Positions 1-64,000 of a DNA stretch of 64,000 bases are shown in pieces. The position numbers and the translations under genes were made by a program. The DNA lies in NCBI RefSeq assembly GCF_000153465.1, contig NZ_CH672387.1, positions 2,829,903-2,893,902 on the forward strand, given 5' to 3'. Numbering within the stretch: position 1 is the stretch's first letter; the number at the start of each line of letters is the position of its first letter. Source of the DNA: Aurantimonas manganoxydans SI85-9A1 (GTDB lineage Bacteria > Pseudomonadota > Alphaproteobacteria > Rhizobiales > Rhizobiaceae). A model generated the notes under the pieces. The model was given only the letters and a program-made list of their open reading frames with translations, was not told the DNA's origin and ran no database searches.

Positions 1-64
1 GTCCAGCCGGAGCCCATCCGGCCGGTTGGTGCCCGATCGTTGACGCTGCGTCGCGGCTGCCACA

Positions 65-89
65 GGAACGGGCCGGTGCCACTTCGGTT
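65..89 (+). promoter_or_regulatory. possible EcfG-type promoter upstream of the GST-family gene (imperfect)
   Basis: GGAAC at 65-69 is followed after exactly 16 bases by GGTT at 86-89. The EcfG consensus is GGAAC-N16/17-CGTT, so one base of the -10 element differs. The gene starts 33 bases downstream. The same spacing occurs at four better matches in this window. Chance occurrence cannot be excluded. Confidence 0.3.
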
Positions 90-122
90 AGTCTGGCGAA
101 CCCGAACCGAAGGAGATCGCCA

Positions 123-1115
123 ATGGGACTGCTCGTAGACGGCCAGTGGCAGGACAAATGGTACGATACGAAATCGACAGGTGGCAGCTTCCAGCGCTCG
201 ACCACGAGCTTTCGCGACTGGATCACCGCCGACGGATCGCCCGGCCCGGACGGCCAGACCGGCTACAAGGCCGAGCCTGGCCGCTACAATCTCTACGTCT
301 CCCTCGCCTGCCCCTGGGCCCACCGCACGCTGATCGCCCGCAAGCTGAAGAAGCTAGAGGACGTGATTTCCCTGTCGGTGGTCGACTACCACATGGGCGA
401 GGAAGGCTGGGTCTTCTCCGACCGTCCCGGGGCAATTCCCGATCCGATCTTCGGCAAGAAGCGGCTCTATGAGATCTACTTGGAAGCCGACCCGCACTAC
501 ACCGGGCGGGTGACCGTGCCGGTCCTCTGGGACAAGCAGACCGGGACCATCGTCAACAATGAGTCTGCCGAAATCCTGCGCATCCTGAACCGCGGCTTCG
601 ACGCCTATGGCGATGCCTCGGTCGACCTGTCACCCGACGAGCTGCGGGACGACATCGATGCGATCAACGCGGACGTCTACGACCACGTCAACAACGGCGT
701 CTACAAATGCGGCTTCGCGACGACGCAGCGGGCATACGAGAAGCCCTTCGAGCAACTCTTCGATGCGCTCGATCGGCTCGAGGCGTTGCTGTCGAAGCAG
801 CGCTACCTCGTCGCCAGCGCCGCGCCGACCGAGGCGGACTGGCGGTTGTTCACGACGCTGATCCGGTTCGACCCGGTCTATTTCGGGCACTTCAAATGCA
901 ATCTGCAGCAGATCAGAGACTACCCGAACCTCTTCAAATACATGCTTGAACTGTATCAGGTTCCGGGCGTGGCCGAGACGGTCGACTTCGACCATATCAA
1001 GGGCCACTACTATTCCAGCCACGCGACGATCAATCCGACCGGCATCATTCCTGTCGGTCCGAAGCAGGATCTCACCGTGCCGCACGGGCGCGAGCGGCTG
1101 GCCGTTCACCAATAG
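123..1115 (+). CDS. glutathionyl-hydroquinone reductase (YqjG/ECM4-type glutathione S-transferase)
   Basis: 330 residues, the usual length of the Xi-class GST family. These cytoplasmic enzymes use glutathione to reduce glutathionyl-hydroquinones and detoxify quinone adducts. The signature S-L-A-C-P-W-A-H-R places the catalytic cysteine at residue 63, the same position as in E. coli YqjG. A thioredoxin-like N-terminal domain is followed by an all-helical C-terminal domain (EADWRLFTTLIRFDPVY is typical of the family). A good ribosome site (AAGGAGATCGCC) precedes the ATG. The 3' end overlaps the convergent Nudix gene by 10 bases. Family is secure; the physiological substrate is not. Confidence 0.9.
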   Translation: MGLLVDGQWQDKWYDTKSTGGSFQRSTTSFRDWITADGSPGPDGQTGYKAEPGRYNLYVSLACPWAHRTLIARKLKKLEDVISLSVVDYHMGEEGWVFSDRPGAIPDPIFGKKRLYEIYLEADPHYTGRVTVPVLWDKQTGTIVNNESAEILRILNRGFDAYGDASVDLSPDELRDDIDAINADVYDHVNNGVYKCGFATTQRAYEKPFEQLFDALDRLEALLSKQRYLVASAAPTEADWRLFTTLIRFDPVYFGHFKCNLQQIRDYPNLFKYMLELYQVPGVAETVDFDHIKGHYYSSHATINPTGIIPVGPKQDLTVPHGRERLAVHQ

Positions 1116-1567
1116 GGATCGCGCGTCGTCTCGCCGGCCAGTTCGGCGAGACGACGCCGGGTTGCATTGGTGGTGCCATCCGGCAGCTCGCCGGGCGCAA
1201 AGAACCCCATCTCGGCAATCTCGGCGCCCGGCTTGTAGTTCGCCTCGCGCCGGAACGCGCCGCAGCGATAGAGCAGCACGTGGTCGCGGTTGGAGGCGTT
1301 GCGGTTGAAATGGGCCGAGACCAGCTCCGGCTCGTCCGAAAGTACGATCCCCGCCTCCTCTCGCACCTCGCGGGTCATCGCCTCCGCCGCCGTCTCGCCG
1401 GGATCGACACCGCCGCCGGGCAGGTACCAGCCCGAGACATAGGTGTGTCGCACGAGGCAGATCCGCCCCGCGTCGTCGAAGACGAAACCGCGGACGCCGA
1501 GGGTCATGGGCCGTGCCACCACATGCACGCCATGCAGAATGCGCACCATCAGTTTCTCGAAACGCAT
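1106..1567 (-). CDS. Nudix hydrolase
   Basis: A 153-residue protein starting at the MRFEK methionine; a start 20 codons upstream is open but would run into the divergent phosphoesterase gene, and GAAGGA lies 6-8 bases before the chosen ATG. The Nudix box G-x5-E-x7-R-E-x2-E-E-x-G is complete at about residues 52-74 (GETAAEAMTREVREEAG), so the metal-binding, diphosphate-cleaving site is intact. The family hydrolyses nucleoside diphosphates linked to another moiety; the sequence does not tell which. It lies tail-to-tail with the GST gene and head-to-head with the phosphoesterase, about 50 bases apart, so the two likely share a promoter region. Confidence 0.85.
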   Translation of the reverse strand: MRFEKLMVRILHGVHVVARPMTLGVRGFVFDDAGRICLVRHTYVSGWYLPGGGVDPGETAAEAMTREVREEAGIVLSDEPELVSAHFNRNASNRDHVLLYRCGAFRREANYKPGAEIAEMGFFAPGELPDGTTNATRRRLAELAGETTRDPYW

Positions 1568-1616
1568 CGCCGTCCTTCGTTCGCCAACCCTAGCAATCCG
1601 TCGCTCCTCACCTAGG

Positions 1617-2576
1617 ATGACAGGCATGTTTCGTCTTGCCCATCTCTCCGATATCCATCTCGGTCCATTGCCTGAATTGTCGATCCGCGAACTCGCGTCG
1701 AAGCGGGTGACCGGTTACGTCAACTGGCATCGCAATCGCCGCAGGGTGATGTTCGGCGACACGCTCGCCAACCTCATCCAGGACCTGCAGCAGGAAGCGC
1801 CGGACCACATCGCCGTCACCGGCGACCTCGTCAATCTGGCCACCAAGGTCGAGACCATGGCGGCGCGCATCTGGCTCGAGGAGCTCGGCAAGCCGCACGA
1901 CGTCTCCGTGGTGCCGGGCAATCACGACGCCTATGTGCCCGGCGCGCTGAAGCGGTCCTACCGGGAATGGTACGAGTACATGATCGGCGACAATCCGCTG
2001 AACGCCATCGGCAACTCGTTCCCCTATGTGCGGGTCCGCGGTCCCGTCGCGATCTTCGGCGTCTCGACTGCTGAAGCGACGGCGCCGTTCTTCGCCACCG
2101 GCACGTTCCGCCGGCGCCAGGCGATGGCGCTGGCAAAGCAGCTAGAACACGCCGGCGCGCACGGCCAGTTTCGCGTGGTGCTGATCCACCATCCGCCGAT
2201 CTCCGGCTCGACGGCCTGGCACAAGCGGCTGATCGGCAAGCAGTTCTTCTCGAAGGTGATCCACGAGATGGGTGCCGAGCTCGTGCTGCACGGCCACACG
2301 CATCTCGATACGCTGCACTGGCTGAAGGGGCCGCAGGGCATGGTGCCGGTGGTCGGCGTGCCGTCGGCGAGCCAAGCCCCCGGCAGCTCGCATCCGGCCT
2401 CGCGCTACAATCTGTTCGAGATCGACGGCGAGCCGGGAAAATGGTCGCTGATCCAGCGCGAGCGCGGCGCCCGCGAGGAGCGTCCGGGCATCGGCTGGGT
2501 GCGCCAGCGCGAACTGCTGACGGACGGGCGCGCCGTCAACACGACCTCGCGCGAGGATTCGCGGCCGGCGGCCTGA
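1617..2576 (+). CDS. metallophosphoesterase (calcineurin-like, CpdA-like)
   Basis: About 319 residues from ATG 1617 (an alternative ATG is at 1626); the reading frame stays open further upstream but there it is antisense to the Nudix gene. All calcineurin-fold metal motifs are present in order: L-S-D-I-H-L-G (D12, H14), T-G-D-L-V-N (D70), G-N-H-D (N102, H103), I-H-H-P-P and L-H-G-H-T-H-L-D. This supports an active binuclear-metal phosphodiesterase. CpdA-type enzymes cleave 3',5'-cyclic AMP, but related proteins act on other phosphoesters, so the substrate is open. The stop codon directly abuts the stop codon of the convergent gene at 2577. Confidence 0.85.
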   Translation: MTGMFRLAHLSDIHLGPLPELSIRELASKRVTGYVNWHRNRRRVMFGDTLANLIQDLQQEAPDHIAVTGDLVNLATKVETMAARIWLEELGKPHDVSVVPGNHDAYVPGALKRSYREWYEYMIGDNPLNAIGNSFPYVRVRGPVAIFGVSTAEATAPFFATGTFRRRQAMALAKQLEHAGAHGQFRVVLIHHPPISGSTAWHKRLIGKQFFSKVIHEMGAELVLHGHTHLDTLHWLKGPQGMVPVVGVPSASQAPGSSHPASRYNLFEIDGEPGKWSLIQRERGAREERPGIGWVRQRELLTDGRAVNTTSREDSRPAA

Positions 2577-3290
2577 TCAGCCGACGGAAACGCCGAGATA
2601 GGAAGAGATCGCCAGCAACAGGCCGGCGCCGACGACGACGCCGATCATCAGCCAGACGGCGGCGATGACGAAGTCGGTCGAGCGGGAGCGCTGCGGCTCC
2701 GGCTGGCGCAGCGGCGCCTCGTTGGTGCGGCGAACCGGATGCGCCGGCTTGGCGATCTGCTCATTCAGCTCGTCGTTGACCGCGAAGGCCTTGTCGCGCT
2801 CCACGATCCGCTCGGCGACGTAGTCCGTCACCCGATCGGCGATAATCCGGGCTTCGGTGGATTCCACCAGTGTGACCCGGCCGAGGCGCGTTTCACGAAC
2901 AAGCCGATAGGTGCGCCGGTCGCGGGCCATGACGACGTTAGCGGTGCCGTCGATCCACAGCCGCGCATGGGCGCCGCCCGACAGGGTGAAGTCGAACATG
3001 TCCTCGCCCGCCGGCAGTTCGTCGATCAGCGGCTGCAGCTCTTCCTGCAGGATTTCGAGCCGCGCGCGATCGGCCTCGCGGATATCGACGACGACGTCCG
3101 AGCGCTGCGCGGCAGCGATCTTGGCCTGTCGCACGGCATCGGCCAGTCGCTTCGTCCCCATCAGGGTCGCGACATTGTCCTTGCCTTCGCCCATCGATCG
3201 TAGCCTCGAATCCAATTCATTAACCGGGGGTTTATCATATTCGGATTCGCGATTGGAAGAAACTGCGTGACGCTTCGGCTCAGGCGCCAT
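2577..3290 (-). CDS. conserved hypothetical protein with C-terminal membrane anchor
   Basis: I do not recognise a named family. The protein has a charged N-terminal part, a central region around residues 60-190 with mixed alpha/beta character (FDFTLSGGAHARLWIDGTANVVMARDRRTYRL looks like a small sheet domain), a polar linker, and one hydrophobic segment near the C-terminus (FVIAAVWLMIGVVVGAGLLLAI), implying a tail-anchored topology with most of the protein in the cytoplasm. Start 3290 overlaps the upstream hydrolase by 11 bases; M33 (3194) is an alternative, but the residues between (VNELDSRLRSMGEGK) look like real protein. It is probably the last gene of the leuA-hydrolase transcript. Confidence 0.65.
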   Translation of the reverse strand: MAPEPKRHAVSSNRESEYDKPPVNELDSRLRSMGEGKDNVATLMGTKRLADAVRQAKIAAAQRSDVVVDIREADRARLEILQEELQPLIDELPAGEDMFDFTLSGGAHARLWIDGTANVVMARDRRTYRLVRETRLGRVTLVESTEARIIADRVTDYVAERIVERDKAFAVNDELNEQIAKPAHPVRRTNEAPLRQPEPQRSRSTDFVIAAVWLMIGVVVGAGLLLAISSYLGVSVG

Positions 3291-4095
3291 CGACCTGCTC
3301 GATCGACGCCAGAATCGCGCTCTCGCAGGCGTCTTCCGCCTCCAGCATCAGCATGTGGCCGTGCCCGGCCAGCGCGGTCAGGGCGAAGCCAGGCGGCGCC
3401 TCGGCGCCCTGCGAAAACGGTGTGACCGGATCCTCTGTGCCCCATACGAGCGAGATCGGCACGCCGCTCGCCGCGATGGTCTCGAGCGGCAGAACGCCCT
3501 GCGTCCCTCCCCCGCCGCCATCCTTGGCCGTGAACAGGAGATCGAACATCTGCGCGACCGCGGCGCGATCCTCCGGCGTGCGGGCGGCGGCGATCGCGGC
3601 GGCCGTCTCGCTGTCCGGCTGCCAGTCCGGGGCGCCCATCGCGCCAAGCGACGCGCGGACTGCCTCGGCGCCCTCGGCCGTCATCACCGCTGCGATCAGG
3701 TCGCTGCCGATCTTGGGGCCGAATCCGCCCGGGGCGAGCAGCGTCAGCGAGGCCACGCGGTCCGGTGCGAACAGGCTGACGAGGCAGGCGATGGCGCCGC
3801 CCATCGAGTGGCCGACGAGGTGGGCGGAGGCGATGCCCCGCGCCTCCATCTCGGCGATCACCGCCCGCGCCGCCACCTTGGGCGGACCGAAGCCGGGATA
3901 GTCCCGCGACCGGCCATGGCCCGGCAGGTCGAAGGCGAGAACCCGCCGTTTCGGGGTGGCGAGGCGCCGTTGCAGCGCCCCCCACACGGCCGCCCGGCCG
4001 TCGAAGCCGTGCAGCAGCACGACGGGCCGCGCCGTACCGCCGGTCTCGCCGCCCTGTTCGATGGCAAACAGGCGCGGTGCTTCGGCGTCGCTCAT
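3280..4095 (-). CDS. alpha/beta-fold hydrolase
   Basis: 271 residues with a full alpha/beta-hydrolase layout: V-L-L-H-G-F oxyanion region near residue 28, F-D-L-P-G-H-G-R-S near 55-63, nucleophile elbow G-H-S-M-G-G with Ser97, a probable acid in WGTEDPVTP, and His in the C-terminal GHGHM. The start codon overlaps the leuA stop codon by one base (TGATG), so translation is probably coupled to leuA. Nothing indicates a role in leucine synthesis. It resembles the acetoin dehydrogenase E2-like or haloperoxidase-type esterases, but the substrate cannot be inferred. Confidence 0.85.
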   Translation of the reverse strand: MSDAEAPRLFAIEQGGETGGTARPVVLLHGFDGRAAVWGALQRRLATPKRRVLAFDLPGHGRSRDYPGFGPPKVAARAVIAEMEARGIASAHLVGHSMGGAIACLVSLFAPDRVASLTLLAPGGFGPKIGSDLIAAVMTAEGAEAVRASLGAMGAPDWQPDSETAAAIAAARTPEDRAAVAQMFDLLFTAKDGGGGGTQGVLPLETIAASGVPISLVWGTEDPVTPFSQGAEAPPGFALTALAGHGHMLMLEAEDACESAILASIEQVDGA

Positions 4096-5843
4096 CAGCG
4101 CGTTGCCAGGAGGCGGTTCGCCGAGGCGACCAGCGCCTCGAGCGAGGCGGTCACGATGTTCTTGTTCATGCCGACGCCGAACAGCCGTCCGCCCTCATGC
4201 TGCACTTCCATGTAGCAGATGGCGCCCGCGTCGGAGCCCGCCCCCAGGGAGTGTTCCGAATAGTCGAACACCGAGAAGTCCAGCCCCAGATGGCGGCAGA
4301 GCGCGTTCACGAACCCGTCGATCGGCCCGGTTCCGATCCCCTCGATCGTGGTCTCCACGCCATTGTCGAGGATGGTCGCCTCGATGATCCGCTCGCCCTT
4401 CACGTTCGCGCTCGGCCGGGTGGTGTGCTCGACGAACCGGATGCGACCGTCCGGCTGCTCCACGTAACGCTCGATGAAGCGCTCGTAGATGCGCTTGACC
4501 GGCAGTTCGCGGCCTTCCTCGTCGGTGATGTGCTGGATGTCCTCGCGGAACTCCACCTGCAGGTTGCGCGGCAGGTTCAGACCGTAATCGGCCTGCAGCA
4601 CATAGGCGATGCCGCCCTTGCCCGACTGCGAGTTGATGCGGATGATCGCCTCGTAGGACCGACCGACATCCTTCGGATCGATCGGCAGATACGGGACTTC
4701 CCACAATTCCTTGTTGGCGACCTTGCGGGCCTTCATGCCCTTGTTGATCGCGTCCTGGTGCGATCCGGAGAAGGCCGTGTAGACCAGTTCGCCCACATAG
4801 GGATGACGTTCGTGGATCGTCATCTGGTTGCAGTACTCGAAGATTTCCTTGATGTGGTTGATGTCCGAGACGTCGAGACCCGGGTCCACCCCTTGCGTGA
4901 ACATGTTCAGCGCCAGGGTGACGAGATCGACATTGCCGGTGCGCTCGCCATTGCCGAACAGCGTGCCCTCGACCCGGTCCGCCCCGGCCATCAGGCCCAG
5001 CTCGGTCGCCGCGACCGCGGTGCCACGGTCGTTGTGGGGATGCAGCGAGACGATCAGGCTGTCACGATTGTCAAGGTTGCGGCACATCCATTCCATCTGG
5101 TCGGCATGGATGTTCGGCGTCGACATTTCCACCGTCGCCGGCAGATTTAGGATCAGCTTGTTGTCCGGCGTCGGCTGGACGATCTCGGCGACCGCGTTGC
5201 AGATCTCGACGGCGAAATCGAGCTCGGTCCCGGTGAAGCTTTCCGGCGAATACTGGAAACGATAGCCGCCGCCGGCCTTGGCCGCCATGTCGACGACCAT
5301 CTTGGCGGCGTCGGTTGCGATCTCGCGAATGCCCGCGCGATCCTTCTGGAACACCACGCGGCGCTGCAATTCGCTGGTGGAATTGTAGAAATGCACGATC
5401 GGCCGGTGCGACCCTTCCAGCGACTCGAAGGTGCGCGAGATCAGCTCCGGCCGGCACTGCACCAGCACCTGCAGCGACACGTCTTCGGGTGTCTCGCCCT
5501 CCTCGATGCACCAGCGCACGAAGTCGAAATCGGTCTGCGAGGCGGACGGGAAACCGATCTCGATCTCCTTGAAGTTCATCGCCTTCAGGAGCGCGAAGAA
5601 CCGGGCCTTGCGGTCCTGTCCCATCGGATCGACCAGCGCCTGGTTGCCGTCGCGCAGATCCACCGAACACCAGATCGGCGGCTCGGTGATGGTCTTGGAC
5701 GGCCATGTCCGGTCGGGCAGATCGACCTGGCCATAGGGATGGTACTTGCGGGAGGCCGACGGCATCGTGCCGCGGCGCTCGGCCGTTTCGGGCGGCGCCT
5801 GCCGGACGTCTGCGGCCGGACGGGTGGCGGGTGTAACGGACAT
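4095..5843 (-). CDS. leuA: 2-isopropylmalate synthase
   Basis: 582 residues, the long (type 2, yeast-like) LeuA form. It condenses acetyl-CoA with 2-ketoisovalerate, the committed step of leucine synthesis. The catalytic TIM barrel begins with V-D-L-R-D-G-N-Q-A-L (about 61-70) and contains the metal-binding S-L-H-P-H-N-D-R-G-T; the C-terminal third (ERFIERYVEQPDGRIRFVEH onward, then GTGPIDGFVNAL) is the LeuA dimer regulatory domain that binds leucine for feedback. M27 is an alternative start, but AAGG upstream favours 5843. A leucine-rich leader peptide lies about 160 bases upstream, pointing to attenuation control. Confidence 0.95.
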   Translation of the reverse strand: MSVTPATRPAADVRQAPPETAERRGTMPSASRKYHPYGQVDLPDRTWPSKTITEPPIWCSVDLRDGNQALVDPMGQDRKARFFALLKAMNFKEIEIGFPSASQTDFDFVRWCIEEGETPEDVSLQVLVQCRPELISRTFESLEGSHRPIVHFYNSTSELQRRVVFQKDRAGIREIATDAAKMVVDMAAKAGGGYRFQYSPESFTGTELDFAVEICNAVAEIVQPTPDNKLILNLPATVEMSTPNIHADQMEWMCRNLDNRDSLIVSLHPHNDRGTAVAATELGLMAGADRVEGTLFGNGERTGNVDLVTLALNMFTQGVDPGLDVSDINHIKEIFEYCNQMTIHERHPYVGELVYTAFSGSHQDAINKGMKARKVANKELWEVPYLPIDPKDVGRSYEAIIRINSQSGKGGIAYVLQADYGLNLPRNLQVEFREDIQHITDEEGRELPVKRIYERFIERYVEQPDGRIRFVEHTTRPSANVKGERIIEATILDNGVETTIEGIGTGPIDGFVNALCRHLGLDFSVFDYSEHSLGAGSDAGAICYMEVQHEGGRLFGVGMNKNIVTASLEALVASANRLLATR

Positions 5844-5955
5844 GGTCTTCGCACCTTGATCGCTGGGCGGATGACGACTGCGGCGGCTTCGCGCGCATCT
5901 GGCCGGTCATCGGCAATTGGAACCGTCTTGTAAAGCGAGAGGGGCTGAGCGCGCG

Positions 5956-6023
5956 GGCCGGGTCGGACCACAGTGCCGGCTCGACCGCCGGACGCCCCCT
6001 TCAGGTCAACGGGTCCGACGGCC
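5956..6023 (-). promoter_or_regulatory. leuA leader: long-range complementary segments (possible attenuator element)
   Basis: On the minus strand, GGCCGTCGGACC (6023-6012), inside the 3' end of the leader reading frame just after the leucine codons, can pair with GGTCCGACCCGGCC (5969-5956), about 40 bases downstream. The 7-bp core GTCGGACC-type pairing plus a 5-bp outer arm would be open or closed depending on ribosome position. I do not see a clear uridine-rich terminator after it, so the mechanism may differ from classic attenuation, or the terminator is weak. The remaining stretch to leuA (5844-5955) shows no gene. Confidence 0.4.
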
Positions 6024-6125
6024 GCAGCTAAGAAGGAGAAGGCGTAGAAGCGAGAGCGGACGCACCGCGTCGCCGGCCCGGCTCGGGGCCGCGATCATGC
6101 CGAAAATGGATGGCGTCGCGTTCAT
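6006..6125 (-). CDS. leuL: leucine-rich leader peptide of leuA (leuL-type)
   Basis: A 39-residue frame (30 if read from the second methionine at 6098) containing the run L-S-L-L-R-L-L-L-L at residues 24-32, seven leucines in nine codons (6056-6030). The leucine codons are CTC, CTT and CTA with no CTG, unlike the surrounding genes where CTG and CTC dominate, which would make translation sensitive to leucyl-tRNA supply. It lies directly upstream of leuA on the same strand. The predicted promoter puts the transcript start at, or within a base of, the ATG at 6125, suggesting a leaderless mRNA, as for the trpL leader in this window. Function is inferred from position and composition. Confidence 0.75.
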   Translation of the reverse strand: MNATPSIFGMIAAPSRAGDAVRPLSLLRLLLLSCGRRTR

Positions 6126-6132
6126 GCGGCGA

Positions 6133-6160
6133 AGATTAGCCGCAAATCCGTCGATGGCAA
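6133..6160 (-). promoter_or_regulatory. promoter of the leuL-leuA transcript
   Basis: On the minus strand TTGCCA (6160-6155) and TAATCT (6138-6133) are separated by 16 bases. The ATG of the leader peptide follows 7 bases after the -10 element, so initiation at the A of the ATG is expected. Both hexamers fit an alphaproteobacterial housekeeping promoter reasonably well. Confidence 0.5.
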
Positions 6161-6190
6161 GCCGAAAATGAAGCCGTCGCGGGTACCCGC

Positions 6191-7288
6191 TCAGTCCGTC
6201 GGCGACGCCGCGAAGGCCGGCCGGGCCTCGAAGGCGAGCGTCGCCACCGCGCCGCCGTCGTTCGACGTCTCGAAGCGCCCACCAATCTGCTGGGTCAGAG
6301 AGGCGACGATGCGCATGCCGAGATTGCGGGATGCGGCGATGGAAAAGCCGTCCGGCCAGCCCGGTCCGTCGTCGGCGACCTGCAGCCGTTGGGTCCAACC
6401 CTCGCCCGCATTGCCTGCCATCTCCTCGCGGCGAAGCGAGACCCGGATGGTGCCCGGCCGGCCATCGGCGCAGCCATGCTCGATCGCGTTGGAGATCAGT
6501 TCGGTCACGATCAATGCCAGCGGCACGGCCGTCTCGGCATCCACCTCGGTGGGCGCGACATCGGTCAGATAGGTGACTTTGGTCACCCCCGATGCCGCCA
6601 GGAGGTCGGGGCCGAGCTGTGCCAGATAGGGCGCCATGTCGAGGCTCTGGCGGCTCGGATCATGGAGCTGACGCTGGATCTTGGAGACGAGGCCGATGCG
6701 GGCAGAGGCCTGCTGCAGGGCGGCGGTCACCTCGGCGGAGGAGGACACGCGCGCCTGGGTGTTCAAGAGCGCCGACACCACCGCGAGATTGTTGGAGACC
6801 CGATGCTGGAGTTCGCGGAACAGCAGATCGCGCTCGTTGGCGTAGCGGGCGGTCGCCTCCTTCTCGACGGTCAGCCGGTCGAGCGCGACGTGCATCCAGT
6901 GGATCAGCACGATGTCGACCGTCACGATGAAGACGTAGAAGACCAGCGCCAGCAACGAACCGCCGGTGAGCAGGAAGGAATCGAAGGGCGGAATGAAGAA
7001 GTACCAGGCGGACAGCCCGCCGAGGATACCAACCAGCGCTCCCGGTGCTGTGCCGGCAAGGAAGGTCGTGATGATGACGGCGGGAAAGAACGACAGATAC
7101 GGGAAGCCGGCCGGCAATTGCTCGTCCAGCCCATAGCGGACCCAGAAAGCGAGCCCGATCGCCATGATGGCGAAGACCCAGCGAAGCACCGGCCTTTCGC
7201 GCCAGGATATGGCGACGAGAAACGCCTGCACGCCGTTCAGGCCGGCAAGATTGGCCCTGCCGCGCGGCGCGCCGATGTCGACCCCCAT
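6191..7288 (-). CDS. membrane sensor histidine kinase (DUF4118 + HisKA_2/HATPase)
   Basis: About 365 residues from MGVD at 7288 (the frame is open to 7387). The N-terminal half holds several membrane segments of the KdpD-like DUF4118 type (FPAVIITTFLAGTAPGALVGILGGLSAWYFFIPP region, then ALVFYVFIVTVDIVLIHW). The dimerisation/phosphoacceptor motif R-E-L-Q-H-R-V-S-N-N-L puts the phosphorylated His near residue 162 and is typical of HisKA_2 kinases, followed by an ATPase domain with TELISNAIEHG (N box) and ADDGPGWP (G1 box). No response regulator gene is adjacent. Kinases of this class often feed the general stress response in this order of bacteria, which is only a possibility here. Confidence 0.85.
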   Translation of the reverse strand: MGVDIGAPRGRANLAGLNGVQAFLVAISWRERPVLRWVFAIMAIGLAFWVRYGLDEQLPAGFPYLSFFPAVIITTFLAGTAPGALVGILGGLSAWYFFIPPFDSFLLTGGSLLALVFYVFIVTVDIVLIHWMHVALDRLTVEKEATARYANERDLLFRELQHRVSNNLAVVSALLNTQARVSSSAEVTAALQQASARIGLVSKIQRQLHDPSRQSLDMAPYLAQLGPDLLAASGVTKVTYLTDVAPTEVDAETAVPLALIVTELISNAIEHGCADGRPGTIRVSLRREEMAGNAGEGWTQRLQVADDGPGWPDGFSIAASRNLGMRIVASLTQQIGGRFETSNDGGAVATLAFEARPAFAASPTD

Positions 7289-7445
7289 GGTGATCCCCGT
7301 CCAGTTGCAGTGCGCCGCGAACCCGTCGCGACTCCAGCGTCCCCTCCGCCGCCAGCTATTGCCGTTGCGGCGGGAAATGGCAAGCAATCGTCGTTTGATT
7401 TCAAGGGGCTGCCCCCGATCTCAGAGCCATGGCGAGGCGGCGGGG

Positions 7446-8369
7446 TCAGAGAACCGGCACGCCCGTCTGCTTGGCCTCGCCCTCAGGCTCGACATGGATC
7501 GACACCCGGGCTCCATCGAAGGCCACCTGCAGCGCATCCTCGATGCGATCGCAGATTTCATGGGCAATGCCGACGGTCATGGTTTCCGGCACGACCATGT
7601 GGAACTCGATGAAGATCGCCCGGCCGGCCAGCCGGGTCTTCAGATCGTGAACCTCGAGCGCTCCATCCGCATGCGAGGAGATGATGTCGCGGACGGTGGC
7701 CTCCTCCTCCGGGTCGATCGCACGGTCCATCAGCCCGGACAGCGAGCTCATGACGACGAGATACCCTTCGCGCAGGATGTTCAGGGCGACGAGGGCCGCC
7801 ATCAGCGGATCGAGGATCGTCCAGCCGGTGCTGGTGGCGATCAGCAATCCGCCGATGACGCCGACGGAGGTCACCACATCCGCCATGATGTGACGCCCGT
7901 CCGCCGCGAGCGCGGGCGAGCGCCGGGCGGCGCCCTGGCGGATCAGATAGGTCGCCCAGACGGCATTGATGGTCGTTGCCGCGGCATTGATGGCGATGCC
8001 GATCAGCGGCTCCTCCATCGCCCGCGGCACCAGATAGGCCTGCCATGCCTCGCGCAGGATAAGCAGCGCCGCCAGAACGATCAGCACGCCCTCGATCACT
8101 GCGGACAGATATTCCGCCTTGGTGTGGCCGAAGGGGTGATCGCTGTCGGCCGGCTTATAGCTGAGCGTGACGGCCCAGAGCGCGATCAGGCCGGCGACGA
8201 CGTTGACGATGGATTCCAGCGCGTCGGAGAACAGCGCGACCGACCCGGTCATCCGGTAAGCGGCGTATTTGATCGCGAGCACGATCACCGCCACGGCGAC
8301 AGACGCCATGGCGATGCGCTTCACCAGCGGGGCACCGGCACCCGCCGCCGTCTCCGGGCCGCCGCTCAC
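7446..8369 (-). CDS. cation diffusion facilitator (CDF) divalent metal efflux protein
   Basis: 307 residues, GTG start four bases after the trpE(G) stop, so the two genes are probably cotranscribed. Six predicted membrane helices carry the CDF features: a polar S-D-A-L-E-S motif in the second helix (usually S-D-A-x-H/D) and H-P-F-G-H-T-K-A-E-Y in the loop after helix 3, and a C-terminal cytoplasmic ferredoxin-like domain ending HVEPEGEAK. The family exports Zn2+, Fe2+, Co2+ or Mn2+ in exchange for protons. Glu instead of His/Asp in the second motif position may alter metal choice. The substrate is not determinable from sequence. Confidence 0.85.
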   Translation of the reverse strand: MSGGPETAAGAGAPLVKRIAMASVAVAVIVLAIKYAAYRMTGSVALFSDALESIVNVVAGLIALWAVTLSYKPADSDHPFGHTKAEYLSAVIEGVLIVLAALLILREAWQAYLVPRAMEEPLIGIAINAAATTINAVWATYLIRQGAARRSPALAADGRHIMADVVTSVGVIGGLLIATSTGWTILDPLMAALVALNILREGYLVVMSSLSGLMDRAIDPEEEATVRDIISSHADGALEVHDLKTRLAGRAIFIEFHMVVPETMTVGIAHEICDRIEDALQVAFDGARVSIHVEPEGEAKQTGVPVL

Positions 8370-8373
8370 CGTG

Positions 8374-10563
8374 TCAGGCCGCCTGTTCGCGGGCCCGGCG
8401 CGGCAGTCCCGCGACGATGTTCTCGATCATCCGCATGCCGGCATCGCCGCCCAGGCTCATGATGCTCTCCGGATGAAACTGCACGGCCGCGACCGGCTCG
8501 GTCCGGTGCTCGAAGGCCATGACGATGCCGTCCTCGGTCTCGGCGGTCACGTTGAACTCCTTGGGCAGGCGCACGGGATCGGCGAAGATCGAGTGGTAGC
8601 GCCCGACGGTGACCTCCGCCGGCAGGCCGGAGAAGATGATGCCCGGATCGGAAATGCGGATGCGCGACGGCTTGCCGTGCACCGGCATGTGCAGCGTCCG
8701 CAGCGTGCCGCCATAGGCTTCGGCCAGGGCCTGCAGACCGAGGCAGACGCCGAAGATCGCCGCGCCGTGCTCGCGCGCCCGGGCAATGGTGCCCTTGCAG
8801 TCGAAGTCGGACGGATTGCCTGGGCCCGGCGAGAGCACCACCAGATCGGGTGCAATCCGCTCGAAGATCTCCGCCGACACCGGTGTGCGGACCGTCGAGA
8901 CCTCGGCTCCGGTCTGGCGGAAATAGTTCGCCAGCGTATGGACGAAGGAATCCTCGTGATCGACGAGGAGAATGCGCAGCCCCTCCCCCACCTTGGCGGA
9001 ATCGCGCTTGGCGGCGGCCGGATCGGGCGCGCCCGCCTCGCGGATGGCGCCGATCAGCGCCGAGGCCTTCAGTTCGGTCTCGGCCTCTTCGTCCTCGGGG
9101 TTCGAATCGTAGAGCAGCGTCGCGCCGGCCCGCACTTCCGCGATGCCGTCCTTCAGGCGGATCGTGCGCAGGGTCAGGCCGGTGTTCATGTCACCGTTGA
9201 AGTGCACCATGCCGACGGCGCCGCCATACCAGGCGCGCGGGCTCTTCTCGTTGTTCTCGATGAAGCGCATGGCCCACAGCTTGGGCGCGCCGGTCACGGT
9301 CACGGCCCAGGCATGGGAGAGGAAGGCGTCGAAGGCGTCCATGCCGTCACGCAGCCGGCCCTCGATGTGATCGACCGTGTGGATCAGGCGCGAATACATC
9401 TCGATCTGGCGCCGGCCGATCACCCGCACGGAGCCCGGATCGCAGACCCGGCTCTTGTCGTTGCGGTCGACGTCGGAACACATGGTCAGCTCCGATTCGT
9501 CCTTCTTGGAGTTCAGGAGCTTCAGGATCTGCTCGGAATCGGCAATGGCGTCGTCGCCGCGCTTGATCGTGCCGGAAATCGGGCAGGTCTCGACCCGGCG
9601 GCCGTTGACCCGCACGAACATCTCCGGCGAGGCGCCGATCAGGAACTCGTTTGATCCGAGATTGACGAAGAAGGAATAGGGCGACGGATTCACCGCCTTG
9701 AGCCGGCGCGAGATTTCCGACGGCCGGTGTTCGGCGCGCTCGTAGAAGACCTGCCCGGGCACGACCTCGAAGAGATCGCCGCGCATGAACTTCTCCTTGG
9801 CGGAGCGCACGAGGTCGGCATATTCGCCCGGCTTGTGGTCGCCGCGCGGCGGGATCCGGTCGGAGGGCGCGAAGGGCGCATCCGGCCCGCCCCCCTCCAG
9901 ACCTTCCGTCGAGGCCCCGTCCATGGCGAAGTCGTAGCGGGTCCGGAACGCCGAGGCCGAATAGTGGTCGACCTCGAGCAACTCGTCGGGCAGGTACAGC
10001 ACCAGGTCGCGGCGCTCGGCATCGCGCTCCAGCACTTCCGGCACCGGCTCGAACTGATAGGCGAGATCATAGCCGAAGGCGCCGTAGAGGCCGAGCTCGC
10101 GGCCCTCCTCGGAGCGGAACAGCGACACGATGGTCCGCAGCACGGAAAAGACGCTCGGCATGCGCGAACGCTCTTCCTCGGTCACCGCCGCGGTCGGCTC
10201 GACGATGGTCAGGTCGATGATGTCGTCGCTACGCGTGCGACCCGCGATGTCGTCATTGCCAGCCAGCGCCGCGTCTATGAAGCCGAGCAGCACACGGCCG
10301 CGCGGGTTCAGCGCCTCGATGCGCATGTCGCGCCTGTCCGACGAGATGACCAGCGGCGGATCGACGAAGGCGACGTCCTGGCGCGTGTAGCGGCCGGGAT
10401 ATTCGTAGTTGGAGAACAGGACCGCCCCGCGGCGCGTGTCGAGCCAGTCGAAATAGGGCTCGATCGCGCCTTCATACGCCACGGCCTGCCGGCTGCGGGT
10501 GATGACGATGCCTCCGGCGGTCACATACCGTTCCCGTCCGTCTTCGGTCTGTTCGGTCACCAT
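8374..10563 (-). CDS. trpE(G): anthranilate synthase, fused component I-II (TrpE(G))
   Basis: 729 residues from ATG 10563, preceded by GGAG; an in-frame ATG at 10626 would start inside the attenuator terminator and is rejected. The synthase half contains the inhibitor-binding N-P-S-P-Y segment and the chorismate-binding core ([21 protein letters not shown]). The C-terminal glutamine amidotransferase half starts near [10 protein letters not shown] and has the nucleophile in G-V-C-L-G-L-Q and the His/Glu in Q-F-H-P-E-S. It makes anthranilate from chorismate and glutamine, the first step to tryptophan. The single-chain form and its length match the rhizobial enzyme. Regulated by the trpL attenuator immediately upstream. 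Confidence 0.95.
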
Positions 10564-10629
10564 GAATCTTCTCCGGGTCTTGCGACAAGCTCGTTGCGGG
10601 TCTCGTGCCCGGACCCCCGGCGACATAGC

Positions 10630-10659
10630 AAAAAGGCCGCCGGATGATCCGAGGCGGCC
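10630..10659 (-). terminator. trp attenuator terminator
   Basis: On the minus strand GGCCGCC (10659-10653) pairs with GGCGGCC (10641-10635), with an inner GGA/TCC pairing across a TCA loop, followed by TTTTT at 10634-10630. It lies between the trpL stop codon and the trpE(G) start, the position of the transcription terminator in rhizobial trp attenuation. Confidence 0.85.
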
Positions 10660-10697
10660 TTGAGGTACTGATCACATGCGTGATGGTCCGGCCGCTA

Positions 10698-10742
10698 TCA
10701 GCGAGCCCACCACCAGGTCTTTGCAGAGATCATCGTGTCCAT
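10698..10742 (-). CDS. trpL: tryptophan leader peptide
   Basis: A 14-residue peptide, MDTMISAKTWWWAR, with three consecutive TGG codons and the terminal W-W-W-A-R seen in the Sinorhizobium leader peptide, which is also 14 residues. It is followed by the attenuator terminator and by trpE(G). When charged tRNA-Trp is scarce, ribosome stalling at the Trp codons should favour an antiterminator and expression of trpE(G). No Shine-Dalgarno is visible before the ATG, and the promoter elements end six bases upstream, which agrees with the known leaderless trpL mRNA. In S. meliloti the released leader RNA and peptide also act in trans; that is a possibility here. Confidence 0.92.
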   Translation of the reverse strand: MDTMISAKTWWWAR

Positions 10743-10748
10743 GGGAAT

Positions 10749-10777
10749 CGGATAGACGACCCGGCCTCAAAGGGCAA
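10749..10777 (-). promoter_or_regulatory. promoter of the trpL-trpE(G) transcript
   Basis: On the minus strand TTGCCC (10777-10772), 17-base spacer, TATCCG (10754-10749), then six bases to the trpL ATG. The geometry predicts transcription starting at the A of the start codon, i.e. a leaderless mRNA. Confidence 0.55.
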
Positions 10778-10830
10778 TGGGAAAGGCTGCCGCCCGGCGG
10801 CGCGATCGGTTCCGGCGATCTTCCGAAACC

Positions 10831-11688
10831 CTATGCGGCGTTGGCGAGAAGCTGATCCCGACGGTTTGCGTCGGCAAGAAAGGTCGCGAAAGGCTCGATC
10901 CCGAGGGGTCGCGAGATGTGGTAGCCCTGCACAAAGTCGATCGCCGGGCGGAAGGCGCGCAGTTCTTCGAGGCGCTCGGCCGTCGCGATTCCCTCGACCA
11001 CCATCATCCGACCGGACGAATGGATCATCTCCACGGCATGATACAGCATCCGGGACATCATGCTGTCGGCCGGTGCCATGGCGAAGGCCCGATCCAGCTT
11101 GACGCCGTCCACCGACAGCGCCGCCAGGTTCTGGATGTTCGAGTAGCCGCTGCCGAAATCGTCGATATAGGTGCGGATGCCGGTGTCGCGCAATTTCCCG
11201 ATCTCGAGCTGTGCCGCCTCAACGTCGATGGCGTCGCTTTCGACGAGTTCGATGATCACCCGGAAGCGCTCGGGCTGGGCGAGGAACGGCCCGAAGATGT
11301 CGCAGAGCAGGGCACTGTCGAGATCGCGGGGGAAGACGTTGAACGTGACCTTCAGCAACGACCCCGCCGGCATCGCGACGGAGAGTTCGCGGTGCGCCTT
11401 CTCGACCACCATCCGGGTGAACTGCCGGGTCAGGCCGTAGCGCTCGACCAGCGGAATGAAGCGGTCCGGATAGACGATGGTGTCGTCGATGTCGCGCCAG
11501 CGCGCCAGCACCTCGCAGCCGGCGATGCGGCCGGTCGCGAGCTCCATGATCGGCTGGTAGGCGCACACCACGGTCTCTGCGTCGAGATAGCGGCGAAAGC
11601 GTGCATCGAAGGCCCAGCGCCGGACGATCAGCGCGCGCGCCTGGATGGCGAGGACAGCGGCTAGCAACGCGGCGAACAGCAGCGCCAC
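10831..11688 (-). CDS. EAL-domain c-di-GMP phosphodiesterase part (C-terminal piece of an interrupted CSS-EAL gene)
   Basis: 285 residues from a GTG codon. A hydrophobic segment at the N-terminus (ALLFAALLAAVLAI) is followed by an EAL domain: C-E-V-L-A-R-W, N-V-F-P in the second motif, E-L-V-E-S, I-D-D-F-G-S-G-Y-S-N, K-L-D-R, V-E-G and Q-G-Y. The residues known to bind Mg2+ and c-di-GMP are retained, so the domain looks catalytically competent. It is in the same frame as the CSS-domain piece just upstream (11695-12435), separated only by a TAA and two codons; normally these form one membrane protein of about 535 residues. Either a nonsense mutation, a sequencing error, or reinitiation at this GTG. 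Confidence 0.75.
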   Translation of the reverse strand: MALLFAALLAAVLAIQARALIVRRWAFDARFRRYLDAETVVCAYQPIMELATGRIAGCEVLARWRDIDDTIVYPDRFIPLVERYGLTRQFTRMVVEKAHRELSVAMPAGSLLKVTFNVFPRDLDSALLCDIFGPFLAQPERFRVIIELVESDAIDVEAAQLEIGKLRDTGIRTYIDDFGSGYSNIQNLAALSVDGVKLDRAFAMAPADSMMSRMLYHAVEMIHSSGRMMVVEGIATAERLEELRAFRPAIDFVQGYHISRPLGIEPFATFLADANRRDQLLANAA

Positions 11689-11694
11689 GACGGC

Positions 11695-12435
11695 TTAGGG
11701 CGCTCCGCGTGCGAGCAGGGAGGTCAGCGAGGCCTGGGTGGCCACGCAAATCATTCCGTCGTCGCCGCAATCGATGCTGCGAACGGTGCCGGACAGCGGC
11801 GCGGTGCCGTCGATGGCGGCCTGGCGGTTGGCATCGAAGACACCCTCGACGCCATCGAGGTGCCATCGACGACCGCTCGAAGCAGTTGCAACGGTCTCGA
11901 ACTCCATCCATTGCGAGACCGCGTGCGGCACTTCGTCCTGGCGCACGACAATGGCGAAGTCGCCTTCCTGGACGATGCTCCCGAAAAGACCTTCGAATCC
12001 CGAGAAGGACAGGTCGCGCTGCATCCAGACGACGGTCTCTGCCCCGACCCGGATGTCCGGCTCGCCGAACTCCAGGGGTGTCTCGAACACCCCGATGCTG
12101 GCCGAGCAAAGCGCCGCGCCATCAACAACGTAGAGGAACTCGTGGAAGCCGTCCGGAAGGAAGGCCACGCGGCGGAGCTGTTCCCGGAATTCAGCGCTGC
12201 AGGGCTCGGCCGTGACCTGCTTTTCCAGCTCGGCAAAGGTCGAGTCGAGGTTACGGCGGATCTGGGCGTAGGGCGCCAGCGCCACGCGGCTCTCGGCCCG
12301 CATCGACTGACGCGCCTCGTACAGCGCGAACAGCCCGGCCGACACGGTCAGAAACAGGAAGATCATGCTCCCCAAAACGATCGCGATGATCGTCTGCTGG
12401 CGACGGGAGATGAACAGACTGACAAGCTTCGCCAT
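11695..12435 (-). CDS. CSS-motif periplasmic sensor part (N-terminal piece of an interrupted CSS-EAL gene)
   Basis: 246 residues: a membrane helix at about 17-38 and a periplasmic CSS-type domain whose redox cysteines are C79 (P-C-S) and C110 (C-S-A, where the family has C-S-S). In PdeC-like proteins of this family the periplasmic disulfide and a second membrane helix control a cytoplasmic EAL phosphodiesterase. Here translation stops at TAA 11697-11695, precisely before the second helix, which continues in frame in the next entry. The stop means that, if not suppressed, the product would be a membrane-anchored periplasmic domain without output. Confidence 0.75.
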   Translation of the reverse strand: MAKLVSLFISRRQQTIIAIVLGSMIFLFLTVSAGLFALYEARQSMRAESRVALAPYAQIRRNLDSTFAELEKQVTAEPCSAEFREQLRRVAFLPDGFHEFLYVVDGAALCSASIGVFETPLEFGEPDIRVGAETVVWMQRDLSFSGFEGLFGSIVQEGDFAIVVRQDEVPHAVSQWMEFETVATASSGRRWHLDGVEGVFDANRQAAIDGTAPLSGTVRSIDCGDDGMICVATQASLTSLLARGAP

Positions 12436-12628
12436 GGCGTTTAAGGCCTATTTCCGGTGACGTCAGTGAATGCGAAAACCCTCTATGAGTGCTTAAGAAG
12501 CAGGCAAATGCCGCCGGGCTGGCCAAGGCTTCACGCGATGGCGGGGGCGCGACTTCCGTAACGGCTGCACGCGATCGACGGCACCGGCCGACATTCCCCA
12601 AGCCGAAAGTTTCGGCTAGAGCGAAGGC

Positions 12629-14233
12629 ATGGAAGAATTCGACTATATCGTCGCCGGGGCCGGTTCGGCCGGATGCGTCCTCGCCAACCGGCTCTCCGCC
12701 AATCCGCGCAATCGCGTGCTGCTTCTGGAGGGGGGCGGCAAGGACAACTGGATCTGGTTCCACATCCCGGTCGGCTATCTCTTCGCCATCGGCAATCCGC
12801 GCTCGGACTGGATGTTCAAGACGTCGGCCCAGGCCGGGCTGAACGGGCGGGCCCTCTCCTATCCGCGCGGCAAGACCCTCGGCGGATCGTCCGCGATCAA
12901 CGCCATGATCTACATGCGCGGCCAGGCGGCGGACTACGACCATTGGCGCCAGCTCGGCCTCCAGGGCTGGGGCTGGGACGACGTCCTGCCGCTGTTCAAG
13001 GCGATCGAGGACCATGCCGACGGTCCGAGCGAGTATCACGGCGCGGGCGGCGAATGGCGCGTCGAGCATCCGCGCATCCGCTGGGAGATCCTCGACCGGG
13101 TCCGGGACGCGGCACATGCTGCGGGCGTGCCCAAGATCGACGACTTCAACACCGGCGACAACGAGGGCTCGGCCTATTTCCAGGTCAACCAGAAGGGCGG
13201 GCGGCGCTGGAGCGCGGCACGCGGCTTCCTGAAGCCGGTCCTGCACCGGCCGAACCTGAAGGTCGTGACCGGCGTGATGATCGACCGGGTCACCGTCAAG
13301 GACGGGCGCGCCGCCTCGCTGCAGTATCGCCGCGACGGCCAGACCTTCGAGGCGAAGGCGGCCGGCGAGATCGTGCTGTCGGCCGGCGCGGTCGGCACGC
13401 CGCTGATCCTCGAGCGGTCCGGCATCGGCGACACCGACCGCCTGCGTCCGCACGGCATCGCCCCGGTCCGGCATCTGCGGGGCGTCGGCGAGAACCTGCA
13501 GGACCATCTGCAGATCCGGCCGATCTACAAGGTCGACGGCATCAAGACGCTGAACAGCGAATACAAGAACCTCTTCCGCCGGGCGATGATGGGCGCCGAC
13601 TACGCGCTGCGCCGCCGCGGGCCGATGACCATGGCGCCCAGCCAGGTCGGGGCCTTCGTCAAGTCGCGACCGGACCGGGCGACCGCCGATCTGGAATTCC
13701 ACTTCCAGCCGCTTTCGCTCGACGACTGGGGCAAGGGCCTGCACCCGTTCTCGGCCTTCACCGCCAGTGTCTGCAATCTGCGCCCCACGAGCCGCGGCAG
13801 CGTTCATCTGACCGGCTCTCTGGTCGAGGACACGCCGGACATCTCGCCCAACTATCTCTCCACGGACGACGACCGACAGGTCGCGGTGGACAGCCTGAAA
13901 TGGGCCCGCCGGATTGTCGCCCAGTCGCCGCTCGCGCCTTACAAGCCGGAAGAATACAAGCCGGGTGCCCATGTGGTGTCGGACGATGACATGCTGGTCG
14001 CGGCAGGCGACCTCGGCACGACCATCTTCCATCCGGTCGGGACGGCGAAGATGGGCCCGGACGGCGATACCGACGCGGTGGTCGACGAACGGCTGCGGGT
14101 GCGCGGCATCGAAGGACTGCGCGTCGCCGACGCCTCGGTGATGCCGACCATCACCTCCGGCAACACCAACTCGCCGACGATCATGATAGCCGAAAAGGCC
14201 GCCCGGATGATCGTCGAGGATTCCCGCAACTGA
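12629..14233 (+). CDS. GMC-family FAD-dependent oxidoreductase (choline/alcohol dehydrogenase-like)
   Basis: 534 residues. The N-terminal FAD-binding Rossmann motif G-A-G-S-A-G is at about residues 10-15, followed by the GMC signature region (PRGKTLGGSSAINAMIYMRG) and the C-terminal active-site segments F-H-P-V-G-T-A-K-M-G and N-T-N-S-P-T. Such enzymes oxidise primary alcohols to aldehydes with FAD. Similarity in layout to choline dehydrogenase (BetA) is clear, but many paralogues act on other alcohols, and no betaine aldehyde dehydrogenase gene is adjacent. The ABC importer genes follow 120 bases later on the same strand and may belong to the same physiological unit. Confidence 0.88.
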   Translation: MEEFDYIVAGAGSAGCVLANRLSANPRNRVLLLEGGGKDNWIWFHIPVGYLFAIGNPRSDWMFKTSAQAGLNGRALSYPRGKTLGGSSAINAMIYMRGQAADYDHWRQLGLQGWGWDDVLPLFKAIEDHADGPSEYHGAGGEWRVEHPRIRWEILDRVRDAAHAAGVPKIDDFNTGDNEGSAYFQVNQKGGRRWSAARGFLKPVLHRPNLKVVTGVMIDRVTVKDGRAASLQYRRDGQTFEAKAAGEIVLSAGAVGTPLILERSGIGDTDRLRPHGIAPVRHLRGVGENLQDHLQIRPIYKVDGIKTLNSEYKNLFRRAMMGADYALRRRGPMTMAPSQVGAFVKSRPDRATADLEFHFQPLSLDDWGKGLHPFSAFTASVCNLRPTSRGSVHLTGSLVEDTPDISPNYLSTDDDRQVAVDSLKWARRIVAQSPLAPYKPEEYKPGAHVVSDDDMLVAAGDLGTTIFHPVGTAKMGPDGDTDAVVDERLRVRGIEGLRVADASVMPTITSGNTNSPTIMIAEKAARMIVEDSRN

Positions 14234-14354
14234 TTGCCACAACGCCGTCCGCTGGACCGCCCGTCATCTTCCTGTCACGGGTGACGCTGTAGTCGCCCTG
14301 CCCGTGGGGCGCCGACGTTTCCGCGAACCCCGAACACGATCTGAGGAGACCGCC

Positions 14355-15338
14355 ATGATCCGCAGCCTCGGCTTCGCTGCCGCCACTCTCGCCGCCATTC
14401 TCCTCTCCGGCACGGCCTTCGCCCAGTCCGGCAAGCTGGTGCTCTATACGAGCCAGCCGAACGAGGACGCCCAGGCGACCGTCGACGCCTTCAAGGCGAA
14501 GCATCCCGATGTGGACGTGGAATGGGTCCGCGACGGCACGACCAAGATCATGGCCAAGTTGCAAGCCGAGTTCGCCGCCGGCAATCCGCAGCCGGACGTG
14601 CTGCTCATCGCCGACAGCGTGACCATGGAAGGGCTGAAGCGCGACGACCGGCTGATGCCCTATGCCGACGCCGACACGACTGGCTTCGCGGACGGCCTGT
14701 TCGACACCGACAAGACCTATTTCTCGACCAAGCTGATCACCACCGGCATCGTCAACAACACCCGCGCCGAGACCACGCCGTCCTCCTGGAAGGATCTGGC
14801 GGACCCCGCGCTTCAGGGCCAGACGACCATGCCGAGCCCGCTGACCTCGGGCGCCGCGCTGGTGCATCTGGCCACGCTCACCCAGAACCCCGATCTGGGC
14901 TGGGACTATGTCGCGGCGCTCGCCGAGAACGGCGCCACGGCGTCCGGCGGCAATGGCGGCGTCCTGAAGGCGGTCGCCGGCGGCGAGAAGGCCTACGGCG
15001 TGATCGTCGACTTCCTGCCGATCCGGGAAGCTGCGAACGGCTCGCCGGTCAATTTCGTCTTCCCCAAGGAAGGCGTTTCCGCCGTCACCGAGCCGGTCGC
15101 GATCCTGAAAACGGCGCAGAACCCGGAGGCCGCAAAGGCCTTCGTCGATTTCGTCCTCAGCGAGGACGGTCAGAAGCTGGCGGCGAGCCAGGGCTATCTG
15201 CCGGCCCGCGACGGCGTCGAGGCGCCCGCCGGATTCCCGGCCCGCGACGCGATCAAGCTGATGCCCTTCGATGCGGCCAAGGCGCTGGCCGACGAGGACG
15301 CGAACAAGAAGCGCTTCGCCGAACTCTTCGGCGGCTGA
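14355..15338 (+). CDS. periplasmic substrate-binding protein of a ferric iron-type ABC importer
   Basis: 327 residues from ATG 14355 (GAGGAGA ribosome site; an upstream in-frame GTG-type start at 14304 would spoil the signal peptide). A Sec signal peptide ends at A-F-A-Q near residue 23. The mature protein begins KLVLYTSQPNEDA, typical of the AfuA/FbpA/PotD-like type-2 binding proteins. The paired C-terminal tyrosines that chelate iron in FbpA are not evident, so Fe3+ is not certain; phosphonates, polyamines or sugar phosphates are alternatives. The permease gene follows and the ATPase gene lies beyond it on the opposite strand. Confidence 0.8.
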   Translation: MIRSLGFAAATLAAILLSGTAFAQSGKLVLYTSQPNEDAQATVDAFKAKHPDVDVEWVRDGTTKIMAKLQAEFAAGNPQPDVLLIADSVTMEGLKRDDRLMPYADADTTGFADGLFDTDKTYFSTKLITTGIVNNTRAETTPSSWKDLADPALQGQTTMPSPLTSGAALVHLATLTQNPDLGWDYVAALAENGATASGGNGGVLKAVAGGEKAYGVIVDFLPIREAANGSPVNFVFPKEGVSAVTEPVAILKTAQNPEAAKAFVDFVLSEDGQKLAASQGYLPARDGVEAPAGFPARDAIKLMPFDAAKALADEDANKKRFAELFGG

Positions 15339-15422
15339 CCTCTGCCCGCCATCACTTCCATTGCCAGACGCTGGAACGGCGAGAGCATCACTCTCGTCGT
15401 TCTCGTCGTTTTCGTCGGCCTC

Positions 15423-17051
15423 GTGAGCGTCCTGCCGGTCACGCGGCTCGTCATCGAGGCCTTCGCGCCCGGCGGCACGCCCGACCTTGCCAATATCCGC
15501 TCCGTGCTCACCGCCGGTTCCACCTGGACGGCGGCCTGGCACTCGCTGGTCACGGCAACGCTCGGCACCGCGATTTCGCTTGTTCTCGGCACGCTCTTCG
15601 CGCTGATCGTCGCCCTCACCGATATCCGCGCCAAGGCGGCGCTGGTGTTCTGCTTCCTGCTGCCGCTGATGATCCCGCCGCAGGTGACTGCGCTATCCTG
15701 GGCGCAATTGTTCGGGCCGGCGAGCCCGCTCCTGATCACGCTCGGCCTCGCCCCGCCGCTCGGCTCGCCAAACCCGATCTACAGCCCCGGCGGCATCGTC
15801 CTGCTGCTCGGCATCCAGCATGCGCCGCTGGTGTTTCTCGCCGTGCGCGCCGGTCTGCGCGGCCTGCCGCGCGAGATGATCGAGGCGGCACGCGCCTGCG
15901 GTGCCGGCCGGCTCCGGGTGATGGCGACCATCGTCCTGCCGATGATGACCCCGCCGCTGGTCGCCGGCGGTGCCCTGGCCTTCGTCTCGGCCGTCGGCAA
16001 TTTCGGCATTCCGGCCCTGCTCGGCATTCCGGCCGGCTACACCGTTCTGCCGACCCTGATCTATCAGCGGCTGGCGAGCTTCGGCCCGTCGATCATCTCG
16101 GAGGTCGCGGTGCTGTCGATCGTCGTCGGCGCCCTCGCCTTCGTCGGCTTCGCCGTGCAGGCACTGGTCATCGGCAAGCGCGACTATCGCACCGTCGGCG
16201 CACCTGCGCAGGCGCTGCGCTACGCGCTCGGCCGCTGGCGCGGACCGATCGAGGCGCTCGCCTGGGCGATCATCGTCGCCATTCTGGTGGTGCCGCTGAT
16301 CGCGCTCGTCGCCACCTCGCTGGTCACGGCCTATGGCGTGCCGCTGACCGGCCAGACGGTGACGCTGTCCAACTACGCCGAGGTGCTGTTCCGGCAGGAT
16401 TCCACCGTGCGCGCCTTCCGCAACTCGTTCCTTCTGGCGGCCGGCACATCGCTGTTTCTCGTCGCGGTCTGCGTGCCCTTCGCGGCCTTCGTGGTGTGGC
16501 GCAAGAGCCGGCTTCTGGATGCCCTGGCGATGATGGCGGAACTGCCCTACGCCCTGCCGGGCATCGTGCTCGGCATCGCCGCGATCCTGATCTTCATCAT
16601 GCCGCTGCCGGTGCTCGGCATCAGCCTCTACAACACGATCTGGATCATCTTTTTCGCCTATCTGGCGCGCTTCCTCACCCTGTCGCTGCGCCCCGTCGTG
16701 GGGGCGGTGCAGCAGGTGGACCGGGCGCTGGAGGAAGCTGCGCGCATGACCGGCGCGCGCTATCTGTTCCGGCTGCGCACGGTGGTCTTCCCGCTGCTCG
16801 CGCCGGCCGCCGCGGCGGGCGCGATCCTCACCTTCATGACCAGCTTCAACGAACTGACCGTCTCGGCGCTGCTGTGGTCGGCGGGCAACGAGACGCTCGG
16901 CGTCGTGGTCTTCAATCTCGATGATTCCGGCGCGACGGTGCTGGCGTCAGCGGTGGCGGCGGTCACCGTGGTGGCCATCGTCGCGATCATGGGCGGGACG
17001 GCGCTTCTTGCGCGCCGCCTGCCGCGCGGCGTCCTGCCCTGGACCGACTGA
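15423..17051 (+). CDS. ABC importer permease, two fused membrane domains (iron-type)
   Basis: At least 542 residues with two copies of the inner-membrane permease domain, each with an EAA loop (EMIEAARACGAGRLRVMATIVLPMM near 155-180 and RALEEAARMTGARYLFRLRTVVFPLL near 435-460). The duplicated layout is that of FbpB/AfuB. The GTG at 15423 is the first conventional start, yet the in-frame codons before it (from 15339) encode ITLVVLVVFVGLV, the rest of the first membrane helix, and no ATG, GTG or TTG exists there. The true start is therefore probably a non-standard codon such as CTG 15342 or an ATT/ATC, or the assembly has an error. Confidence 0.85.
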   Translation: MSVLPVTRLVIEAFAPGGTPDLANIRSVLTAGSTWTAAWHSLVTATLGTAISLVLGTLFALIVALTDIRAKAALVFCFLLPLMIPPQVTALSWAQLFGPASPLLITLGLAPPLGSPNPIYSPGGIVLLLGIQHAPLVFLAVRAGLRGLPREMIEAARACGAGRLRVMATIVLPMMTPPLVAGGALAFVSAVGNFGIPALLGIPAGYTVLPTLIYQRLASFGPSIISEVAVLSIVVGALAFVGFAVQALVIGKRDYRTVGAPAQALRYALGRWRGPIEALAWAIIVAILVVPLIALVATSLVTAYGVPLTGQTVTLSNYAEVLFRQDSTVRAFRNSFLLAAGTSLFLVAVCVPFAAFVVWRKSRLLDALAMMAELPYALPGIVLGIAAILIFIMPLPVLGISLYNTIWIIFFAYLARFLTLSLRPVVGAVQQVDRALEEAARMTGARYLFRLRTVVFPLLAPAAAAGAILTFMTSFNELTVSALLWSAGNETLGVVVFNLDDSGATVLASAVAAVTVVAIVAIMGGTALLARRLPRGVLPWTD

Positions 17052-17067
17052 CCGCCGGATCGCCGGG

Positions 17068-18165
17068 TCAGGCCGCGCGTGCCGGCTTCACCGCAGCGGC
17101 GTGACCGGACGGCAGCAGCCAGCCATCCTTCGCCCGCACCCGGATCATGCTGCCGATGGCCGCCAGGTGCGGGGCCCAGACCGGCAGCACGGTCTCGGGC
17201 GCCGCCTCCGGCGACACGTCGAGGATCACATGCGAGCCCTTGAAGGTCGCCTTGCGGACGGTCGCGGCAAAGCCGGCGCCCTCGGTCGGCTCCAGATGCT
17301 CGGGCCGCAGGCACAAAAGCACTGTGGCGCCGGCCGCCGGCATGGCGTCCGGATTGCACCGCACCGCCACCTCGCTACCGAACAGTTGGACGGCGATGCG
17401 ATCCGGCCCGAGGCCGCGCAGGATCCGGCCGTCGACGATCTGGCCGTTGCCGACGAACCGGGCCACCTGCTGCGAGCCCGGCTCGGCATACAGCGTCACA
17501 GGGTCCGCGACCTGCAGGATCCGGCCCGCCTCCATCACCGCAACCCGGTCGGCCATGGCCATCGCCTCGGCCTGGTCGTGGGTGACATAGACCATGGTCG
17601 CGCCGGTGCGCTGGTGGAACTCGCGGAAGGTGTCTTCCATCGAGGCACGCAGATTGACGTCGAGATTGGCCAGCGGCTCATCGAGCAGCACCACCGCCGG
17701 GTCCATGGCGAGGCACCGCGCCAGCGCAACTCGCTGGCGCTGGCCGCCGGACAGATCGGCCGGACGCCGCGCCTCGAAACCGGTCAGATCGACCGCCGCC
17801 AGCGCCTCGGCGACCTTGCCGGCTCGCGCCGCGCCCTTCAGGCGGCGCACCCGCAGCGGATAGCCGACATTCTCGGCCACGCTCATATGCGGCCAGAGCG
17901 CATAGGACTGGAAGACGATGCCGACATTGCGGTCCTCCGGCGGCACGTGCCGGCCGCCGCCGGCCACCAGCGCCCCGTCGAAGCGGATCGCACCGCCGGA
18001 CAGCGTGTCGAATCCGGCGATCAGGCGAAGCAGGGTCGTCTTGCCGCAGCCCGACGCGCCGAGCAGTGCGACGAACTCGCCCGCCCGGATCTCGAGGGAG
18101 ACGTCGTCGACGGCCGCGGTCTCGCCGAAGCGTTTGGTGACGGCGGCGAGCGAGATGGCGGACAT
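17068..18165 (-). CDS. ABC importer ATPase (FbpC/PotA-like, with TOBE domain)
   Basis: 365 residues from MSAISLAAV (18165); the frame is open further upstream without protein-like sequence. Walker A G-A-S-G-C-G-K-T-T, Q loop, signature L-S-G-G-Q-R-Q-R-V-A-L-A-R and Walker B V-V-L-L-D-E-P-L-A-N-L-D are intact; the C-terminal 110 residues form the regulatory TOBE-like extension of the MalK/PotA/FbpC subgroup. It energises import and is the obvious partner of the binding protein and permease at 14.4-17.1 kb, but it is encoded convergently, with 16 bases between stop codons, so its expression must come from its own promoter. Confidence 0.9.
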   Translation of the reverse strand: MSAISLAAVTKRFGETAAVDDVSLEIRAGEFVALLGASGCGKTTLLRLIAGFDTLSGGAIRFDGALVAGGGRHVPPEDRNVGIVFQSYALWPHMSVAENVGYPLRVRRLKGAARAGKVAEALAAVDLTGFEARRPADLSGGQRQRVALARCLAMDPAVVLLDEPLANLDVNLRASMEDTFREFHQRTGATMVYVTHDQAEAMAMADRVAVMEAGRILQVADPVTLYAEPGSQQVARFVGNGQIVDGRILRGLGPDRIAVQLFGSEVAVRCNPDAMPAAGATVLLCLRPEHLEPTEGAGFAATVRKATFKGSHVILDVSPEAAPETVLPVWAPHLAAIGSMIRVRAKDGWLLPSGHAAAVKPARAA

Positions 18166-18323
18166 GCAAGGCTCATGGCTGGACTGCGGACGGCCGGAGA
18201 ATAGTGCGGGCGGGCGCAAAGGGCGAGCCGCCCGCACACCGGTTCCCGGAGCTACGGTCCTATGCGAAGGACGGCAACGCTGTCATGACGGACGATCGCG
18301 AGACGGCCTGTCCCTCTCGGCGA

Positions 18324-20003
18324 TCAGAACAGCCCCTCGACCTCGCCGTCGGCGTTCAGACGGATGGTCTCGGCAGCCGGTTTCGACGGCAGGCCCGGCA
18401 TGGTCATGATCTCCCCGCAGATGGCGACGACGAAGCCGGCGCCGGCGGACAGACGCACTTCGCGGACGTGGACGGTGTGGCCGTCCGGGGCGCCGCGCAG
18501 GGTCGGGTCGGTGGAGAAGGAATATTGCGTCTTGGCCATACAGACCGGCAGGTCGCCATAGCCGGCCTCCTCCCAGGCGGCGAGCTGGTCGCGCACGCTC
18601 TTGTCGGCGGTCGCCTCGGCGCCGCGATAGATGCGCTTGACCACCGTCTCGATCTTGTCGAACAGGCTCATCTTGTCCGGATAGAGCGGCGCGAATTGCG
18701 ACGCACCGCTGTCGGCCAGCGCAACGACCCGATGCGCCAGCTCCTCGATACCGGCCGAGCCGTCGGCCCAGTGACGACAGACGATGGCCTCCTCGCCGAG
18801 TTCCGCGACATAGGCCTTGATGGCCTCGATCTCGGCATCCGTGTCGGTGACGAAATGATTGATGGCCACGGTGGCGGGCACGCCGAACTGGCGGATGTTC
18901 TCGATATGCCGGCCCAGATTGGCGCAGCCGCGCGTCACCGCTTCGACATCCTCGGTCCCCAGCGCGTCCTTGGCGACGCCGCCATTCATCTTCAGCGCCC
19001 GGACGGTGGCGACGATCACGGTCGCGGCCGGCTTCAGCCCGGCCTTGCGACACTTGATGTCGAAGAACTTCTCGGCACCGAGATCGGCGCCGAAGCCGGC
19101 TTCGGTCACCACATAGTCGGCCAGTTTCAGCGCCGTCGTCGTGGCGACCACCGAATTGCAGCCATGGGCGATGTTGGCGAAGGGGCCGCCATGGACGAAG
19201 GCCGGGTTGTTCTCCAGCGTCTGCACGAGGTTGGGCTGCATGGCGTCCTTGAGGAGGACCGCCATGGCGCCGTCCGCCTTCAGGTCGCGCGCATAGACCG
19301 CGCTCTTGTCGCGGCGGTAGCCGACGATGATCGCGCCCAGGCGTTTTTCCAGATCAGCGAGGTCCTTGGCCAGGCACAGGATCGCCATGACCTCGGAGGC
19401 GACGGTGATGTCGAAGCCGGTCTCGCGCGGATACCCGTTGGCGACACCGCCGAGGGAGGCCACGATGCCGCGCAGCGCCCGGTCGTTCATGTCCATCACC
19501 CGACGCCAGGTCACGCGGCGGGTGTCGATCTCCAGGGCGTTACCCCAGTAGATGTGGTTGTCGATCATCGCCGACAGGAGATTGTGGGCCGTGGTGATGG
19601 CGTGGAAGTCGCCGGTGAAGTGGAGGTTCATGTCCTCCATCGGCACGATCTGCGCATAGCCGCCGCCGGCCGCACCGCCCTTCATGCCGAAATTGGGGCC
19701 GAGCGAGGCTTCGCGGATGCAGATCGCGGCGCGTTTGCCGATCCGGTTGAGGCCGTCGCCGAGGCCGACCGTGGTGGTGGTCTTGCCCTCGCCGGCCGGC
19801 GTCGGATTGATCGCGGTGACGAGGATCAGCTTGCCGTCCGGCCGATCCTGCAGCGACTTGATGAACGGGGCGGAGATCTTTGCCTTGTCGTGGCCGTAGG
19901 GGACGATGTCCTCTTCCGCGATGCCAAGCTTGGCTGCGATCTCGCGGATCGGCTTCTTCGCCGCGGCACGCGCAATGGCGATGTCGGTTTTGATCTCGGC
20001 CAA
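18324..20003 (-). CDS. fhs: formate--tetrahydrofolate ligase
   Basis: 559 residues, the standard length. It makes 10-formyl-tetrahydrofolate from formate, ATP and tetrahydrofolate, feeding one-carbon units to purines and formyl-methionine. Family hallmarks are the P-loop-like [12 protein letters not shown] (about 67-78) and the conserved N-terminal K-P-I and Y-G-H-D-K-A-K segments. Translation starts at TTG 20003, preceded by GGGAGAA at a good distance; no ATG or GTG fits. It appears monocistronic; the long upstream region contains a probable small RNA on the same strand. Confidence 0.95.
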
Positions 20004-20166
20004 GCCCGGTTCTCCCTGTCTGGTCTGCCTCGCAGGCGACCATAGGCAGCCTGATGCGCCAATGCCAATGCCTGCCCGCGTCAGGATTTCCTATCCCGCG
20101 ATAAGCCGCACTTGGTGCGGCGGCCGCGCTGGAAGCCGGCTGGCCATGGCGGATGCCGGAAGACCG
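20004..20166. other. intergenic region between fhs and the small RNA
   Basis: Part of a 657-base stretch without protein genes between fhs and choX. This portion holds the fhs ribosome site and presumably its promoter on the minus strand. I see no conserved open frame or recognised riboswitch in it. Confidence 0.4.
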
Positions 20167-20320
20167 AAACGGAAAGAGCCCGGGCGCAGGCGCACCGGGC
20201 TCTTCATTCCATGATCACGATGGGCGGCGTTGGGAGGAGGAACACCGCACTCGGATCGGTATCGCGGCTGTGGTGTCGAACGAGCCCGTCAACAGGGAGG
20301 ATGAAGTCGGGCTCCCCGTC
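20167..20320 (-). ncRNA. probable trans-acting small RNA with CCUCCUCCC anti-Shine-Dalgarno loops (alpha-r14 / cuckoo type)
   Basis: On the minus strand three hairpins follow in about 150 bases. Hairpin 1: GAGCCCG/CGGGCTC (20314-20308 with 20288-20282), loop containing TCCTCCC. Hairpin 2: GCGGTGTT/AACGCCGC (20248-20241 with 20231-20224), eight pairs with one G-U, enclosing a nine-base loop that is exactly CCTCCTCCC. Hairpin 3: a 10-bp GC-rich stem (20204-20195 with 20183-20174) followed by TTTCC, the likely terminator. Repeated anti-Shine-Dalgarno loops plus terminal terminator define the rhizobial alpha-r14 (NfeR1) family and the related CCUCCUCCC cuckoo RNAs, which pair with ribosome sites of transporter mRNAs. 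Ends are estimates; family assignment is from structure only. Confidence 0.75.
20174..20204 (-). terminator. terminator hairpin of the small RNA
   Basis: Ten-base-pair stem AAGAGCCCGG/CCGGGCTCTT with an 11-base loop. Read on the minus strand it ends CTCTTTCC, a short uridine tract; on the plus strand the tail is less U-rich, so the minus direction is preferred. Confidence 0.65.
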
Positions 20321-20660
20321 CGTCCAATACCGCAATAACCAGACTGTAACCCAAGTCGCCGCAAGACGCTGTCACTATTTTGCTACGGACCGTGCCAAAT
20401 TCGCACAGTTGATGCCCTGAGGAGACATACCCACCATTGCGGAAAATGCCCGAACGGCGTGTAGGCCGCCCCCCCGCATCCAGCCGGGAAAGCCCGGAAT
20501 TACCGGCTGTTCGAGGCGGTGCAAGGCGCTGTCATGGCCGACAATAAGTCCTGCGAACTGTTGCGTTCACAGGCTACCGCGGCAATAACAATCGCCATCA
20601 CATTCATGCAGCAGCGGGGCGTGCCAGCGTCCCCGGCCTGCCGATCAGGAGACGATTCCC
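20321..20660. other. intergenic region between the small RNA and choX
   Basis: This stretch should contain the small RNA promoter on the minus strand (a weak TTGGGT/GGTATT pair with GGTATT at 20331-20326 is the best I see) and the choX promoter on the plus strand. Short open frames here lack ribosome sites and protein-like composition. No riboswitch was recognised. Confidence 0.4.
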
Positions 20661-21608
20661 ATGAAGCTTTCCCGAATGTTCGCAGCCGCCATGCTCGGCA
20701 CCGCTTTCATCGGAACCCCGGCGCTCGCCCAGGAAGCGGAGTCCTGTTCGACGGTCCGCTTCTCCGATGTCGGCTGGACGGACATCACGGCGACGACCGC
20801 CGTCACGACGGAAATCCTCAAGGGCCTCGGCTACGACACCGACACCAAGGTCCTGTCGGTGCCGGTCACCTTCGCCTCCATGAAGAACGAGGACATCGAC
20901 GTCTTCCTCGGCAACTGGATGCCCTCCATGCAGGCCGATATCGCGCCTTATCTCGAGGACGGGTCGGTCGAGGACGTCAAGACCAACCTGACCGGCGCCA
21001 AATACACGCTGGCGGTGCCGCAGTACCTGTTCGACGAGGGGCTCAAGAGCTTCGCCGACATCGCCAAGTTCTCCGACCAGCTGGACGGCAAGATCTACGG
21101 CATCGAGCCGGGCAATGACGGCAACCGCCTGATCCTCGACATGATCGAGAAGGGCGCCTTCGATCTCGGCGACTTCGACATCGTGGAATCCTCCGAGCAG
21201 GGCATGCTCAGCCAGGTCGCCCGCGCCACCCGCTCCGAGGATGCGATCGTCTTCCTCGGCTGGGCACCGCATCCGATGAATAAGAACTTCGAGCTGCAGT
21301 ATCTGGCCGGCGGCGACGATTTCTTCGGCCCCGACTTCGGCGGCGCCACGGTCCACACCACCGTACGCAAGGGCTATCTCGAGGAGTGCCCGAATGTCGG
21401 CGCCCTGCTCTCCGACCTGACCTTCTCGCTGGAGATGGAGAACGCCGTGATGGGCGCGATCCTCGACGATGGCGAGAAGCCGGAAGCGGCGGCCCAGGCA
21501 TGGCTGAAGGCCAATCCCGACCAGATCGGCACCTGGCTGGAGGGCGTAAAGACCAAGGACGGCGAAGATGGCCTGCCGGCGGTCAAGGCCTATCTCGGTC
21601 TGTCGTAA
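20661..21608 (+). CDS. choX: choline ABC importer, periplasmic binding protein
   Basis: 315 residues with a Sec signal peptide ending near residue 24 (PALAQEAE) and the OpuAC/ChoX type fold. Aromatic residues typical of the quaternary-ammonium cage are present: D-V-G-W-T-D (Trp near 36), G-N-W-M-P-S and L-G-W-A-P-H-P-M. Two cysteines (C29 and one near 243) could form the disulfide seen in ChoX. AGGAGA precedes the ATG. choW and choV follow on the same strand. Together they import choline at high affinity for use as carbon and nitrogen source or as glycine betaine precursor. Confidence 0.92.
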   Translation: MKLSRMFAAAMLGTAFIGTPALAQEAESCSTVRFSDVGWTDITATTAVTTEILKGLGYDTDTKVLSVPVTFASMKNEDIDVFLGNWMPSMQADIAPYLEDGSVEDVKTNLTGAKYTLAVPQYLFDEGLKSFADIAKFSDQLDGKIYGIEPGNDGNRLILDMIEKGAFDLGDFDIVESSEQGMLSQVARATRSEDAIVFLGWAPHPMNKNFELQYLAGGDDFFGPDFGGATVHTTVRKGYLEECPNVGALLSDLTFSLEMENAVMGAILDDGEKPEAAAQAWLKANPDQIGTWLEGVKTKDGEDGLPAVKAYLGLS

Positions 21609-21626
21609 GCCGCAGAATGCCTGACG

Positions 21627-21648
21627 AGGGCCGGCTGGCGCCGGCCTT
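21627..21648 (+). terminator. intercistronic hairpin between choX and choW
   Basis: GGCCGGC (21629-21635), loop TGGC, GCCGGCC (21640-21646), then TTCC. There is little U-tract, so it is more likely a partial terminator or an mRNA 3'-end stabiliser, which would give more binding protein than permease, as is common in such operons. Confidence 0.5.
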
Positions 21649-21803
21649 CCGTGGCATTGGCAGGCCGGGCCGCTTGTGGTCCCGACTGCGTCCCGCACGG
21701 GGCGCCCGATCTGGTTCCGGGCGCCCGGCCGAAACGGCCAGACTCGCGCCAACATCTGCCGTTATGGCGCTTCAGCCGCCGTGACGCGACCTGAAGGACC
21801 CTA

Positions 21804-22652
21804 TTGCCCGTGCAGTGGCTCGTAGATCACCCGCTCCCCATCGGCGATTACGCCGAAGCCTTCGTCGATTGGCTGACCGCCAATTTCACGTTCCTCTTCG
21901 ACGCGATCCGCGACGGGCTGGGCGCCTTCATCGAAGCCATTCTGTTCATCCTGCAATGGCCGCATCCGCTCATTGTCGTCGCGGTCTTCGCCGCCATTGC
22001 CTATGCCGCACGGCGCTCGATCCCGATCGTCATCTTCACGGTGGCCGGACTGCTGCTGATCATCAATCTCGGCTTCTGGGAGGAGACGACGGAGACACTG
22101 GCGCTGGTGCTGGCCTCGACCGCCGTGTGCATGCTCATAGGCGTGCCGGTGGGCGTGGCGGCCGCCCGGCGCGAATGGCTCTACGCCATCCTGCGGCCGA
22201 TCCTCGACCTGATGCAGACGATCCCGACCTTCGTCTATCTGATCCCGGCGCTGATCCTGTTCGGCCTCGGCCTGGTGCCGGGCCTCGTGGCGACGGTTAT
22301 CTTCGCCCTGCCCTCGCCGATCCGGCTGACGCGGCTCGGCATCGCCTCGACGCCGCGCCAGCTTCTCGAAGCGGGTGACGCCTTCGGCGCAACGCCGATG
22401 CAGCGGCTGATGACCATCGAGATCCCTTACGCCCTGCCGCAGATCATGGCCGGGCTGACCCAGACCATCATGCTGTCCCTGTCGATGGTGGTGATCGCCG
22501 CCCTCGTCGGCGCACCGGGCCTCGGCGTGCCGGTGCTGCGCGCCCTGAACACGATCAATATCGGTCAGGGCTTCGAGGCCGGGCTGGCGATCGTGCTTCT
22601 GGCGATCATCCTCGACCGCTTCTTCCGCATCGACGAGGAAGGCCGTTCATGA
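21804..22652 (+). CDS. choW: choline ABC importer, permease
   Basis: 282 residues, TTG start with GAAGGA upstream. Six or more hydrophobic segments and the ProW/OpuAB-type permease domain; the EAA loop is at about 185-205 (LLEAGDAFGATPMQRLMTIEIPYALP). The reading frame ends inside the choV start (ATGA overlap), so the two are translationally coupled. It forms the membrane channel of the choline importer with ChoX and ChoV. Confidence 0.9.
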   Translation: MPVQWLVDHPLPIGDYAEAFVDWLTANFTFLFDAIRDGLGAFIEAILFILQWPHPLIVVAVFAAIAYAARRSIPIVIFTVAGLLLIINLGFWEETTETLALVLASTAVCMLIGVPVGVAAARREWLYAILRPILDLMQTIPTFVYLIPALILFGLGLVPGLVATVIFALPSPIRLTRLGIASTPRQLLEAGDAFGATPMQRLMTIEIPYALPQIMAGLTQTIMLSLSMVVIAALVGAPGLGVPVLRALNTINIGQGFEAGLAIVLLAIILDRFFRIDEEGRS

Positions 22653-23698
22653 GCCCGATCGTATCCTTCCAGAACGTCTCGATCGTCTTCGGTCGCAATC
22701 CCGAGCAGGCGCTGCCGCTGGTCGATGCCGGCAAGAGCCGCGCCGAGATCCGCGACGAGACCGGCGTGACCCTCGGCGTTGCCGATGCTTCCCTCGACAT
22801 ACAGGAGGGCGAGATCGCGGTGCTGATGGGCCTGTCGGGCTCCGGCAAGTCGACGCTCCTGCGGGCGGTCAACGGTCTTGCCCCGATCACCCGCGGCAAG
22901 GTGCTGATCGATACGGGCAAAGGCATCGTCGATCCGAAGGATTGCGGTGCCAAGCGGCTGCGGGATCTGCGCCGCCACGAAGTCGCGATGGTGTTCCAGC
23001 AATTCGCCCTGCTGCCCTGGCGCACGGTCGCCGACAATGTCGGCCTCGGGCTGGAGTTTTCCGGCGTGCCGCGCAGCCAGCGACGCGAGCGCGTCGTCGA
23101 GCAGCTCGAGCTCGTCGGCCTCGGCGACTGGGTCGACAGCCGCGTCGGCGAACTGTCCGGCGGCATGCAGCAACGCGTCGGCCTTGCCCGCGCCTTCGCC
23201 ACCAATGCGCCGATCCTCCTGATGGACGAGCCGTTCTCGGCCCTCGATCCGCTGATCCGCTCGCGGCTTCAGGACGAGCTTCTGGAAATCCAGCAGCGGC
23301 TGAAGAAGACCATCATCTTCGTCAGCCACGATCTCGACGAGGCATTCAAGATCGGCAATCGCATCGCGATCATGGAAGGTGGCCGCATCGTCCAGGTCGG
23401 CACCGCGCAGGACATCGTGCTGCGCCCGGCCGACGACTATGTCGCGGACTTCGTCGCCCACATGAACCCGCTCAACGTCCTGACCGCGGCCGACGTTATG
23501 AAGCCCTACGACCGCACCGGCGAGGCGAGCCCTGCCAGTGTCGCCCAGATGGCCGAGCCCGGCACGCCACTGCAGAAGGTCATGTCCGCCGTGAGCCACG
23601 GCAAGGGCACCGTGGTCGTCGCGCGCAAGGGCGAAATCCTCGGCCAGATCGGCCCGCAGGAGATCGTCGACGCGCTGGAGCGGCACCAGGCCGGCTGA
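22649..23698 (+). CDS. choV: choline ABC importer, ATPase
   Basis: 349 residues. Walker A G-L-S-G-S-G-K-S-T (about 69-77), signature L-S-G-G-M-Q-Q-R-V-G-L-A-R and Walker B I-L-L-M-D-E-P-F-S-A-L-D are intact. The N-terminal insertion (FGRNPEQALPLVDAGKSRAEIRDETG) and short C-terminal domain without paired CBS domains mark the ChoV/ProV-like choline subgroup. The start overlaps choW by four bases. It powers ChoXW-mediated choline uptake. Confidence 0.92.
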   Translation: MSPIVSFQNVSIVFGRNPEQALPLVDAGKSRAEIRDETGVTLGVADASLDIQEGEIAVLMGLSGSGKSTLLRAVNGLAPITRGKVLIDTGKGIVDPKDCGAKRLRDLRRHEVAMVFQQFALLPWRTVADNVGLGLEFSGVPRSQRRERVVEQLELVGLGDWVDSRVGELSGGMQQRVGLARAFATNAPILLMDEPFSALDPLIRSRLQDELLEIQQRLKKTIIFVSHDLDEAFKIGNRIAIMEGGRIVQVGTAQDIVLRPADDYVADFVAHMNPLNVLTAADVMKPYDRTGEASPASVAQMAEPGTPLQKVMSAVSHGKGTVVVARKGEILGQIGPQEIVDALERHQAG

Positions 23699-23722
23699 GA
23701 GCCGGCCCGCGGAGCGTCACGG

Positions 23723-23748
23723 AAAAACTGAGCGGGAGTTCACCGCTC
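23723..23748 (-). terminator. terminator downstream of dppF
   Basis: On the minus strand GAGCGG, seven-base loop, CCGCTC, then AG and TTTTT (23727-23723). It ends the dpp transcript. Placed tail-to-tail between choV and dppF, it may also limit read-through from the other side. Confidence 0.7.
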
Positions 23749-23755
23749 CGCTCGA

Positions 23756-24736
23756 TCAGGGCGGCGGAAGCCGGCCTTCGTCCACCGCGAAACAGGCGAC
23801 CTTGGTCTCGCCGTGCTGGGTCAGCACCGGCAGCTCGGAGCGGCAGCGCTCGTTGGCATAGGGGCAGCGCGGATTGAACGAACAGCCCGGCGGCGGGTTG
23901 AAGGGCGACGGCAATTCGCCCGACAGGCGGATACGCTCGCCGCGGTCGCTCGGCCGGGTCGCCGGCGTCGCCGACAACAGCGCCCGCGTATAGGGATGCA
24001 GCGGGTTGGCGTAGAGCGCGTCGACCGGCGCGATCTCGACCGGACGGCCGAGATACATGACCATCACCCGGTCCGCGACGTGCCGGACCACCGACAGATC
24101 GTGGCTGATGAAGATGTAGGTGAGGCCGAGCCGTTCCTGCAGATCCGCCAGGAGATTCAGGATCTGCGCCTGGATCGACACGTCGAGGGCCGAGACCGGC
24201 TCGTCGAGCACGAGGATCTTCGGCTCCAGGATGATCGCCCGCGCGATCGCGATGCGCTGACGCTGGCCGCCGGAGAACATGTGCGGATAGCGGGCGTAAT
24301 GCTCCGGACGCAGTCCCACCTCGGCTAGGGCCGCCTCGGCCTTCCTGCGCCGCTCGGCCGACGACAGGTTGGTGTTGATCTTCAGCGGCTCCTCGATGAT
24401 CGTTCCGACCTTCTGGCGCGAATTGAGCGCGCCATAGGGATTCTGGAAGACGATCTGCACGGTGGAGCGGAGCTTCTTGACGTCGCCCTTGTCCTTGCCA
24501 GACACGCGAACGCCGTCGATATCCAGCACGCCCTCGGAGGGGGTCTCGATCATCGTCAGCATGCGCGCGAGGGTGGACTTGCCGCAACCGGACTCGCCGA
24601 CGATGGCGAGGGTCTCGCCTTCCTCGACGACGAAATTGGCCTCCTTCACCGCCCGCAGGTCGAGCGGCTTCTGGAACATGCCGCGCCTGACCTCGTAGGA
24701 CTGGCTGAGATCGGTCGCGGTGACGATTGCGGTCAT
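23756..24736 (-). CDS. dppF: dipeptide/oligopeptide ABC importer, second ATPase (DppF)
   Basis: 326 residues from ATG 24736, which overlaps the dppD stop (ATGA). Walker A G-E-S-G-C-G-K-S-T, signature F-S-G-G-Q-R-Q-R-I-A-I-A-R, Walker B I-L-V-L-D-E-P-V-S-A-L-D, and the C-terminal oligopeptide/dipeptide extension with the four-cysteine pattern C-x5-C-x6-C (CSFNPRCPYANERC) that binds an iron-sulfur cluster in this subfamily. Works as heterodimer with DppD on the DppBC channel. Confidence 0.92.
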   Translation of the reverse strand: MTAIVTATDLSQSYEVRRGMFQKPLDLRAVKEANFVVEEGETLAIVGESGCGKSTLARMLTMIETPSEGVLDIDGVRVSGKDKGDVKKLRSTVQIVFQNPYGALNSRQKVGTIIEEPLKINTNLSSAERRRKAEAALAEVGLRPEHYARYPHMFSGGQRQRIAIARAIILEPKILVLDEPVSALDVSIQAQILNLLADLQERLGLTYIFISHDLSVVRHVADRVMVMYLGRPVEIAPVDALYANPLHPYTRALLSATPATRPSDRGERIRLSGELPSPFNPPPGCSFNPRCPYANERCRSELPVLTQHGETKVACFAVDEGRLPPP

Positions 24737-25803
24737 CGTGCGTCTCCCCGCAGATCCGTTGCGATATCGGCGGGGCGGCCCGTCCCCTCCTGAAAGCCAC
24801 CATCCGGGCCGAAGCCCGCCGGCACGTCGCCCGGCGCACGCGGATCGGCGCCCAGCGGATAATGGCAGAGCGCCTCGCCCAGCGCCGGCGGTTGTCGCGG
24901 CGGCACAACCGTGCGGCACACATCGTCGGCCTTGGGGCAGCGCGGATTGAACAGGCAGCCATCCGGGCGGTCGCCCTGCCCCGGCACCACACCCGGAATG
25001 GTCGGCAGGCGCGTGCCGGTCGCCCGCTCGGGGATCGCCGAGAGAAGCGCCGCCGTATAGGGGTGATGCGGCTCGTCGAACAGGGTCGCCACCGGCTGGC
25101 GCTCGACCTGCTGGCCGGCATATTGCACCACCACCCGCTCGGCGGTTTCGGCGATGACGCCCATGTCGTGGGTGATCAGGATCATTGCCATGCCATGCTG
25201 CTTCTGCAGGTCGAGCAGAAGATCGAGGATCTGCGCCTGAATGGTGACGTCGAGCGCGGTGGTCGGCTCGTCGGCGATCAGCAGCTTGGGATTGCAGGCG
25301 GTGGCCATGGCGATCATCACGCGCTGGCTCATGCCGCCCGAGAGCTGGTGCGGGAATGCCGTCAGCCGCCGCTCGGGTTCGGGAATGCCGACGAGCTGCA
25401 AGAGCTCGACGGCCCGCGCCTGCCGCGCCTTGCGGTCGAGATCGGTATGCGCCTTCAGCGCTTCCTTGATCTGGTAGCCGACATTGAAGCACGGGTTGAG
25501 GCTGGCCACCGGCTCCTGGAAGATCATCGCGATGTCGCGGCCGATGATCTTGCGGCGCTCGCGGGCCGACATCGCCTGCATGTCGCGCCCCTCGAAGGCG
25601 ATCTCGTCGGCGGTCACGGTGGCCGACGGCGGCAGCAGGCCCATCAGGCCGAGCATGGCCACGGACTTGCCGGAACCGGATTCGCCGACGATGCCGAGCA
25701 CCTCGCCGGAATCGATGACGAGATCGATGCCGTCGACCGCCTTGAACGGACCGGAGGCGGTGTCGAAGGTCACCGACAGATTGCGGATGGAAAGCAGGGG
25801 CAT
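24733..25803 (-). CDS. dppD: dipeptide/oligopeptide ABC importer, first ATPase (DppD)
   Basis: 356 residues from ATG 25803. Walker [10 protein letters not shown], signature [14 protein letters not shown], Walker [13 protein letters not shown], and the C-terminal cysteine-containing extension ([14 protein letters not shown]). A proline- and glycine-rich tail of about 40 residues after the extension is longer than usual. It starts five bases after the dppC stop codon and overlaps dppF at its end. Confidence 0.92.
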
Positions 25804-25808
25804 GGCTG

Positions 25809-26750
25809 TCAGCTTCGCTTCATCTTCGGGTCCAGCGCATCGCGCAGGCCGTCGCCGACGAGGTTGATCGCGAGCACCGTGATCAGGATGGCGAGGCCCG
25901 GGAAGGTCACCACCCACCAGGCGCGCAGGATGAACTCGCGTGCCTCGGCCAGCATGGTGCCCCATTCGGGCGTCGGCGGCTGCGCGCCCATGCCGAGGAA
26001 GCCGAGCGCCGCGGCGTCGAGAATGGCGTTGGAGAAGGACAGGGTCGCCTGGACGATCAGAGGGCCAAGGCAATTGGGCAGGATCGTCACCAGCATCAGC
26101 CGCAGCGGCCCGGCGCCGACGACGCGGGCGGCGGTGACGTATTCGCGCTGCTTCTCGGCCATCACCGAGGCGCGCGTCAGGCGGACGAAATGCGGCTGCA
26201 GGACGAGCGAGATGGCGATCATCGCATTGGTCAGGCCCGGCCCGAGCACGGCCACGAGAACCAGCGCCAGCAGCAGCGAGGGAAAGGCGAGGATGATGTC
26301 CATCACCCGCATGATCACCGTGTCGACCCAGCCGCCGACATAGCCGGCGATCAGGCCAACGGCGATGCCGACACTCACCGCGATGACGACGACCACGACG
26401 CCGATGAACAGCGAATAGCGCGAGCCGTAGATCAGCCGCGAGAGGATATCGCGCCCGATCGCGTCGGTGCCGAGGAAATACGCCCACTGGCCGCCTTCCT
26501 GCCAGGCCGGCGGCAGCAGTTGCGCGTTGGAATTCGTCAGCACGGCCGAATGGGGCGCCAGCAGCGGAGCCGCCAGGGCGATGAACACGATCGTCAGGAA
26601 CACGGCGAGGCCGACCACCGCGCCCTTGTTCTCGGAGAAATAGAACCAGAACTCGGCCAGCATCTGCCGGCGCACACTCTTGGCCGGCTTGCGGTCCGGA
26701 ATGTCGGCGCCAACGCCTTCGGCGGCTTCCTGGGCTTCGATATGGCTCAT
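25809..26750 (-). CDS. dppC: dipeptide/oligopeptide ABC importer, permease (DppC)
   Basis: 313 residues with the N-terminal OppC_N region (FSENKGAVVGLAVFLTIVFIALAAPLLAPH) and a permease domain of five further helices; the EAA loop is REYVTAARVVGAGPLRLMLVTILPN. Pairs with DppB to form the channel. The gene starts ten bases after the dppB stop, consistent with one operon. Confidence 0.92.
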   Translation of the reverse strand: MSHIEAQEAAEGVGADIPDRKPAKSVRRQMLAEFWFYFSENKGAVVGLAVFLTIVFIALAAPLLAPHSAVLTNSNAQLLPPAWQEGGQWAYFLGTDAIGRDILSRLIYGSRYSLFIGVVVVVIAVSVGIAVGLIAGYVGGWVDTVIMRVMDIILAFPSLLLALVLVAVLGPGLTNAMIAISLVLQPHFVRLTRASVMAEKQREYVTAARVVGAGPLRLMLVTILPNCLGPLIVQATLSFSNAILDAAALGFLGMGAQPPTPEWGTMLAEAREFILRAWWVVTFPGLAILITVLAINLVGDGLRDALDPKMKRS

Positions 26751-26760
26751 CGCTCGCCTC

Positions 26761-27783
26761 CTACTTCGCCCGAACGCGGGGATTGATGACGCCGTACAGG
26801 AGATCGACGATCAGGTTGACGAGCATGATCATCATGGCGATCAGCAGCAGGCCGCCCTGGACGACCGGGTAGTCGCGCCGGAAGACGCTGTCGACCATCC
26901 ACTTGCCGATGCCGGGCCACGAAAAGATCGTCTCGGTGAGGATCGCGCCTGCCATGAGCACGCCGACCTGCAGGCCGATGGTGGTGACGACCGGGATCAG
27001 CGCGTTGCGCAGCGCATGGACACCGACCACGCGCTTGCGGGCCAGACCCTTGGCACGGGCGGTGCGGACATAGTCCTCGCCGAGAACCTCCAGCATGGCC
27101 GACCGGGTCTGCCGGGCGATGACGGCGAGCGGGATCGTCGCAAGCACGATCGACGGCAGGACGAGATGCGAGAGCGCCGAGGTGAAGGCGCCCTTCTGAC
27201 CCGACAGCAGCGAATCGATCAGCATGAAGCCGGTCTCGGCGGGGAAATAGTAGAGCAGCGAGATGCGGCCGGAGACAGGTGTCCACTGCAGGGTGCCGGA
27301 GAACAGGATGATCAGCAGCAGGCCCCACCAGAAGATCGGCATGGAATAGCCGACGAGCGCCGCGCCCATGACGCTCTGGTCGAACCAGGAGCCGCGCTTC
27401 ACCGCCGCGATCACGCCGGCCGGAATGCCGAGGCAGATGGCGATCACGATGGCGCAGAAGGACAGTTCCAGCGTTGCCGGGAACAGCGTGAAGAACTCGC
27501 CGGCCACGCCGCGCTTGGTGACGATCGAGGTCCCGAAATCGCCTTGGAACAGCCCGAACAGATAATCGAAATACTGGACGAAGAGAGGCCGGTCGTAGCC
27601 GAGTTGCTGCATGATCGCCGCGTGGCGCTCGGGGTCCATGACCCGCTCGCCGGCCATCAGCGCCACGGGATCGCCTGGCAGAAGCCGGATGAAGGCGAAG
27701 GCGACGATCGAGACACCGATGAAGGTCGGGATCAGGACCAGTAGTCGGGAGAGAAGAAAGCGCTGCATATTGGCTTGTCGCAT
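26761..27783 (-). CDS. dppB: dipeptide/oligopeptide ABC importer, permease (DppB)
   Basis: 340 residues, first helix at about residues 7-30 (FLLSRLLVLIPTFIGVSIVAFAF), large periplasmic loop, then the permease domain with EAA loop DYVRTARAKGLARKRVVGVHALRNAL. M6 (27768) is an equally good start; neither has a strong ribosome site. About 200 bases separate it from dppA and contain a hairpin. Confidence 0.92.
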   Translation of the reverse strand: MRQANMQRFLLSRLLVLIPTFIGVSIVAFAFIRLLPGDPVALMAGERVMDPERHAAIMQQLGYDRPLFVQYFDYLFGLFQGDFGTSIVTKRGVAGEFFTLFPATLELSFCAIVIAICLGIPAGVIAAVKRGSWFDQSVMGAALVGYSMPIFWWGLLLIILFSGTLQWTPVSGRISLLYYFPAETGFMLIDSLLSGQKGAFTSALSHLVLPSIVLATIPLAVIARQTRSAMLEVLGEDYVRTARAKGLARKRVVGVHALRNALIPVVTTIGLQVGVLMAGAILTETIFSWPGIGKWMVDSVFRRDYPVVQGGLLLIAMMIMLVNLIVDLLYGVINPRVRAK

Positions 27784-27933
27784 GTTTTGGGTGAGGCCGG
27801 TAGCGGTCTCGCGGCAGCGTCCTACACCATCCCGGCACCAAAGCGAACCCGCAAACGGCGGGAGTTCTGCGTCTTTTCAACCGCTTAGCATTCCGCCACG
27901 GCATCGGCGACGGATGCCCGGCGCCCAACGCAA

Positions 27934-27958
27934 ACGGGGCGGCTCGATGCCGCCCCGT
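27934..27958 (-). terminator. hairpin between dppA and dppB
   Basis: A perfect ten-pair stem, ACGGGGCGGC with GCCGCCCCGT, around a five-base loop, 26 bases after the dppA stop codon, followed on the minus strand by only TT. It is probably a partial terminator or processing-stable 3' end that raises DppA relative to the membrane components. Confidence 0.65.
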
Positions 27959-27984
27959 TCCATCCTCGCAATGTCGCGTCGAAG

Positions 27985-29580
27985 TTACTCGGCGATGTCG
28001 ACGCCGTCGAAGCGGTGATAGCCCAGCGGGTCCTGAACGAAGTTCTGAACCGGCTTCTGCATCGGCATGAACACCGTCGAATGGTCGATGGTCATCCAGG
28101 GCGCCTCTTCCTTGAAGACCTTCTGCGCCTGCTTGTAGAGCTCGACGCGTTCGGCCTGGTCCGAGGTTTCCTTGGCCTTGCTGACCAGCGAATCGAACTC
28201 CTCGCTGCACCACTGGGCGCGGTTGTTGCCGCCAACAGCGTCGCAGCCGAGCAGCGTGTCGAGGAAGTTGTCCGGGTCGCCATTGTCGCCGGTCCAGCCC
28301 AGCATCACCGCGCCGTCGCGGTCCTTGGCCTTGGACTTGTCCAGATACTCGCCCCATTCGTAGGAGACGATCTCCGACGTCACGCCGACCTTCTGCAGAT
28401 CGGCCTGCATCAGCTCGGCTGCGCGGCGCGCGTTGAGCATGTAGGGACGGCTGACCGGCATCGCCCAGAGCTTCATGGAGAGATCGGTCACGCCAGCCTC
28501 CTCGAGCATCTTCTTGGCGGCTTCCGGATCGTAGGTGTCGTCCTCGATGGTGTCGTCATAGGACCACATCGTCGGCGGGATCGGGTTCTTGGCGACGGTG
28601 GCGGCGCCCTGGAACACGGCGTCGACGATCGCCTGCTTGTTGACCGCCTTGTTCAGTGCCTTGCGGACCTCGACCTTGTCGAAGGGCGCCTGGGTCGTAT
28701 TGTAGGCGAGATAGGCGACGTTCAGGCCTTCCTGCTCGAGAACCGTCAGGCTCTCATTGGCCTGCATCGACTCCACGTCGGCGGCGTTCGGATACGGCAT
28801 GATGTGGCATTCGCCGGCCAGCAGCTTCTGGGCGCGGACCGACGCATCGGTGGTGATCGCGAAGACCAGATCGTCGATCGGCTGCTTGCCGGCCCAGTAG
28901 TCCGGATGCGCGCCATAGCGGATCACGGCGTCCGGCTGATAGGCCACGAACTGGAACGGCCCGGTGCCCAGCGGCTGCTGGTTCAGCGTCGCCATGTTGC
29001 CGTCAGCTTCCAGCTTGTCGGCATATTCCTTCGACATGATCGAGGCGAAGTCCATCGCCAGATCGGCCAGGAACGGGGCTTCGGGCCGGGTCAGCGTGAA
29101 CTTGACGGTCAGGTCGTCGACCTTCTCGATCGACTCGATCAGGTCCGGGAAGCCCATGCCGTTGGCATATTCCCAGCTGGCGCCGGTCACATACTGGTTC
29201 CAGGGATTGTCGGACTTCAGCTGGCGCTCGAAGGAGAAGATCACGTCGTCGGCGTTGAGCGGCCGGGTCGGCGTGAAGAAGTCGGTGGTCTGGAACTGCG
29301 CGTCGGAGCGCAGCTTGAAGGTGTATTCCGTGCCGTCCTCGGAGACTTCCCAGGATTCGGCAAGACCCGGCTCGATCTCGGTGGAGCCGTGCTTGAACTC
29401 GACGAGGCGGTTATAGACCGTGCGCGACGCCGCGTCGAAGGTGGTGCCGGCGGTGTAGAGCGCCGGATCGAAGCCCTCGGGCGACCCTTCCGAGCAATAG
29501 ACGAGCGTCTTGGCCGATGCGGCCGAGCCGAGCGCCATGGTCAGCGCGGTCGCGGCCAGCAGCCGGGTTGCAAACTTCAT
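27985..29580 (-). CDS. dppA: dipeptide ABC importer, periplasmic binding protein (DppA)
   Basis: 531 residues from the MKFAT methionine (29580), with GGGAG upstream; longer starts lack a signal peptide. Signal peptide ends at A-S-A-K near residue 24. The mature protein begins KTLVYCSEGSPEGFDPALYTAG, very characteristic of DppA, and keeps the two cysteine pairs of the family and the TGP-F motif (QPLGTGPFQF). It delivers dipeptides, possibly also heme or 5-aminolevulinate as reported for some DppA proteins, to DppBCDF. Confidence 0.93.
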   Translation of the reverse strand: MKFATRLLAATALTMALGSAASAKTLVYCSEGSPEGFDPALYTAGTTFDAASRTVYNRLVEFKHGSTEIEPGLAESWEVSEDGTEYTFKLRSDAQFQTTDFFTPTRPLNADDVIFSFERQLKSDNPWNQYVTGASWEYANGMGFPDLIESIEKVDDLTVKFTLTRPEAPFLADLAMDFASIMSKEYADKLEADGNMATLNQQPLGTGPFQFVAYQPDAVIRYGAHPDYWAGKQPIDDLVFAITTDASVRAQKLLAGECHIMPYPNAADVESMQANESLTVLEQEGLNVAYLAYNTTQAPFDKVEVRKALNKAVNKQAIVDAVFQGAATVAKNPIPPTMWSYDDTIEDDTYDPEAAKKMLEEAGVTDLSMKLWAMPVSRPYMLNARRAAELMQADLQKVGVTSEIVSYEWGEYLDKSKAKDRDGAVMLGWTGDNGDPDNFLDTLLGCDAVGGNNRAQWCSEEFDSLVSKAKETSDQAERVELYKQAQKVFKEEAPWMTIDHSTVFMPMQKPVQNFVQDPLGYHRFDGVDIAE

Positions 29581-29677
29581 GGATGACATCTCCCGAATAG
29601 CGATGCGGACGGAGAGTCCGCGGAGGCCGGCATCCCACAAGTTTTGCAAAAATCATGCAAGCGCAATTTTTGACCAG

Positions 29678-30841
29678 TTACTCAAAAACGATCTCGGGAG
29701 CCGGCGCCGCATGAGCCCCCAGTTCCAGGCGGGCCAGCGTGCGCGCGGCGATGTCCTTGTAGATGGCGGCATGCGGGCCGTCCGGCTCCCCGGCGACGAC
29801 CGGGTGGCCGCTGTCCGAGCTCTCGCGGATCGCCATCTCGATCGGCACTTCGCCGAGAAACGGCACGCCCAGCCGCTCGGCCTCGTCGCGGGCGCCGCCA
29901 TGGCCGAAGATGTCGTAGCGATGGCCGGTATCGGGTGCGATGAAATAGCTCATGTTCTCGACGATGCCGAGCACGGGAACATCGACCTTCTGGAACATGG
30001 CGAGACCCTTGCGGGCGTCGATCAGGGCCAGATCCTGCGGCGTCGAGACGATGACCGCCCCGGCCAGCGGCACGTTCTGCGCCATGGTGAGCTGCGCGTC
30101 GCCGGTGCCCGGCGGCATGTCGACGACCAGAATGTCGAGCTCGCCCCATTCCACCTCGCGCAGCATCTGGGTCAGCGCCGACATCACCATCGGCCCGCGC
30201 CAGATCATCGGCACCTCCTCGTTGACGAGGAAGCCCATCGACATCGCCTTCAGCCCGTAGGCCTCGAGCGGGATCATGGCGCGACCGCCGGAGGTGCGCG
30301 GCTTGCCTTTCAGATTGAGCAGACGCGGGATCGACGGGCCGTAGATGTCGGCGTCGAGAATGCCGACCTTCATGCCGACCGCGGCAAAGCCGAGGGCCAG
30401 ATTGACCGCTGTCGTCGATTTGCCGACGCCGCCCTTGCCCGATGCGACGGCAACGATGCGGGTAATGCCGGGGATGCCGGGCTTCTGCGACGGCTGACGC
30501 TGCGGGGCCGGCGACGATGGCGCCTCGCCCGGCCGGATCGCCTGCCCCGGACGTGCGGACGGTGCCGGCCGCTCGGGCGCCGAGCCGGCGGGGCGTTCGG
30601 CGGTCAGCGCGACCAGTGCGCTGGTAATCCCTTCGACGCCCGCAACGGCACTTTCGATGCTGCGGCAGAACGGTTCGAAGCGCTCCGCTTCGGTCGTGGG
30701 AACCGACAGCGAGAAGAACGCCTTGCCGTCGGCGATGAAGATGTCGGAGACCATGTCGCGGGAAACGACGTCGCCCTTGCCGTCTGGCGCGTCCATCGCT
30801 TTCAGGATGGTCAGGATGCGCGACTTCTGCGCTTCGCTCAT
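29678..30841 (-). CDS. mrp: Mrp/ApbC/NBP35-family P-loop iron-sulfur carrier
   Basis: 387 residues from ATG 30841 with AAGGAG upstream; the much longer open frame above it is not protein-like. Residues 1-80 form a MIP18-type (DUF59) domain, 81-125 a Pro/Ala-rich linker, then the deviant Walker A A-S-G-K-G-G-V-G-K-S-T (Lys141) and V-V-D-M-P-P-G-T-G-D. The family carries Fe-S clusters to apoproteins. The usual C-x2-C after E-N-M-S-Y-F is absent here (the sequence reads F-I-A-P-D-T-G-H), so cluster binding must differ or rely on other residues. Divergent from the HugZ-like gene. Confidence 0.9.
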   Translation of the reverse strand: MSEAQKSRILTILKAMDAPDGKGDVVSRDMVSDIFIADGKAFFSLSVPTTEAERFEPFCRSIESAVAGVEGITSALVALTAERPAGSAPERPAPSARPGQAIRPGEAPSSPAPQRQPSQKPGIPGITRIVAVASGKGGVGKSTTAVNLALGFAAVGMKVGILDADIYGPSIPRLLNLKGKPRTSGGRAMIPLEAYGLKAMSMGFLVNEEVPMIWRGPMVMSALTQMLREVEWGELDILVVDMPPGTGDAQLTMAQNVPLAGAVIVSTPQDLALIDARKGLAMFQKVDVPVLGIVENMSYFIAPDTGHRYDIFGHGGARDEAERLGVPFLGEVPIEMAIRESSDSGHPVVAGEPDGPHAAIYKDIAARTLARLELGAHAAPAPEIVFE

Positions 30842-31075
30842 TCTCGGCTCCTTCGGTCTTGCCGCCCCCGCCGATCCGCTACCGCCTTCGAAGGCATGCT
30901 GCGGCCCATGCGGACGATGCCGGCGCGTTCGCCCCGGCTCGGCCCCGTGCTCGTGTGCTTGATGCTTCTGCGCTGATATCGTGCCTCGGCGGCGATATCC
31001 AACCGGAATGCCCGGACTTAATGCAACGCCGCCCGTCCTGATGCGCATCGCCGCACGTCGGGCTAGTCTGCCGGG

Positions 31076-31912
31076 ATGACCGATCGCACCGCAACATCCG
31101 GGATCTCCGCCGCCCCTGCAGAAAGGGACGCCACGCCCGCGCCGCGCGATGGCGATCCCGCGCCGCGCGATGGCGATCCCGCGCCATCCGTCCTGCAGCA
31201 AGTGGACGATTCGGCCCGGCGACTGGCACGATCGCTGCTGCGCGGTGCGCGGGACGGAATGCTGGCGGTGCTGCGACCCGGCGACGGACATCCCGCGGCG
31301 AGCCTGGTTCTCGTTGCAACGGACTTCCAGGGACGACCGCTCCTGCTCGTCTCCGCGCTGGCGCTGCATTCCGCGGCGCTCGACGCCGACCGGCGCTGTT
31401 CGCTGCTGGTGTCGCGCCCCGGCAAGGGCGATCCCCTCGCCCATCCCCGCCTCACGGTTTTCGCAACCGCCAGTGTCGTGGCAGCGGACGATCCCGAGCG
31501 GCCGGGGCTGCGGGACCGCTTCCTGGCGCGACACCCGAAGGCAGCGCTCTACGCGGACTTCGCAGATTTCCGGATGATCCGGCTGGAGCCGGAGACGGCT
31601 TCGCTCAATGGCGGCTTTGCCCGCGCCTTCGCCCTCGAACGGGGCGACCTCGTCGACACGCCTGCGCCGGAACTCGCGGCGACGGCAATGCGCGCCCGCG
31701 ACCACATGAACGACGACCACCGCGACGCCATCGACACGCTGGCGGCGTCAGCCGGGCTTTCGGAAGACGGATGGCGCATCGCGACCATGGATCGCTTCGG
31801 GTTCGAAGTCGTTCGCGGAGATCGTCTGGCGCGGATGGAGTTCGGTCTCGATGCGGCCGCGCACGGCTATCGCGACGCGTTTGTGTCGCTCGTTCGCAGT
31901 CAGGCGGACTGA
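31076..31912 (+). CDS. HugZ-like protein (split-barrel PNPOx-like domain + DUF2470)
   Basis: 278 residues. A disordered N-terminal 37 residues with a seven-residue repeat (R-D-G-D-P-A-P, twice and a partial copy) precede a split-barrel domain (about 45-190; RDGMLAVLRP, DADRRCSLLV, FLARHPKAALYADFADFRMIRLEPE) and a C-terminal DUF2470 domain (HMNDDHRDAIDTLA). This two-domain layout is that of HugZ/HutZ heme-binding oxygenases and of general pyridoxamine-phosphate-oxidase-like proteins. Heme use is uncertain: no iron-uptake genes or clear RirA/Irr sites are adjacent. No strong ribosome site is visible before the ATG. Confidence 0.8.
   Translation: MTDRTATSGISAAPAERDATPAPRDGDPAPRDGDPAPSVLQQVDDSARRLARSLLRGARDGMLAVLRPGDGHPAASLVLVATDFQGRPLLLVSALALHSAALDADRRCSLLVSRPGKGDPLAHPRLTVFATASVVAADDPERPGLRDRFLARHPKAALYADFADFRMIRLEPETASLNGGFARAFALERGDLVDTPAPELAATAMRARDHMNDDHRDAIDTLAASAGLSEDGWRIATMDRFGFEVVRGDRLARMEFGLDAAAHGYRDAFVSLVRSQAD
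31138..31186 (+). repeat. 21-base tandem repeat inside the HugZ-like gene
   Basis: The unit GCGCGATGGCGATCCCGCGCC begins at 31144 and again at 31165, with a partial third copy to about 31186. It is in frame and encodes the repeated R-D-G-D-P-A-P of the N-terminal tail. Such a repeat can change copy number by slippage without breaking the frame. Confidence 0.8.
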
Positions 31913-31937
31913 ACCCGATCGGCGCGGATCGCGAGCG

Positions 31938-32252
31938 CTAGAGCCTGTAGCCATCCGGGCAGGATGAGCGGAACCGCAGATTGCTATTGCCGCGCACATA
32001 GATGCACTGGCCGGCGGCATTGGCGGCCTGGCCGATGACCCGGTCGCCCGGCTCCACGGCAACCTCTGGAAGGCGCCCGACGCGGTAGGGCGCATCCTCT
32101 GCGCCTTCCAGTCCGAAGACCGCGCCGAAGACCGGCGGCAATCCCGTGCCGGAACATCCCGAGACGAGCAGCAGGCCGGCCAGTCCCGCTCCCCAAGCAA
32201 TGAGAGCCGGCCGCCGCCGCTTGCCCAATGCCTGACGGCAATCCTTCGTCAT
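31938..32252 (-). CDS. small lipoprotein, function unknown
   Basis: 104 residues from ATG 32252 (longer in-frame starts have no protein-like sequence). A positively charged N-terminus, a hydrophobic stretch and the lipobox L-V-S-G-C with Cys33 indicate an outer- or inner-membrane lipoprotein. The mature part (PYRVGRLPEVAVEPGDRVIGQAANAAGQCIYV) ends with S-S-C-P-D-G-Y-R-L, similar to the C-terminus of the neighbouring glycine-zipper lipoprotein. I do not recognise a family. Confidence 0.65.
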   Translation of the reverse strand: MTKDCRQALGKRRRPALIAWGAGLAGLLLVSGCSGTGLPPVFGAVFGLEGAEDAPYRVGRLPEVAVEPGDRVIGQAANAAGQCIYVRGNSNLRFRSSCPDGYRL

Positions 32253-32301
32253 GTGAGCCAGATTCCCTTGATCCGCGAATAGCTGCCTGTGCACCCAAAC
32301 G

Positions 32302-32336
32302 AAAAAACGGCCGCCGAGCGCAAGCTCGACGACCGT
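32302..32336 (-). terminator. strong terminator after the glycine-zipper lipoprotein gene
   Basis: On the minus strand a 13-pair stem (32336-32324 with 32319-32307, two G-U pairs), loop TTGC, then six T residues (32307-32302 region). Textbook Rho-independent terminator 35 bases past the stop codon. Confidence 0.9.
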
Positions 32337-32370
32337 CATTCTCGTCAGCGGGTCGCGAGACCCGAAGTGA

Positions 32371-32655
32371 TCAATAACCGTCCGGGCAGCGGTAGATGTT
32401 ACCGTCCGAATAGCGGCAATAACCGTCGCGCTCCTTGGAGCGGCCAATCACGTTACCCGCGATGGCGCCACCGGCCGCGCCGATCGCGCCGCCGATCAGG
32501 GCACCCTCGGCATTGCCGCTTACGCCCGCTCCGATCGCCGCGCCGCCGAGGCCGCCGAGCGCCGCACCGCCGGCAGTGTAGCGATCTTCAGTCGTGCAGC
32601 CTGCTGCCGCCAGGGTCAGTGCGGCGACAGCCGCGATCGAAAGCTTCTTGAACAT
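32371..32655 (-). CDS. glycine-zipper outer-membrane lipoprotein
   Basis: 94 residues from MFKKLS (32655), GAGGTGG ribosome site. Signal peptide with lipobox A-A-A-G-C (Cys20). The middle is a long glycine zipper (GGAALGGLGGAAIGAG...GGAIGAAGGAIAGNVIG), as in 17-kDa-antigen/YMGG-like proteins, predicted to insert in or lie on the membrane. The C-terminus YCRYSDGNIYRCPDGY has two cysteines. A perfect EcfG promoter lies 38 bases upstream, so it should be induced in the general stress response. Confidence 0.8.
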   Translation of the reverse strand: MFKKLSIAAVAALTLAAAGCTTEDRYTAGGAALGGLGGAAIGAGVSGNAEGALIGGAIGAAGGAIAGNVIGRSKERDGYCRYSDGNIYRCPDGY

Positions 32656-32692
32656 ATTTCCACCTCTCACAAACACAGTCGTCCCACCACGG

Positions 32693-32717
32693 AACGCTAC
32701 GCTATCAGTTTGGTTCC
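32693..32717 (-). promoter_or_regulatory. EcfG promoter of the glycine-zipper lipoprotein gene
   Basis: On the minus strand GGAAC (32717-32713), 16 bases, CGTT (32696-32693): exact match to the EcfG consensus, placed about 38 bases before the start codon. Confidence 0.85.
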
Positions 32718-32765
32718 ATCACCAGTGCACGATCGTATCCCCCGGCCAATTCGGCCGAACAATCC

Positions 32766-33056
32766 TTAGCGTGAGGCGACCATCTGCGGCTCGGCATCAA
32801 AGGTGATCAGCAGCTGGCCGTCCCGGCTGACCGCCCAGTCGATGGACGCGGACTGTTCGAAGACCTCTTCATCGACAGCCTTGCAGGCGCCGTAGACCTT
32901 GCGCTGTTCCGAACCGCTCAAGCGGATCTGCAGACCCAGATCCTGCTGGCATTCGGCAACGGTTTCGTAAGCGGGGACGGGAACCGGAATTTCCTTGCAG
33001 ACGGAAGCATCGCCTGAACATCCGACCAGCAGCATGAAAGCAGCAACGTGTTCCAT
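32766..33056 (-). CDS. small secreted/lipoprotein-like protein, function unknown
   Basis: 96 residues, good AGGAGAGG ribosome site. A short hydrophobic start (MEHVAAFMLLVGC) ends in a lipobox-like L-V-G-C at Cys13, although the signal is unusually short and lacks a positive charge. Three further cysteines (20, 37, 59) could form disulfides in the periplasm. No family recognised. A perfect EcfG promoter is only 22 bases upstream of the ATG, placing it in the general stress regulon next to phyR and its putative kinase. Confidence 0.65.
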   Translation of the reverse strand: MEHVAAFMLLVGCSGDASVCKEIPVPVPAYETVAECQQDLGLQIRLSGSEQRKVYGACKAVDEEVFEQSASIDWAVSRDGQLLITFDAEPQMVASR

Positions 33057-33078
33057 CGAACCTCTCCTTTGGCTCTAC

Positions 33079-33103
33079 AACGGGCCTTCGGCAGAGAGGT
33101 TCC
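33079..33103 (-). promoter_or_regulatory. EcfG promoter of the 96-residue protein gene
   Basis: On the minus strand GGAAC (33103-33099), 16 bases, CGTT (33082-33079). Exact EcfG consensus 22 bases before the start codon. Confidence 0.85.
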
Positions 33104-33197
33104 ACAGCGACAGGTTCGGATCGCGATTTTTCCGAAACTACATGATCACGGGGGCGGAACCCGGATCTGACGTTACGTAGGGCTTCCGAAATCGGCG

Positions 33198-34181
33198 TCA
33201 GGCGGAATCGCGCCGGCCGTTGGAGGTGATCTCGTATTGCGCCGCCGGGATGACCAGCGTGTAGCGGATCCCGTCGGGGAGATATTCGAGCCTCGCTTCG
33301 CCGCCGACGGCGTTCGGAACGATGCGCTCGAGCGTCGAGGTGCCGAAGCGCGGGTCGCGCTCCAGCCGCACCCGCGGCCCGTTGCGCTCCTGCCAGACGA
33401 AGACAATCACCTGATCGTCGCCGCGCCAGTCGAAGCTGGCACGGATCGAGACGGAGCCGCCGGGAACCGACAGCGATCCGTAGGAGGCCGCGTTCACCGC
33501 CAATTCGTGCAGCGCCAGCCCGACATGGAGCGACGCCGTGGGCGACAGATAGACGTCGAGCGCGTCCACTACGATCTGGTCCATTCCGTCCGGCGCGTAG
33601 CGCTCGACCTGCATCCGCACGAGGCTCATCAGGTCGGCGCCGCGCCAGTCGGCGTCGGTGACGATGTCCTGCGAAGAGGCCAGCGACTGGATACGGCCGC
33701 GAAAGCGAACAAGGAATTCGGGAACGGTCACTGAGTGCCGCGCGGTCTGGCTCGCCAGGCTCTGGATGATCGCCAGGAGATTCTTCGACCGGTGCGACAG
33801 CTCGCGCAGCAGCGTCTTGAGCGTGTCTTCGCGGCGTTTCTGCTCGGTGATCTCGACCGACGTGCCGATAATCCCGCAGACGTCGCCGGCCTCGTTCTCG
33901 TCGACGTCGATGCGGATATCGAACCAGCGCACGGACGCGCCCTTGATCGTCGACAGCTCGAACCGGGCCGGCTTGCGGGTGTCGATGACGTTCTGCTTGA
34001 GCTTTTCGGAGCGTTCGGCCGCGCCGACCGGCAGGATGTCGCGATCGGCCATGCCCTCGACCGCCAGAGCAAGCCAGGACTCGCCGGCATTGTAGACCCA
34101 CGCATAGCGCAGATCACAATCCTGGGCGAAGACGGACACCTCCGTATTCGCCAATGCCCGCAACACCTTGTTCACCAACAT
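33198..34181 (-). CDS. PAS-HWE sensor histidine kinase, probable PhyR-pathway kinase
   Basis: About 327 residues from MLVNKVLRAL; a GTG six codons earlier is possible and the open frame extends to 34340. A PAS domain (about 10-125; ending GIIGTSVEITEQKRRED) is followed by the HWE-type phosphoacceptor R-E-L-S-H-R-S-K-N-L-L-A-I-I-Q and an HATPase domain with L-A-L-H-E-L-A-V-N-A-A-S-Y-G and the W-x-E motif (VFVWQERNGP) that names the HWE family. There is no membrane segment, so it senses a cytoplasmic cue. Adjacent downstream of phyR on the same strand, the usual place for a kinase that phosphorylates PhyR; inferred, not shown. Confidence 0.85.
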   Translation of the reverse strand: MLVNKVLRALANTEVSVFAQDCDLRYAWVYNAGESWLALAVEGMADRDILPVGAAERSEKLKQNVIDTRKPARFELSTIKGASVRWFDIRIDVDENEAGDVCGIIGTSVEITEQKRREDTLKTLLRELSHRSKNLLAIIQSLASQTARHSVTVPEFLVRFRGRIQSLASSQDIVTDADWRGADLMSLVRMQVERYAPDGMDQIVVDALDVYLSPTASLHVGLALHELAVNAASYGSLSVPGGSVSIRASFDWRGDDQVIVFVWQERNGPRVRLERDPRFGTSTLERIVPNAVGGEARLEYLPDGIRYTLVIPAAQYEITSNGRRDSA

Positions 34182-34418
34182 CGTATGCTCAATCGACACG
34201 AATACAACGGAGCGCGTCCGCCACCATTCGGGTTGCCGCCTCGCTTTGCGAAACGACCGCCCGTCCTCGACGACGCCCTGCCCCGTCCGGACCGCGGGGA
34301 CCGGCGCCCGGTGTCGGGCGATGCCCCCGCGGCACCGCAAGCAAAGTGCTCCCGGCGGGTCGCGTCCGGCCCATCACGGGTCGACACGCTCCGCGCCGGG
34401 GACAGCAGGCGACGTCCG

Positions 34419-35213
34419 TCAGGCCGCCGCCTTCTTGTCGGTCTCGAAGAACAGCGCCTGGCTGATCAGCGCCTTGACCATGTCGGGATTGAACGGCTTG
34501 GTCACCAGGAAGGTCGGTTCCGGGCGTTCACCCGTCAGCAGCCGCTCCGGGAAGGCGGTGATGAAGATCACCGGCACCGACACCTTGTTCAGGATGTCGT
34601 TCACCGCGTCGATGCCCGAGCTGCCGTCGGCAAGCTGGATGTCGGCCAGCACCATGCCGGGCCGCTGCTTGTCGAAGAGCTCGATCGCTTCCTTGTGGGT
34701 CCGGGCGATGCCCGTCACCGCATGACCGAGGCTCTCGACCATCTGCTCGATGTCCATCGCGATCAGCGGCTCGTCCTCGATGATCATGATCTCGGTCGAA
34801 ACCTGACGCCCGATATCGGTGCTGGCCTGATCGATCAACTCGGAAAAGCGCGTCTCATCGATGCTCAGGATCGTCGCGGCTTCCTCCGAGGTGAAGCCCT
34901 CGACGGCGACGAGCAAAAACGCCTGCCGCGGCAGCGGCGAGATCGCCTTCAGATTGTGCGACGCCTTCTCTTCCCAGGCCGAGGTCGGGGCATCCTCGCG
35001 GATGTTCACTTCGACGGACTGCCAAAGGGAGGAAAACAGCTTGTAGAGCGAGATGCGCGGCGTCTGGTCGTCCGAGAACAGGCTCGGATCGGCGATCAGC
35101 GCTTCCAGAACCGCAGCCACGTAAGCGTCGCCGCTCGCCTGCGAGCCACTCAAAGCCCGGGAATAGCGCCGAAGATACGGAATATGCGGCGCTATGCGGG
35201 ATGACATCGACAT
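34419..35213 (-). CDS. phyR: general stress response regulator PhyR (sigma-like anti-anti-sigma with receiver domain)
   Basis: 264 residues from MSMSSRIAPH; GAGGGG lies about 11 bases upstream. Residues 1-135 mimic an ECF sigma factor (SPLPRQAFLLVAVEGFTSEEAATIL is the sigma-4-like part) and 140-264 form a receiver with acidic E-D-E-P, phosphoacceptor Asp near 191 (V-L-A-D-I-Q), Thr in F-I-T-A and K-P-F. When phosphorylated it binds NepR and so releases EcfG. It is divergent from nepR-ecfG, and a perfect EcfG promoter upstream implies positive feedback. Confidence 0.95.
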   Translation of the reverse strand: MSMSSRIAPHIPYLRRYSRALSGSQASGDAYVAAVLEALIADPSLFSDDQTPRISLYKLFSSLWQSVEVNIREDAPTSAWEEKASHNLKAISPLPRQAFLLVAVEGFTSEEAATILSIDETRFSELIDQASTDIGRQVSTEIMIIEDEPLIAMDIEQMVESLGHAVTGIARTHKEAIELFDKQRPGMVLADIQLADGSSGIDAVNDILNKVSVPVIFITAFPERLLTGERPEPTFLVTKPFNPDMVKALISQALFFETDKKAAA

Positions 35214-35264
35214 ATAAAAACCCCTCGAGTCGATCGAGACAAACACGTTCACAATGCGCTCGGA

Positions 35265-35289
35265 AACGTCCTTGTCGAAATAAAGTTCC
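35265..35289 (-). promoter_or_regulatory. EcfG promoter of phyR
   Basis: On the minus strand GGAAC (35289-35285), 16 bases, CGTT (35268-35265), about 50 bases before the phyR start codon. Exact consensus, indicating autoregulation of the stress pathway. Confidence 0.88.
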
Positions 35290-35390
35290 GTGACCGGGAA
35301 CCGGATCCGCCTCCCAGCCCTTACAGATGGGATGTTGAAGGCGGATGGAAACCTCGGCGCTTGGATTCCAGGGCAAAAATTGCCTTGGAC

Positions 35391-35418
35391 TTGAGGCGCC
35401 GATGTCTGCGTCTATATT
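35391..35418 (+). promoter_or_regulatory. possible housekeeping promoter of nepR-ecfG
   Basis: TTGAGG (35391-35396), 16 bases, TATATT (35413-35418). A short inverted repeat GGCAA-N3-TTGCC (35372-35384) sits just upstream. No EcfG-type element was found in the 320-base region before nepR on this strand, so basal expression from a sigma-70 promoter is likely. Confidence 0.45.
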
Positions 35419-35536
35419 CCGGCCTCGACTGGAAGCAATGCGAGCTACGAATGCACACCATGCCGAACGCCAGACACGCGAATTCGAACAGAGCGCCGCG
35501 CTCCGGGACTGCCGTAACCGTGCTTCGAGACGCGTG

Positions 35537-35749
35537 ATGGACGACCGGAAGAGCAAGGACGAGAGCATGCAGACTTCCCACGCACAGCGATCGGAGCGCT
35601 CGTCGGACACCGGCGTCCAGTCCGCCATCGGCAAGCGTCTGAAGGCCTATTACGACGATGTCGCGAGCGAGCCGGTCCCTGACCGCTTCCTGTCGCTGCT
35701 GGATGCGCTGGATGCCGCCGAGTCGTCGTCCAAGGCGGGCAGCAAGTAG
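35537..35749 (+). CDS. nepR: anti-sigma factor NepR
   Basis: 70 residues from ATG 35537 (GTG 35534 and longer frames possible). The helical core I-G-K-R-L-K-A-Y-Y-D-D-V-A-S-E-P-V-P-D-R-F is the NepR hallmark that binds either EcfG or phosphorylated PhyR. It ends six bases before ecfG, with which it forms the usual operon. In resting cells it holds EcfG inactive. Confidence 0.92.
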   Translation: MDDRKSKDESMQTSHAQRSERSSDTGVQSAIGKRLKAYYDDVASEPVPDRFLSLLDALDAAESSSKAGSK

Positions 35750-35755
35750 GCTCCC

Positions 35756-36307
35756 ATGACAGAACAGACGGATTTCCGTAGCGATCTGATCGCCATCATC
35801 CCGAATCTGCGTGCTTTCGCGGCGTCGCTCGCCGGGTCGTTCGACCGGGCCGACGACCTCGTGCAGGAGACCCTCGTCAAGGCGTGGGACAAGCAGCACA
35901 CCTTCCAGCCGGGCACCAACCTGAAGGCCTGGCTGTTCACCATCCTGCGCAACGAGTTCTACACGCAGATGCGCAAGAAGGGCCGCGAGGTTCAGGATGT
36001 CGACGGGATCCACGCCATGCAGCTGGCGGGCCACCCCGAGCAGCACGGCCATCTGGATCTGCAGGATTTCCGCAAGGCGCTCGACATGCTGCCGGACGAT
36101 CAGCGCGAAGCCCTGATCCTGATCGGCGCATCCGGCTTCTCCTATGAAGAAGCGGCCGAAATCTGCAAATGCGCCGTCGGCACCATCAAGAGCCGCGTGT
36201 CGCGGGCCCGGACCCGCATCGGCGAACTTCTCGGCATCGAGGGGGACGGCGAATACGGGCCGGACTCGATCTCCTCCCAGATCATCGGCGTCGCGCCCGC
36301 CGCCTGA
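35756..36307 (+). CDS. ecfG: general stress ECF sigma factor EcfG
   Basis: 183 residues: sigma-2 region (ADDLVQETLVKAWDKQHTFQPGTNLKAWLFTILRN) and sigma-4 region (MLPDDQREALILIGASGFSYEEAAEICKCAVGTIKSRVSRAR), the ECF15 (EcfG) type encoded next to nepR and phyR. It directs RNA polymerase to GGAAC-N16-CGTT promoters, several of which are visible in this window. Short acidic C-terminal tail. Confidence 0.95.
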   Translation: MTEQTDFRSDLIAIIPNLRAFAASLAGSFDRADDLVQETLVKAWDKQHTFQPGTNLKAWLFTILRNEFYTQMRKKGREVQDVDGIHAMQLAGHPEQHGHLDLQDFRKALDMLPDDQREALILIGASGFSYEEAAEICKCAVGTIKSRVSRARTRIGELLGIEGDGEYGPDSISSQIIGVAPAA

Positions 36308-36367
36308 GGCCACGTCAGTAAACAGCGCGGCGCCGCGCTGCATCGCGAGAAAACCCTCGCGAAACCG

Positions 36368-36392
36368 GGAACCCCAAGCCCTCGAAACAGTT
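36368..36392 (+). promoter_or_regulatory. probable EcfG promoter of the DUF883 gene
   Basis: GGAAC (36368-36372), 16 bases, AGTT (36389-36392); one base differs from CGTT. It lies about 78 bases before the start codon and just downstream of ecfG. Confidence 0.55.
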
Positions 36393-36469
36393 TCAGTCAG
36401 AACCGGATCGCTCACCCCCGAATGGAGGAGACAACCGGATCGTCAGTTTCATTTCGAATGAGGTTCAGC

Positions 36470-36826
36470 ATGGTTTCCGATACCACCCCCCACAATATCC
36501 AGTCCGGCGGCACTCCGGGGGGCGCTTCCACCGCTGAGGACAAGGCGGATTTGGAAACCCAGATCGATCATCTCCGCAAGGATCTCGCCGGCGTGACCGA
36601 TGCGCTGAAGTCGCTGGCCTCCAACCAGGCCGACGATGCCCGTCGCAACGTCTTCGCCCTGCGTGACGACGTGCGCGAGCGCGGCGAGCGCTACATCCAG
36701 CAGGCTCAGGACGCAGCGTCAGACCTCGAAGAGCAGCTGAGCGAGCGCGTCCGGGCCGAGCCGATCAAGAGCGTCCTGATCGCCGCGGCCGCCGGCTATC
36801 TCTACGCGCGCATCTTCCGCCGCTGA
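36470..36826 (+). CDS. DUF883 (ElaB/YqjD)-family membrane-anchored protein
   Basis: 118 residues from ATG 36470 (GAGG upstream; the frame opens earlier). An N-terminal polar part, a long amphipathic helix (EDKADLETQIDHLRKDLAGVTDALKSLA...DDVRERGERYIQQAQDAASDLEEQL) and a C-terminal hydrophobic anchor (PIKSVLIAAAAGYLYARIFRR) match ElaB/YqjD proteins, which in E. coli bind ribosomes at the inner membrane in stationary phase. Followed after two bases by the holin-like gene, with which it forms an operon behind a probable EcfG promoter. Confidence 0.82.
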   Translation: MVSDTTPHNIQSGGTPGGASTAEDKADLETQIDHLRKDLAGVTDALKSLASNQADDARRNVFALRDDVRERGERYIQQAQDAASDLEEQLSERVRAEPIKSVLIAAAAGYLYARIFRR

Positions 36827-36828
36827 TC

Positions 36829-37278
36829 ATGCTCTCTCAGCTAGTTACGAAGCTGATCACCGGCGAGGCGGGCGTCTTCCTCGCGCGGATGAAGCGGGTC
36901 GTCGCGCTCTATGTCGTGATGGCCGTCTTCGCCCTCGGGATGGCGATGTCGCTGCTTCTGGCGCTGTTCGTCTACCTCGCCCAGATCTTCGGCCCGCTTC
37001 CGGCCGCACTCGGTTTCGCCGGCGTGTTCCTGGTGCTGGTGATCCTGACCTACATCGCGGTCATCATCGCCCGACGTCCGCCGAAGAAGCGGGCGGACGA
37101 CCGGCTGCAGCGTGACATCGCGTCGATCGCCGGTGTCGCCGCGGTCTCCAACCTGCCGCTGATCCTCGGCACGGTAAAGCGCAAGAAGAGCCTGCTCATC
37201 CTGCCCATGGTCGCCGCCGGCGGCTGGGGCGTGTGGCGAGCGATCGCCGCCTACAAACGCGACAGCCGCCACCACTGA
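36829..37278 (+). CDS. phage-holin-superfamily (DUF1469-like) inner-membrane protein
   Basis: 149 residues. Two strong membrane helices (about 23-50 and 55-80: VALYVVMAVFALGMAMSLLLALFVYLAQIFG, AALGFAGVFLVLVILTYIAVIIA) and a C-terminal region with one or two weaker hydrophobic segments. Such proteins are regularly next to ElaB/YqjD genes in stress clusters; the holin name comes from a distant domain similarity and there is no phage context here. Function unknown. Confidence 0.75.
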   Translation: MLSQLVTKLITGEAGVFLARMKRVVALYVVMAVFALGMAMSLLLALFVYLAQIFGPLPAALGFAGVFLVLVILTYIAVIIARRPPKKRADDRLQRDIASIAGVAAVSNLPLILGTVKRKKSLLILPMVAAGGWGVWRAIAAYKRDSRHH

Positions 37279-37354
37279 GACGTTCGGCGCGCCCACGGCC
37301 CGGTCGCGCCGAGCCTCATCCTCATCGCGGTCTCGAACGAAACGAGGTGTTCCC

Positions 37355-37801
37355 ATGGCAGCTCCGACCATCGACCACGAAACATGGATCCTCGTCGCCG
37401 ACGGGCAGAAGGCACTGTTCCTCTGCAACGAGGGCGATGATGAACTCCGCAACTTCGCGGTTCGCCGCGTCGAGGAACAGAACAATCCCCCGGACCGCGA
37501 GCAGGGTACCGATCGCCCCGGACGGATGGGCGATCAGGGATCGGCGCATCGCTCGTCGGTGGCGGAGACCGACTGGCATCAGCTTGCCGAAGACCGGTTC
37601 GCCAAGGACCTCAGCGATATCCTCTATCGCATGGCTCACAAGAACCGCTTCGAGAAGCTTGTCCTCGTCGCTCCCCCGAGGGTTCTCGGCGAATTGCGCC
37701 AGGAACTGCACAAGGAAGTCCAGGACCGGATCGTCGGTGAAGTACCCAAGACGCTGACCAATCATCCGATCGACCGGATCGAGACGCTTCTCGCCGACTG
37801 A
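37355..37801 (+). CDS. Host_attach (host attachment) family protein
   Basis: 148 residues, cytoplasmic. The layout WILVADGQKALFLCNEGD at the start, a polar central loop (DREQGTDRPGRMGDQG) and the DRFAKDLSDILYRMAHKNRFEKLVLVAPPRVLGELRQEL stretch is that of the AtsE-type host attachment family, related in fold to the eRF1/Pelota middle domain. The family name derives from early work on root attachment; the molecular role is not known. It follows the DUF883/holin-like pair and is probably stress controlled. Confidence 0.82.
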   Translation: MAAPTIDHETWILVADGQKALFLCNEGDDELRNFAVRRVEEQNNPPDREQGTDRPGRMGDQGSAHRSSVAETDWHQLAEDRFAKDLSDILYRMAHKNRFEKLVLVAPPRVLGELRQELHKEVQDRIVGEVPKTLTNHPIDRIETLLAD

Positions 37802-37857
37802 CAACAATCGACGCCACCGGCCGCCCAGACGCGGCGGGGCCGTCCGGAGGAACCCAT

Positions 37858-38118
37858 ATGTCCAATATCGATCCCGATCGCGCCCGCCAGGGCGAAAAGG
37901 GCACACCGGTGCTGATGATCCTCGTCGCCGGCCTTGCCCTGTGCGCCGTGGTTTTTGCCGGGCTCGGCATCTACGCCTGGACGATGCCCGACGCGGATGT
38001 CGCCGTCGAAGGCGAGGCCATCGAAAAGCCGGCCGAGGCGCCGACGACGGACGGCAGCGGACTTGCGACGCCGCAGGATTCCGATACGGCCGCGCCCGAG
38101 TCCGAGACCGCCCAGTAA
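37858..38118 (+). CDS. small single-pass membrane protein, function unknown
   Basis: 86 residues with GGAGGAA before the ATG. A polar N-terminus of 16 residues, one membrane helix (about 17-41, PVLMILVAGLALCAVVFAGLGIYAW) and an acidic, Pro/Ala/Thr-rich C-terminal tail, likely periplasmic and disordered. No family recognised. Located in the run of general-stress genes. Confidence 0.65.
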   Translation: MSNIDPDRARQGEKGTPVLMILVAGLALCAVVFAGLGIYAWTMPDADVAVEGEAIEKPAEAPTTDGSGLATPQDSDTAAPESETAQ

Positions 38119-38167
38119 GGTCGCATATCGGCGTCCGTCATGGACGCCCAACCCAGGGAGAGGTGCC

Positions 38168-38536
38168 ATGCCCGATCCGAACGAACATCCGCAGAGTGAA
38201 GTGATCGCGGTCGATCAGGAGCCCGGCGGTGACGCCGACCAGCCCGGCATCGCCCAGCCGATCTCGCAGGACGAGATCAGCGACCTGATCAACAACAGTC
38301 AGATGCCGATCGAGGAACGAGAAGCCCGCCTGCACGCGATCGCCCAGCGTCTGGGCACCCGCGAAAACATCGATCTCGCCGACGAGTTCGATCCGATGCG
38401 CGAGCAGGTCAACGAGGCGCTGAACATGCTGGCGAGCGGCGGCCACAGCTACGGCTCGCTCGACGCCGCAGGCTTCGATCCCGACGAGCGCTCGGATGCA
38501 CAGGCGCCGGACGATACCGGACCGTCCAAGGTCTGA
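38168..38536 (+). CDS. acidic helical protein, function unknown
   Basis: 122 residues from ATG 38168 with GGGAGAGG upstream. No signal or membrane segment. The centre (ISDLINNSQMPIEEREARLHAIAQRLG ... FDPMREQVNEALNMLAS) looks alpha-helical; both ends are disordered and acidic. I do not recognise it. It is the last plus-strand gene before the bidirectional terminator at 38.6 kb. Confidence 0.65.
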   Translation: MPDPNEHPQSEVIAVDQEPGGDADQPGIAQPISQDEISDLINNSQMPIEEREARLHAIAQRLGTRENIDLADEFDPMREQVNEALNMLASGGHSYGSLDAAGFDPDERSDAQAPDDTGPSKV

Positions 38537-38580
38537 TATTGCGGATCGCCGCAGCCGCAGCGACATGAGAGCAGATATGA

Positions 38581-38611
38581 GAAGGGGCGCAGCCGGGCTG
38601 CGCCCCTTCTT
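38581..38611. terminator. bidirectional terminator
   Basis: Thirteen-pair perfect stem GAAGGGGCGCAGC/GCTGCGCCCCTTC with a CGG loop, then TT on the plus strand and a T-containing tail on the minus strand. It separates the convergent stress-gene run and the diacylglycerol-kinase-like gene. Confidence 0.85.
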
Positions 38612-38617
38612 GCGCTG

Positions 38618-39532
38618 TCAGCGCAGATAGGTCGCGTCGCTCGGGGCGAGGACGTTCAGCCCCTTCGGCGTCAGCGTGACGGTCATTTCCGGCTCGATAT
38701 CGACCAGTTCGCCATCCCGGACCGCCCGGTTGCGATGGTGGCGTCCCCGGTAGAAAATCCGGACTTCGTGCGCAGAGGTCACCTTCAGGCTCGGATTCTG
38801 GCGCCAGGTTCCCAGCATGATGTCCACGGCGACCTTCAGGACCGAACGCAGGTCGCGGTCGATGCAGATATAGATGCCGAGCTCGCCGCCCCTGGGGTCG
38901 TCGGCATAGGGAATATGGCCGTCGCCGTAGAGATTGTTGGAGATGGCGATCGCCGGGCTGGCGATCCGCTGCATGACGCCGTCGATTTCCAGTTCCAGCT
39001 CGACCACCGGGAAGCGCCGCAGCGCCATGAACACGGCGCGGGTCGTCGCCATCATCTTGCCGAGGCGCGAGGCGTAGGAGATCTTCTTGCGCATGCGCAC
39101 CATGCGGGCATGCAGGCCCACGGCATACTGGTGCACAAAAGGCGTGCCGTTGACCGAGGCGATGTCGACCGGCGTGATGACGCCCGACGCGAGCGCGGCC
39201 ACCGCCTGATCCAGCGGCAGCGGAATCTGCAACGTGCGGGCGAAGAGGTTCATCGTGCCGGCCGGCAGGATGCCCAGTGCAATGCGCCCGTTCGCCAGCG
39301 CCGTGGCCGCCGCCGACACGGTTCCGTCGCCGCCGCCGACGAGGAGAACGTCGATATCCTCGCGCTCGGCAGCCTTTCCGATGGCAGCGACAATTTCGTC
39401 CCCCGAGCAGTCGTCCACGGTCAGCTCGTGGCCGTGCATCCGGAACTCGTCCTGCATCAGGGTGGTGAGTTGTCCGAGATCGGTCGTCTTGAGACTGCCG
39501 CCGTCGCGGTTGAGGAGAGCGAGAATCTTCAT
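38618..39532 (-). CDS. diacylglycerol kinase-family lipid kinase (YegS-like)
   Basis: 304 residues from MKILALLNRD (39532). The catalytic-domain signature G-G-G-D-G-T-V-S is at about 69-76, followed by G-I-L-P-A-G-T-M-N-L-F-A-R, the nucleotide-binding motif of the DAGK/sphingosine-kinase/YegS family. The C-terminal beta-sandwich domain is present. It phosphorylates a membrane lipid; which one is unknown. The gene is divergent from the DUF1328 gene with its EcfG promoter. Confidence 0.87.
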   Translation of the reverse strand: MKILALLNRDGGSLKTTDLGQLTTLMQDEFRMHGHELTVDDCSGDEIVAAIGKAAEREDIDVLLVGGGDGTVSAAATALANGRIALGILPAGTMNLFARTLQIPLPLDQAVAALASGVITPVDIASVNGTPFVHQYAVGLHARMVRMRKKISYASRLGKMMATTRAVFMALRRFPVVELELEIDGVMQRIASPAIAISNNLYGDGHIPYADDPRGGELGIYICIDRDLRSVLKVAVDIMLGTWRQNPSLKVTSAHEVRIFYRGRHHRNRAVRDGELVDIEPEMTVTLTPKGLNVLAPSDATYLR

Positions 39533-39652
39533 GGGGGTGATCCGGAACGCGTATTGCGGGAGCCTGGGCAGCGGACGACTAACTAGGCCGTCCCTGTAGC
39601 ATCGCCACCTCCGCCGGACACGACCAATCGTATCCATCGATAGTTGCCGATC

Positions 39653-39677
39653 GGAACCACCGGGGCGATGGGGCGTT
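39653..39677 (+). promoter_or_regulatory. EcfG promoter of the DUF1328 gene
   Basis: GGAAC (39653-39657), 16 bases, CGTT (39674-39677), about 58 bases before the ATG. Exact consensus. Confidence 0.85.
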
Positions 39678-39735
39678 CGCCCCCCATACAAACGCCAGGC
39701 GCCCGTTCCCTCCGCGCCCTCACTAGGAGACTACC

Positions 39736-39900
39736 ATGATCGAATGGATCGTCATTCTGCTCATCGTCGCCGCCGTCGCCAGCCTGCTCGGCTTTCGCGG
39801 CGTCGCCGGTGCCTCTGCCGGCATTGCGAAGATCCTGATCTTCATCGTGCTGGTGGGCCTGCTGCTCATGCTGCTGTTCGGCGTTCTGGTGTTTGCCTGA
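39736..39900 (+). CDS. DUF1328 (YtjA)-family small membrane protein
   Basis: 54 residues: M-I-E-W-I-V-I-L-L-I-V-A-A-V-A-S-L-L-G-F at the start, G-V-A-G-A-S-A-G-I-A-K turn, and a second helix ILIFIVLVGLLLMLLFGVLVF. Length, two helices and the F-x-G-x-A-x-x-A-x-x-A-K turn are those of DUF1328. CTAGGAGA precedes the ATG. Homologues are widespread stress-associated inner-membrane proteins of unknown action. The EcfG promoter upstream supports induction in general stress. Confidence 0.85.
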   Translation: MIEWIVILLIVAAVASLLGFRGVAGASAGIAKILIFIVLVGLLLMLLFGVLVFA

Positions 39901-40083
39901 AGCAGGACACAAGCATGCATCCGGCGCAGCTCGGCTGCGCTGGATGGCAAAAAACAGGAAGCGAACCGGAACCTTAAGCCCGCTCAGTTCTTCCTCTCCC
40001 AGATGCCGCGCGACACATGTTTTCCACGACACCATGCCGCGCGGCAGTCGCCTATCGGAAACAATAGACCAGGAGGTCTTATC

Positions 40084-41682
40084 ATGATCCGCACGTTGCT
40101 TGCCACTACCGCTCTCGCATCCGTTATCGCAACGGGTGCCTATGCGCAGGACGCCGCCACGACCGCAGAGACCACGGCCCCGGCCAAGGTCGAAGCATCC
40201 GCCGATGCCAATGCGACCGCGACGGCCGCCCAGTCCGGCAATTATCTCCGCAATCTCTCCGCCGACCAGTATCTGGCGTCGGAGCTGAACGGCAAGACCA
40301 TCTACGCGAGCGACGCCGAGGATGCAGAATCGATCGGCGAGATCGAGAACTTCCTGGTCGGCAGTGACGGCAAGGTCGTCGCCGCGGTTGTCGATGCGAC
40401 CGTGAACGACGAGTCGCGCCGCGTCGCCATTCCGTTCGATCAGATCTCCTGGTCCATGACGGATGAAGACGATGTCCGCGCCGTTCTGAGCGCCGGTGCC
40501 GATCAGCTGGCACAGGCTCCCGAGTTCACCATGCCGGACGAGCAGCAGGCTGCTGCAACCGACGCCGGCATGAGCGGCGACGCGATGGGTACGTCAACTG
40601 CATCGACGCCGCAGACCGAGACGGCTACCGCACCGGCGGCGCCGGTCGCAGCAGATGATGCCGCCGAGACCAACACAATGGCTGCCGGTTCCGCGACCTC
40701 GGAGACGGCTTCCCAGCCGGTCGAGACCGCTGCTGCCGGTCAGGGCGAGTATCCGAGCACCGTTGGTGCCGACCAGTATCTCAGCGAGAACCTCATCGGC
40801 GCGTCGGTCTATTCCGGCCCGGGTGAGGATGCCGAAAGCCTCGGCGACATCGGTGATCTCGTCGTCTCGTCGTCCGGTCAGGTCGAAGCAGGCGTCGTGG
40901 GCGTCGGTGGCTTCCTCGGCATTGGCGAAAAGGACGTCGCCGTTCCGTTCGACCGTCTCGAGATGACCCGCGCCGACGGTGACGAGGTTCGTATCGTAGC
41001 CTCCGCCACCCGCGAGGAGCTCGAGCAGGCCTCCTCCTTCGAGGACGAGCGTCCGTCCGAGATGACGGCCGAGAACGAAGGGGAAATGACGCCGACGGCC
41101 GAAGCTCCGACCGATGAGCCGACCGAGCGCGTTGCCGATGCAGCCGAGAACACCGAGCAGCCGGCGGACAACATGGCCGCGACGGACGGTGTCGTGACGA
41201 CGACCGGTACGGCAGCCGGCACGGGCATGGCGGCGAACTCCACCGCCGAGAACGACACGACCGCTTCGGTCGGTGGTTCGTCCGAGCGTTCGCAGATGAC
41301 CCCGGTCACCGACTCGGCTCAGCTGACCGCGGACAACCTGATGGGCACGACCGTCTATGGCCCCGATGACTCGACCGTTGGTGACATCGGCGACATCGCC
41401 CTCACCGCCGAGGGTTCGGTCGACGCCGTGATCGTCGATGTCGGTGGTTTCCTGGGCATCGGCGAGAAGCCGGTGGCCGTGGCCATGGACAACCTGCAGT
41501 TCATGCAGGACGCGAACGGCTCGATGTATCTCTACACGCAGTTCACCGAGGAGCAGCTCGAGAACGCGCCGGAGTACAACGCTGACACCTACGCCGACAA
41601 CCGCGAGACCATGCGGATCCAGAACGGCGGCATGATGGGCAACGACGCCTCGACGTCGGAGGCGCCGGCCGTCGCAAACTAA
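40084..41682 (+). CDS. secreted protein with three PRC-barrel domains
   Basis: 532 residues from ATG 40084 with AGGAGG upstream. A signal peptide ends near residue 22 (AYAQ). Three PRC-barrel units lie at about 69-125, 237-318 and 418-498, each introduced by D-Q-Y-L / D-N-L and x-G-x-x-V-Y. Units 2 and 3 share the almost identical V-G-G-F-L-G-I-G-E-K, suggesting internal duplication. They are joined by acidic, Thr/Ala/Glu-rich linkers of about 100 residues, likely disordered. Single PRC-barrel secreted proteins are common in Rhizobiales; three in tandem are less usual. Role unknown; periplasmic location expected. Confidence 0.85.
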   Translation: MIRTLLATTALASVIATGAYAQDAATTAETTAPAKVEASADANATATAAQSGNYLRNLSADQYLASELNGKTIYASDAEDAESIGEIENFLVGSDGKVVAAVVDATVNDESRRVAIPFDQISWSMTDEDDVRAVLSAGADQLAQAPEFTMPDEQQAAATDAGMSGDAMGTSTASTPQTETATAPAAPVAADDAAETNTMAAGSATSETASQPVETAAAGQGEYPSTVGADQYLSENLIGASVYSGPGEDAESLGDIGDLVVSSSGQVEAGVVGVGGFLGIGEKDVAVPFDRLEMTRADGDEVRIVASATREELEQASSFEDERPSEMTAENEGEMTPTAEAPTDEPTERVADAAENTEQPADNMAATDGVVTTTGTAAGTGMAANSTAENDTTASVGGSSERSQMTPVTDSAQLTADNLMGTTVYGPDDSTVGDIGDIALTAEGSVDAVIVDVGGFLGIGEKPVAVAMDNLQFMQDANGSMYLYTQFTEEQLENAPEYNADTYADNRETMRIQNGGMMGNDASTSEAPAVAN

Positions 41683-41705
41683 GCGACATCCGACTGCACG
41701 CATCG

Positions 41706-41736
41706 AAGGGGCTCGCCGAAAGGCGGGCCCCTTTTT
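41706..41736 (+). terminator. terminator of the PRC-barrel gene
   Basis: AAGGGGCTCGCC (41706-41717), GAAA tetraloop, GGCGGGCCCCTT, then TTT; one G-U pair. Located 24 bases past the stop codon. Confidence 0.9.
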
Positions 41737-41795
41737 CGTTCGGCGGTCGGCGCGGAAATGGCCACCCGTGCAGAAGTGCCGCCCTTGTGATCGCG

Positions 41796-41825
41796 TTGTT
41801 ACGGCTGAATTACAGTTCGTAACAA
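41796..41825. promoter_or_regulatory. 30-bp palindromic operator-like site upstream of the RND efflux operon
   Basis: TTGTTACG (41796-41803), 14 bases, CGTAACAA (41818-41825), with an inner CTG-N5-CAG, almost centred. This is the size and shape of a TetR/AcrR-family operator. It lies about 95 bases before the adaptor gene and 30 bases before a TATACT -10-like element (41855-41860). No regulator gene is adjacent. Confidence 0.6.
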
Positions 41826-41918
41826 ATCCAGCCGCAAACCGCCGAAATCTCTCCTATACTGGTAGCATCGGCCACGGCGGCCGGACCTCGCGCAATCCTT
41901 ACGAGTACAAGCGATCCC

Positions 41919-43262
41919 ATGGGTTTCCTGAAGCAGATCTTCGTCACGATCCTGGCGCTGGCCGTCGCGGGTGCGGCCTACATCAAGTTCGACCCGTCGG
42001 CGGGGCGTTCCCTGCTCGCAGCGGATCTGCCCCTGCCCGATCCGCTGCGCTCGGCCATTCTGTGGATCGCCCCGGAAGCCGGCGAACCCGCCCCCGAGAT
42101 CGCCAGCGGCGAGGGTCAGCGCTCCGGCGGGCGTCGCCGCGGCGGTGGTGCGACGATGGTCGTCTCCTCACCCGTGACCACGGGCTCCACGCGGACCCGC
42201 ATGCGGTCCATCGGCACTGGCGAAGCCGCCCGTTCGGTGGTCGTCCATCCCGACAACACCGCCGGCATCATCGAGGAAGTCGTCGTCCAGTCTGCCGACA
42301 TGGTGGAGGAAGGCACGGTTCTGGTCCGGCTGGAACGGGCAAGCGAGGAACTCGCGGTCGATCGCGCCCGGCTCGCCCTCGATGCCGCGGAGGACAAGGT
42401 CGCCCGCTTCGAGCGCCTGCAAAGGGCCAACACACTCAGCGCCGTCGAGGTCACCGACGTGACGCGCGAGCGCGACAATGCCAGGCTCGACCTGCGGTCC
42501 GCCGAGATCGCGCTCGGCAAGCGCGACATCCGCGCGCCGATCCCCGGGCGGGTCGGTATCATCGCCGTCGATCGCGGCGATCTGGTCTCCAACGATACGG
42601 TGATCGCCACCGTTGACGACCGCGAGCAACTGAAGGTCATTTTCTACACGCCGGAAAGCTTCGTGCAGCAGCTCGCCATCGGCACGCCGGTCGAGGCGGT
42701 GTCCACCGCGCGGCCCGACACGGTCTATGAGGGCGAAATCACCGCCATCGACAGCCGTCTCGACGAAGCGAGCCGGACCCTGCGTACCGAGGCCCGGATC
42801 GAGAACGGCTCCGATGACCTGCGTCCGGGCATGTCGTTCAGCGTGTCCTTGTCGCTGGAAGGCGAGACCTTCCTGTCGGTCGACCCCATTTCCGTCGTCT
42901 GGGAGCGCACCGGGCCGATCGTCTGGAAGATCGTCGACGGCAAGGCGCAGAAGGCGCCGGTACGGATCGTCGAGCGGACGATCGACCGCGTGCTCGTTGC
43001 CTCGGACGATCTGGCCGCCGGCGACTCCGTCGTCGTCGAAGGGCTGCAGTCGGTTCGCGAAGGCGGCGCGGTGGAAAGCGTCAATGATGCCCCCGCGCCG
43101 GACGGCACCGCGCCGGCCGCGCCAGTCCCGTCCGCCAGCACCATGCCGAAGTCCGGCGGCGACGACCGCGCAACGGCGCATGGCCTCGTCGGCATTGCAC
43201 AGGCCAACGCGGCCGAGCAGCCACAGGCTGACGGTCAGGCTTCCGCCGGAGCCGCCCGCTGA
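41919..43262 (+). CDS. RND efflux pump, periplasmic adaptor
   Basis: 447 residues. An N-terminal membrane anchor (FVTILALAVAGAAYI), then lipoyl half-motif (GIIEEVVVQSADMVEEGTVLVRLE), coiled-coil hairpin, second lipoyl half (KRDIRAPIPGRVGIIAVDRGDLVS) and beta-barrel regions give the HlyD/AcrA-type layout. A Ser/Ala/Pro-rich tail of about 60 residues is added at the C-terminus. The stop codon overlaps the pump gene start (TGATG). It links the pump to an outer-membrane TolC-like channel that is not encoded here. Confidence 0.92.
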   Translation: MGFLKQIFVTILALAVAGAAYIKFDPSAGRSLLAADLPLPDPLRSAILWIAPEAGEPAPEIASGEGQRSGGRRRGGGATMVVSSPVTTGSTRTRMRSIGTGEAARSVVVHPDNTAGIIEEVVVQSADMVEEGTVLVRLERASEELAVDRARLALDAAEDKVARFERLQRANTLSAVEVTDVTRERDNARLDLRSAEIALGKRDIRAPIPGRVGIIAVDRGDLVSNDTVIATVDDREQLKVIFYTPESFVQQLAIGTPVEAVSTARPDTVYEGEITAIDSRLDEASRTLRTEARIENGSDDLRPGMSFSVSLSLEGETFLSVDPISVVWERTGPIVWKIVDGKAQKAPVRIVERTIDRVLVASDDLAAGDSVVVEGLQSVREGGAVESVNDAPAPDGTAPAAPVPSASTMPKSGGDDRATAHGLVGIAQANAAEQPQADGQASAGAAR

Positions 43263-46200
43263 TGAGCACGCCGGCCAAGCCCGACGGCATCACCGCCTTC
43301 ACCAGCCTGTTCATCCGCCGGCCGGTGCTGACCATCGTCGTCAATCTGCTGATCGTGGTGGCGGGCCTCGCCGCCTTCGGCGCCATCGAAGTGCGCGAAC
43401 TGCCGAATGTCGACCGCCCCGTCATCAGCGTGTCCATCGACTTTCCCGGCGCGTCTCCCGAAACCGTCGACCGGCAGATCACCAGCGAGATCGAAAGCGC
43501 CGTGGCGCGCGTTTCGGGCATCGCCTCGGTGTCGTCGAAGTCGGAATTCGGCGACAGCCGGGTGACGATCGAATTCACCGACGCCACCGATCTCAACGTC
43601 GCCGCCAGCGACGTGCGCAATGCCGTCAGCCGCATCGCCAACAGCCTGCCGGAGGGCGCGGAGGAGCCGCGCATCGTCAAGGCCGACGCCGACGCCTCGG
43701 CGATCATGCGCCTGGCGGTCACCGCCCCCGGCCTGTCGATCGAGGATCTGACGACGCTGGTCGAGGACCGGATCGCCGACCAGCTCGCCGCCGTGGAGGG
43801 CGTTGCCGACCTGCAGATCTACGGCGAGCGCGAGAAGGTCATCTATGTCGACGTCGACCCGGACAAGCTGGCGACGCGCGGCCTCACGCTGGGCACCGTC
43901 TCGACGGCGTTGCAGAACGCGGCGCTCGACGTGCCCGCGGGCTCGCTCGGCTCGCCCTCGCAGGATCTGATCGTGCGCGCCGACGCCAACGTGACCTCGC
44001 CGGAAGAGTTCGAGACCATCTTCCTCGACGACCGCACCCGGCTCGGCGATGTCGCCAGCGTGCGCTTCGGTCCCGATGACGCAGCGTCGCAGCTGCGCCG
44101 CAACGGCGAGACCGGCGTCGGCATGGGCGTCGTGCGCCAGGCCGGGTCGAGCACGCTCGACATCTCCGACGGCATCCGCGCCGAGGTCGCCAATCTCAAC
44201 GAGACCCTGCCCGACGGCGTGACCGTGCGCGTCACCAGCGACGACGCGACCTTCATTAATGGCGCCATCCACGAGGTCGAGATCGCCCTCGGCATCTCGG
44301 TCGCCGTGGTGATCTTCGTGATCTTCCTGTTCCTGCTGAATGTCCGCGCGACGATCATTCCGGCGGTGACGATGCCGATCGCGCTGATCGGCGTCGTCGC
44401 CTTCATCTATCTCGTCGGCTTCTCGATCAACATCCTGACCCTTCTGGCGCTGGTGCTGGCCACCGGCATGGTCGTCGACGACGCGATCATCGTGCTCGAG
44501 AACATCGTGCGCCAGCGCGACATGGGGGCACGTCCGCAGGCGGCCGCGGTGCTGGGCACGCGCGAAGTGTTCTTCGCGGTCATCTCGACCACGGCAACGC
44601 TGGCGGCGGTCTTCGTGCCGATCTCCTTCCTGCCCGGCCAGGCCGGTGGCCTGTTCCGCGAATTCGGCTTCGTTCTGGCCATGGCGGTGGTGATCTCCTC
44701 CTTCATCGCCCTCACCCTCTGCCCGATGCTGGCGGCGTATTTCCTCAAGGCGCGGGAAGCCGAGCGTCGGCCCGGGCCGTTCCAGCGGTCGGTGCGCTGG
44801 TTCGGAGCGCGCCTCGCCGGCATGTACGCCGTCTCGCTGCGCTTCTGCCTCGCCTTCCCGCTGCTGATCGTGGTCGGCGCTGGCATCTTCTCCTTCGCGG
44901 CCTATCTCACCTTCCTGCAGATGCCGCAGGAGCTGACGCCGACCGAGGACCGCGGCGTCGTCCTGATGAGCATCAGCGCCCCGCAGGGCGCCAGCCTCGA
45001 ATACACCAACGCCCAGCTTCGCCGGGTCGAGGACGTGGTCATTCCCTATGTGGAGAACGGCGAGGCCGACAACGTTTTCGCGATCTCCGGCCGCGGCTCG
45101 GCCAATTCGGCCTTCCTCGTCGTGTCACTGAAGGACTGGGCGGTGCGGGCGCGCAGCCAGCAGGAGATCGTCGCCGAGATCAACGGCAAGCTGCGCCGGA
45201 TCACCGGCGTGCGGGCCTTTGCCATTCAACCGAACTCGCTCGGCATTCGCGGCGGCGGCCGCGGCCTGCAGTTCGCCATCGCCGGCCAGAATTTCGAGGA
45301 GTTGGCGGAAAGCGCCGACGAACTGCTGGCGGCGATGCAGGCGGACGGCCGCTGGGGCGACGTGCGACTGTCCGAAGATGCCACCCAGCCACAGTTGTCG
45401 GTGGTGATCGACCGCGCCCGGGCCTCCGACCTCGGCATCGACATCGACGGGCTGGCGACCGCCATGCAGGCGCTGCTCGACGGGCGCGAGATCGGCCAGA
45501 CCTATGTCGAGGACAAGCAGATCCCGATCCGGCTGATCGCCAGCTCCGATCCGGTCAACGACCCCGATGACATGCGCAACATCTTCCTGAAAGCGAGCGA
45601 CGGGCGGATCGTGCCCATGTCGACGGTGGCAAGCGTCGAGGAAAAGCCGATCGCTCCGGCGCTGACACGTGAAAACCGCTCGCGGGCGGTCTCGCTGTCG
45701 GCGCAGATTCCCGACAACTACTCGATCCAGGAAGGCTGGACGGATCTGCAGGTCTTCGCCGAGGAGATCCTGCCGGCCGACCAGCGCCTCGTGCCGCTGG
45801 CCGAAGCCGCTACGCTGAACGAGACCAATAGCGGCCTCGCCCTCGTCTTCGGCTTCGCCATCGTCATCATCATCCTGGTGCTGGCGGCGCAGTTCGAGAG
45901 TTTCGTCTCAGCCTTCATCATCATTGCGACCGTACCGCTGGGCGTCGCCTGCGCGATCTTCGCGCTCGACTTCTTCGGCATGAGCCTCAATCTCTACAGC
46001 CAGATCGGCCTCGTGCTGCTGGTCGGGATCATGGCCAAGAACGGCATTTTGATCGTCGAGTTCGCCAATCAGTTGCGCGAGGAAGGCCTGTCGGTCCGCG
46101 AGGCCGTGGAGCAGGCGGCGCTGATCCGGCTGCGGCCGGTGATGATGACCATGATCGCCACCGTCGTCGGCGGCGTGCCGCTGGTGCTGGCCTCGGGCGC

Positions 46201-46429
46201 CGGCGCCGAAGCGCGCGTGGCGCTCGGCTATGTCATCGTCGGCGGGCTCGGCCTCGCCACCTTCTCGACGCTCTATGTCACGCCGGTCGCCTATCTCATT
46301 CTCGGCCGGTTCTCGACGCCGAACGCCGAAAAGTCCGCCCGGCTGCAGCGCGACATCGCCGAGGCGGAAGCGGCGCAACGCGAGCGGGGCCGAGATCGGG
46401 ATGCGGGAACGGTGGCGCCGGCCGAATAG
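43262..46429 (+). CDS. RND efflux pump, inner-membrane transporter
   Basis: 1055 residues, 12 membrane helices and two large periplasmic loops. The proton-relay V-V-D-D-A in helix 4 (GMVVDDAIIVLENIVRQ) and the conserved Lys region in helix 10 (GIMAKNGILIVEFANQ) are present, as is the N-terminal RRPVLTIVVNLLIVVAGLAAF helix. The layout is HAE-1/MexF-like but the two-gene operon without an outer-membrane gene and the environmental genus make the substrate unknown. Proton-driven export of hydrophobic compounds is expected. Confidence 0.93.
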   Translation: MSTPAKPDGITAFTSLFIRRPVLTIVVNLLIVVAGLAAFGAIEVRELPNVDRPVISVSIDFPGASPETVDRQITSEIESAVARVSGIASVSSKSEFGDSRVTIEFTDATDLNVAASDVRNAVSRIANSLPEGAEEPRIVKADADASAIMRLAVTAPGLSIEDLTTLVEDRIADQLAAVEGVADLQIYGEREKVIYVDVDPDKLATRGLTLGTVSTALQNAALDVPAGSLGSPSQDLIVRADANVTSPEEFETIFLDDRTRLGDVASVRFGPDDAASQLRRNGETGVGMGVVRQAGSSTLDISDGIRAEVANLNETLPDGVTVRVTSDDATFINGAIHEVEIALGISVAVVIFVIFLFLLNVRATIIPAVTMPIALIGVVAFIYLVGFSINILTLLALVLATGMVVDDAIIVLENIVRQRDMGARPQAAAVLGTREVFFAVISTTATLAAVFVPISFLPGQAGGLFREFGFVLAMAVVISSFIALTLCPMLAAYFLKAREAERRPGPFQRSVRWFGARLAGMYAVSLRFCLAFPLLIVVGAGIFSFAAYLTFLQMPQELTPTEDRGVVLMSISAPQGASLEYTNAQLRRVEDVVIPYVENGEADNVFAISGRGSANSAFLVVSLKDWAVRARSQQEIVAEINGKLRRITGVRAFAIQPNSLGIRGGGRGLQFAIAGQNFEELAESADELLAAMQADGRWGDVRLSEDATQPQLSVVIDRARASDLGIDIDGLATAMQALLDGREIGQTYVEDKQIPIRLIASSDPVNDPDDMRNIFLKASDGRIVPMSTVASVEEKPIAPALTRENRSRAVSLSAQIPDNYSIQEGWTDLQVFAEEILPADQRLVPLAEAATLNETNSGLALVFGFAIVIIILVLAAQFESFVSAFIIIATVPLGVACAIFALDFFGMSLNLYSQIGLVLLVGIMAKNGILIVEFANQLREEGLSVREAVEQAALIRLRPVMMTMIATVVGGVPLVLASGAGAEARVALGYVIVGGLGLATFSTLYVTPVAYLILGRFSTPNAEKSARLQRDIAEAEAAQRERGRDRDAGTVAPAE

Positions 46430-46512
46430 GCCGGCTGACGCCGCCCACAAGCAGAGGCCGAACAGGCGAAAGGCCACTTCCCCCACCCGCCCATCCCCGC
46501 TAGAACGCGGCC

Positions 46513-48363
46513 ATGGCACCCCCTCCCCTATTGCGCCTCGATGGCGTCCGCCTCACCTTCGGCGGCACGCCGCTCCTGACCGGCGTCGAGCTGAACGTCC
46601 TGCCCGGCGAGCGCATCGCGCTGGTCGGTCGCAACGGCTCGGGCAAGTCGACCCTGATGAAGATCGCCGCGGGCCAAGTCGAGCCCGACGGCGGCGAGGT
46701 CTTCCTGAAGCCCGGCACGACCCTGCGCTACCTGCCGCAGGAGCCGGATTTCGGCGACTTCAAGACGGTCGGCGCCTATGTCGCCTCGGGCCTCGGCCCC
46801 GCCGACGATCCCTACCGGGTCACCATGTGCCTCGACGCCCTGGGCCTGACCGAGGACATGGAGCCGCATCACCTGTCGGGCGGCGAGGCCCGCCGCGCCG
46901 CTCTGGCGCGCACCCTGGCGCCCGAGCCGGACATCGTGCTGCTCGACGAGCCCACCAACCATCTCGACCTGCCGACGATCGAATGGCTGGAGGACGAGGT
47001 GCGCCAGATGAAGAGCGCCGTCGTCGTCATCAGCCATGACCGCCGCTTCCTGGAACGCGTCACCCGCTCTACCGTCTGGATCGACCGCGGGTCGGCCAAG
47101 CGTCTCGACCAGGGCTTCGGGTCCTTCGAGGCCTGGCGCGACAAGGTGCTGGAGGAAGAAGAGCGCGACCTGCAGAAGCTCGACCGCAAAATCGTGCGCG
47201 AGGAGCACTGGCTGCGCTATGGCGTGACCGCGCGGCGCACCCGCAACATGCGCCGGCTGGGCGCCCTCCACGATCTGCGCCAGCAGCGCCGCGACACGCG
47301 GAGGGCCGTGGGTCAGGTATCGATGGAAGCCAGCGCCACACGCGAAAGCGGCAAGCTGGTCATCGAGGCCTTCAACGTGTCGAAGGCCTATGACGGCCGC
47401 ACGCTGGTCGACGATTTCTCCACCCGCATCGCCCGCGGCGACCGGGTCGGCTTCGTCGGTCCCAACGGCATCGGCAAGACGACGCTGCTGAAGATGCTGA
47501 TCGGCGAGCTGAAACCGGATTCCGGCCGGGTGAAGCTCGGCACCAATCTCGACCTCGCCTTCCTCGACCAGAAGCGCGCGGCGCTGGCCGACGACCTCTC
47601 GGTGCAGGACGCGATCACCGACGGCCGCGGCGACCAGGTGATGGTCAACGGCGAGCCGCGCCATGTGGTCGGCTATCTGCGCGACTTCCTGTTCACGCCC
47701 GAGCAGATCCGCACCCCTGCGGGCAAGCTGTCCGGTGGCGAGCGCGCGCGCCTGCTGCTGGCCAAGACGCTGGCAACGCCGGCGAACTTCCTCGTCCTCG
47801 ACGAGCCGACCAACGACCTCGACATGGAGACGCTCGATCTCCTCGAGGAACTGATCGCCAATTATCCCGGCACCGTGCTTCTCGTCAGCCACGACCGCGA
47901 CTTCCTCGACCGCACCGTGACCAGCGTCATCTCGCCCGACGGCAACGGCCACTGGCTGGAATATGCCGGCGGTTACAGCGACATGGTCGCCCAGCGCCGC
48001 GACGCGGCCAAGGCAGCCGCCATCGCCGGCAAGCCGTCCGACAAGGGCAGCGCGAAGAACGGTGCCAGCAAGAGCGGCGGCGGCACGTCAGGCGCCTCCA
48101 GCGGCGCCGCCGGCAAGGGCGGATCGTCCAAGCTGTCCTTCAAGCAGAAATTCGCGCTCGAAAACCTGCCCAAGGAGATCGCCAAGCTGGAAGCGGCGAT
48201 CGCCAAGGCCGAAGCCGAGATCGCCGATCCCGCCCTGTTCACGAAGAACCCGGACCGCTTCGCCAAGCTGGCGGCCGGGATCGACAAGCACCGTGCGGCG
48301 CTGGCCAAGGCCGAGGATGACTGGCTGGAGCTGGAAATGGTCCGCGCCGAAGCGGAAGACTAG
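46513..48363 (+). CDS. ABC-F family ATPase (Uup-like)
   Basis: 616 residues, two ATPase modules on one chain and no membrane part: Walker A G-R-N-G-S-G-K-S-T (about 39-47) and G-P-N-G-I-G-K-T-T (about 316-324), signatures L-S-G-G-E-A-R-R and L-S-G-G-E-R-A-R, Walker B motifs L-L-D-E-P-T-N-H-L-D and V-L-D-E-P-T-N-D-L-D. The linker between modules is the ribosome-contacting helix pair. After module two a Gly/Ser/Lys-rich stretch leads to a C-terminal coiled coil, as in Uup. ABC-F proteins act on ribosomes in translation or antibiotic protection, or on DNA branch structures for Uup; exact job uncertain. Confidence 0.9.
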   Translation: MAPPPLLRLDGVRLTFGGTPLLTGVELNVLPGERIALVGRNGSGKSTLMKIAAGQVEPDGGEVFLKPGTTLRYLPQEPDFGDFKTVGAYVASGLGPADDPYRVTMCLDALGLTEDMEPHHLSGGEARRAALARTLAPEPDIVLLDEPTNHLDLPTIEWLEDEVRQMKSAVVVISHDRRFLERVTRSTVWIDRGSAKRLDQGFGSFEAWRDKVLEEEERDLQKLDRKIVREEHWLRYGVTARRTRNMRRLGALHDLRQQRRDTRRAVGQVSMEASATRESGKLVIEAFNVSKAYDGRTLVDDFSTRIARGDRVGFVGPNGIGKTTLLKMLIGELKPDSGRVKLGTNLDLAFLDQKRAALADDLSVQDAITDGRGDQVMVNGEPRHVVGYLRDFLFTPEQIRTPAGKLSGGERARLLLAKTLATPANFLVLDEPTNDLDMETLDLLEELIANYPGTVLLVSHDRDFLDRTVTSVISPDGNGHWLEYAGGYSDMVAQRRDAAKAAAIAGKPSDKGSAKNGASKSGGGTSGASSGAAGKGGSSKLSFKQKFALENLPKEIAKLEAAIAKAEAEIADPALFTKNPDRFAKLAAGIDKHRAALAKAEDDWLELEMVRAEAED

Positions 48364-48522
48364 GACGGCGGCGCCTGCGGGCGCGCCTCCCGGCCCGAAG
48401 GGGTCAGCCCGGTGCAACCTTCGTCTGCGACGAACGAGCGCCGGATGATATGGCGCAATGGGCGATGAAGCCCGTCTGAGCTTTGGGGTCTGGCGGAACG
48501 CAATGCCGCAGAAGGGCCCCCT

Positions 48523-50613
48523 ATGGCCGTCGACACGCTGAAACCCATAGCCTCCGTCGAATCCAAGGGTGGGCGCGACATCGGCTTTGCCGTTGCCGTC
48601 GTCTTTGTCCTGACCGTCCTGTTCGTTCCAATCCCGGCCTTCATGATCGACATGGGCCTGGCGCTGTCGATCGCCCTGTCCGTCCTGATCCTCATGGTCT
48701 CCCTGTGGATCCAGAAGCCGCTCGACTTCTCGGCCTTCCCGACCGTCCTGCTGCTGGCGACCATGCTGCGGCTGTCGCTGAACATCGCCACCACGCGCGT
48801 GATCCTGTCCGAGGGCCACCAGGGCGTGAACGCTGCCGGTCACGTCATCGGCGGCTTCTCGCAATTCGTCATGAGCGGCGACTTCTTCATCGGCATCGTG
48901 GTCTTCGTGATCCTGATCGTCGTGAACTTCATGGTCATCACCAAGGGCGCCACGCGTATCGCGGAAGTCGGCGCCCGCTTCACCCTCGACGCCATCCCCG
49001 GCAAGCAGATGGCCATCGACGCCGACATGTCGTCGGGCCTGATCGACGAGAAGCAGGCGCAGGCGCGCCGCAAGGAGCTCGAAGAGGAAAGCGCCTTCTT
49101 CGGCTCCATGGATGGTGCCTCGAAATTCGTGCGCGGCGACGCCATCGCCGGCCTGATCATCACCGCCGTCAACGTCTTCGGCGGCATCATCATCGGCATC
49201 ACCCGCCACGACATGGACGCCGCCGGCGCCGCCGAGGTGTTCACCAAGCTGTCGGTCGGCGACGGCCTCGTCTCGCAGATCCCGGCGCTGATCGTCTCGC
49301 TGGCCGCCGGTCTGCTCGTCTCCAAGGGCGGCACCCGCGGCGCCGCCCAGACCGCCGTTCTCGGCCAGCTCGGCTTCTACCCGCGCGCCCTCGCCGTCGC
49401 CGCCGGCCTGATGGCGCTGCTGGCGTTGCTGCCGGGCCTGCCGTTCATTCCCTTCATGCTGCTCGCCTGCATAATGGCGTCCATCGCCTATCTCGTGCCC
49501 AAGCGCCGCAACGAGGAACTGCGCCAGGCCGAGGCGACCGTCGCCGAGGAGAAGCAGGTCGCCCAGAACGCCGAGCGCAACTCGGTCAAGGAATCGCTGA
49601 AGATCGTCGAGATCGAGCTGGTCTTCGGCAAGCAGACCTCGGCGCATCTCCTCCTGCAGCGCGACGAGATGGCCCACCGCGTCCAGAAGATGCGTCGCCG
49701 CTTTGCCGCGCGCTACGGCTTCGTCGTGCCCGAGATCAAGCTCTCCGACGATCTGACGCTCGATCCGAAATCCTACGCGATCAAGATCCACGGTACTACT
49801 ATCGCCACCCAGCCGCTGCGGCTCGGCGAGTCGATGATCGTCCTGGGCGACGCCGGCGCGCCCGACGTGCCGCACGATCTCACCAAGGAGCCGGCCTTCG
49901 GCATGCGCGCTGCCTGGGTCTCGGAAACCTTCGCCACGGAGGTGCGCCGCCAGGGCTTCGAGCCGATCGACACCCTGTCGATCGTCCTCACCCATCTGTC
50001 GGAGACGATCCGCAACAATCTGGCGCAGCTCCTGTCCTACAAGGACATGCGCACCCTGCTCGATCGCCTTGAGCCGGAATACAAGCGCCTGATCGACGAG
50101 ATCATCCCGGCCAACATGTCCTATTCGGGCCTGCAGGCGGTGCTCAAGCTGCTGCTCGCCGAGCGCGTCTCGATCCGCAACCTGAACCTCATCCTGGAGG
50201 CCATCGCCGAGATCGCGCCGCATGTGCGCCGGTCCGAGCAGATCGTCGAGCATGTGCGCATGCGCATGGCCCAGCAGATCTGCGGCGATCTCCTGCACAA
50301 CGGCCAGCTCGGCGTCCTGCGCCTCGGCAACCAGTGGGACCTTGCCTTCCACCAGGCGCTGAAGCGCGACGCCAAGGGCGAGGTCGTCGAGTTCGACATC
50401 GACCCGCGCCTCGTCGAGCAGTTCGCCACCGAGGCCACCAAGGTGATCCGCGAGAAGATGGACCAGGGCGAGATGTTCGTGCTGGTCGCGGCGCCCGACG
50501 CCCGCCCGTATGTGCGCATGATGATCGAGCGCATCTTTGTCACCCTGCCGGTGCTCTCGCATCTCGAGATCGCACGCGGCGTGGATATCCGGGCGCTCGG
50601 TTCGATCTCATGA
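48523..50613 (+). CDS. flhA: flagellar export gate protein FlhA
   Basis: 696 residues, normal for FlhA. Eight N-terminal membrane helices, the FHIPEP signature region [13 protein letters not shown], and a large cytoplasmic C-terminal domain (from about residue 350) that docks export chaperones. It forms the nonameric export gate of the flagellar type III apparatus. The stop overlaps the fliR start (ATGA). First gene of a plus-strand flagellar block; no clear promoter was identified in the 160 bases upstream. Confidence 0.96.
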
Positions 50614-51365
50614 GCGTGGAACTGTCGGAACTCGTCTTTTCGCTGTTCCTGATCTTCTGCCGCTTCGGCTCCTGCCTCCTGTTGATGCCGGGCTTCTCGT
50701 CGTCGCGCGTGCCGCTGCAAGTGCGCCTGTTCCTGTCCCTCGCCGTCTCGGTGGCGCTGTCGCCAGCCCTCCTGCCGACCTTGCAGCCGCTGGTCGCGGC
50801 GGCCGACGACAACGGCAAGCTGGCGCTGATGATCTCCGAGATCCTCAACGGGCTGTTCATTGGCCTGCTCGGCCGCAGCTTCATGATCGCCCTGCAGTTC
50901 GCCGGCCACGTCGTCGCCAATTCCATCGGCATGGGCATGCAGATGGGCGTGCCGATCGACGAGAGCGATCCGATGCCGGCCGTCGCCTCGCTGATCACGC
51001 TGACCGCCACGACGCTGATCTTCGTGCTCAACCTGCATGCCGAGATCGCCCGGGCGCTGGTCGCGTCCTACACGGCCATGCCGGCCGCCGCCGGCTTCTC
51101 GATCCGCGGCAGCCTCGTCAACATCACCGACAATCTCGACGAGGCCTTCCTGCTCTGCCTGCGCATTTCCAGCCCGTTCGTGCTCTACGGCGTCGTCGTC
51201 AATTTCGCCATCGGCCTCGCCAACAAGTTGACCCCGACCATCCCGATTTACTTCATCTCGCTGCCTTTCGTTCTTGCCGGCGGCCTCGTGCTGCTCGGCT
51301 ACACGATCAGCGACTTCCTCATCTTGTTCATGCAGGATTTCGAACGCTGGGTGCTGGTGGGATGA
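50610..51365 (+). CDS. fliR: flagellar export component FliR
   Basis: 251 residues with six hydrophobic segments and the family pattern [14 protein letters not shown] at the start and a conserved P-x-P-x-Y/F region near the C-terminus ([19 protein letters not shown]). Part of the FliPQR export pore. It overlaps flhA upstream and the FliJ-like gene downstream by four bases each, so the three genes are translationally coupled. Confidence 0.94.
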
Positions 51366-51769
51366 GCGACGACAGATCGCGCGTGCGCCGGCTCGACCGC
51401 ATTCTCAAGGTTCAGGGCCAGAAGCGGCTCCTGGAGGAATGGCGCCTGTCGAACCTGCGTCAGGAGCGCGAGACCATCGACAAGGACGACGTCGCCCTGC
51501 TCGACAGTCTCGGCACGGAATCGCAGCTGCACGGCCTGTTCATCGAGGCCAAGGTCCGCAATCTGCGCCGCAACGAGGTGAAGCGCAGCGCCAATCTGGC
51601 CGACCAGAGCGCCACCGAGCAGCGCATCACCACGACGCGCCGCGCCGAAAAGGGTGTCGAGAAGGTGCGCGACGACGCCCGCCGCAACCGCGACGCGGAG
51701 GAGGAAACGCGTAGCCTCGAAAGCAGCGTCGAAGGGCATCTGGCCCGCCGCCACCCCAGCTTCGAATAA
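51362..51769 (+). CDS. FliJ-like coiled-coil flagellar protein
   Basis: 135 residues, strongly charged and almost entirely helical (RLDRILKVQGQKRLLEEWRLSNLRQERETID ... KGVEKVRDDARRNRDAEEETRSLESSVEGHLARR). Size, composition and position, coupled to fliR, fit a FliJ-type export chaperone/ATPase stalk, but no diagnostic motif allows certainty. Alternatively a hypothetical protein specific to this order. Confidence 0.65.
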   Translation: MSDDRSRVRRLDRILKVQGQKRLLEEWRLSNLRQERETIDKDDVALLDSLGTESQLHGLFIEAKVRNLRRNEVKRSANLADQSATEQRITTTRRAEKGVEKVRDDARRNRDAEEETRSLESSVEGHLARRHPSFE

Positions 51770-51825
51770 GCCTGCGCCGGTAGAAGCGGTTCGAACCTTC
51801 CCGTGTTTGAACCGCGACCCCGCCG

Positions 51826-52338
51826 ATGACCAGCACCGCCAGCCTCCATGCCCTCCTGCCCGCCGCCCAGTCGGCGAGTGCCAGGACGGCACCTGCCCGC
51901 AAGAGCCCAGACGGCGGCAGCGAGACCTTCGTGGCGGCCCTCGACGCGGCCAAGACCGACAAGCCCGATGGTGGCAGCGCCCCCGCCGCCCCCATCGTTC
52001 CGCTCGTCAAGCACCGCTCCCGGGAGATCTCGCCGCTCGAACAGTTCGAGGGCTTCGTCCTGCGCAATTTCGTCGAATCCATGCTGCCGACCGAAGCCTC
52101 GAACTATTTCGGCGAAGGCACGGCCGGTGAAGTCTGGCGCTCGATGATGGCCGAGGAAATCGGCAACGAGCTGGCCAAGAACGGCGGCATCGGCATCGCC
52201 GATTCGATCCGCAGCCGCGAACAGGTCGATCTTGCCTCAGCCAGCGGCGCCGTGTCGGCAACCAACGGCCTCGAGCGCATGCTGCGGCAGGCGGATATCG
52301 CCCGCGCCGGCGCCATGCGCGACAACATCGCAGAATAG
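51826..52338 (+). CDS. flgJ: flagellar rod-binding protein, FlgJ N-terminal type
   Basis: 170 residues. After a low-complexity N-terminal 65 residues, the rod-binding domain S-P-L-E-Q-F-E-G-F-V-L-R-N-F-V-E-S-M-L-P and G-E-V-W-R-S-M-M-A-E-E-I-G is clear. The muramidase domain of enterobacterial FlgJ is absent, as usual in alphaproteobacteria where the protein is also called CheL. It helps assemble the rod through the periplasm. Confidence 0.88.
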   Translation: MTSTASLHALLPAAQSASARTAPARKSPDGGSETFVAALDAAKTDKPDGGSAPAAPIVPLVKHRSREISPLEQFEGFVLRNFVESMLPTEASNYFGEGTAGEVWRSMMAEEIGNELAKNGGIGIADSIRSREQVDLASASGAVSATNGLERMLRQADIARAGAMRDNIAE

Positions 52339-52350
52339 GAGTTGCACACC

Positions 52351-52707
52351 GTGGACCTCGCTCTCAGCAAAGCCGTCGACCGCCTCGAAGCGGTCCTCAC
52401 CGCCGAAACCGGTGCACTGGCCAGCGGTACGCCGATCGATCTCGGCGAGATCGCGGCCCGCAAGAACCAGAGCCTTCTGGAGTTCAGCCGCCTCAGCCGC
52501 CGCATGCCGGCGCGCGACGATGTCGAGCCGGAATTCGGCGACCGCCTGAAGCGGCTGGCCGGACTTCTCGAGCAGAACCGCCGGACGCTGGAGCTGCACG
52601 TCACGGCCAGCCACGAAGTCTCGGAGATGATCTCGCGCTCCATGACCGAAGCGGAATCCGACGGCACCTATAGCGCCCAGATGGGCCGCCGGGCAGCCGC
52701 ACGGTGA
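52351..52707 (+). CDS. FlgN-like flagellar export chaperone
   Basis: 118 residues from GTG 52351, which sits nine bases after AGGAG; the TTG at 52342 is too close to that site. A helical, cytoplasmic protein (LSKAVDRLEAVLTAETGALASG ... LGEIAARKNQSLLEFSRLSRR ... RLKRLAGLLEQNRRTLELHVTASHEVSEMI) with the two-helix pattern of FlgN, which escorts FlgK and FlgL to the export gate. flgK and flgL lie 8-10 kb away on the other strand. It overlaps the next gene by four bases. Confidence 0.7.
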   Translation: MDLALSKAVDRLEAVLTAETGALASGTPIDLGEIAARKNQSLLEFSRLSRRMPARDDVEPEFGDRLKRLAGLLEQNRRTLELHVTASHEVSEMISRSMTEAESDGTYSAQMGRRAAAR

Positions 52708-53165
52708 TCAAGCTCCTCGCGGTCGGTCTGTGGGTTTGTGCCGTGACGCTCGGATCGAGCTACGTCATGGCGTCGATCAACTCCGCCCCGAGTGAGGAGG
52801 CGGAGCCGAACTATTTCGAAGGGCTCGACTACCGCAAGACCGAAAACATCACGATCCCGATGATCAAGGATTCGGCGATCCGGGGCTATATCCTGGCGCG
52901 ATTCGTCTACACGATCGACGGCAAGACGGTGGCCCAGCTCAAGGTGCCGCCGGACCCGTTCATCCTCGACGAGGCCTTCCGCCGGCTCTACACGACCGAC
53001 GGGTTCGACTTCGATGAGCCGACACGGTTCGACCTGAGTTCGCTGACCGACGGGATTCGCGACGCCGTGAACGCCCGCTACAGCGAGGAACTCGTCAAGG
53101 AGATCCTGGTCGACCAGTTCGACTACATCGCCAAGGACGACATCCGCAACGGACGGCAGGGGTAA
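52704..53165 (+). CDS. membrane-anchored periplasmic protein of the flagellar block, function unknown
   Basis: 153 residues. One N-terminal membrane helix (LLAVGLWVCAVTLGSSYVMA) and a periplasmic domain (NITIPMIKDSAIRGYILARFVYTIDGKTVAQL ...). The single-helix plus periplasmic-domain layout recalls FliL, which tunes the stator, but the similarity is weak. Last gene of the coupled flhA-fliR run, so a role near the basal body is likely. Confidence 0.65.
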   Translation: MIKLLAVGLWVCAVTLGSSYVMASINSAPSEEAEPNYFEGLDYRKTENITIPMIKDSAIRGYILARFVYTIDGKTVAQLKVPPDPFILDEAFRRLYTTDGFDFDEPTRFDLSSLTDGIRDAVNARYSEELVKEILVDQFDYIAKDDIRNGRQG

Positions 53166-53178
53166 GCACCCCGCGCCG

Positions 53179-53520
53179 TCAGCCGGTGACGGCGTAGAAG
53201 CGTCCGGTGAGGCGGTGGACGTCGGCCCGCGTGCCGGCGCGCGGCGTTCCCACGAAGCGCACGCCGATCTCAGGCCCCCGCGACCAGATCACCAGCGCAA
53301 GGCGGAAGCTGTTGTCCGCCTCGTCATAGACCGCCAGGCGTGCGGGAACCCGGCCGGTGTTGAACCGCCGGATGCGGCAGCCGGTCTCCGACACGTCGAT
53401 CGCGGTTCCGTCCTCGATGAAACGCCCGGCAACGGTGACGAGCTTGACCGGGCGCAGGCGCGTGCGGCGGCGCGACGCCATCCGGCTTTCATGACTGTCG
53501 GGATTCGGGGTTCCGGCCAT
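53179..53520 (-). CDS. PilZ-domain protein (putative c-di-GMP receptor)
   Basis: About 113 residues from MAGTPNP (the frame starts ten codons earlier). The c-di-GMP-binding R-R-R-T-R-L-R-P (R-x3-R) box and D-V-S-E-T-G-C-R-I (D/N-x-S-x2-G) box are both present in a single PilZ domain without other modules. It is convergent to the flagellar block, 13 bases from its last stop. A link between c-di-GMP and motility is plausible; an EAL phosphodiesterase is also encoded in this window. Confidence 0.82.
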   Translation of the reverse strand: MAGTPNPDSHESRMASRRRTRLRPVKLVTVAGRFIEDGTAIDVSETGCRIRRFNTGRVPARLAVYDEADNSFRLALVIWSRGPEIGVRFVGTPRAGTRADVHRLTGRFYAVTG

Positions 53521-53690
53521 GCCCGATGATAGCCTGCACAAGCCGAACAAATCCTGAAGGCGATGCCTGAGCCCGTTGCACCGGCGGCGCAGAAAGCATT
53601 AACCGTTCGATGCGATGTTGGATGGGCAATCCAGCCCCGGACCAGTTCCGGCGGCCGGTTCCCTGAAGTCCAGCCTTCCTCGAGGTCGTC

Positions 53691-54170
53691 TTGTCCGCGT
53701 CAGGTTCCCCATCATCCGACGCCGGTCGCAGGAGCGCTGCGGCCGAACCCAGCTCCGACCGGATCGGGTTCCTGGGCGGCACGCTGTTTGCGCTGTCCAT
53801 CCTCTTCTTCGGCGGCGTCAACGCCATCTCGTCGCTGGACCCGGGCTATTTCGACCGGCTGCTCTTGTCGGCGATGCGCGACGATGCGATCGACCCGATC
53901 GAGACAGGATCGACCGACAAGGGCGAGACGCCCGCCGTCGCCGCCATGCCGGTGTCGACCGTCGTGCGAGCGGTACCGCTGAAGCCCGAGGATTTTCAGA
54001 TCATCATGGTCTTCCAGGCCGAGGCGCATCTGGCCTCGCCGGGCGAACTCTGGCGTGTGCGCGTCGGCTCGCAGGTGCCCGGCCTCGGCCGCATCCTCGC
54101 CATCGAATCGGGCCGCAACGGCGGTACGGTGAAGACCGAGAAGGCCACGCTGATGGGCGTCCTGAAATAA
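53691..54170 (+). CDS. single-pass membrane protein, function unknown
   Basis: 159 residues from a TTG with GAGG upstream. Polar N-terminus, one membrane helix (about 26-45, IGFLGGTLFALSILFFGGVNAI) and a C-terminal periplasmic part (PLKPEDFQIIMVFQAEAHLASPGELWRVRVGSQVPGLGRILAIE) that looks like a small beta-rich domain. No family recognised. It is divergent from the PilZ gene, with about 170 bases between their starts. Confidence 0.6.
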   Translation: MSASGSPSSDAGRRSAAAEPSSDRIGFLGGTLFALSILFFGGVNAISSLDPGYFDRLLLSAMRDDAIDPIETGSTDKGETPAVAAMPVSTVVRAVPLKPEDFQIIMVFQAEAHLASPGELWRVRVGSQVPGLGRILAIESGRNGGTVKTEKATLMGVLK

Positions 54171-54221
54171 ATCTATCGACCTTGCAAGAGTTGCACGGTC
54201 TTCCTCCTAATCGGAGATTCC

Positions 54222-54791
54222 ATGCCTGCAGATTATGGCGTGGCCTTAGTCGGCTTTATTGGAGCAATAATCGGCGCAGCAGCTTCATTTGCTGGTCAGT
54301 GGTGGCTTCGGCACTTAAGCGACCAAAAGGAAACCCAGGCGCTTGCGTCTGCGCTATCCGCTGAAATTGAGGGCTATGTTAGCCTGATGGAACGCAGAAA
54401 CCACGTGACGGGCGTGCGCGAAATGGCCATTCGGGCTCGTCAGGGGCATGCTATCGACCTTGGATCACTTATGACCTCGAAAGAGATCGACAGCGAACCA
54501 TTTCCCGTCATGCATGCGCACTTGGATCGCATAGGCCTTCTTGGACGCTATGCTGGGAGACTCCTCCAGTTCTACTGGCTGATATACGGCGTGCGAATGA
54601 CCATCATCGCCAACTGCGAAGGCAAGCACGCCGGGTGGACACCTGAACAAATCGCCAGTTTGATCGACAGGGAATGCGATGTTTGGGATGAGGCCATGGC
54701 TAAGGGCCGCACCCTCTGCCGCGAGTTGAATAGAATCGCTATGCCGAGTTCTCTGCTATCAAAACTCTCCAAGCGATCGATTTGCGGCTGA
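54222..54791 (+). CDS. hypothetical membrane-anchored protein, probably acquired
   Basis: 189 residues, GGAG before the ATG. A hydrophobic N-terminal helix (VALVGFIGAIIGAAASFAGQWWL) is followed by a helical cytoplasmic domain (ETQALASALSAEIEGYVSLMERRNHV ...). No known domain was recognised. The coding sequence uses many A/T-ending codons (TTA, ATA, GCA, AAA), in contrast to the G/C-ending codons of all neighbours, suggesting recent transfer. No mobile element is seen beside it. Confidence 0.65.
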   Translation: MPADYGVALVGFIGAIIGAAASFAGQWWLRHLSDQKETQALASALSAEIEGYVSLMERRNHVTGVREMAIRARQGHAIDLGSLMTSKEIDSEPFPVMHAHLDRIGLLGRYAGRLLQFYWLIYGVRMTIIANCEGKHAGWTPEQIASLIDRECDVWDEAMAKGRTLCRELNRIAMPSSLLSKLSKRSICG

Positions 54792-54799
54792 ACGCCGCC

Positions 54800-55111
54800 C
54801 TACTTCTTTTCGAGCAGGATCTGGCCTTCCTTGCGCAGGCGACCCTTCAGCTTCTCGGCGATGGCGGCGAGGAAGCTTGGCAGGTCGATCTCCAGATGCA
54901 CCGACTCGTCGAGAACGTCGAGGCGGCCAGTGACGCGCTGGCCCATGACCCGCGCGGTGAAATCCAGATGGTCGCCGGTCCAGGTGTCCTCGAACTTGAC
55001 CATGCCGCCCAGCATGTCCTGACGCACGCGGTCGAAGCCGTCGTCGATGCGCTGGCGCGCGGTCTCGCGGGTCAGCTTGTGCGGGATGTCCACCTTGATG
55101 GTCTCGGCCAT
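54800..55111 (-). CDS. polyhydroxyalkanoic acid granule-region (PHA_gran_rgn) family protein
   Basis: 103 residues from MAETIKVDIPHKLT; the frame extends upstream without a signal. The sequence KVDIPHKLTRETARQRIDDGFDRVRQ ... FTARVMGQRVTGRLDVLDESVHLEIDLPSFLAAIAEKLKGRLRKEGQILLEKK matches the small family often annotated as polyhydroxyalkanoic acid system protein, related to polyketide-cyclase-like folds. Direct involvement in PHA is not established. Its stop codon lies nine bases from the convergent hypothetical gene. Confidence 0.75.
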   Translation of the reverse strand: MAETIKVDIPHKLTRETARQRIDDGFDRVRQDMLGGMVKFEDTWTGDHLDFTARVMGQRVTGRLDVLDESVHLEIDLPSFLAAIAEKLKGRLRKEGQILLEKK

Positions 55112-55229
55112 GAATAGCACCTCGTCTCGTTGCGCCTCATATGGCGACACCGCCGTCGCCAGACAACGGTCACGCCCGCTACCGGCTCCGGCGCCGTTCG
55201 CGGAAATCGTGCCGGACGCCCTGAAACGC

Positions 55230-55258
55230 AAAAGGGGCGGCCCGTAAGGCCACCCCCT
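55230..55258 (-). terminator. terminator of the DEAD-box helicase gene
   Basis: On the minus strand AGGGGGTGGCC, five-base loop TTACG, GGCCGCCCCT then TTT (55233-55230). One mismatch in the stem. Confidence 0.75.
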
Positions 55259-55311
55259 GTCGATGTCGGTTGCTGTGCCGGCCCGCTCTTTCGAGGGGAC
55301 GGCGAGCGATG

Positions 55312-56679
<1,368 letters not shown>

Positions 56680-56906
56680 GATATGCCTTGCGGAAGGCGG
56701 ACACTGTGGGTCCGCTTGAGATGCCGATCGTCTTCGCGCTGGCGGACGGTTCGGCGGGCCGTGTCGGAACGCGGGACCCCGCAAGCTTCAGAAGCTGCGG
56801 GCCGGTCCGATGGCGCTGGCTAAGAATTCCGTCAGGTGTCGGGAAACAAGCAGGCGCTGCGCGATCACGGCGTGCAGGCTCCATATCGACGTTTAGGTGC
56901 GCCGCG

Positions 56907-58088
56907 TCAAGGCGTTTGTGCGCCGCCCCATGTGAGGTGCCGGGCCAAGGTGTCGGCGATCCGCTGAAACAGCCCCGCCTCCTCGACCGCCGTTTCGGCC
57001 ACGAGCGGCACCTGCCGCAGGCTCTCGTCGCCCCGGCCGAACCGCACCCAGCCGAGCCGCTGGCCCTTCGCGACGGGCGCTACGAAGGGGCCATTCTCGA
57101 CCACCTCGCGTTCGACGTCGGCCAGGCTGCCGCGCGGCACCAGCATCCGCAGGTCCTCGGCCGCGGCCATCCCGACGGTCTCGGAGACGCCGCCCCGCAC
57201 CTGCACGTTGCCGAGGGTTTCGCCCGCGGTCACCAGCACCACTTCCTCAAAATCCTGCAGGCCGAAATTCATCAGCCGGCGTGCTTCGCTGGCCCGCTCG
57301 GCAGTCGAGCCCATGCCGCTCATGGCCAGGACGATGCGCCGGCCGTCGCGTTCGGCCGAAGCGACCAGACCATAGCCCGCAGCCGACGTATGCCCCGTTT
57401 TCAGGCCATCGGCGCCCAGATCCAGAAGCGGATTGCGGTTCTGCTGCTTGATGCCGTTATAGGTGAAGCTCTCCTCGGCGAAGATCGGGTAATCCTCGGG
57501 GAATTCGCGGATGAGATAGGTGGCGAGGCGGGCGAGATCGCGCACGCTGACATGCTGCTCGGGGTCCGGCAGTCCATGCGGATTGGTGAAGTGGGAATGG
57601 GTCAGGCCGATCTTTTCGGCCTCGGCGTTCATCCGTCCTGCAAAGGCTTCGACGGAGCCGGACAGGCCTTCGGCGACAACGATCGTCGCGTCGTTGCCGG
57701 ACTGGACGATGATTCCGCGGATCAGATCCTCGACGGCGACCTCGGAGTTCAGCGGCAGGAACATGGTCGAGCCGCCGGAGGACGCGCCGCCGGTGCGCCA
57801 GGCGTGTTCGGACACGACAAAGCGGTCGTCGCGCTGCACCCTGCCCTGTTTCAGATCGTCGAACAGGACCGCGATGGTCATCAGCTTGGCTAGGCTGGCG
57901 GGGGGAATCTCGGTATCGGCGTCCTTCTCGTAAAGGACGCGGCCGGTGCCATAGTCCACCAGGATGGCGGTCGGCGCGGTGGTCTCGAAGGCGGCGGCGG
58001 GCAGAGCGAACAGCGCAGCAAGCATTGCCAGCACGGCAAAGCCGCGACGCAGGCCGGCGCGAAGGGCGCCGCCGAGACGGCGCGGCAT
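56907..58088 (-). CDS. D-alanyl-D-alanine carboxypeptidase (penicillin-binding protein 5/6 family)
   Basis: 393 residues from ATG 58088; a GTG at 58127 is an alternative. Signal peptide about residues 1-34 (ends LPAAAFETTA). Active-site motifs in order: S-L-A-K (Ser65, Lys68), S-G-N-D (S-x-N), and K-T-G-H. A C-terminal beta domain and amphipathic end (LFQRIADTLARHL) anchor it to the outer face of the inner membrane. It trims the terminal D-Ala of peptidoglycan stem peptides. Located between the helicase and fliQ; no obvious link to flagella. Confidence 0.93.
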   Translation of the reverse strand: MPRRLGGALRAGLRRGFAVLAMLAALFALPAAAFETTAPTAILVDYGTGRVLYEKDADTEIPPASLAKLMTIAVLFDDLKQGRVQRDDRFVVSEHAWRTGGASSGGSTMFLPLNSEVAVEDLIRGIIVQSGNDATIVVAEGLSGSVEAFAGRMNAEAEKIGLTHSHFTNPHGLPDPEQHVSVRDLARLATYLIREFPEDYPIFAEESFTYNGIKQQNRNPLLDLGADGLKTGHTSAAGYGLVASAERDGRRIVLAMSGMGSTAERASEARRLMNFGLQDFEEVVLVTAGETLGNVQVRGGVSETVGMAAAEDLRMLVPRGSLADVEREVVENGPFVAPVAKGQRLGWVRFGRGDESLRQVPLVAETAVEEAGLFQRIADTLARHLTWGGAQTP

Positions 58089-58254
58089 TCCACAAGATGT
58101 CTTGTTTCGACTGGTCCTCAACGCCACCTGCCTGCCCTCTTTCCGTCCGCGACGCGGCCTACCGGTCGGGCGCCGCTCCTGTCACGCTGGGTCAACCTAC
58201 AGGGTTTGACCGGTCTGCGTGAACAGGAAACGGTGAGTTGCGGCGCCAGTGCGC

Positions 58255-58524
58255 TCAGCGGAAGCCGTTCTCGATGCGCGAGTAGGATTCCTGGGTGAAG
58301 GCGTAGACCTGCGCACCGGTGAAGGATGCGGTCAGCGCGATCACCACGAAGATCGCCAGGATCTTCGGGACGAAGGTCAGCGTGACCTCCTGGATCTGGG
58401 TGAGTGCCTGAAACAGGGCGATCAGGACACCCACGAACATGGCGGCGCCGACGGCCGGCCCGCAGGCGGCGACGATGGTCCAGACCGCGGACTGGACGAT
58501 ATCGAGTGCGTCGGCTTCGTTCAT
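58255..58524 (-). CDS. fliQ: flagellar export component FliQ
   Basis: 89 residues with two membrane helices (AVWTIVAACGPAVGAAMFVGVLIALF and LTFVPKILAIFVVIALTAS), the standard FliQ form; A-L-T-Q-I-Q-E-V-T-L-T-F-V-P is the conserved connecting loop. It lies five bases after flgD and ends the minus-strand flagellar run. In familiar rhizobial clusters flhA and fliR follow here; in this window they are about 8 kb to the left on the other strand. Confidence 0.95.
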   Translation of the reverse strand: MNEADALDIVQSAVWTIVAACGPAVGAAMFVGVLIALFQALTQIQEVTLTFVPKILAIFVVIALTASFTGAQVYAFTQESYSRIENGFR

Positions 58525-58529
58525 GTCTT

Positions 58530-58934
58530 CTACCCCACGGTGGTGCCGGAGATCAGCGGCAGGCTGTCGCCGCTCTCCAGGATGGCCTCGACGACACCAT
58601 TGACCGCGCGTACAGCAGCAACCTTGCCGGACAGCGTGCCGTCCGCCGAGGTCGCCGTCTGACCGATCAGCGAGTTCGCCTGGGTCAGCGCGGAGACCGT
58701 CATCATCGAGTCCAGCTTCTTATTGGTCTGGATGGCTTGCTCGACGCTGGAGAAGGACGCGAACTGGGCGACATATTCGGTGGAATCCGTCGGGTTGAGC
58801 GGATCCTGGTTGGACATCTCGGCGACCAGCAGCTTCAGGAAGGCGTCGTAATCCATCCCGGTCTTCTGGGTGGCGGCGCTGATGCCGGTCTGGGCCGCGG
58901 TGGCGCTGGTAGCGCCGACACCGGTCACGTTCAT
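58530..58934 (-). CDS. flgD: flagellar hook assembly (cap) protein FlgD
   Basis: 134 residues, the short alphaproteobacterial form. The N-terminal family signature Y-D-A-F-L-K-L-L-V-A-E-M-S-N-Q-D-P-L-N-P and T-E-Y-V-A-Q-F-A-S-F-S-S-V-E-Q is complete. It caps the growing hook. The start overlaps the flbT stop by four bases. Confidence 0.95.
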   Translation of the reverse strand: MNVTGVGATSATAAQTGISAATQKTGMDYDAFLKLLVAEMSNQDPLNPTDSTEYVAQFASFSSVEQAIQTNKKLDSMMTVSALTQANSLIGQTATSADGTLSGKVAAVRAVNGVVEAILESGDSLPLISGTTVG

Positions 58935-59389
58935 CGCATTCCTCCGGCGGCAAGCCGCAGTTCGGGTGTGTGGGGGACGACCGGCGCGCGCGCCTCGCCC
59001 TGCCCCTGGATGACGCCGTCCTCGATCGGGATCAGCGTCCGCAGTCCCTTCAGCGCCTCGAAATTGCGCTCGCGACCGACCAGTTCCTTGATCTCCAGAA
59101 GACCCTCGATGATGTCGCGATTGCGGTAGGTGCCGATCATCGCCGCGTGGGTGGTGCCGAAGAGTTCGCGGGCGGCCTCGGCACTGCCCGGCTCGATCAG
59201 CATCATCTGCACGATGAAGTAGAGCTGGCGCAGCGGGGTCGTGGCATCCTCGGCCTGCATCACGTGGCTTTCGAGGAGGAAGGTCACGTCGTTGAGGAAT
59301 TCCAGCGTGGTCTTGCGGTCGACCTTCAGGACGGCCCCGTTGACGAAGATCCGTTCGCCTGCCCGCAGGGTGATGCGCAAACTTGCCAT
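58931..59389 (-). CDS. flbT: flagellar biosynthesis regulator FlbT
   Basis: 152 residues from MASLRITLRAGERIFVNGAV (59389); the open frame upstream belongs to flaF in another frame. The sequence is typical of FlbT, which in Caulobacter binds the flagellin mRNA leader and represses its translation until hooks are complete, together with FlaF. It starts two bases after the flaF stop. Confidence 0.93.
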   Translation of the reverse strand: MASLRITLRAGERIFVNGAVLKVDRKTTLEFLNDVTFLLESHVMQAEDATTPLRQLYFIVQMMLIEPGSAEAARELFGTTHAAMIGTYRNRDIIEGLLEIKELVGRERNFEALKGLRTLIPIEDGVIQGQGEARAPVVPHTPELRLAAGGMR

Positions 59390-59391
59390 GG

Positions 59392-59739
59392 TTATTTCAA
59401 GCCTTCGCGGATGAGGGTCGTGATCTCGATGATGCCCTTGAAGTTCTCGGACTTGCCGAGACGGATCGCTTCGGCCTCGCGCATGATCCACAGGCCGATC
59501 GAGATCAGCTCGGCGCGCAGCGCCTCGGGCAGGCCGTTGTCGGCGCTGGCCAAATCCTCGATCACCAGCGCCCAGAGGCTGCGGGTGGTGTAGATCGCTT
59601 CGATCGCCGCACGCGAACGTGGCCCCTCGGCATCGGCTTTCTTCAGCTGCTCGATCGAATGATCGAGCGCCTGCCGCTCGCGCTCACGGGCATCGACTTC
59701 GATGTCCTGCGCCACTTCCGCGTATGAGAACTGATACAT
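59392..59739 (-). CDS. flaF: flagellin synthesis regulator FlaF
   Basis: 115 residues. M-Y-Q-F-S-Y-A-E-V and the W-A-L-V-I-E-D-L-A and L-P-E-A-L-R-A-E-L-I-S-I-G-L-W-I segments are characteristic of FlaF, the positive partner of FlbT in coupling flagellin synthesis to assembly. Separated by about 145 bases from flgL, so it may have its own promoter. Confidence 0.94.
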   Translation of the reverse strand: MYQFSYAEVAQDIEVDARERERQALDHSIEQLKKADAEGPRSRAAIEAIYTTRSLWALVIEDLASADNGLPEALRAELISIGLWIMREAEAIRLGKSENFKGIIEITTLIREGLK

Positions 59740-59885
59740 TCCATCCCCTTGTGATCGTCAGATCGGTTAGGCAGCGCCCCGGACCGACCCTTGCGACCTG
59801 TCGTTTTCATGTGCCCGGCCGACAGTCCCCGACGCCGGCCGATCGCTCGGTTGCCGGAGGATTTCGGGTCCGGCGCCCGCTGAAA

Positions 59886-60944
59886 CTACAGGTAGTTCAT
59901 GATGCTGAGCCGCGAGATGCGGGCGGTCAGCGCGTAGGAAGCCTCAAGCAGATTGGTCAGCGTGGTCACTCGCGTCGATGCCTCGTAGGCGTCGACATCC
60001 TCGAAGGAGGAGATCGACATGGTCAGGACGTTCTTGCGGGTTCCCAGCGTCTCGTTGGTGATCTCCAGCCGGCTCTGCTTGCCGCCGATCTCCGCCCGGA
60101 TTTCGGTCAGCTGCGACAGGCCCAGGCTCAGAGTTTCCACTGCCCGGCTTGTGAGAAGCTGACGTTGGCTCTCGTCCATGGTCTTCGCGCCAAGATCACT
60201 GATCATGACGTAGGCCTTGACGATGTTGCGGAACGCTTCGTCGCTGGCAGGATAGGACACGTCGAGGGTTTCGCTGTCGCTGATCCGGTTGACCACCGGG
60301 GACGAATCCGCCTTCGACCACATGTCCCAGCCGGTGCCGTCGCTGGGCTGCGGGACCTTGAAGAGGTCGTTGAAGGCGCCGTCGAGGAAGGCTTCCAGAT
60401 CCGCCGCGCTCGCCGGAGCCGCCGCGGTCAACGCGTCGTTGACGGCCTTCTTGGCGGTCGAATTGTCCTCGTAGCTGGACGCGACACCGCCGCCGACCTT
60501 GGTGAAGGCAAGCGCCGGCTGGTCGGTCGCGGCGCCCGAGAACAGGAAGCGCGAGCCCGAGGCGGCGTTGATCGCGCCCATGAACTGCTGCAACCCCGCC
60601 TTGGCCTGCTGCACGCTGGCCGAGATGCCGGCATCGGCGGGGCCGTTCGAGATCAGCGACGCCAGAAGGTTCTCGCCGGTCTTGGCGATCGATTCCAGGG
60701 CCGTCTGCATGGTGTCGAAGCGCTGCCCGATCAGGGTGTTGGCTTCCTGGATCCGGATGGCGCTCTCGCGTTCGACGCGCAGCGACACGGTCTGGTTGGT
60801 CCGCGAGCCGAGGGTGAGGCCGACATCGGCGAAGCGGCCGGTCGTGACCTCCTTCTGCGCGTTGCGCAGTTCATCCTGGATGCGGAAGACGGCGGAGCGC
60901 GGCGCCGAGGAAAGCGAGAAGCTGGAGACGAGGAAGTTGCTCAT
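59886..60944 (-). CDS. flgL: flagellar hook-filament junction protein FlgL
   Basis: 352 residues. The N-terminal flagellin-like helix region (LRNAQKEVTTGRFADVGLTLG) and C-terminal helix (SSFEDVDAYEASTRVTTLTNLLEASYALTARISRLSIMNYL) match FlgL/HAP3. Joins hook to filament with FlgK. It begins 11 bases after the flgK stop codon, in the same operon. Confidence 0.94.
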   Translation of the reverse strand: MSNFLVSSFSLSSAPRSAVFRIQDELRNAQKEVTTGRFADVGLTLGSRTNQTVSLRVERESAIRIQEANTLIGQRFDTMQTALESIAKTGENLLASLISNGPADAGISASVQQAKAGLQQFMGAINAASGSRFLFSGAATDQPALAFTKVGGGVASSYEDNSTAKKAVNDALTAAAPASAADLEAFLDGAFNDLFKVPQPSDGTGWDMWSKADSSPVVNRISDSETLDVSYPASDEAFRNIVKAYVMISDLGAKTMDESQRQLLTSRAVETLSLGLSQLTEIRAEIGGKQSRLEITNETLGTRKNVLTMSISSFEDVDAYEASTRVTTLTNLLEASYALTARISRLSIMNYL

Positions 60945-60955
60945 CGATGGTCCGT

Positions 60956-62455
60956 TCAGGCGATCGCAAGGAGGGAGTCGATCATCTGACCGACCGTGGA
61001 AATCAGCTTGCTGGACGCCTGGTAGGAGCGCTCCAGGTCGAGCAGGCGCGTCATCTCGTCGTCGATGTTGATGCCGGTCGCGTCTGAGAGCGTCTCCTGG
61101 GTCCGCGACAGCAGCACCGTCTGGTAGGACGAGGCGTCGTTCGCCGTGGCGCGGCGGCCCTCGAACCAGCCGATCGACGAGGCGGTATATTCGGTCAGGG
61201 TCGCCGAACTGCCCGCGCCGAAGGCCGCATCGAAGCTGCGCGGCATGGAGAAGCCGGCGATCAGGTCGTTCAAGCGGCCGGTGAAGCCGCTCGAGCCATT
61301 GGCGTTGTAGCTGAAATACTGCTCGTTCGCGGTGCCGGCGAAGGCGATGCCGCCATCGCGCAGACGGGCCGGTTCGCCGCCGGGCTTGGTCGGATCGACC
61401 CCGGCCGCGATCTGGATGGTGCCGGCAAGCCCCTTGGCGCCGGCCATGCTGGCCGGGATGGCATTGCTGCCGCCATCGGTGAACAGGCCGGCATAGCTGC
61501 CGGGCAGGTAGCCGGGATCGCCGGCGGCCCGCTGATCGGTCTCGGCGAAGGCCTGGACCAGCGCATAGGCGATGCCGTCGAGCTGGCCCTGGAAGGTCGC
61601 GGCGGTCTCGTCGCGCAGGGTGATCAGGCCGTAGACGCTGCCGCCCTTGATCGGCATGGGCGAGGAGGCGCCGGCGACGACGACGCCGTCGATCTTGAAG
61701 CTGTTGCCCGCCACGGTGGCGTCATAGGCCGGCTGCGGCGTGAACTCGACCGACCGCGCGGTCTTGTCGAACATCGTGATGCCGGAGTCGGTGTAGAGCG
61801 CCATGTCGTTGCCGGCCCGCACCTGCACGTTCAGGCCGACATAGCCCGACAGGGTGCGCACGATCTGGTCGCGCCGGTCGACGGCGTCGGTGACGTCCGA
61901 GCCGCTCGCGCTGCCGGCCATGATCTTGGCGTTCAGGGTGCCGAACTCGCCGAGCAGGCGGTTCATGTCCTTGGCGGCGAGATCGAGCTGGTCGTCCGCG
62001 TCCTTGCGGGCGGACTGCACCGCGCTGGTGGCACGGTTGAGGCTCAGCGCCATGTCACGGGCGGCGTTCACCGCCGCCTCGGCGGTCTGGCCGTTCTCCG
62101 GGGAGACCGCGAACTGCGACAGGGCCGCCTTCAGCGACGACAGGGTCGCCGCCGGCGAGGTCGGGGAATCGACGTCGCCGATGACCTCGCGGATCCGGTT
62201 CAGTGACTGGGCACTGACGCTGGCAGAGCCGAGCGCGGAATTGGTCGTGATCAGCGAGCGGAACAGGGCCTGGTCGCCCGACTGGGCGATCGACATGATC
62301 CGCACGCCGCCGGTCTGGCCGACGGTGAGGCCGGCATATTTCCGGGTCGCGTAGGGACTGTCCGCATTCGCGATGTTGCGCGACACGAGCGCCGACTGGC
62401 TGGCGACGCTCGAAAGCGACGCCGTGGCGTTGGAGAAGGCTGACAGAAGTGACAT
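60956..62455 (-). CDS. flgK: flagellar hook-associated protein FlgK
   Basis: 499 residues. N-terminal S-A-L-V-S-R-N-I-A-N-A-D-S-P-Y-A-T-R-K and C-terminal G-I-N-I-D-D-E-M-T-R-L-L-D-L-E-R-S-Y-Q-A-S-S-K are the paired helical regions of FlgK/HAP1. It is the first junction protein beyond the hook. About 40 bases follow flgE. Confidence 0.95.
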   Translation of the reverse strand: MSLLSAFSNATASLSSVASQSALVSRNIANADSPYATRKYAGLTVGQTGGVRIMSIAQSGDQALFRSLITTNSALGSASVSAQSLNRIREVIGDVDSPTSPAATLSSLKAALSQFAVSPENGQTAEAAVNAARDMALSLNRATSAVQSARKDADDQLDLAAKDMNRLLGEFGTLNAKIMAGSASGSDVTDAVDRRDQIVRTLSGYVGLNVQVRAGNDMALYTDSGITMFDKTARSVEFTPQPAYDATVAGNSFKIDGVVVAGASSPMPIKGGSVYGLITLRDETAATFQGQLDGIAYALVQAFAETDQRAAGDPGYLPGSYAGLFTDGGSNAIPASMAGAKGLAGTIQIAAGVDPTKPGGEPARLRDGGIAFAGTANEQYFSYNANGSSGFTGRLNDLIAGFSMPRSFDAAFGAGSSATLTEYTASSIGWFEGRRATANDASSYQTVLLSRTQETLSDATGINIDDEMTRLLDLERSYQASSKLISTVGQMIDSLLAIA

Positions 62456-62497
62456 GATGAGGGCTTATCCGGTACGCAGCAAAGAGCGGGCTCGCGC

Positions 62498-63664
62498 CTA
62501 TCGCTTCAGGTTCACGAGGACGTCGAGGATCTCGGCGCCGGTCTGGAAGACTTTCGAGTTCGCGCTGTAGCTGCGCTGGGACTCGATCATGCTGGTCAGT
62601 TCCGAGGCGAGGTCGACATTCGACTGCTCCAGACCGCTGGAGACCAGCGAGCCGTAGCCATTGGTACCTGGTCCACCGAGGGCCGCGACGCCCGAAGAGG
62701 CGGTGGCGCTGTAGACGTTGCCGGCGGAGGCCTGGAGCTGGTCCGGGCTGGCGAAACGCGCCAGGCTCATCTCGTAGAGCGGAATCAGCTGGCCGGTGTT
62801 CATGACGCCGCTCAGCGTCCCGTTCTCGGCAAAGGCAAAGCCGGTGAAGCTGCCGGGAGGATTGCCGTTGGTGACGAGTTTGGACGAAAAGTCGGTGGCA
62901 TACTCGGTCAACGAACCGAACTCGATGTCGACGGTGTCGCCGTTGACATGGGTATAGGTCATGTTGGCCGGAGCGGCCGTCGGCCGGCCGGTATTGGGAT
63001 CGAAGACGATGGTCGTGGTCTGCGGCCCGCCGGAATCCGTGTAGCTGACCGTCCAGGTGTTGGCGGCGGTCTTTTCCATATCGACCGGCACTTCGATCGC
63101 CTTGCCGATGCTGTCATAGACGACCATCGACGACTTCTTGGTGTCGCCGACCGCGGCCGATTCAGGGAACTGGATGGTAAAGGCGCCTGCGTCGGTGGCC
63201 TTCGGGGCGACGATCGCGCCGACAGGCAACTCGATGGGCGCGGCCGCGCCGCCGCCGACGGGCGAGCCGGTCAGGCGGTAGCCGGCGGTATTGACCAGGA
63301 AGGTGGTCTCCTTGCCGCCGATCGTCTCGGTGCGCTGCACGAAGGAACCGGCGCGGGTATAGAATTCGCGGCCGGCCGTATCCTGCACGACGAAGAACCC
63401 GTCGCCCTGAATGGCGAGGTCCGAACCCGACGAGGTGGCGGCGATACTGCCCTGCTGGCTGATCGACTGGCGAACCTGGGTCTTCACCGAGCCCGGATTG
63501 TACTCGCCGCCGCCCTGGGCGAGGACGAGAGAGGCAAATTCGGTGGAATTTCGCTTGTAGCCGTTCGTGCTGGAGTTCGCGATGTTCTCCGACACGGTGG
63601 ACAGCCGGTTGGCCTGTGCATTCATGCCGGACACGCTGGTCCTGAAGACACCGTTGATGCTCAT
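62498..63664 (-). CDS. flgE: flagellar hook protein FlgE
   Basis: 388 residues. N-terminus I-N-G-V-F-R-T-S-V-S-G-M-N-A-Q-A-N-R-L with S-E-N-I-A-N-S-S-T-N-G-Y-K, and C-terminus N-V-D-L-A-S-E-L-T-S-M-I-E-S-Q-R-S-Y-S-A-N-S-K-V-F are the FlgE/FlgF/FlgG conserved ends; length and place directly beside the ftcR gene indicate FlgE. It forms the flexible hook and heads the minus-strand operon. Confidence 0.94.
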   Translation of the reverse strand: MSINGVFRTSVSGMNAQANRLSTVSENIANSSTNGYKRNSTEFASLVLAQGGGEYNPGSVKTQVRQSISQQGSIAATSSGSDLAIQGDGFFVVQDTAGREFYTRAGSFVQRTETIGGKETTFLVNTAGYRLTGSPVGGGAAAPIELPVGAIVAPKATDAGAFTIQFPESAAVGDTKKSSMVVYDSIGKAIEVPVDMEKTAANTWTVSYTDSGGPQTTTIVFDPNTGRPTAAPANMTYTHVNGDTVDIEFGSLTEYATDFSSKLVTNGNPPGSFTGFAFAENGTLSGVMNTGQLIPLYEMSLARFASPDQLQASAGNVYSATASSGVAALGGPGTNGYGSLVSSGLEQSNVDLASELTSMIESQRSYSANSKVFQTGAEILDVLVNLKR

Positions 63665-63745
63665 TGCCTGGTACTCCGTGGCGTAGATCTCTCTTCCGCA
63701 ATACGGAGTGAAGCTTGCGCCGAACTGTCAGGAACCGGCCTTCTC

Positions 63746-63751
63746 AGTATA
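63746..63751 (-). promoter_or_regulatory. possible -10 element of the flgE promoter
   Basis: TATACT on the minus strand about 80 bases before flgE and just after the ftcR terminator. No convincing -35 is seen, as might be expected if an activator such as FtcR/Rem is needed. Confidence 0.3.
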
Positions 63752-63760
63752 TCGACGAAA

Positions 63761-63792
63761 TAAAAGGCCCCGCCGAACTAACGACGAGACCT
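63761..63792 (-). terminator. terminator of the FtcR-type regulator gene
   Basis: On the minus strand AGGTCTCGTCG and CGGCGGGGCCT form eleven pairs (three G-U) around a TTAGTT loop, followed by TTTATTT. It lies about 30 bases past the stop codon. Confidence 0.75.
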
Positions 63793-63823
63793 CTATTCTT
63801 AATAACTTGTTAACCAGTTTGTA

Positions 63824-64000
63824 TCAGTCGACGCCGATGCCGTAGCCGAGATAGCGCTTCGAGGAGACCGGATCGTAGCCGAGGCGCATCTTCAACTTCT
63901 TGCGCAGCTTCGAGATGTGGCTCTCGATGACGTTCTCCTCGACGTTCTCGTCGAAGATGCCGTAGATCGCGCTGAACAGCTGCTGCTTGGAGACGCGGCG
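63824..64000 (-). CDS. ftcR: FtcR/Rem-type flagellar response regulator, C-terminal part (cut by window edge)
   Basis: The last 58 codons of a gene that continues past 64000. They encode the end of an OmpR-type winged-helix DNA-binding domain: [17 protein letters not shown] recognition region and S-K-R-Y-L-G-Y-G-I wing. Sequence and place upstream of flgE match FtcR of Brucella and Rem of Sinorhizobium, which activate flagellar operons. The receiver domain is outside the window, so the assignment rests on this fragment and context. Confidence 0.8.

Follow-up and report, generated by a model that had tools for sequence, protein, structure and literature searches.

A putative conserved RNA gene with CCUCC-loop hairpins between fhs and choX in Aurantimonas manganoxydans

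The window, a stretch of 64,000 nucleotides from Aurantimonas manganoxydans SI85-9A1, contains a predicted small RNA on the minus strand between two divergent genes. The next gene downstream of the RNA is fhs, encoding formate–tetrahydrofolate ligase (18324–20003, minus strand; NCBIfam NF010030, 929.8 bits, cut-off 652), and the divergent neighbour is choX, encoding a choline ABC transporter binding protein (20661–21608, plus strand; NCBIfam TIGR03414, 481.6 bits, cut-off 379.05). The RNA is placed at 20171–20341 (minus strand, about 165–171 nt) from its fold, from syntenic homologues in 14 other genomes and from the match to a covariance model built without it; the 3′ end is that of a terminator and the 5′ end is a probable position. 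Upstream of it, an alignment of 12 upstream regions reveals a conserved promoter-like block (20343–20375, minus strand), made up of GTGACAG (20375–20369) and GACTTGGGTTACAGT (20357–20343), to which two relatives (G030, G048) fit poorly. A strict sigma-70 scan gave no match in this block of the window. The sigma-70 promoter consensus of ar14 RNAs is CTTAGAC-N17-CTATAT according to excerpts of PMC10746234, and by eye the upstream block of one congener (G001) has the CTATAT and a weak −35. In another (G005, locus L190), an inverted repeat, ATTGCCGC...GCGGCAAT, spans the promoter-like block upstream of the first hairpin; it is absent in such form from the window and is possibly an operator.

The RNA is composed of three successive hairpins, all on the minus strand. 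The first (HP1, 20282–20314) has a seven-pair stem, GAGCCCG/CGGGCTC, enclosing ACTTCATCCTCCCTGTTGA, and is found in the sequence and in centroid folds with TCCTCCC in its loop (20301–20295). The second (HP2, 20224–20248) is likewise evident from sequence and folds, and its eight-pair stem, GCGGTGTT/AACGCCGC, which includes one G-U pair, closes exactly CCTCCTCCC as a nine-base loop (20240–20232). The third (HP3, 20174–20204) is a GC-rich hairpin of the intrinsic-terminator type, with TCC after the last paired T's and with a loop that lacks CCUCC in the window. These hairpins and the terminator are observed directly, and they bear out an earlier, sequence-only reading of 20167–20320, which had described an eight-pair stem with a perfect nine-base loop, an upstream hairpin exposing TCCTCCC and a third, GC-rich terminator hairpin. 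When the RNA was folded from five different 5′ ends, the HP1 loop was open from 20335 or 20341 and partly open from 20325. With the 5′ end at 20320, the start of the RNA pairs with the HP1 motif and sequesters the loop; a start at 20330 likewise brings the 5′ end into pairing with the motif in the minimum-energy fold. Since the loop is open only with longer 5′ ends, the right-hand coordinate of that reading (20320) is probably 15–20 bases too short.

Comparisons with shuffled sequences and with the rest of the genome give a mixed picture of how readily such hairpins arise by chance. The stretch with the three hairpins has a folding energy of −70.8 kcal/mol; 200 dinucleotide shuffles gave −59.9 kcal/mol (sd 4.5), and one of them was as good. 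Taken alone, the HP1 stem was matched or beaten by 2 of 500 flank shuffles; for the HP2 stem, with its GC-rich flanks, the number was 89 of 500. When 27 loop-closing stems from the window and its orthologues were treated in the same manner, 14 beat at least 95% of 500 flank shuffles, several of the sequences being closely related, and 13 fell short of that mark. The nonamer CCTCCTCCC occurs at 42 sites in the genome compared with 54 for a reversed control pattern, which amounts to no enrichment. Among 32 of these 42 sites, the window site ranks seventh in hairpin closure (−12.7 kcal/mol); the six that are better closed are loops of the canonical ar14 array described below, and the next two after the window reach −10.9 kcal/mol. 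The lack of enrichment, and the ease with which flank shuffles reach HP2, are what could be expected if two chance CCTCC hairpins stood ahead of an ordinary terminator with no regulatory RNA involved, but this explanation is highly improbable in view of the return of CCTCC loops at one locus in 15 genomes, on stems that are mostly different.

That such loops return at a single syntenic position on differing stems is a direct observation. A CCUCC-hairpin RNA occupies the homologous spot, following putA and/or preceding fhs, in all eight genomes of the genus that were examined, and at the same spot in seven genomes of five genera outside it (G034, G030, G048, G027, G168, G211 and Jiella sp. LLJ827), a total of 15 genomes and six genera. 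Genome G237 was counted together with Jiella sp. LLJ827 because its RNA is unchanged and its putA is the same (100% over 480 residues). Conservation of the loops in related genomes, whose absence the sequence-only reading had said would speak against it, therefore holds. A DNA similarity search of 100 relatives returned matches in 11 genomes including A. manganoxydans itself, among them a 98% identical copy in G007; beyond these two (G000 and G007) the matches were short pieces, several of which were the terminator (including G001, G003 and G004). The orthologues of G002, G005 and G006 went undetected by this plain search and were revealed by synteny. Upstream of fhs, G001, G003 and G004 carry a pair of CCTCC hairpins plus a terminator, built on different stems; in G002, G005 and G006 the RNA comes directly after putA and carries CCTCCTCCC in both loops, and fhs is not at the spot. 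All three hairpins contain CCTCC in the orthologues of G048, Jiella and G211; in G027 the motif is missing from the middle hairpin, and in G168 from the first one.

Several of the more distant orthologues came from scans of fhs loci. Of 80 named fhs loci, four (L052, L080, L082, L114) had TCCTCCC in the 1500 bases upstream; L052, that of Jiella sp. LLJ827, was alone examined further and kept. It has the order putA, RNA with three CCTCC hairpins, fhs, and a sub-threshold match to the RcsR1 sRNA lies there downstream of fhs (L052:7678–7774, 28.6 bits, cut-off 60). Among named fhs proteins, those of this Jiella and of three Mesorhizobium are equally the closest, at 84%, and Jiella shares the putA-RNA-fhs order. 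From a further 40 fhs upstream stretches, 33 were scanned for CCTCC only and seven were folded; four of the latter were kept (L150, L153, L157 and L189, giving G034, G030, G027 and G048) and three rejected (L152, L162, L180). RNAalifold, applied to a MAFFT alignment of 13 sequences, recovered the HP3 terminator helix and a five-pair helix, and neither HP1 nor HP2, because the stems shift relative to the loops.

A covariance model (R1) was built from 11 syntenic RNAs, leaving out the window and its 98% identical sister G007. Over the genome of A. manganoxydans it places the window site first, at 71.3 bits (E 3.5e-15), with the next match at 24.9 bits. Over 247 family genomes, 60 gave matches with E ≤ 0.001 and 10 exceeded 50 bits; seven of these ten are training genomes (counting G237 with the Jiella RNA), and the other three are G000, G007 and G168. 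The search added the orthologues of G168 and G211. Nine of the 30 returned loci were inspected (L199, L206–L213): three (L199, L206, L208) are CCTCC RNAs linked to fhs, two (L209, L212) resemble canonical ar14 RNAs of other genomes, and L207, L210 and L213 were rejected. Part of the R1 score comes from the terminator, and the weak matches inspected are partly other terminators.

The neighbourhood of the RNA differs between relatives. The gene order is fhs, RNA, putA, choX in G001, G003 and G004 and RNA, putA, choX in G002, G005 and G006, placing putA between the RNA and choX in six of the eight genus genomes. The window and G007 are without this putA, the best match being a 53% relative elsewhere. 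They keep the promoter-like block and bases that align with the putA stop region: in the window, CGTAGCAAA (20379–20387, minus strand) aligns with the putA stop codon and following bases in relatives and is likely a trace of the lost gene, and tblastn of 20001–20700 found no significant putA remnant. The contact with choX is thus most likely a by-product of putA deletion, and the adjacency no longer argues for function. The proximity of choX had earlier been read as a functional hint, which is countered both by the intervening putA and by duplex energies between the HP1 and HP2 loops and 55 gene starts of the window (roughly called), in which the choX ribosome site is an average partner, ranking 23rd for the HP2 loop (−7.4 kcal/mol) and 21st for the HP1 loop (−8.4 kcal/mol). 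These energies point to fhs and to the genes with roughly called starts at 26750 (minus strand), 58121 (minus strand) and 22820 (plus strand) as better target candidates in the window than choX. The case is a warning against inferring targets from gene neighbours.

The same gene orders bear on whether the RNA could be derived from the 3′ UTR of putA and released by processing, persisting as a relic in the window, which lacks putA. The gene ends just before the RNA in six of the eight genus genomes and in G034, G027, G030, G048, G168 and Jiella/G237, and a putA 3′-UTR product is possible in these relatives. This leaves unexplained that the window and G007, without putA, retain the upstream block, both loops and the terminator; furthermore, in G211, where the RNA precedes fhs, the flank examined gave no match to putA. 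As a general account of the RNA, this origin is quite unlikely.

On the other side of the RNA, fhs could be governed by it in cis, with the RNA serving as a 5′ leader in which HP3, acting as an attenuator, controls read-through into the gene. The two are on the same strand, with some 170 bases in the window from the end of the terminator-like HP3 to fhs; several relatives likewise have the RNA ahead of fhs, and the fhs ribosome site is the best partner of the 55 for the HP1 loop (−16.0 kcal/mol) and the 11th for HP2. Against this, in G002, G005 and G006 the next gene after the RNA is an opposite-strand oxidoreductase, fhs has a promoter-like site of its own past the terminator, and no Rfam leader exceeds its cut-off in the window. 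That site, TTGGCA-N18-TATGGT (20039–20068, minus strand), was found by a sigma-70 scan, and in 6 of the 10 genomes compared TATGGT lies 38–44 bases ahead of fhs. Since the RNA persists without fhs and the promoter-like site lies past the terminator, a leader or attenuator is very unlikely. Persistence without either flanking gene is observed directly, fhs being away from the spot in G002, G005 and G006, and putA in the window and G007, where the upstream block is kept. The opposite-strand gene after the RNA in G002, G005 and G006 (L191, L190, L192) encodes a GMC oxidoreductase 84–86% identical to that of the window gene at 12629–14233, which is close to choline dehydrogenase but does not reach the cut-offs for betA and PRK02106. 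The window has fhs and an ABC transporter separating this gene from the RNA.

At gathering threshold, no Rfam family passes anywhere in the 64-kb window. A permissive search ranks ar14 (RF02344) first at the site, at 29.8 bits (E 0.0013) and below the cut-off of 58.8, whereas true ar14 copies elsewhere in the same genome score 74.0–87.1 bits. Other weak matches at the site (Bp2_287, sX9 and ar35) were rejected as chance or terminator likeness. The AbcR1/AbcR2-type family, which we take to be ar15 in Rfam, gave no match at gathering threshold in the window, nor at E up to 5 in 20000–20700. Searched over the whole genome, RF02344 finds three matches above cut-off, and the window site comes fourth as the best outside their tandem array. 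These canonical copies (L042–L044; 87.1, 74.5 and 74.0 bits) lie in tandem at C1:1667097–1667473, outside the window, behind a gene for a small protein that matches Pfam DUF1127 (57.1 bits, cut-off 23.3). Such an arrangement of DUF1127 and RNA is often found in alphaproteobacteria, according to excerpts of PMC10253847. The array is the CIN1-like cuckoo locus of the genome, and the window RNA is therefore not that locus. A weak ar14 match also occurs at L047 (G000:C1:1163189–1163270, 25.7 bits), where a long terminator-type hairpin holds CCTCC in its stem rather than its loop, and in G027 another ar14-like match (G027:C12:160673–160789, minus strand, 43.2 bits) lies about 8 kb downstream of fhs on the same contig.

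Among relatives, the orthologue of G048 scores 38.6 bits with the ar14 model. Over 60 genomes, the matches listed for RF02344 include the syntenic site of G000, G002, G005, G006, G007 and G027; that of G001, G003, G004, G030 and G034 is absent among the matches listed, under stricter filters. R1 and RF02344 thus each weakly reach the other's group, which fits kinship and is no proof of it, because both groups of RNAs end in similar terminators. From the comparative sequence evidence, we regard the locus as probably a real, conserved RNA gene that stands outside Rfam ar14 as defined.

The findings are best accounted for by a stand-alone, divergent small RNA gene that is ar14/cuckoo-like in the broad sense and acts in trans by blocking purine-rich ribosome sites, a reading we consider probable; its transcription, its start, its action in trans, its targets and its common descent with ar14 are what we infer. 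The RNA would be transcribed from its own promoter toward fhs and end at HP3, and HP1 and HP2 would present single-stranded CCUCC loops that mimic the anti-Shine-Dalgarno of 16S rRNA. Pairing of these loops with the purine-rich ribosome sites (GGGAG, GGAGGA) of several mRNAs would then block translation and favour mRNA decay. A narrower reading is that the RNA belongs to a separate, vertically inherited ar14/cuckoo branch tied to proline and one-carbon metabolism, which followed putA and fhs through gene loss and rearrangement and whose loops are partly co-adapted with the fhs ribosome site. When loops were paired with their own or swapped fhs ribosome sites, wider loops gave a matrix without a clear diagonal, and one narrower setting gave permutation p values of 0.009 (9 genomes) and 0.015 (7 genomes). 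Six of 32 settings reached p < 0.05, the effect disappearing with short or long flanks, and the upstream control did so in 0 of 8. This narrower reading is unlikely; if true, it would place one-carbon supply under locus-specific control, in addition to a general anti-Shine-Dalgarno activity.

The literature searched holds no description of the locus; the member lists of the founding cuckoo RNA work lay outside the search, and an earlier listing there is possible. Excerpts of PMC10746234 and PMC3927594, both on CCUCCUCCC small RNAs, make no mention of fhs, and those of PMC3927594 none of formate, tetrahydrofolate or Aurantimonas. Excerpts of PMC5107571, on Paracoccus small RNAs, name Aureimonas in a homologue table and contain neither CCUCC nor tetrahydrofolate, and no work joining small RNAs, Rhizobiales and the anti-Shine-Dalgarno was found that includes formate–tetrahydrofolate ligase. 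The results suggest that a conserved branch of anti-Shine-Dalgarno RNAs escapes detection at the Rfam ar14 cut-off, and that the usual array next to DUF1127 is accompanied by a second copy, fixed in synteny. With its loops retained and its stems turning over, the locus also offers a natural test of which parts of such an RNA matter.

Among known systems, AbcR1 and AbcR2 share with the probable trans-acting RNA the use of anti-Shine-Dalgarno motifs, which they apply to the control of nutrient uptake genes, as excerpts of PMC7143759 describe. The cuckoo RNAs CcsR1–4 of Rhodobacter, encoded with the DUF1127 protein CcaF1 at the CIN1 locus, are similar in having hairpins with CCUCCUCCC-type loops; the window RNA differs in being single rather than tandem and in having fhs and choX as neighbours, with no small DUF1127 gene adjoining it. 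The closest likeness is to ar14/NfeR1 (RF02344, with the SmelA075/SmelA099 models), a family with several copies per genome whose members consist of consecutive hairpins with hypervariable stems, CCUCC-type anti-Shine-Dalgarno loops and an end terminator. The sequence-only reading had assigned the RNA to this alpha-r14/cuckoo architecture. What stands of the assignment is an RNA that is conserved, has several hairpins with CCUCC loops and ends in a terminator; its stems diverge across orthologues as the loops stay, and it matches the model below threshold. The window RNA lacks the full set of three hairpins each with an unpaired CCUCCUCCC, having two motif loops, one a perfect nonamer and one TCCTCCC, none in the terminator and a score under the cut-off; in addition, it occupies a stable putA/fhs locus, whereas the three true ar14 copies of the genome lie elsewhere. 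Excerpts of PMC10746234 identify NfeR1 of Sinorhizobium meliloti as an ar14 RNA that silences mRNAs through CCUCC loops pairing with translation initiation regions, its three motifs acting redundantly, and silencing via such loops is also reported for ar14 RNAs in an excerpt of PMC3927594 (section 2.7). According to the same source, a 2011 survey of Rhizobiales met stems so diverged that the covariance model lost discriminatory power, and thermodynamic matchers were used instead. The window RNA fits this picture of ar14 RNAs with diverged stems and, by analogy, may share their mode of action.
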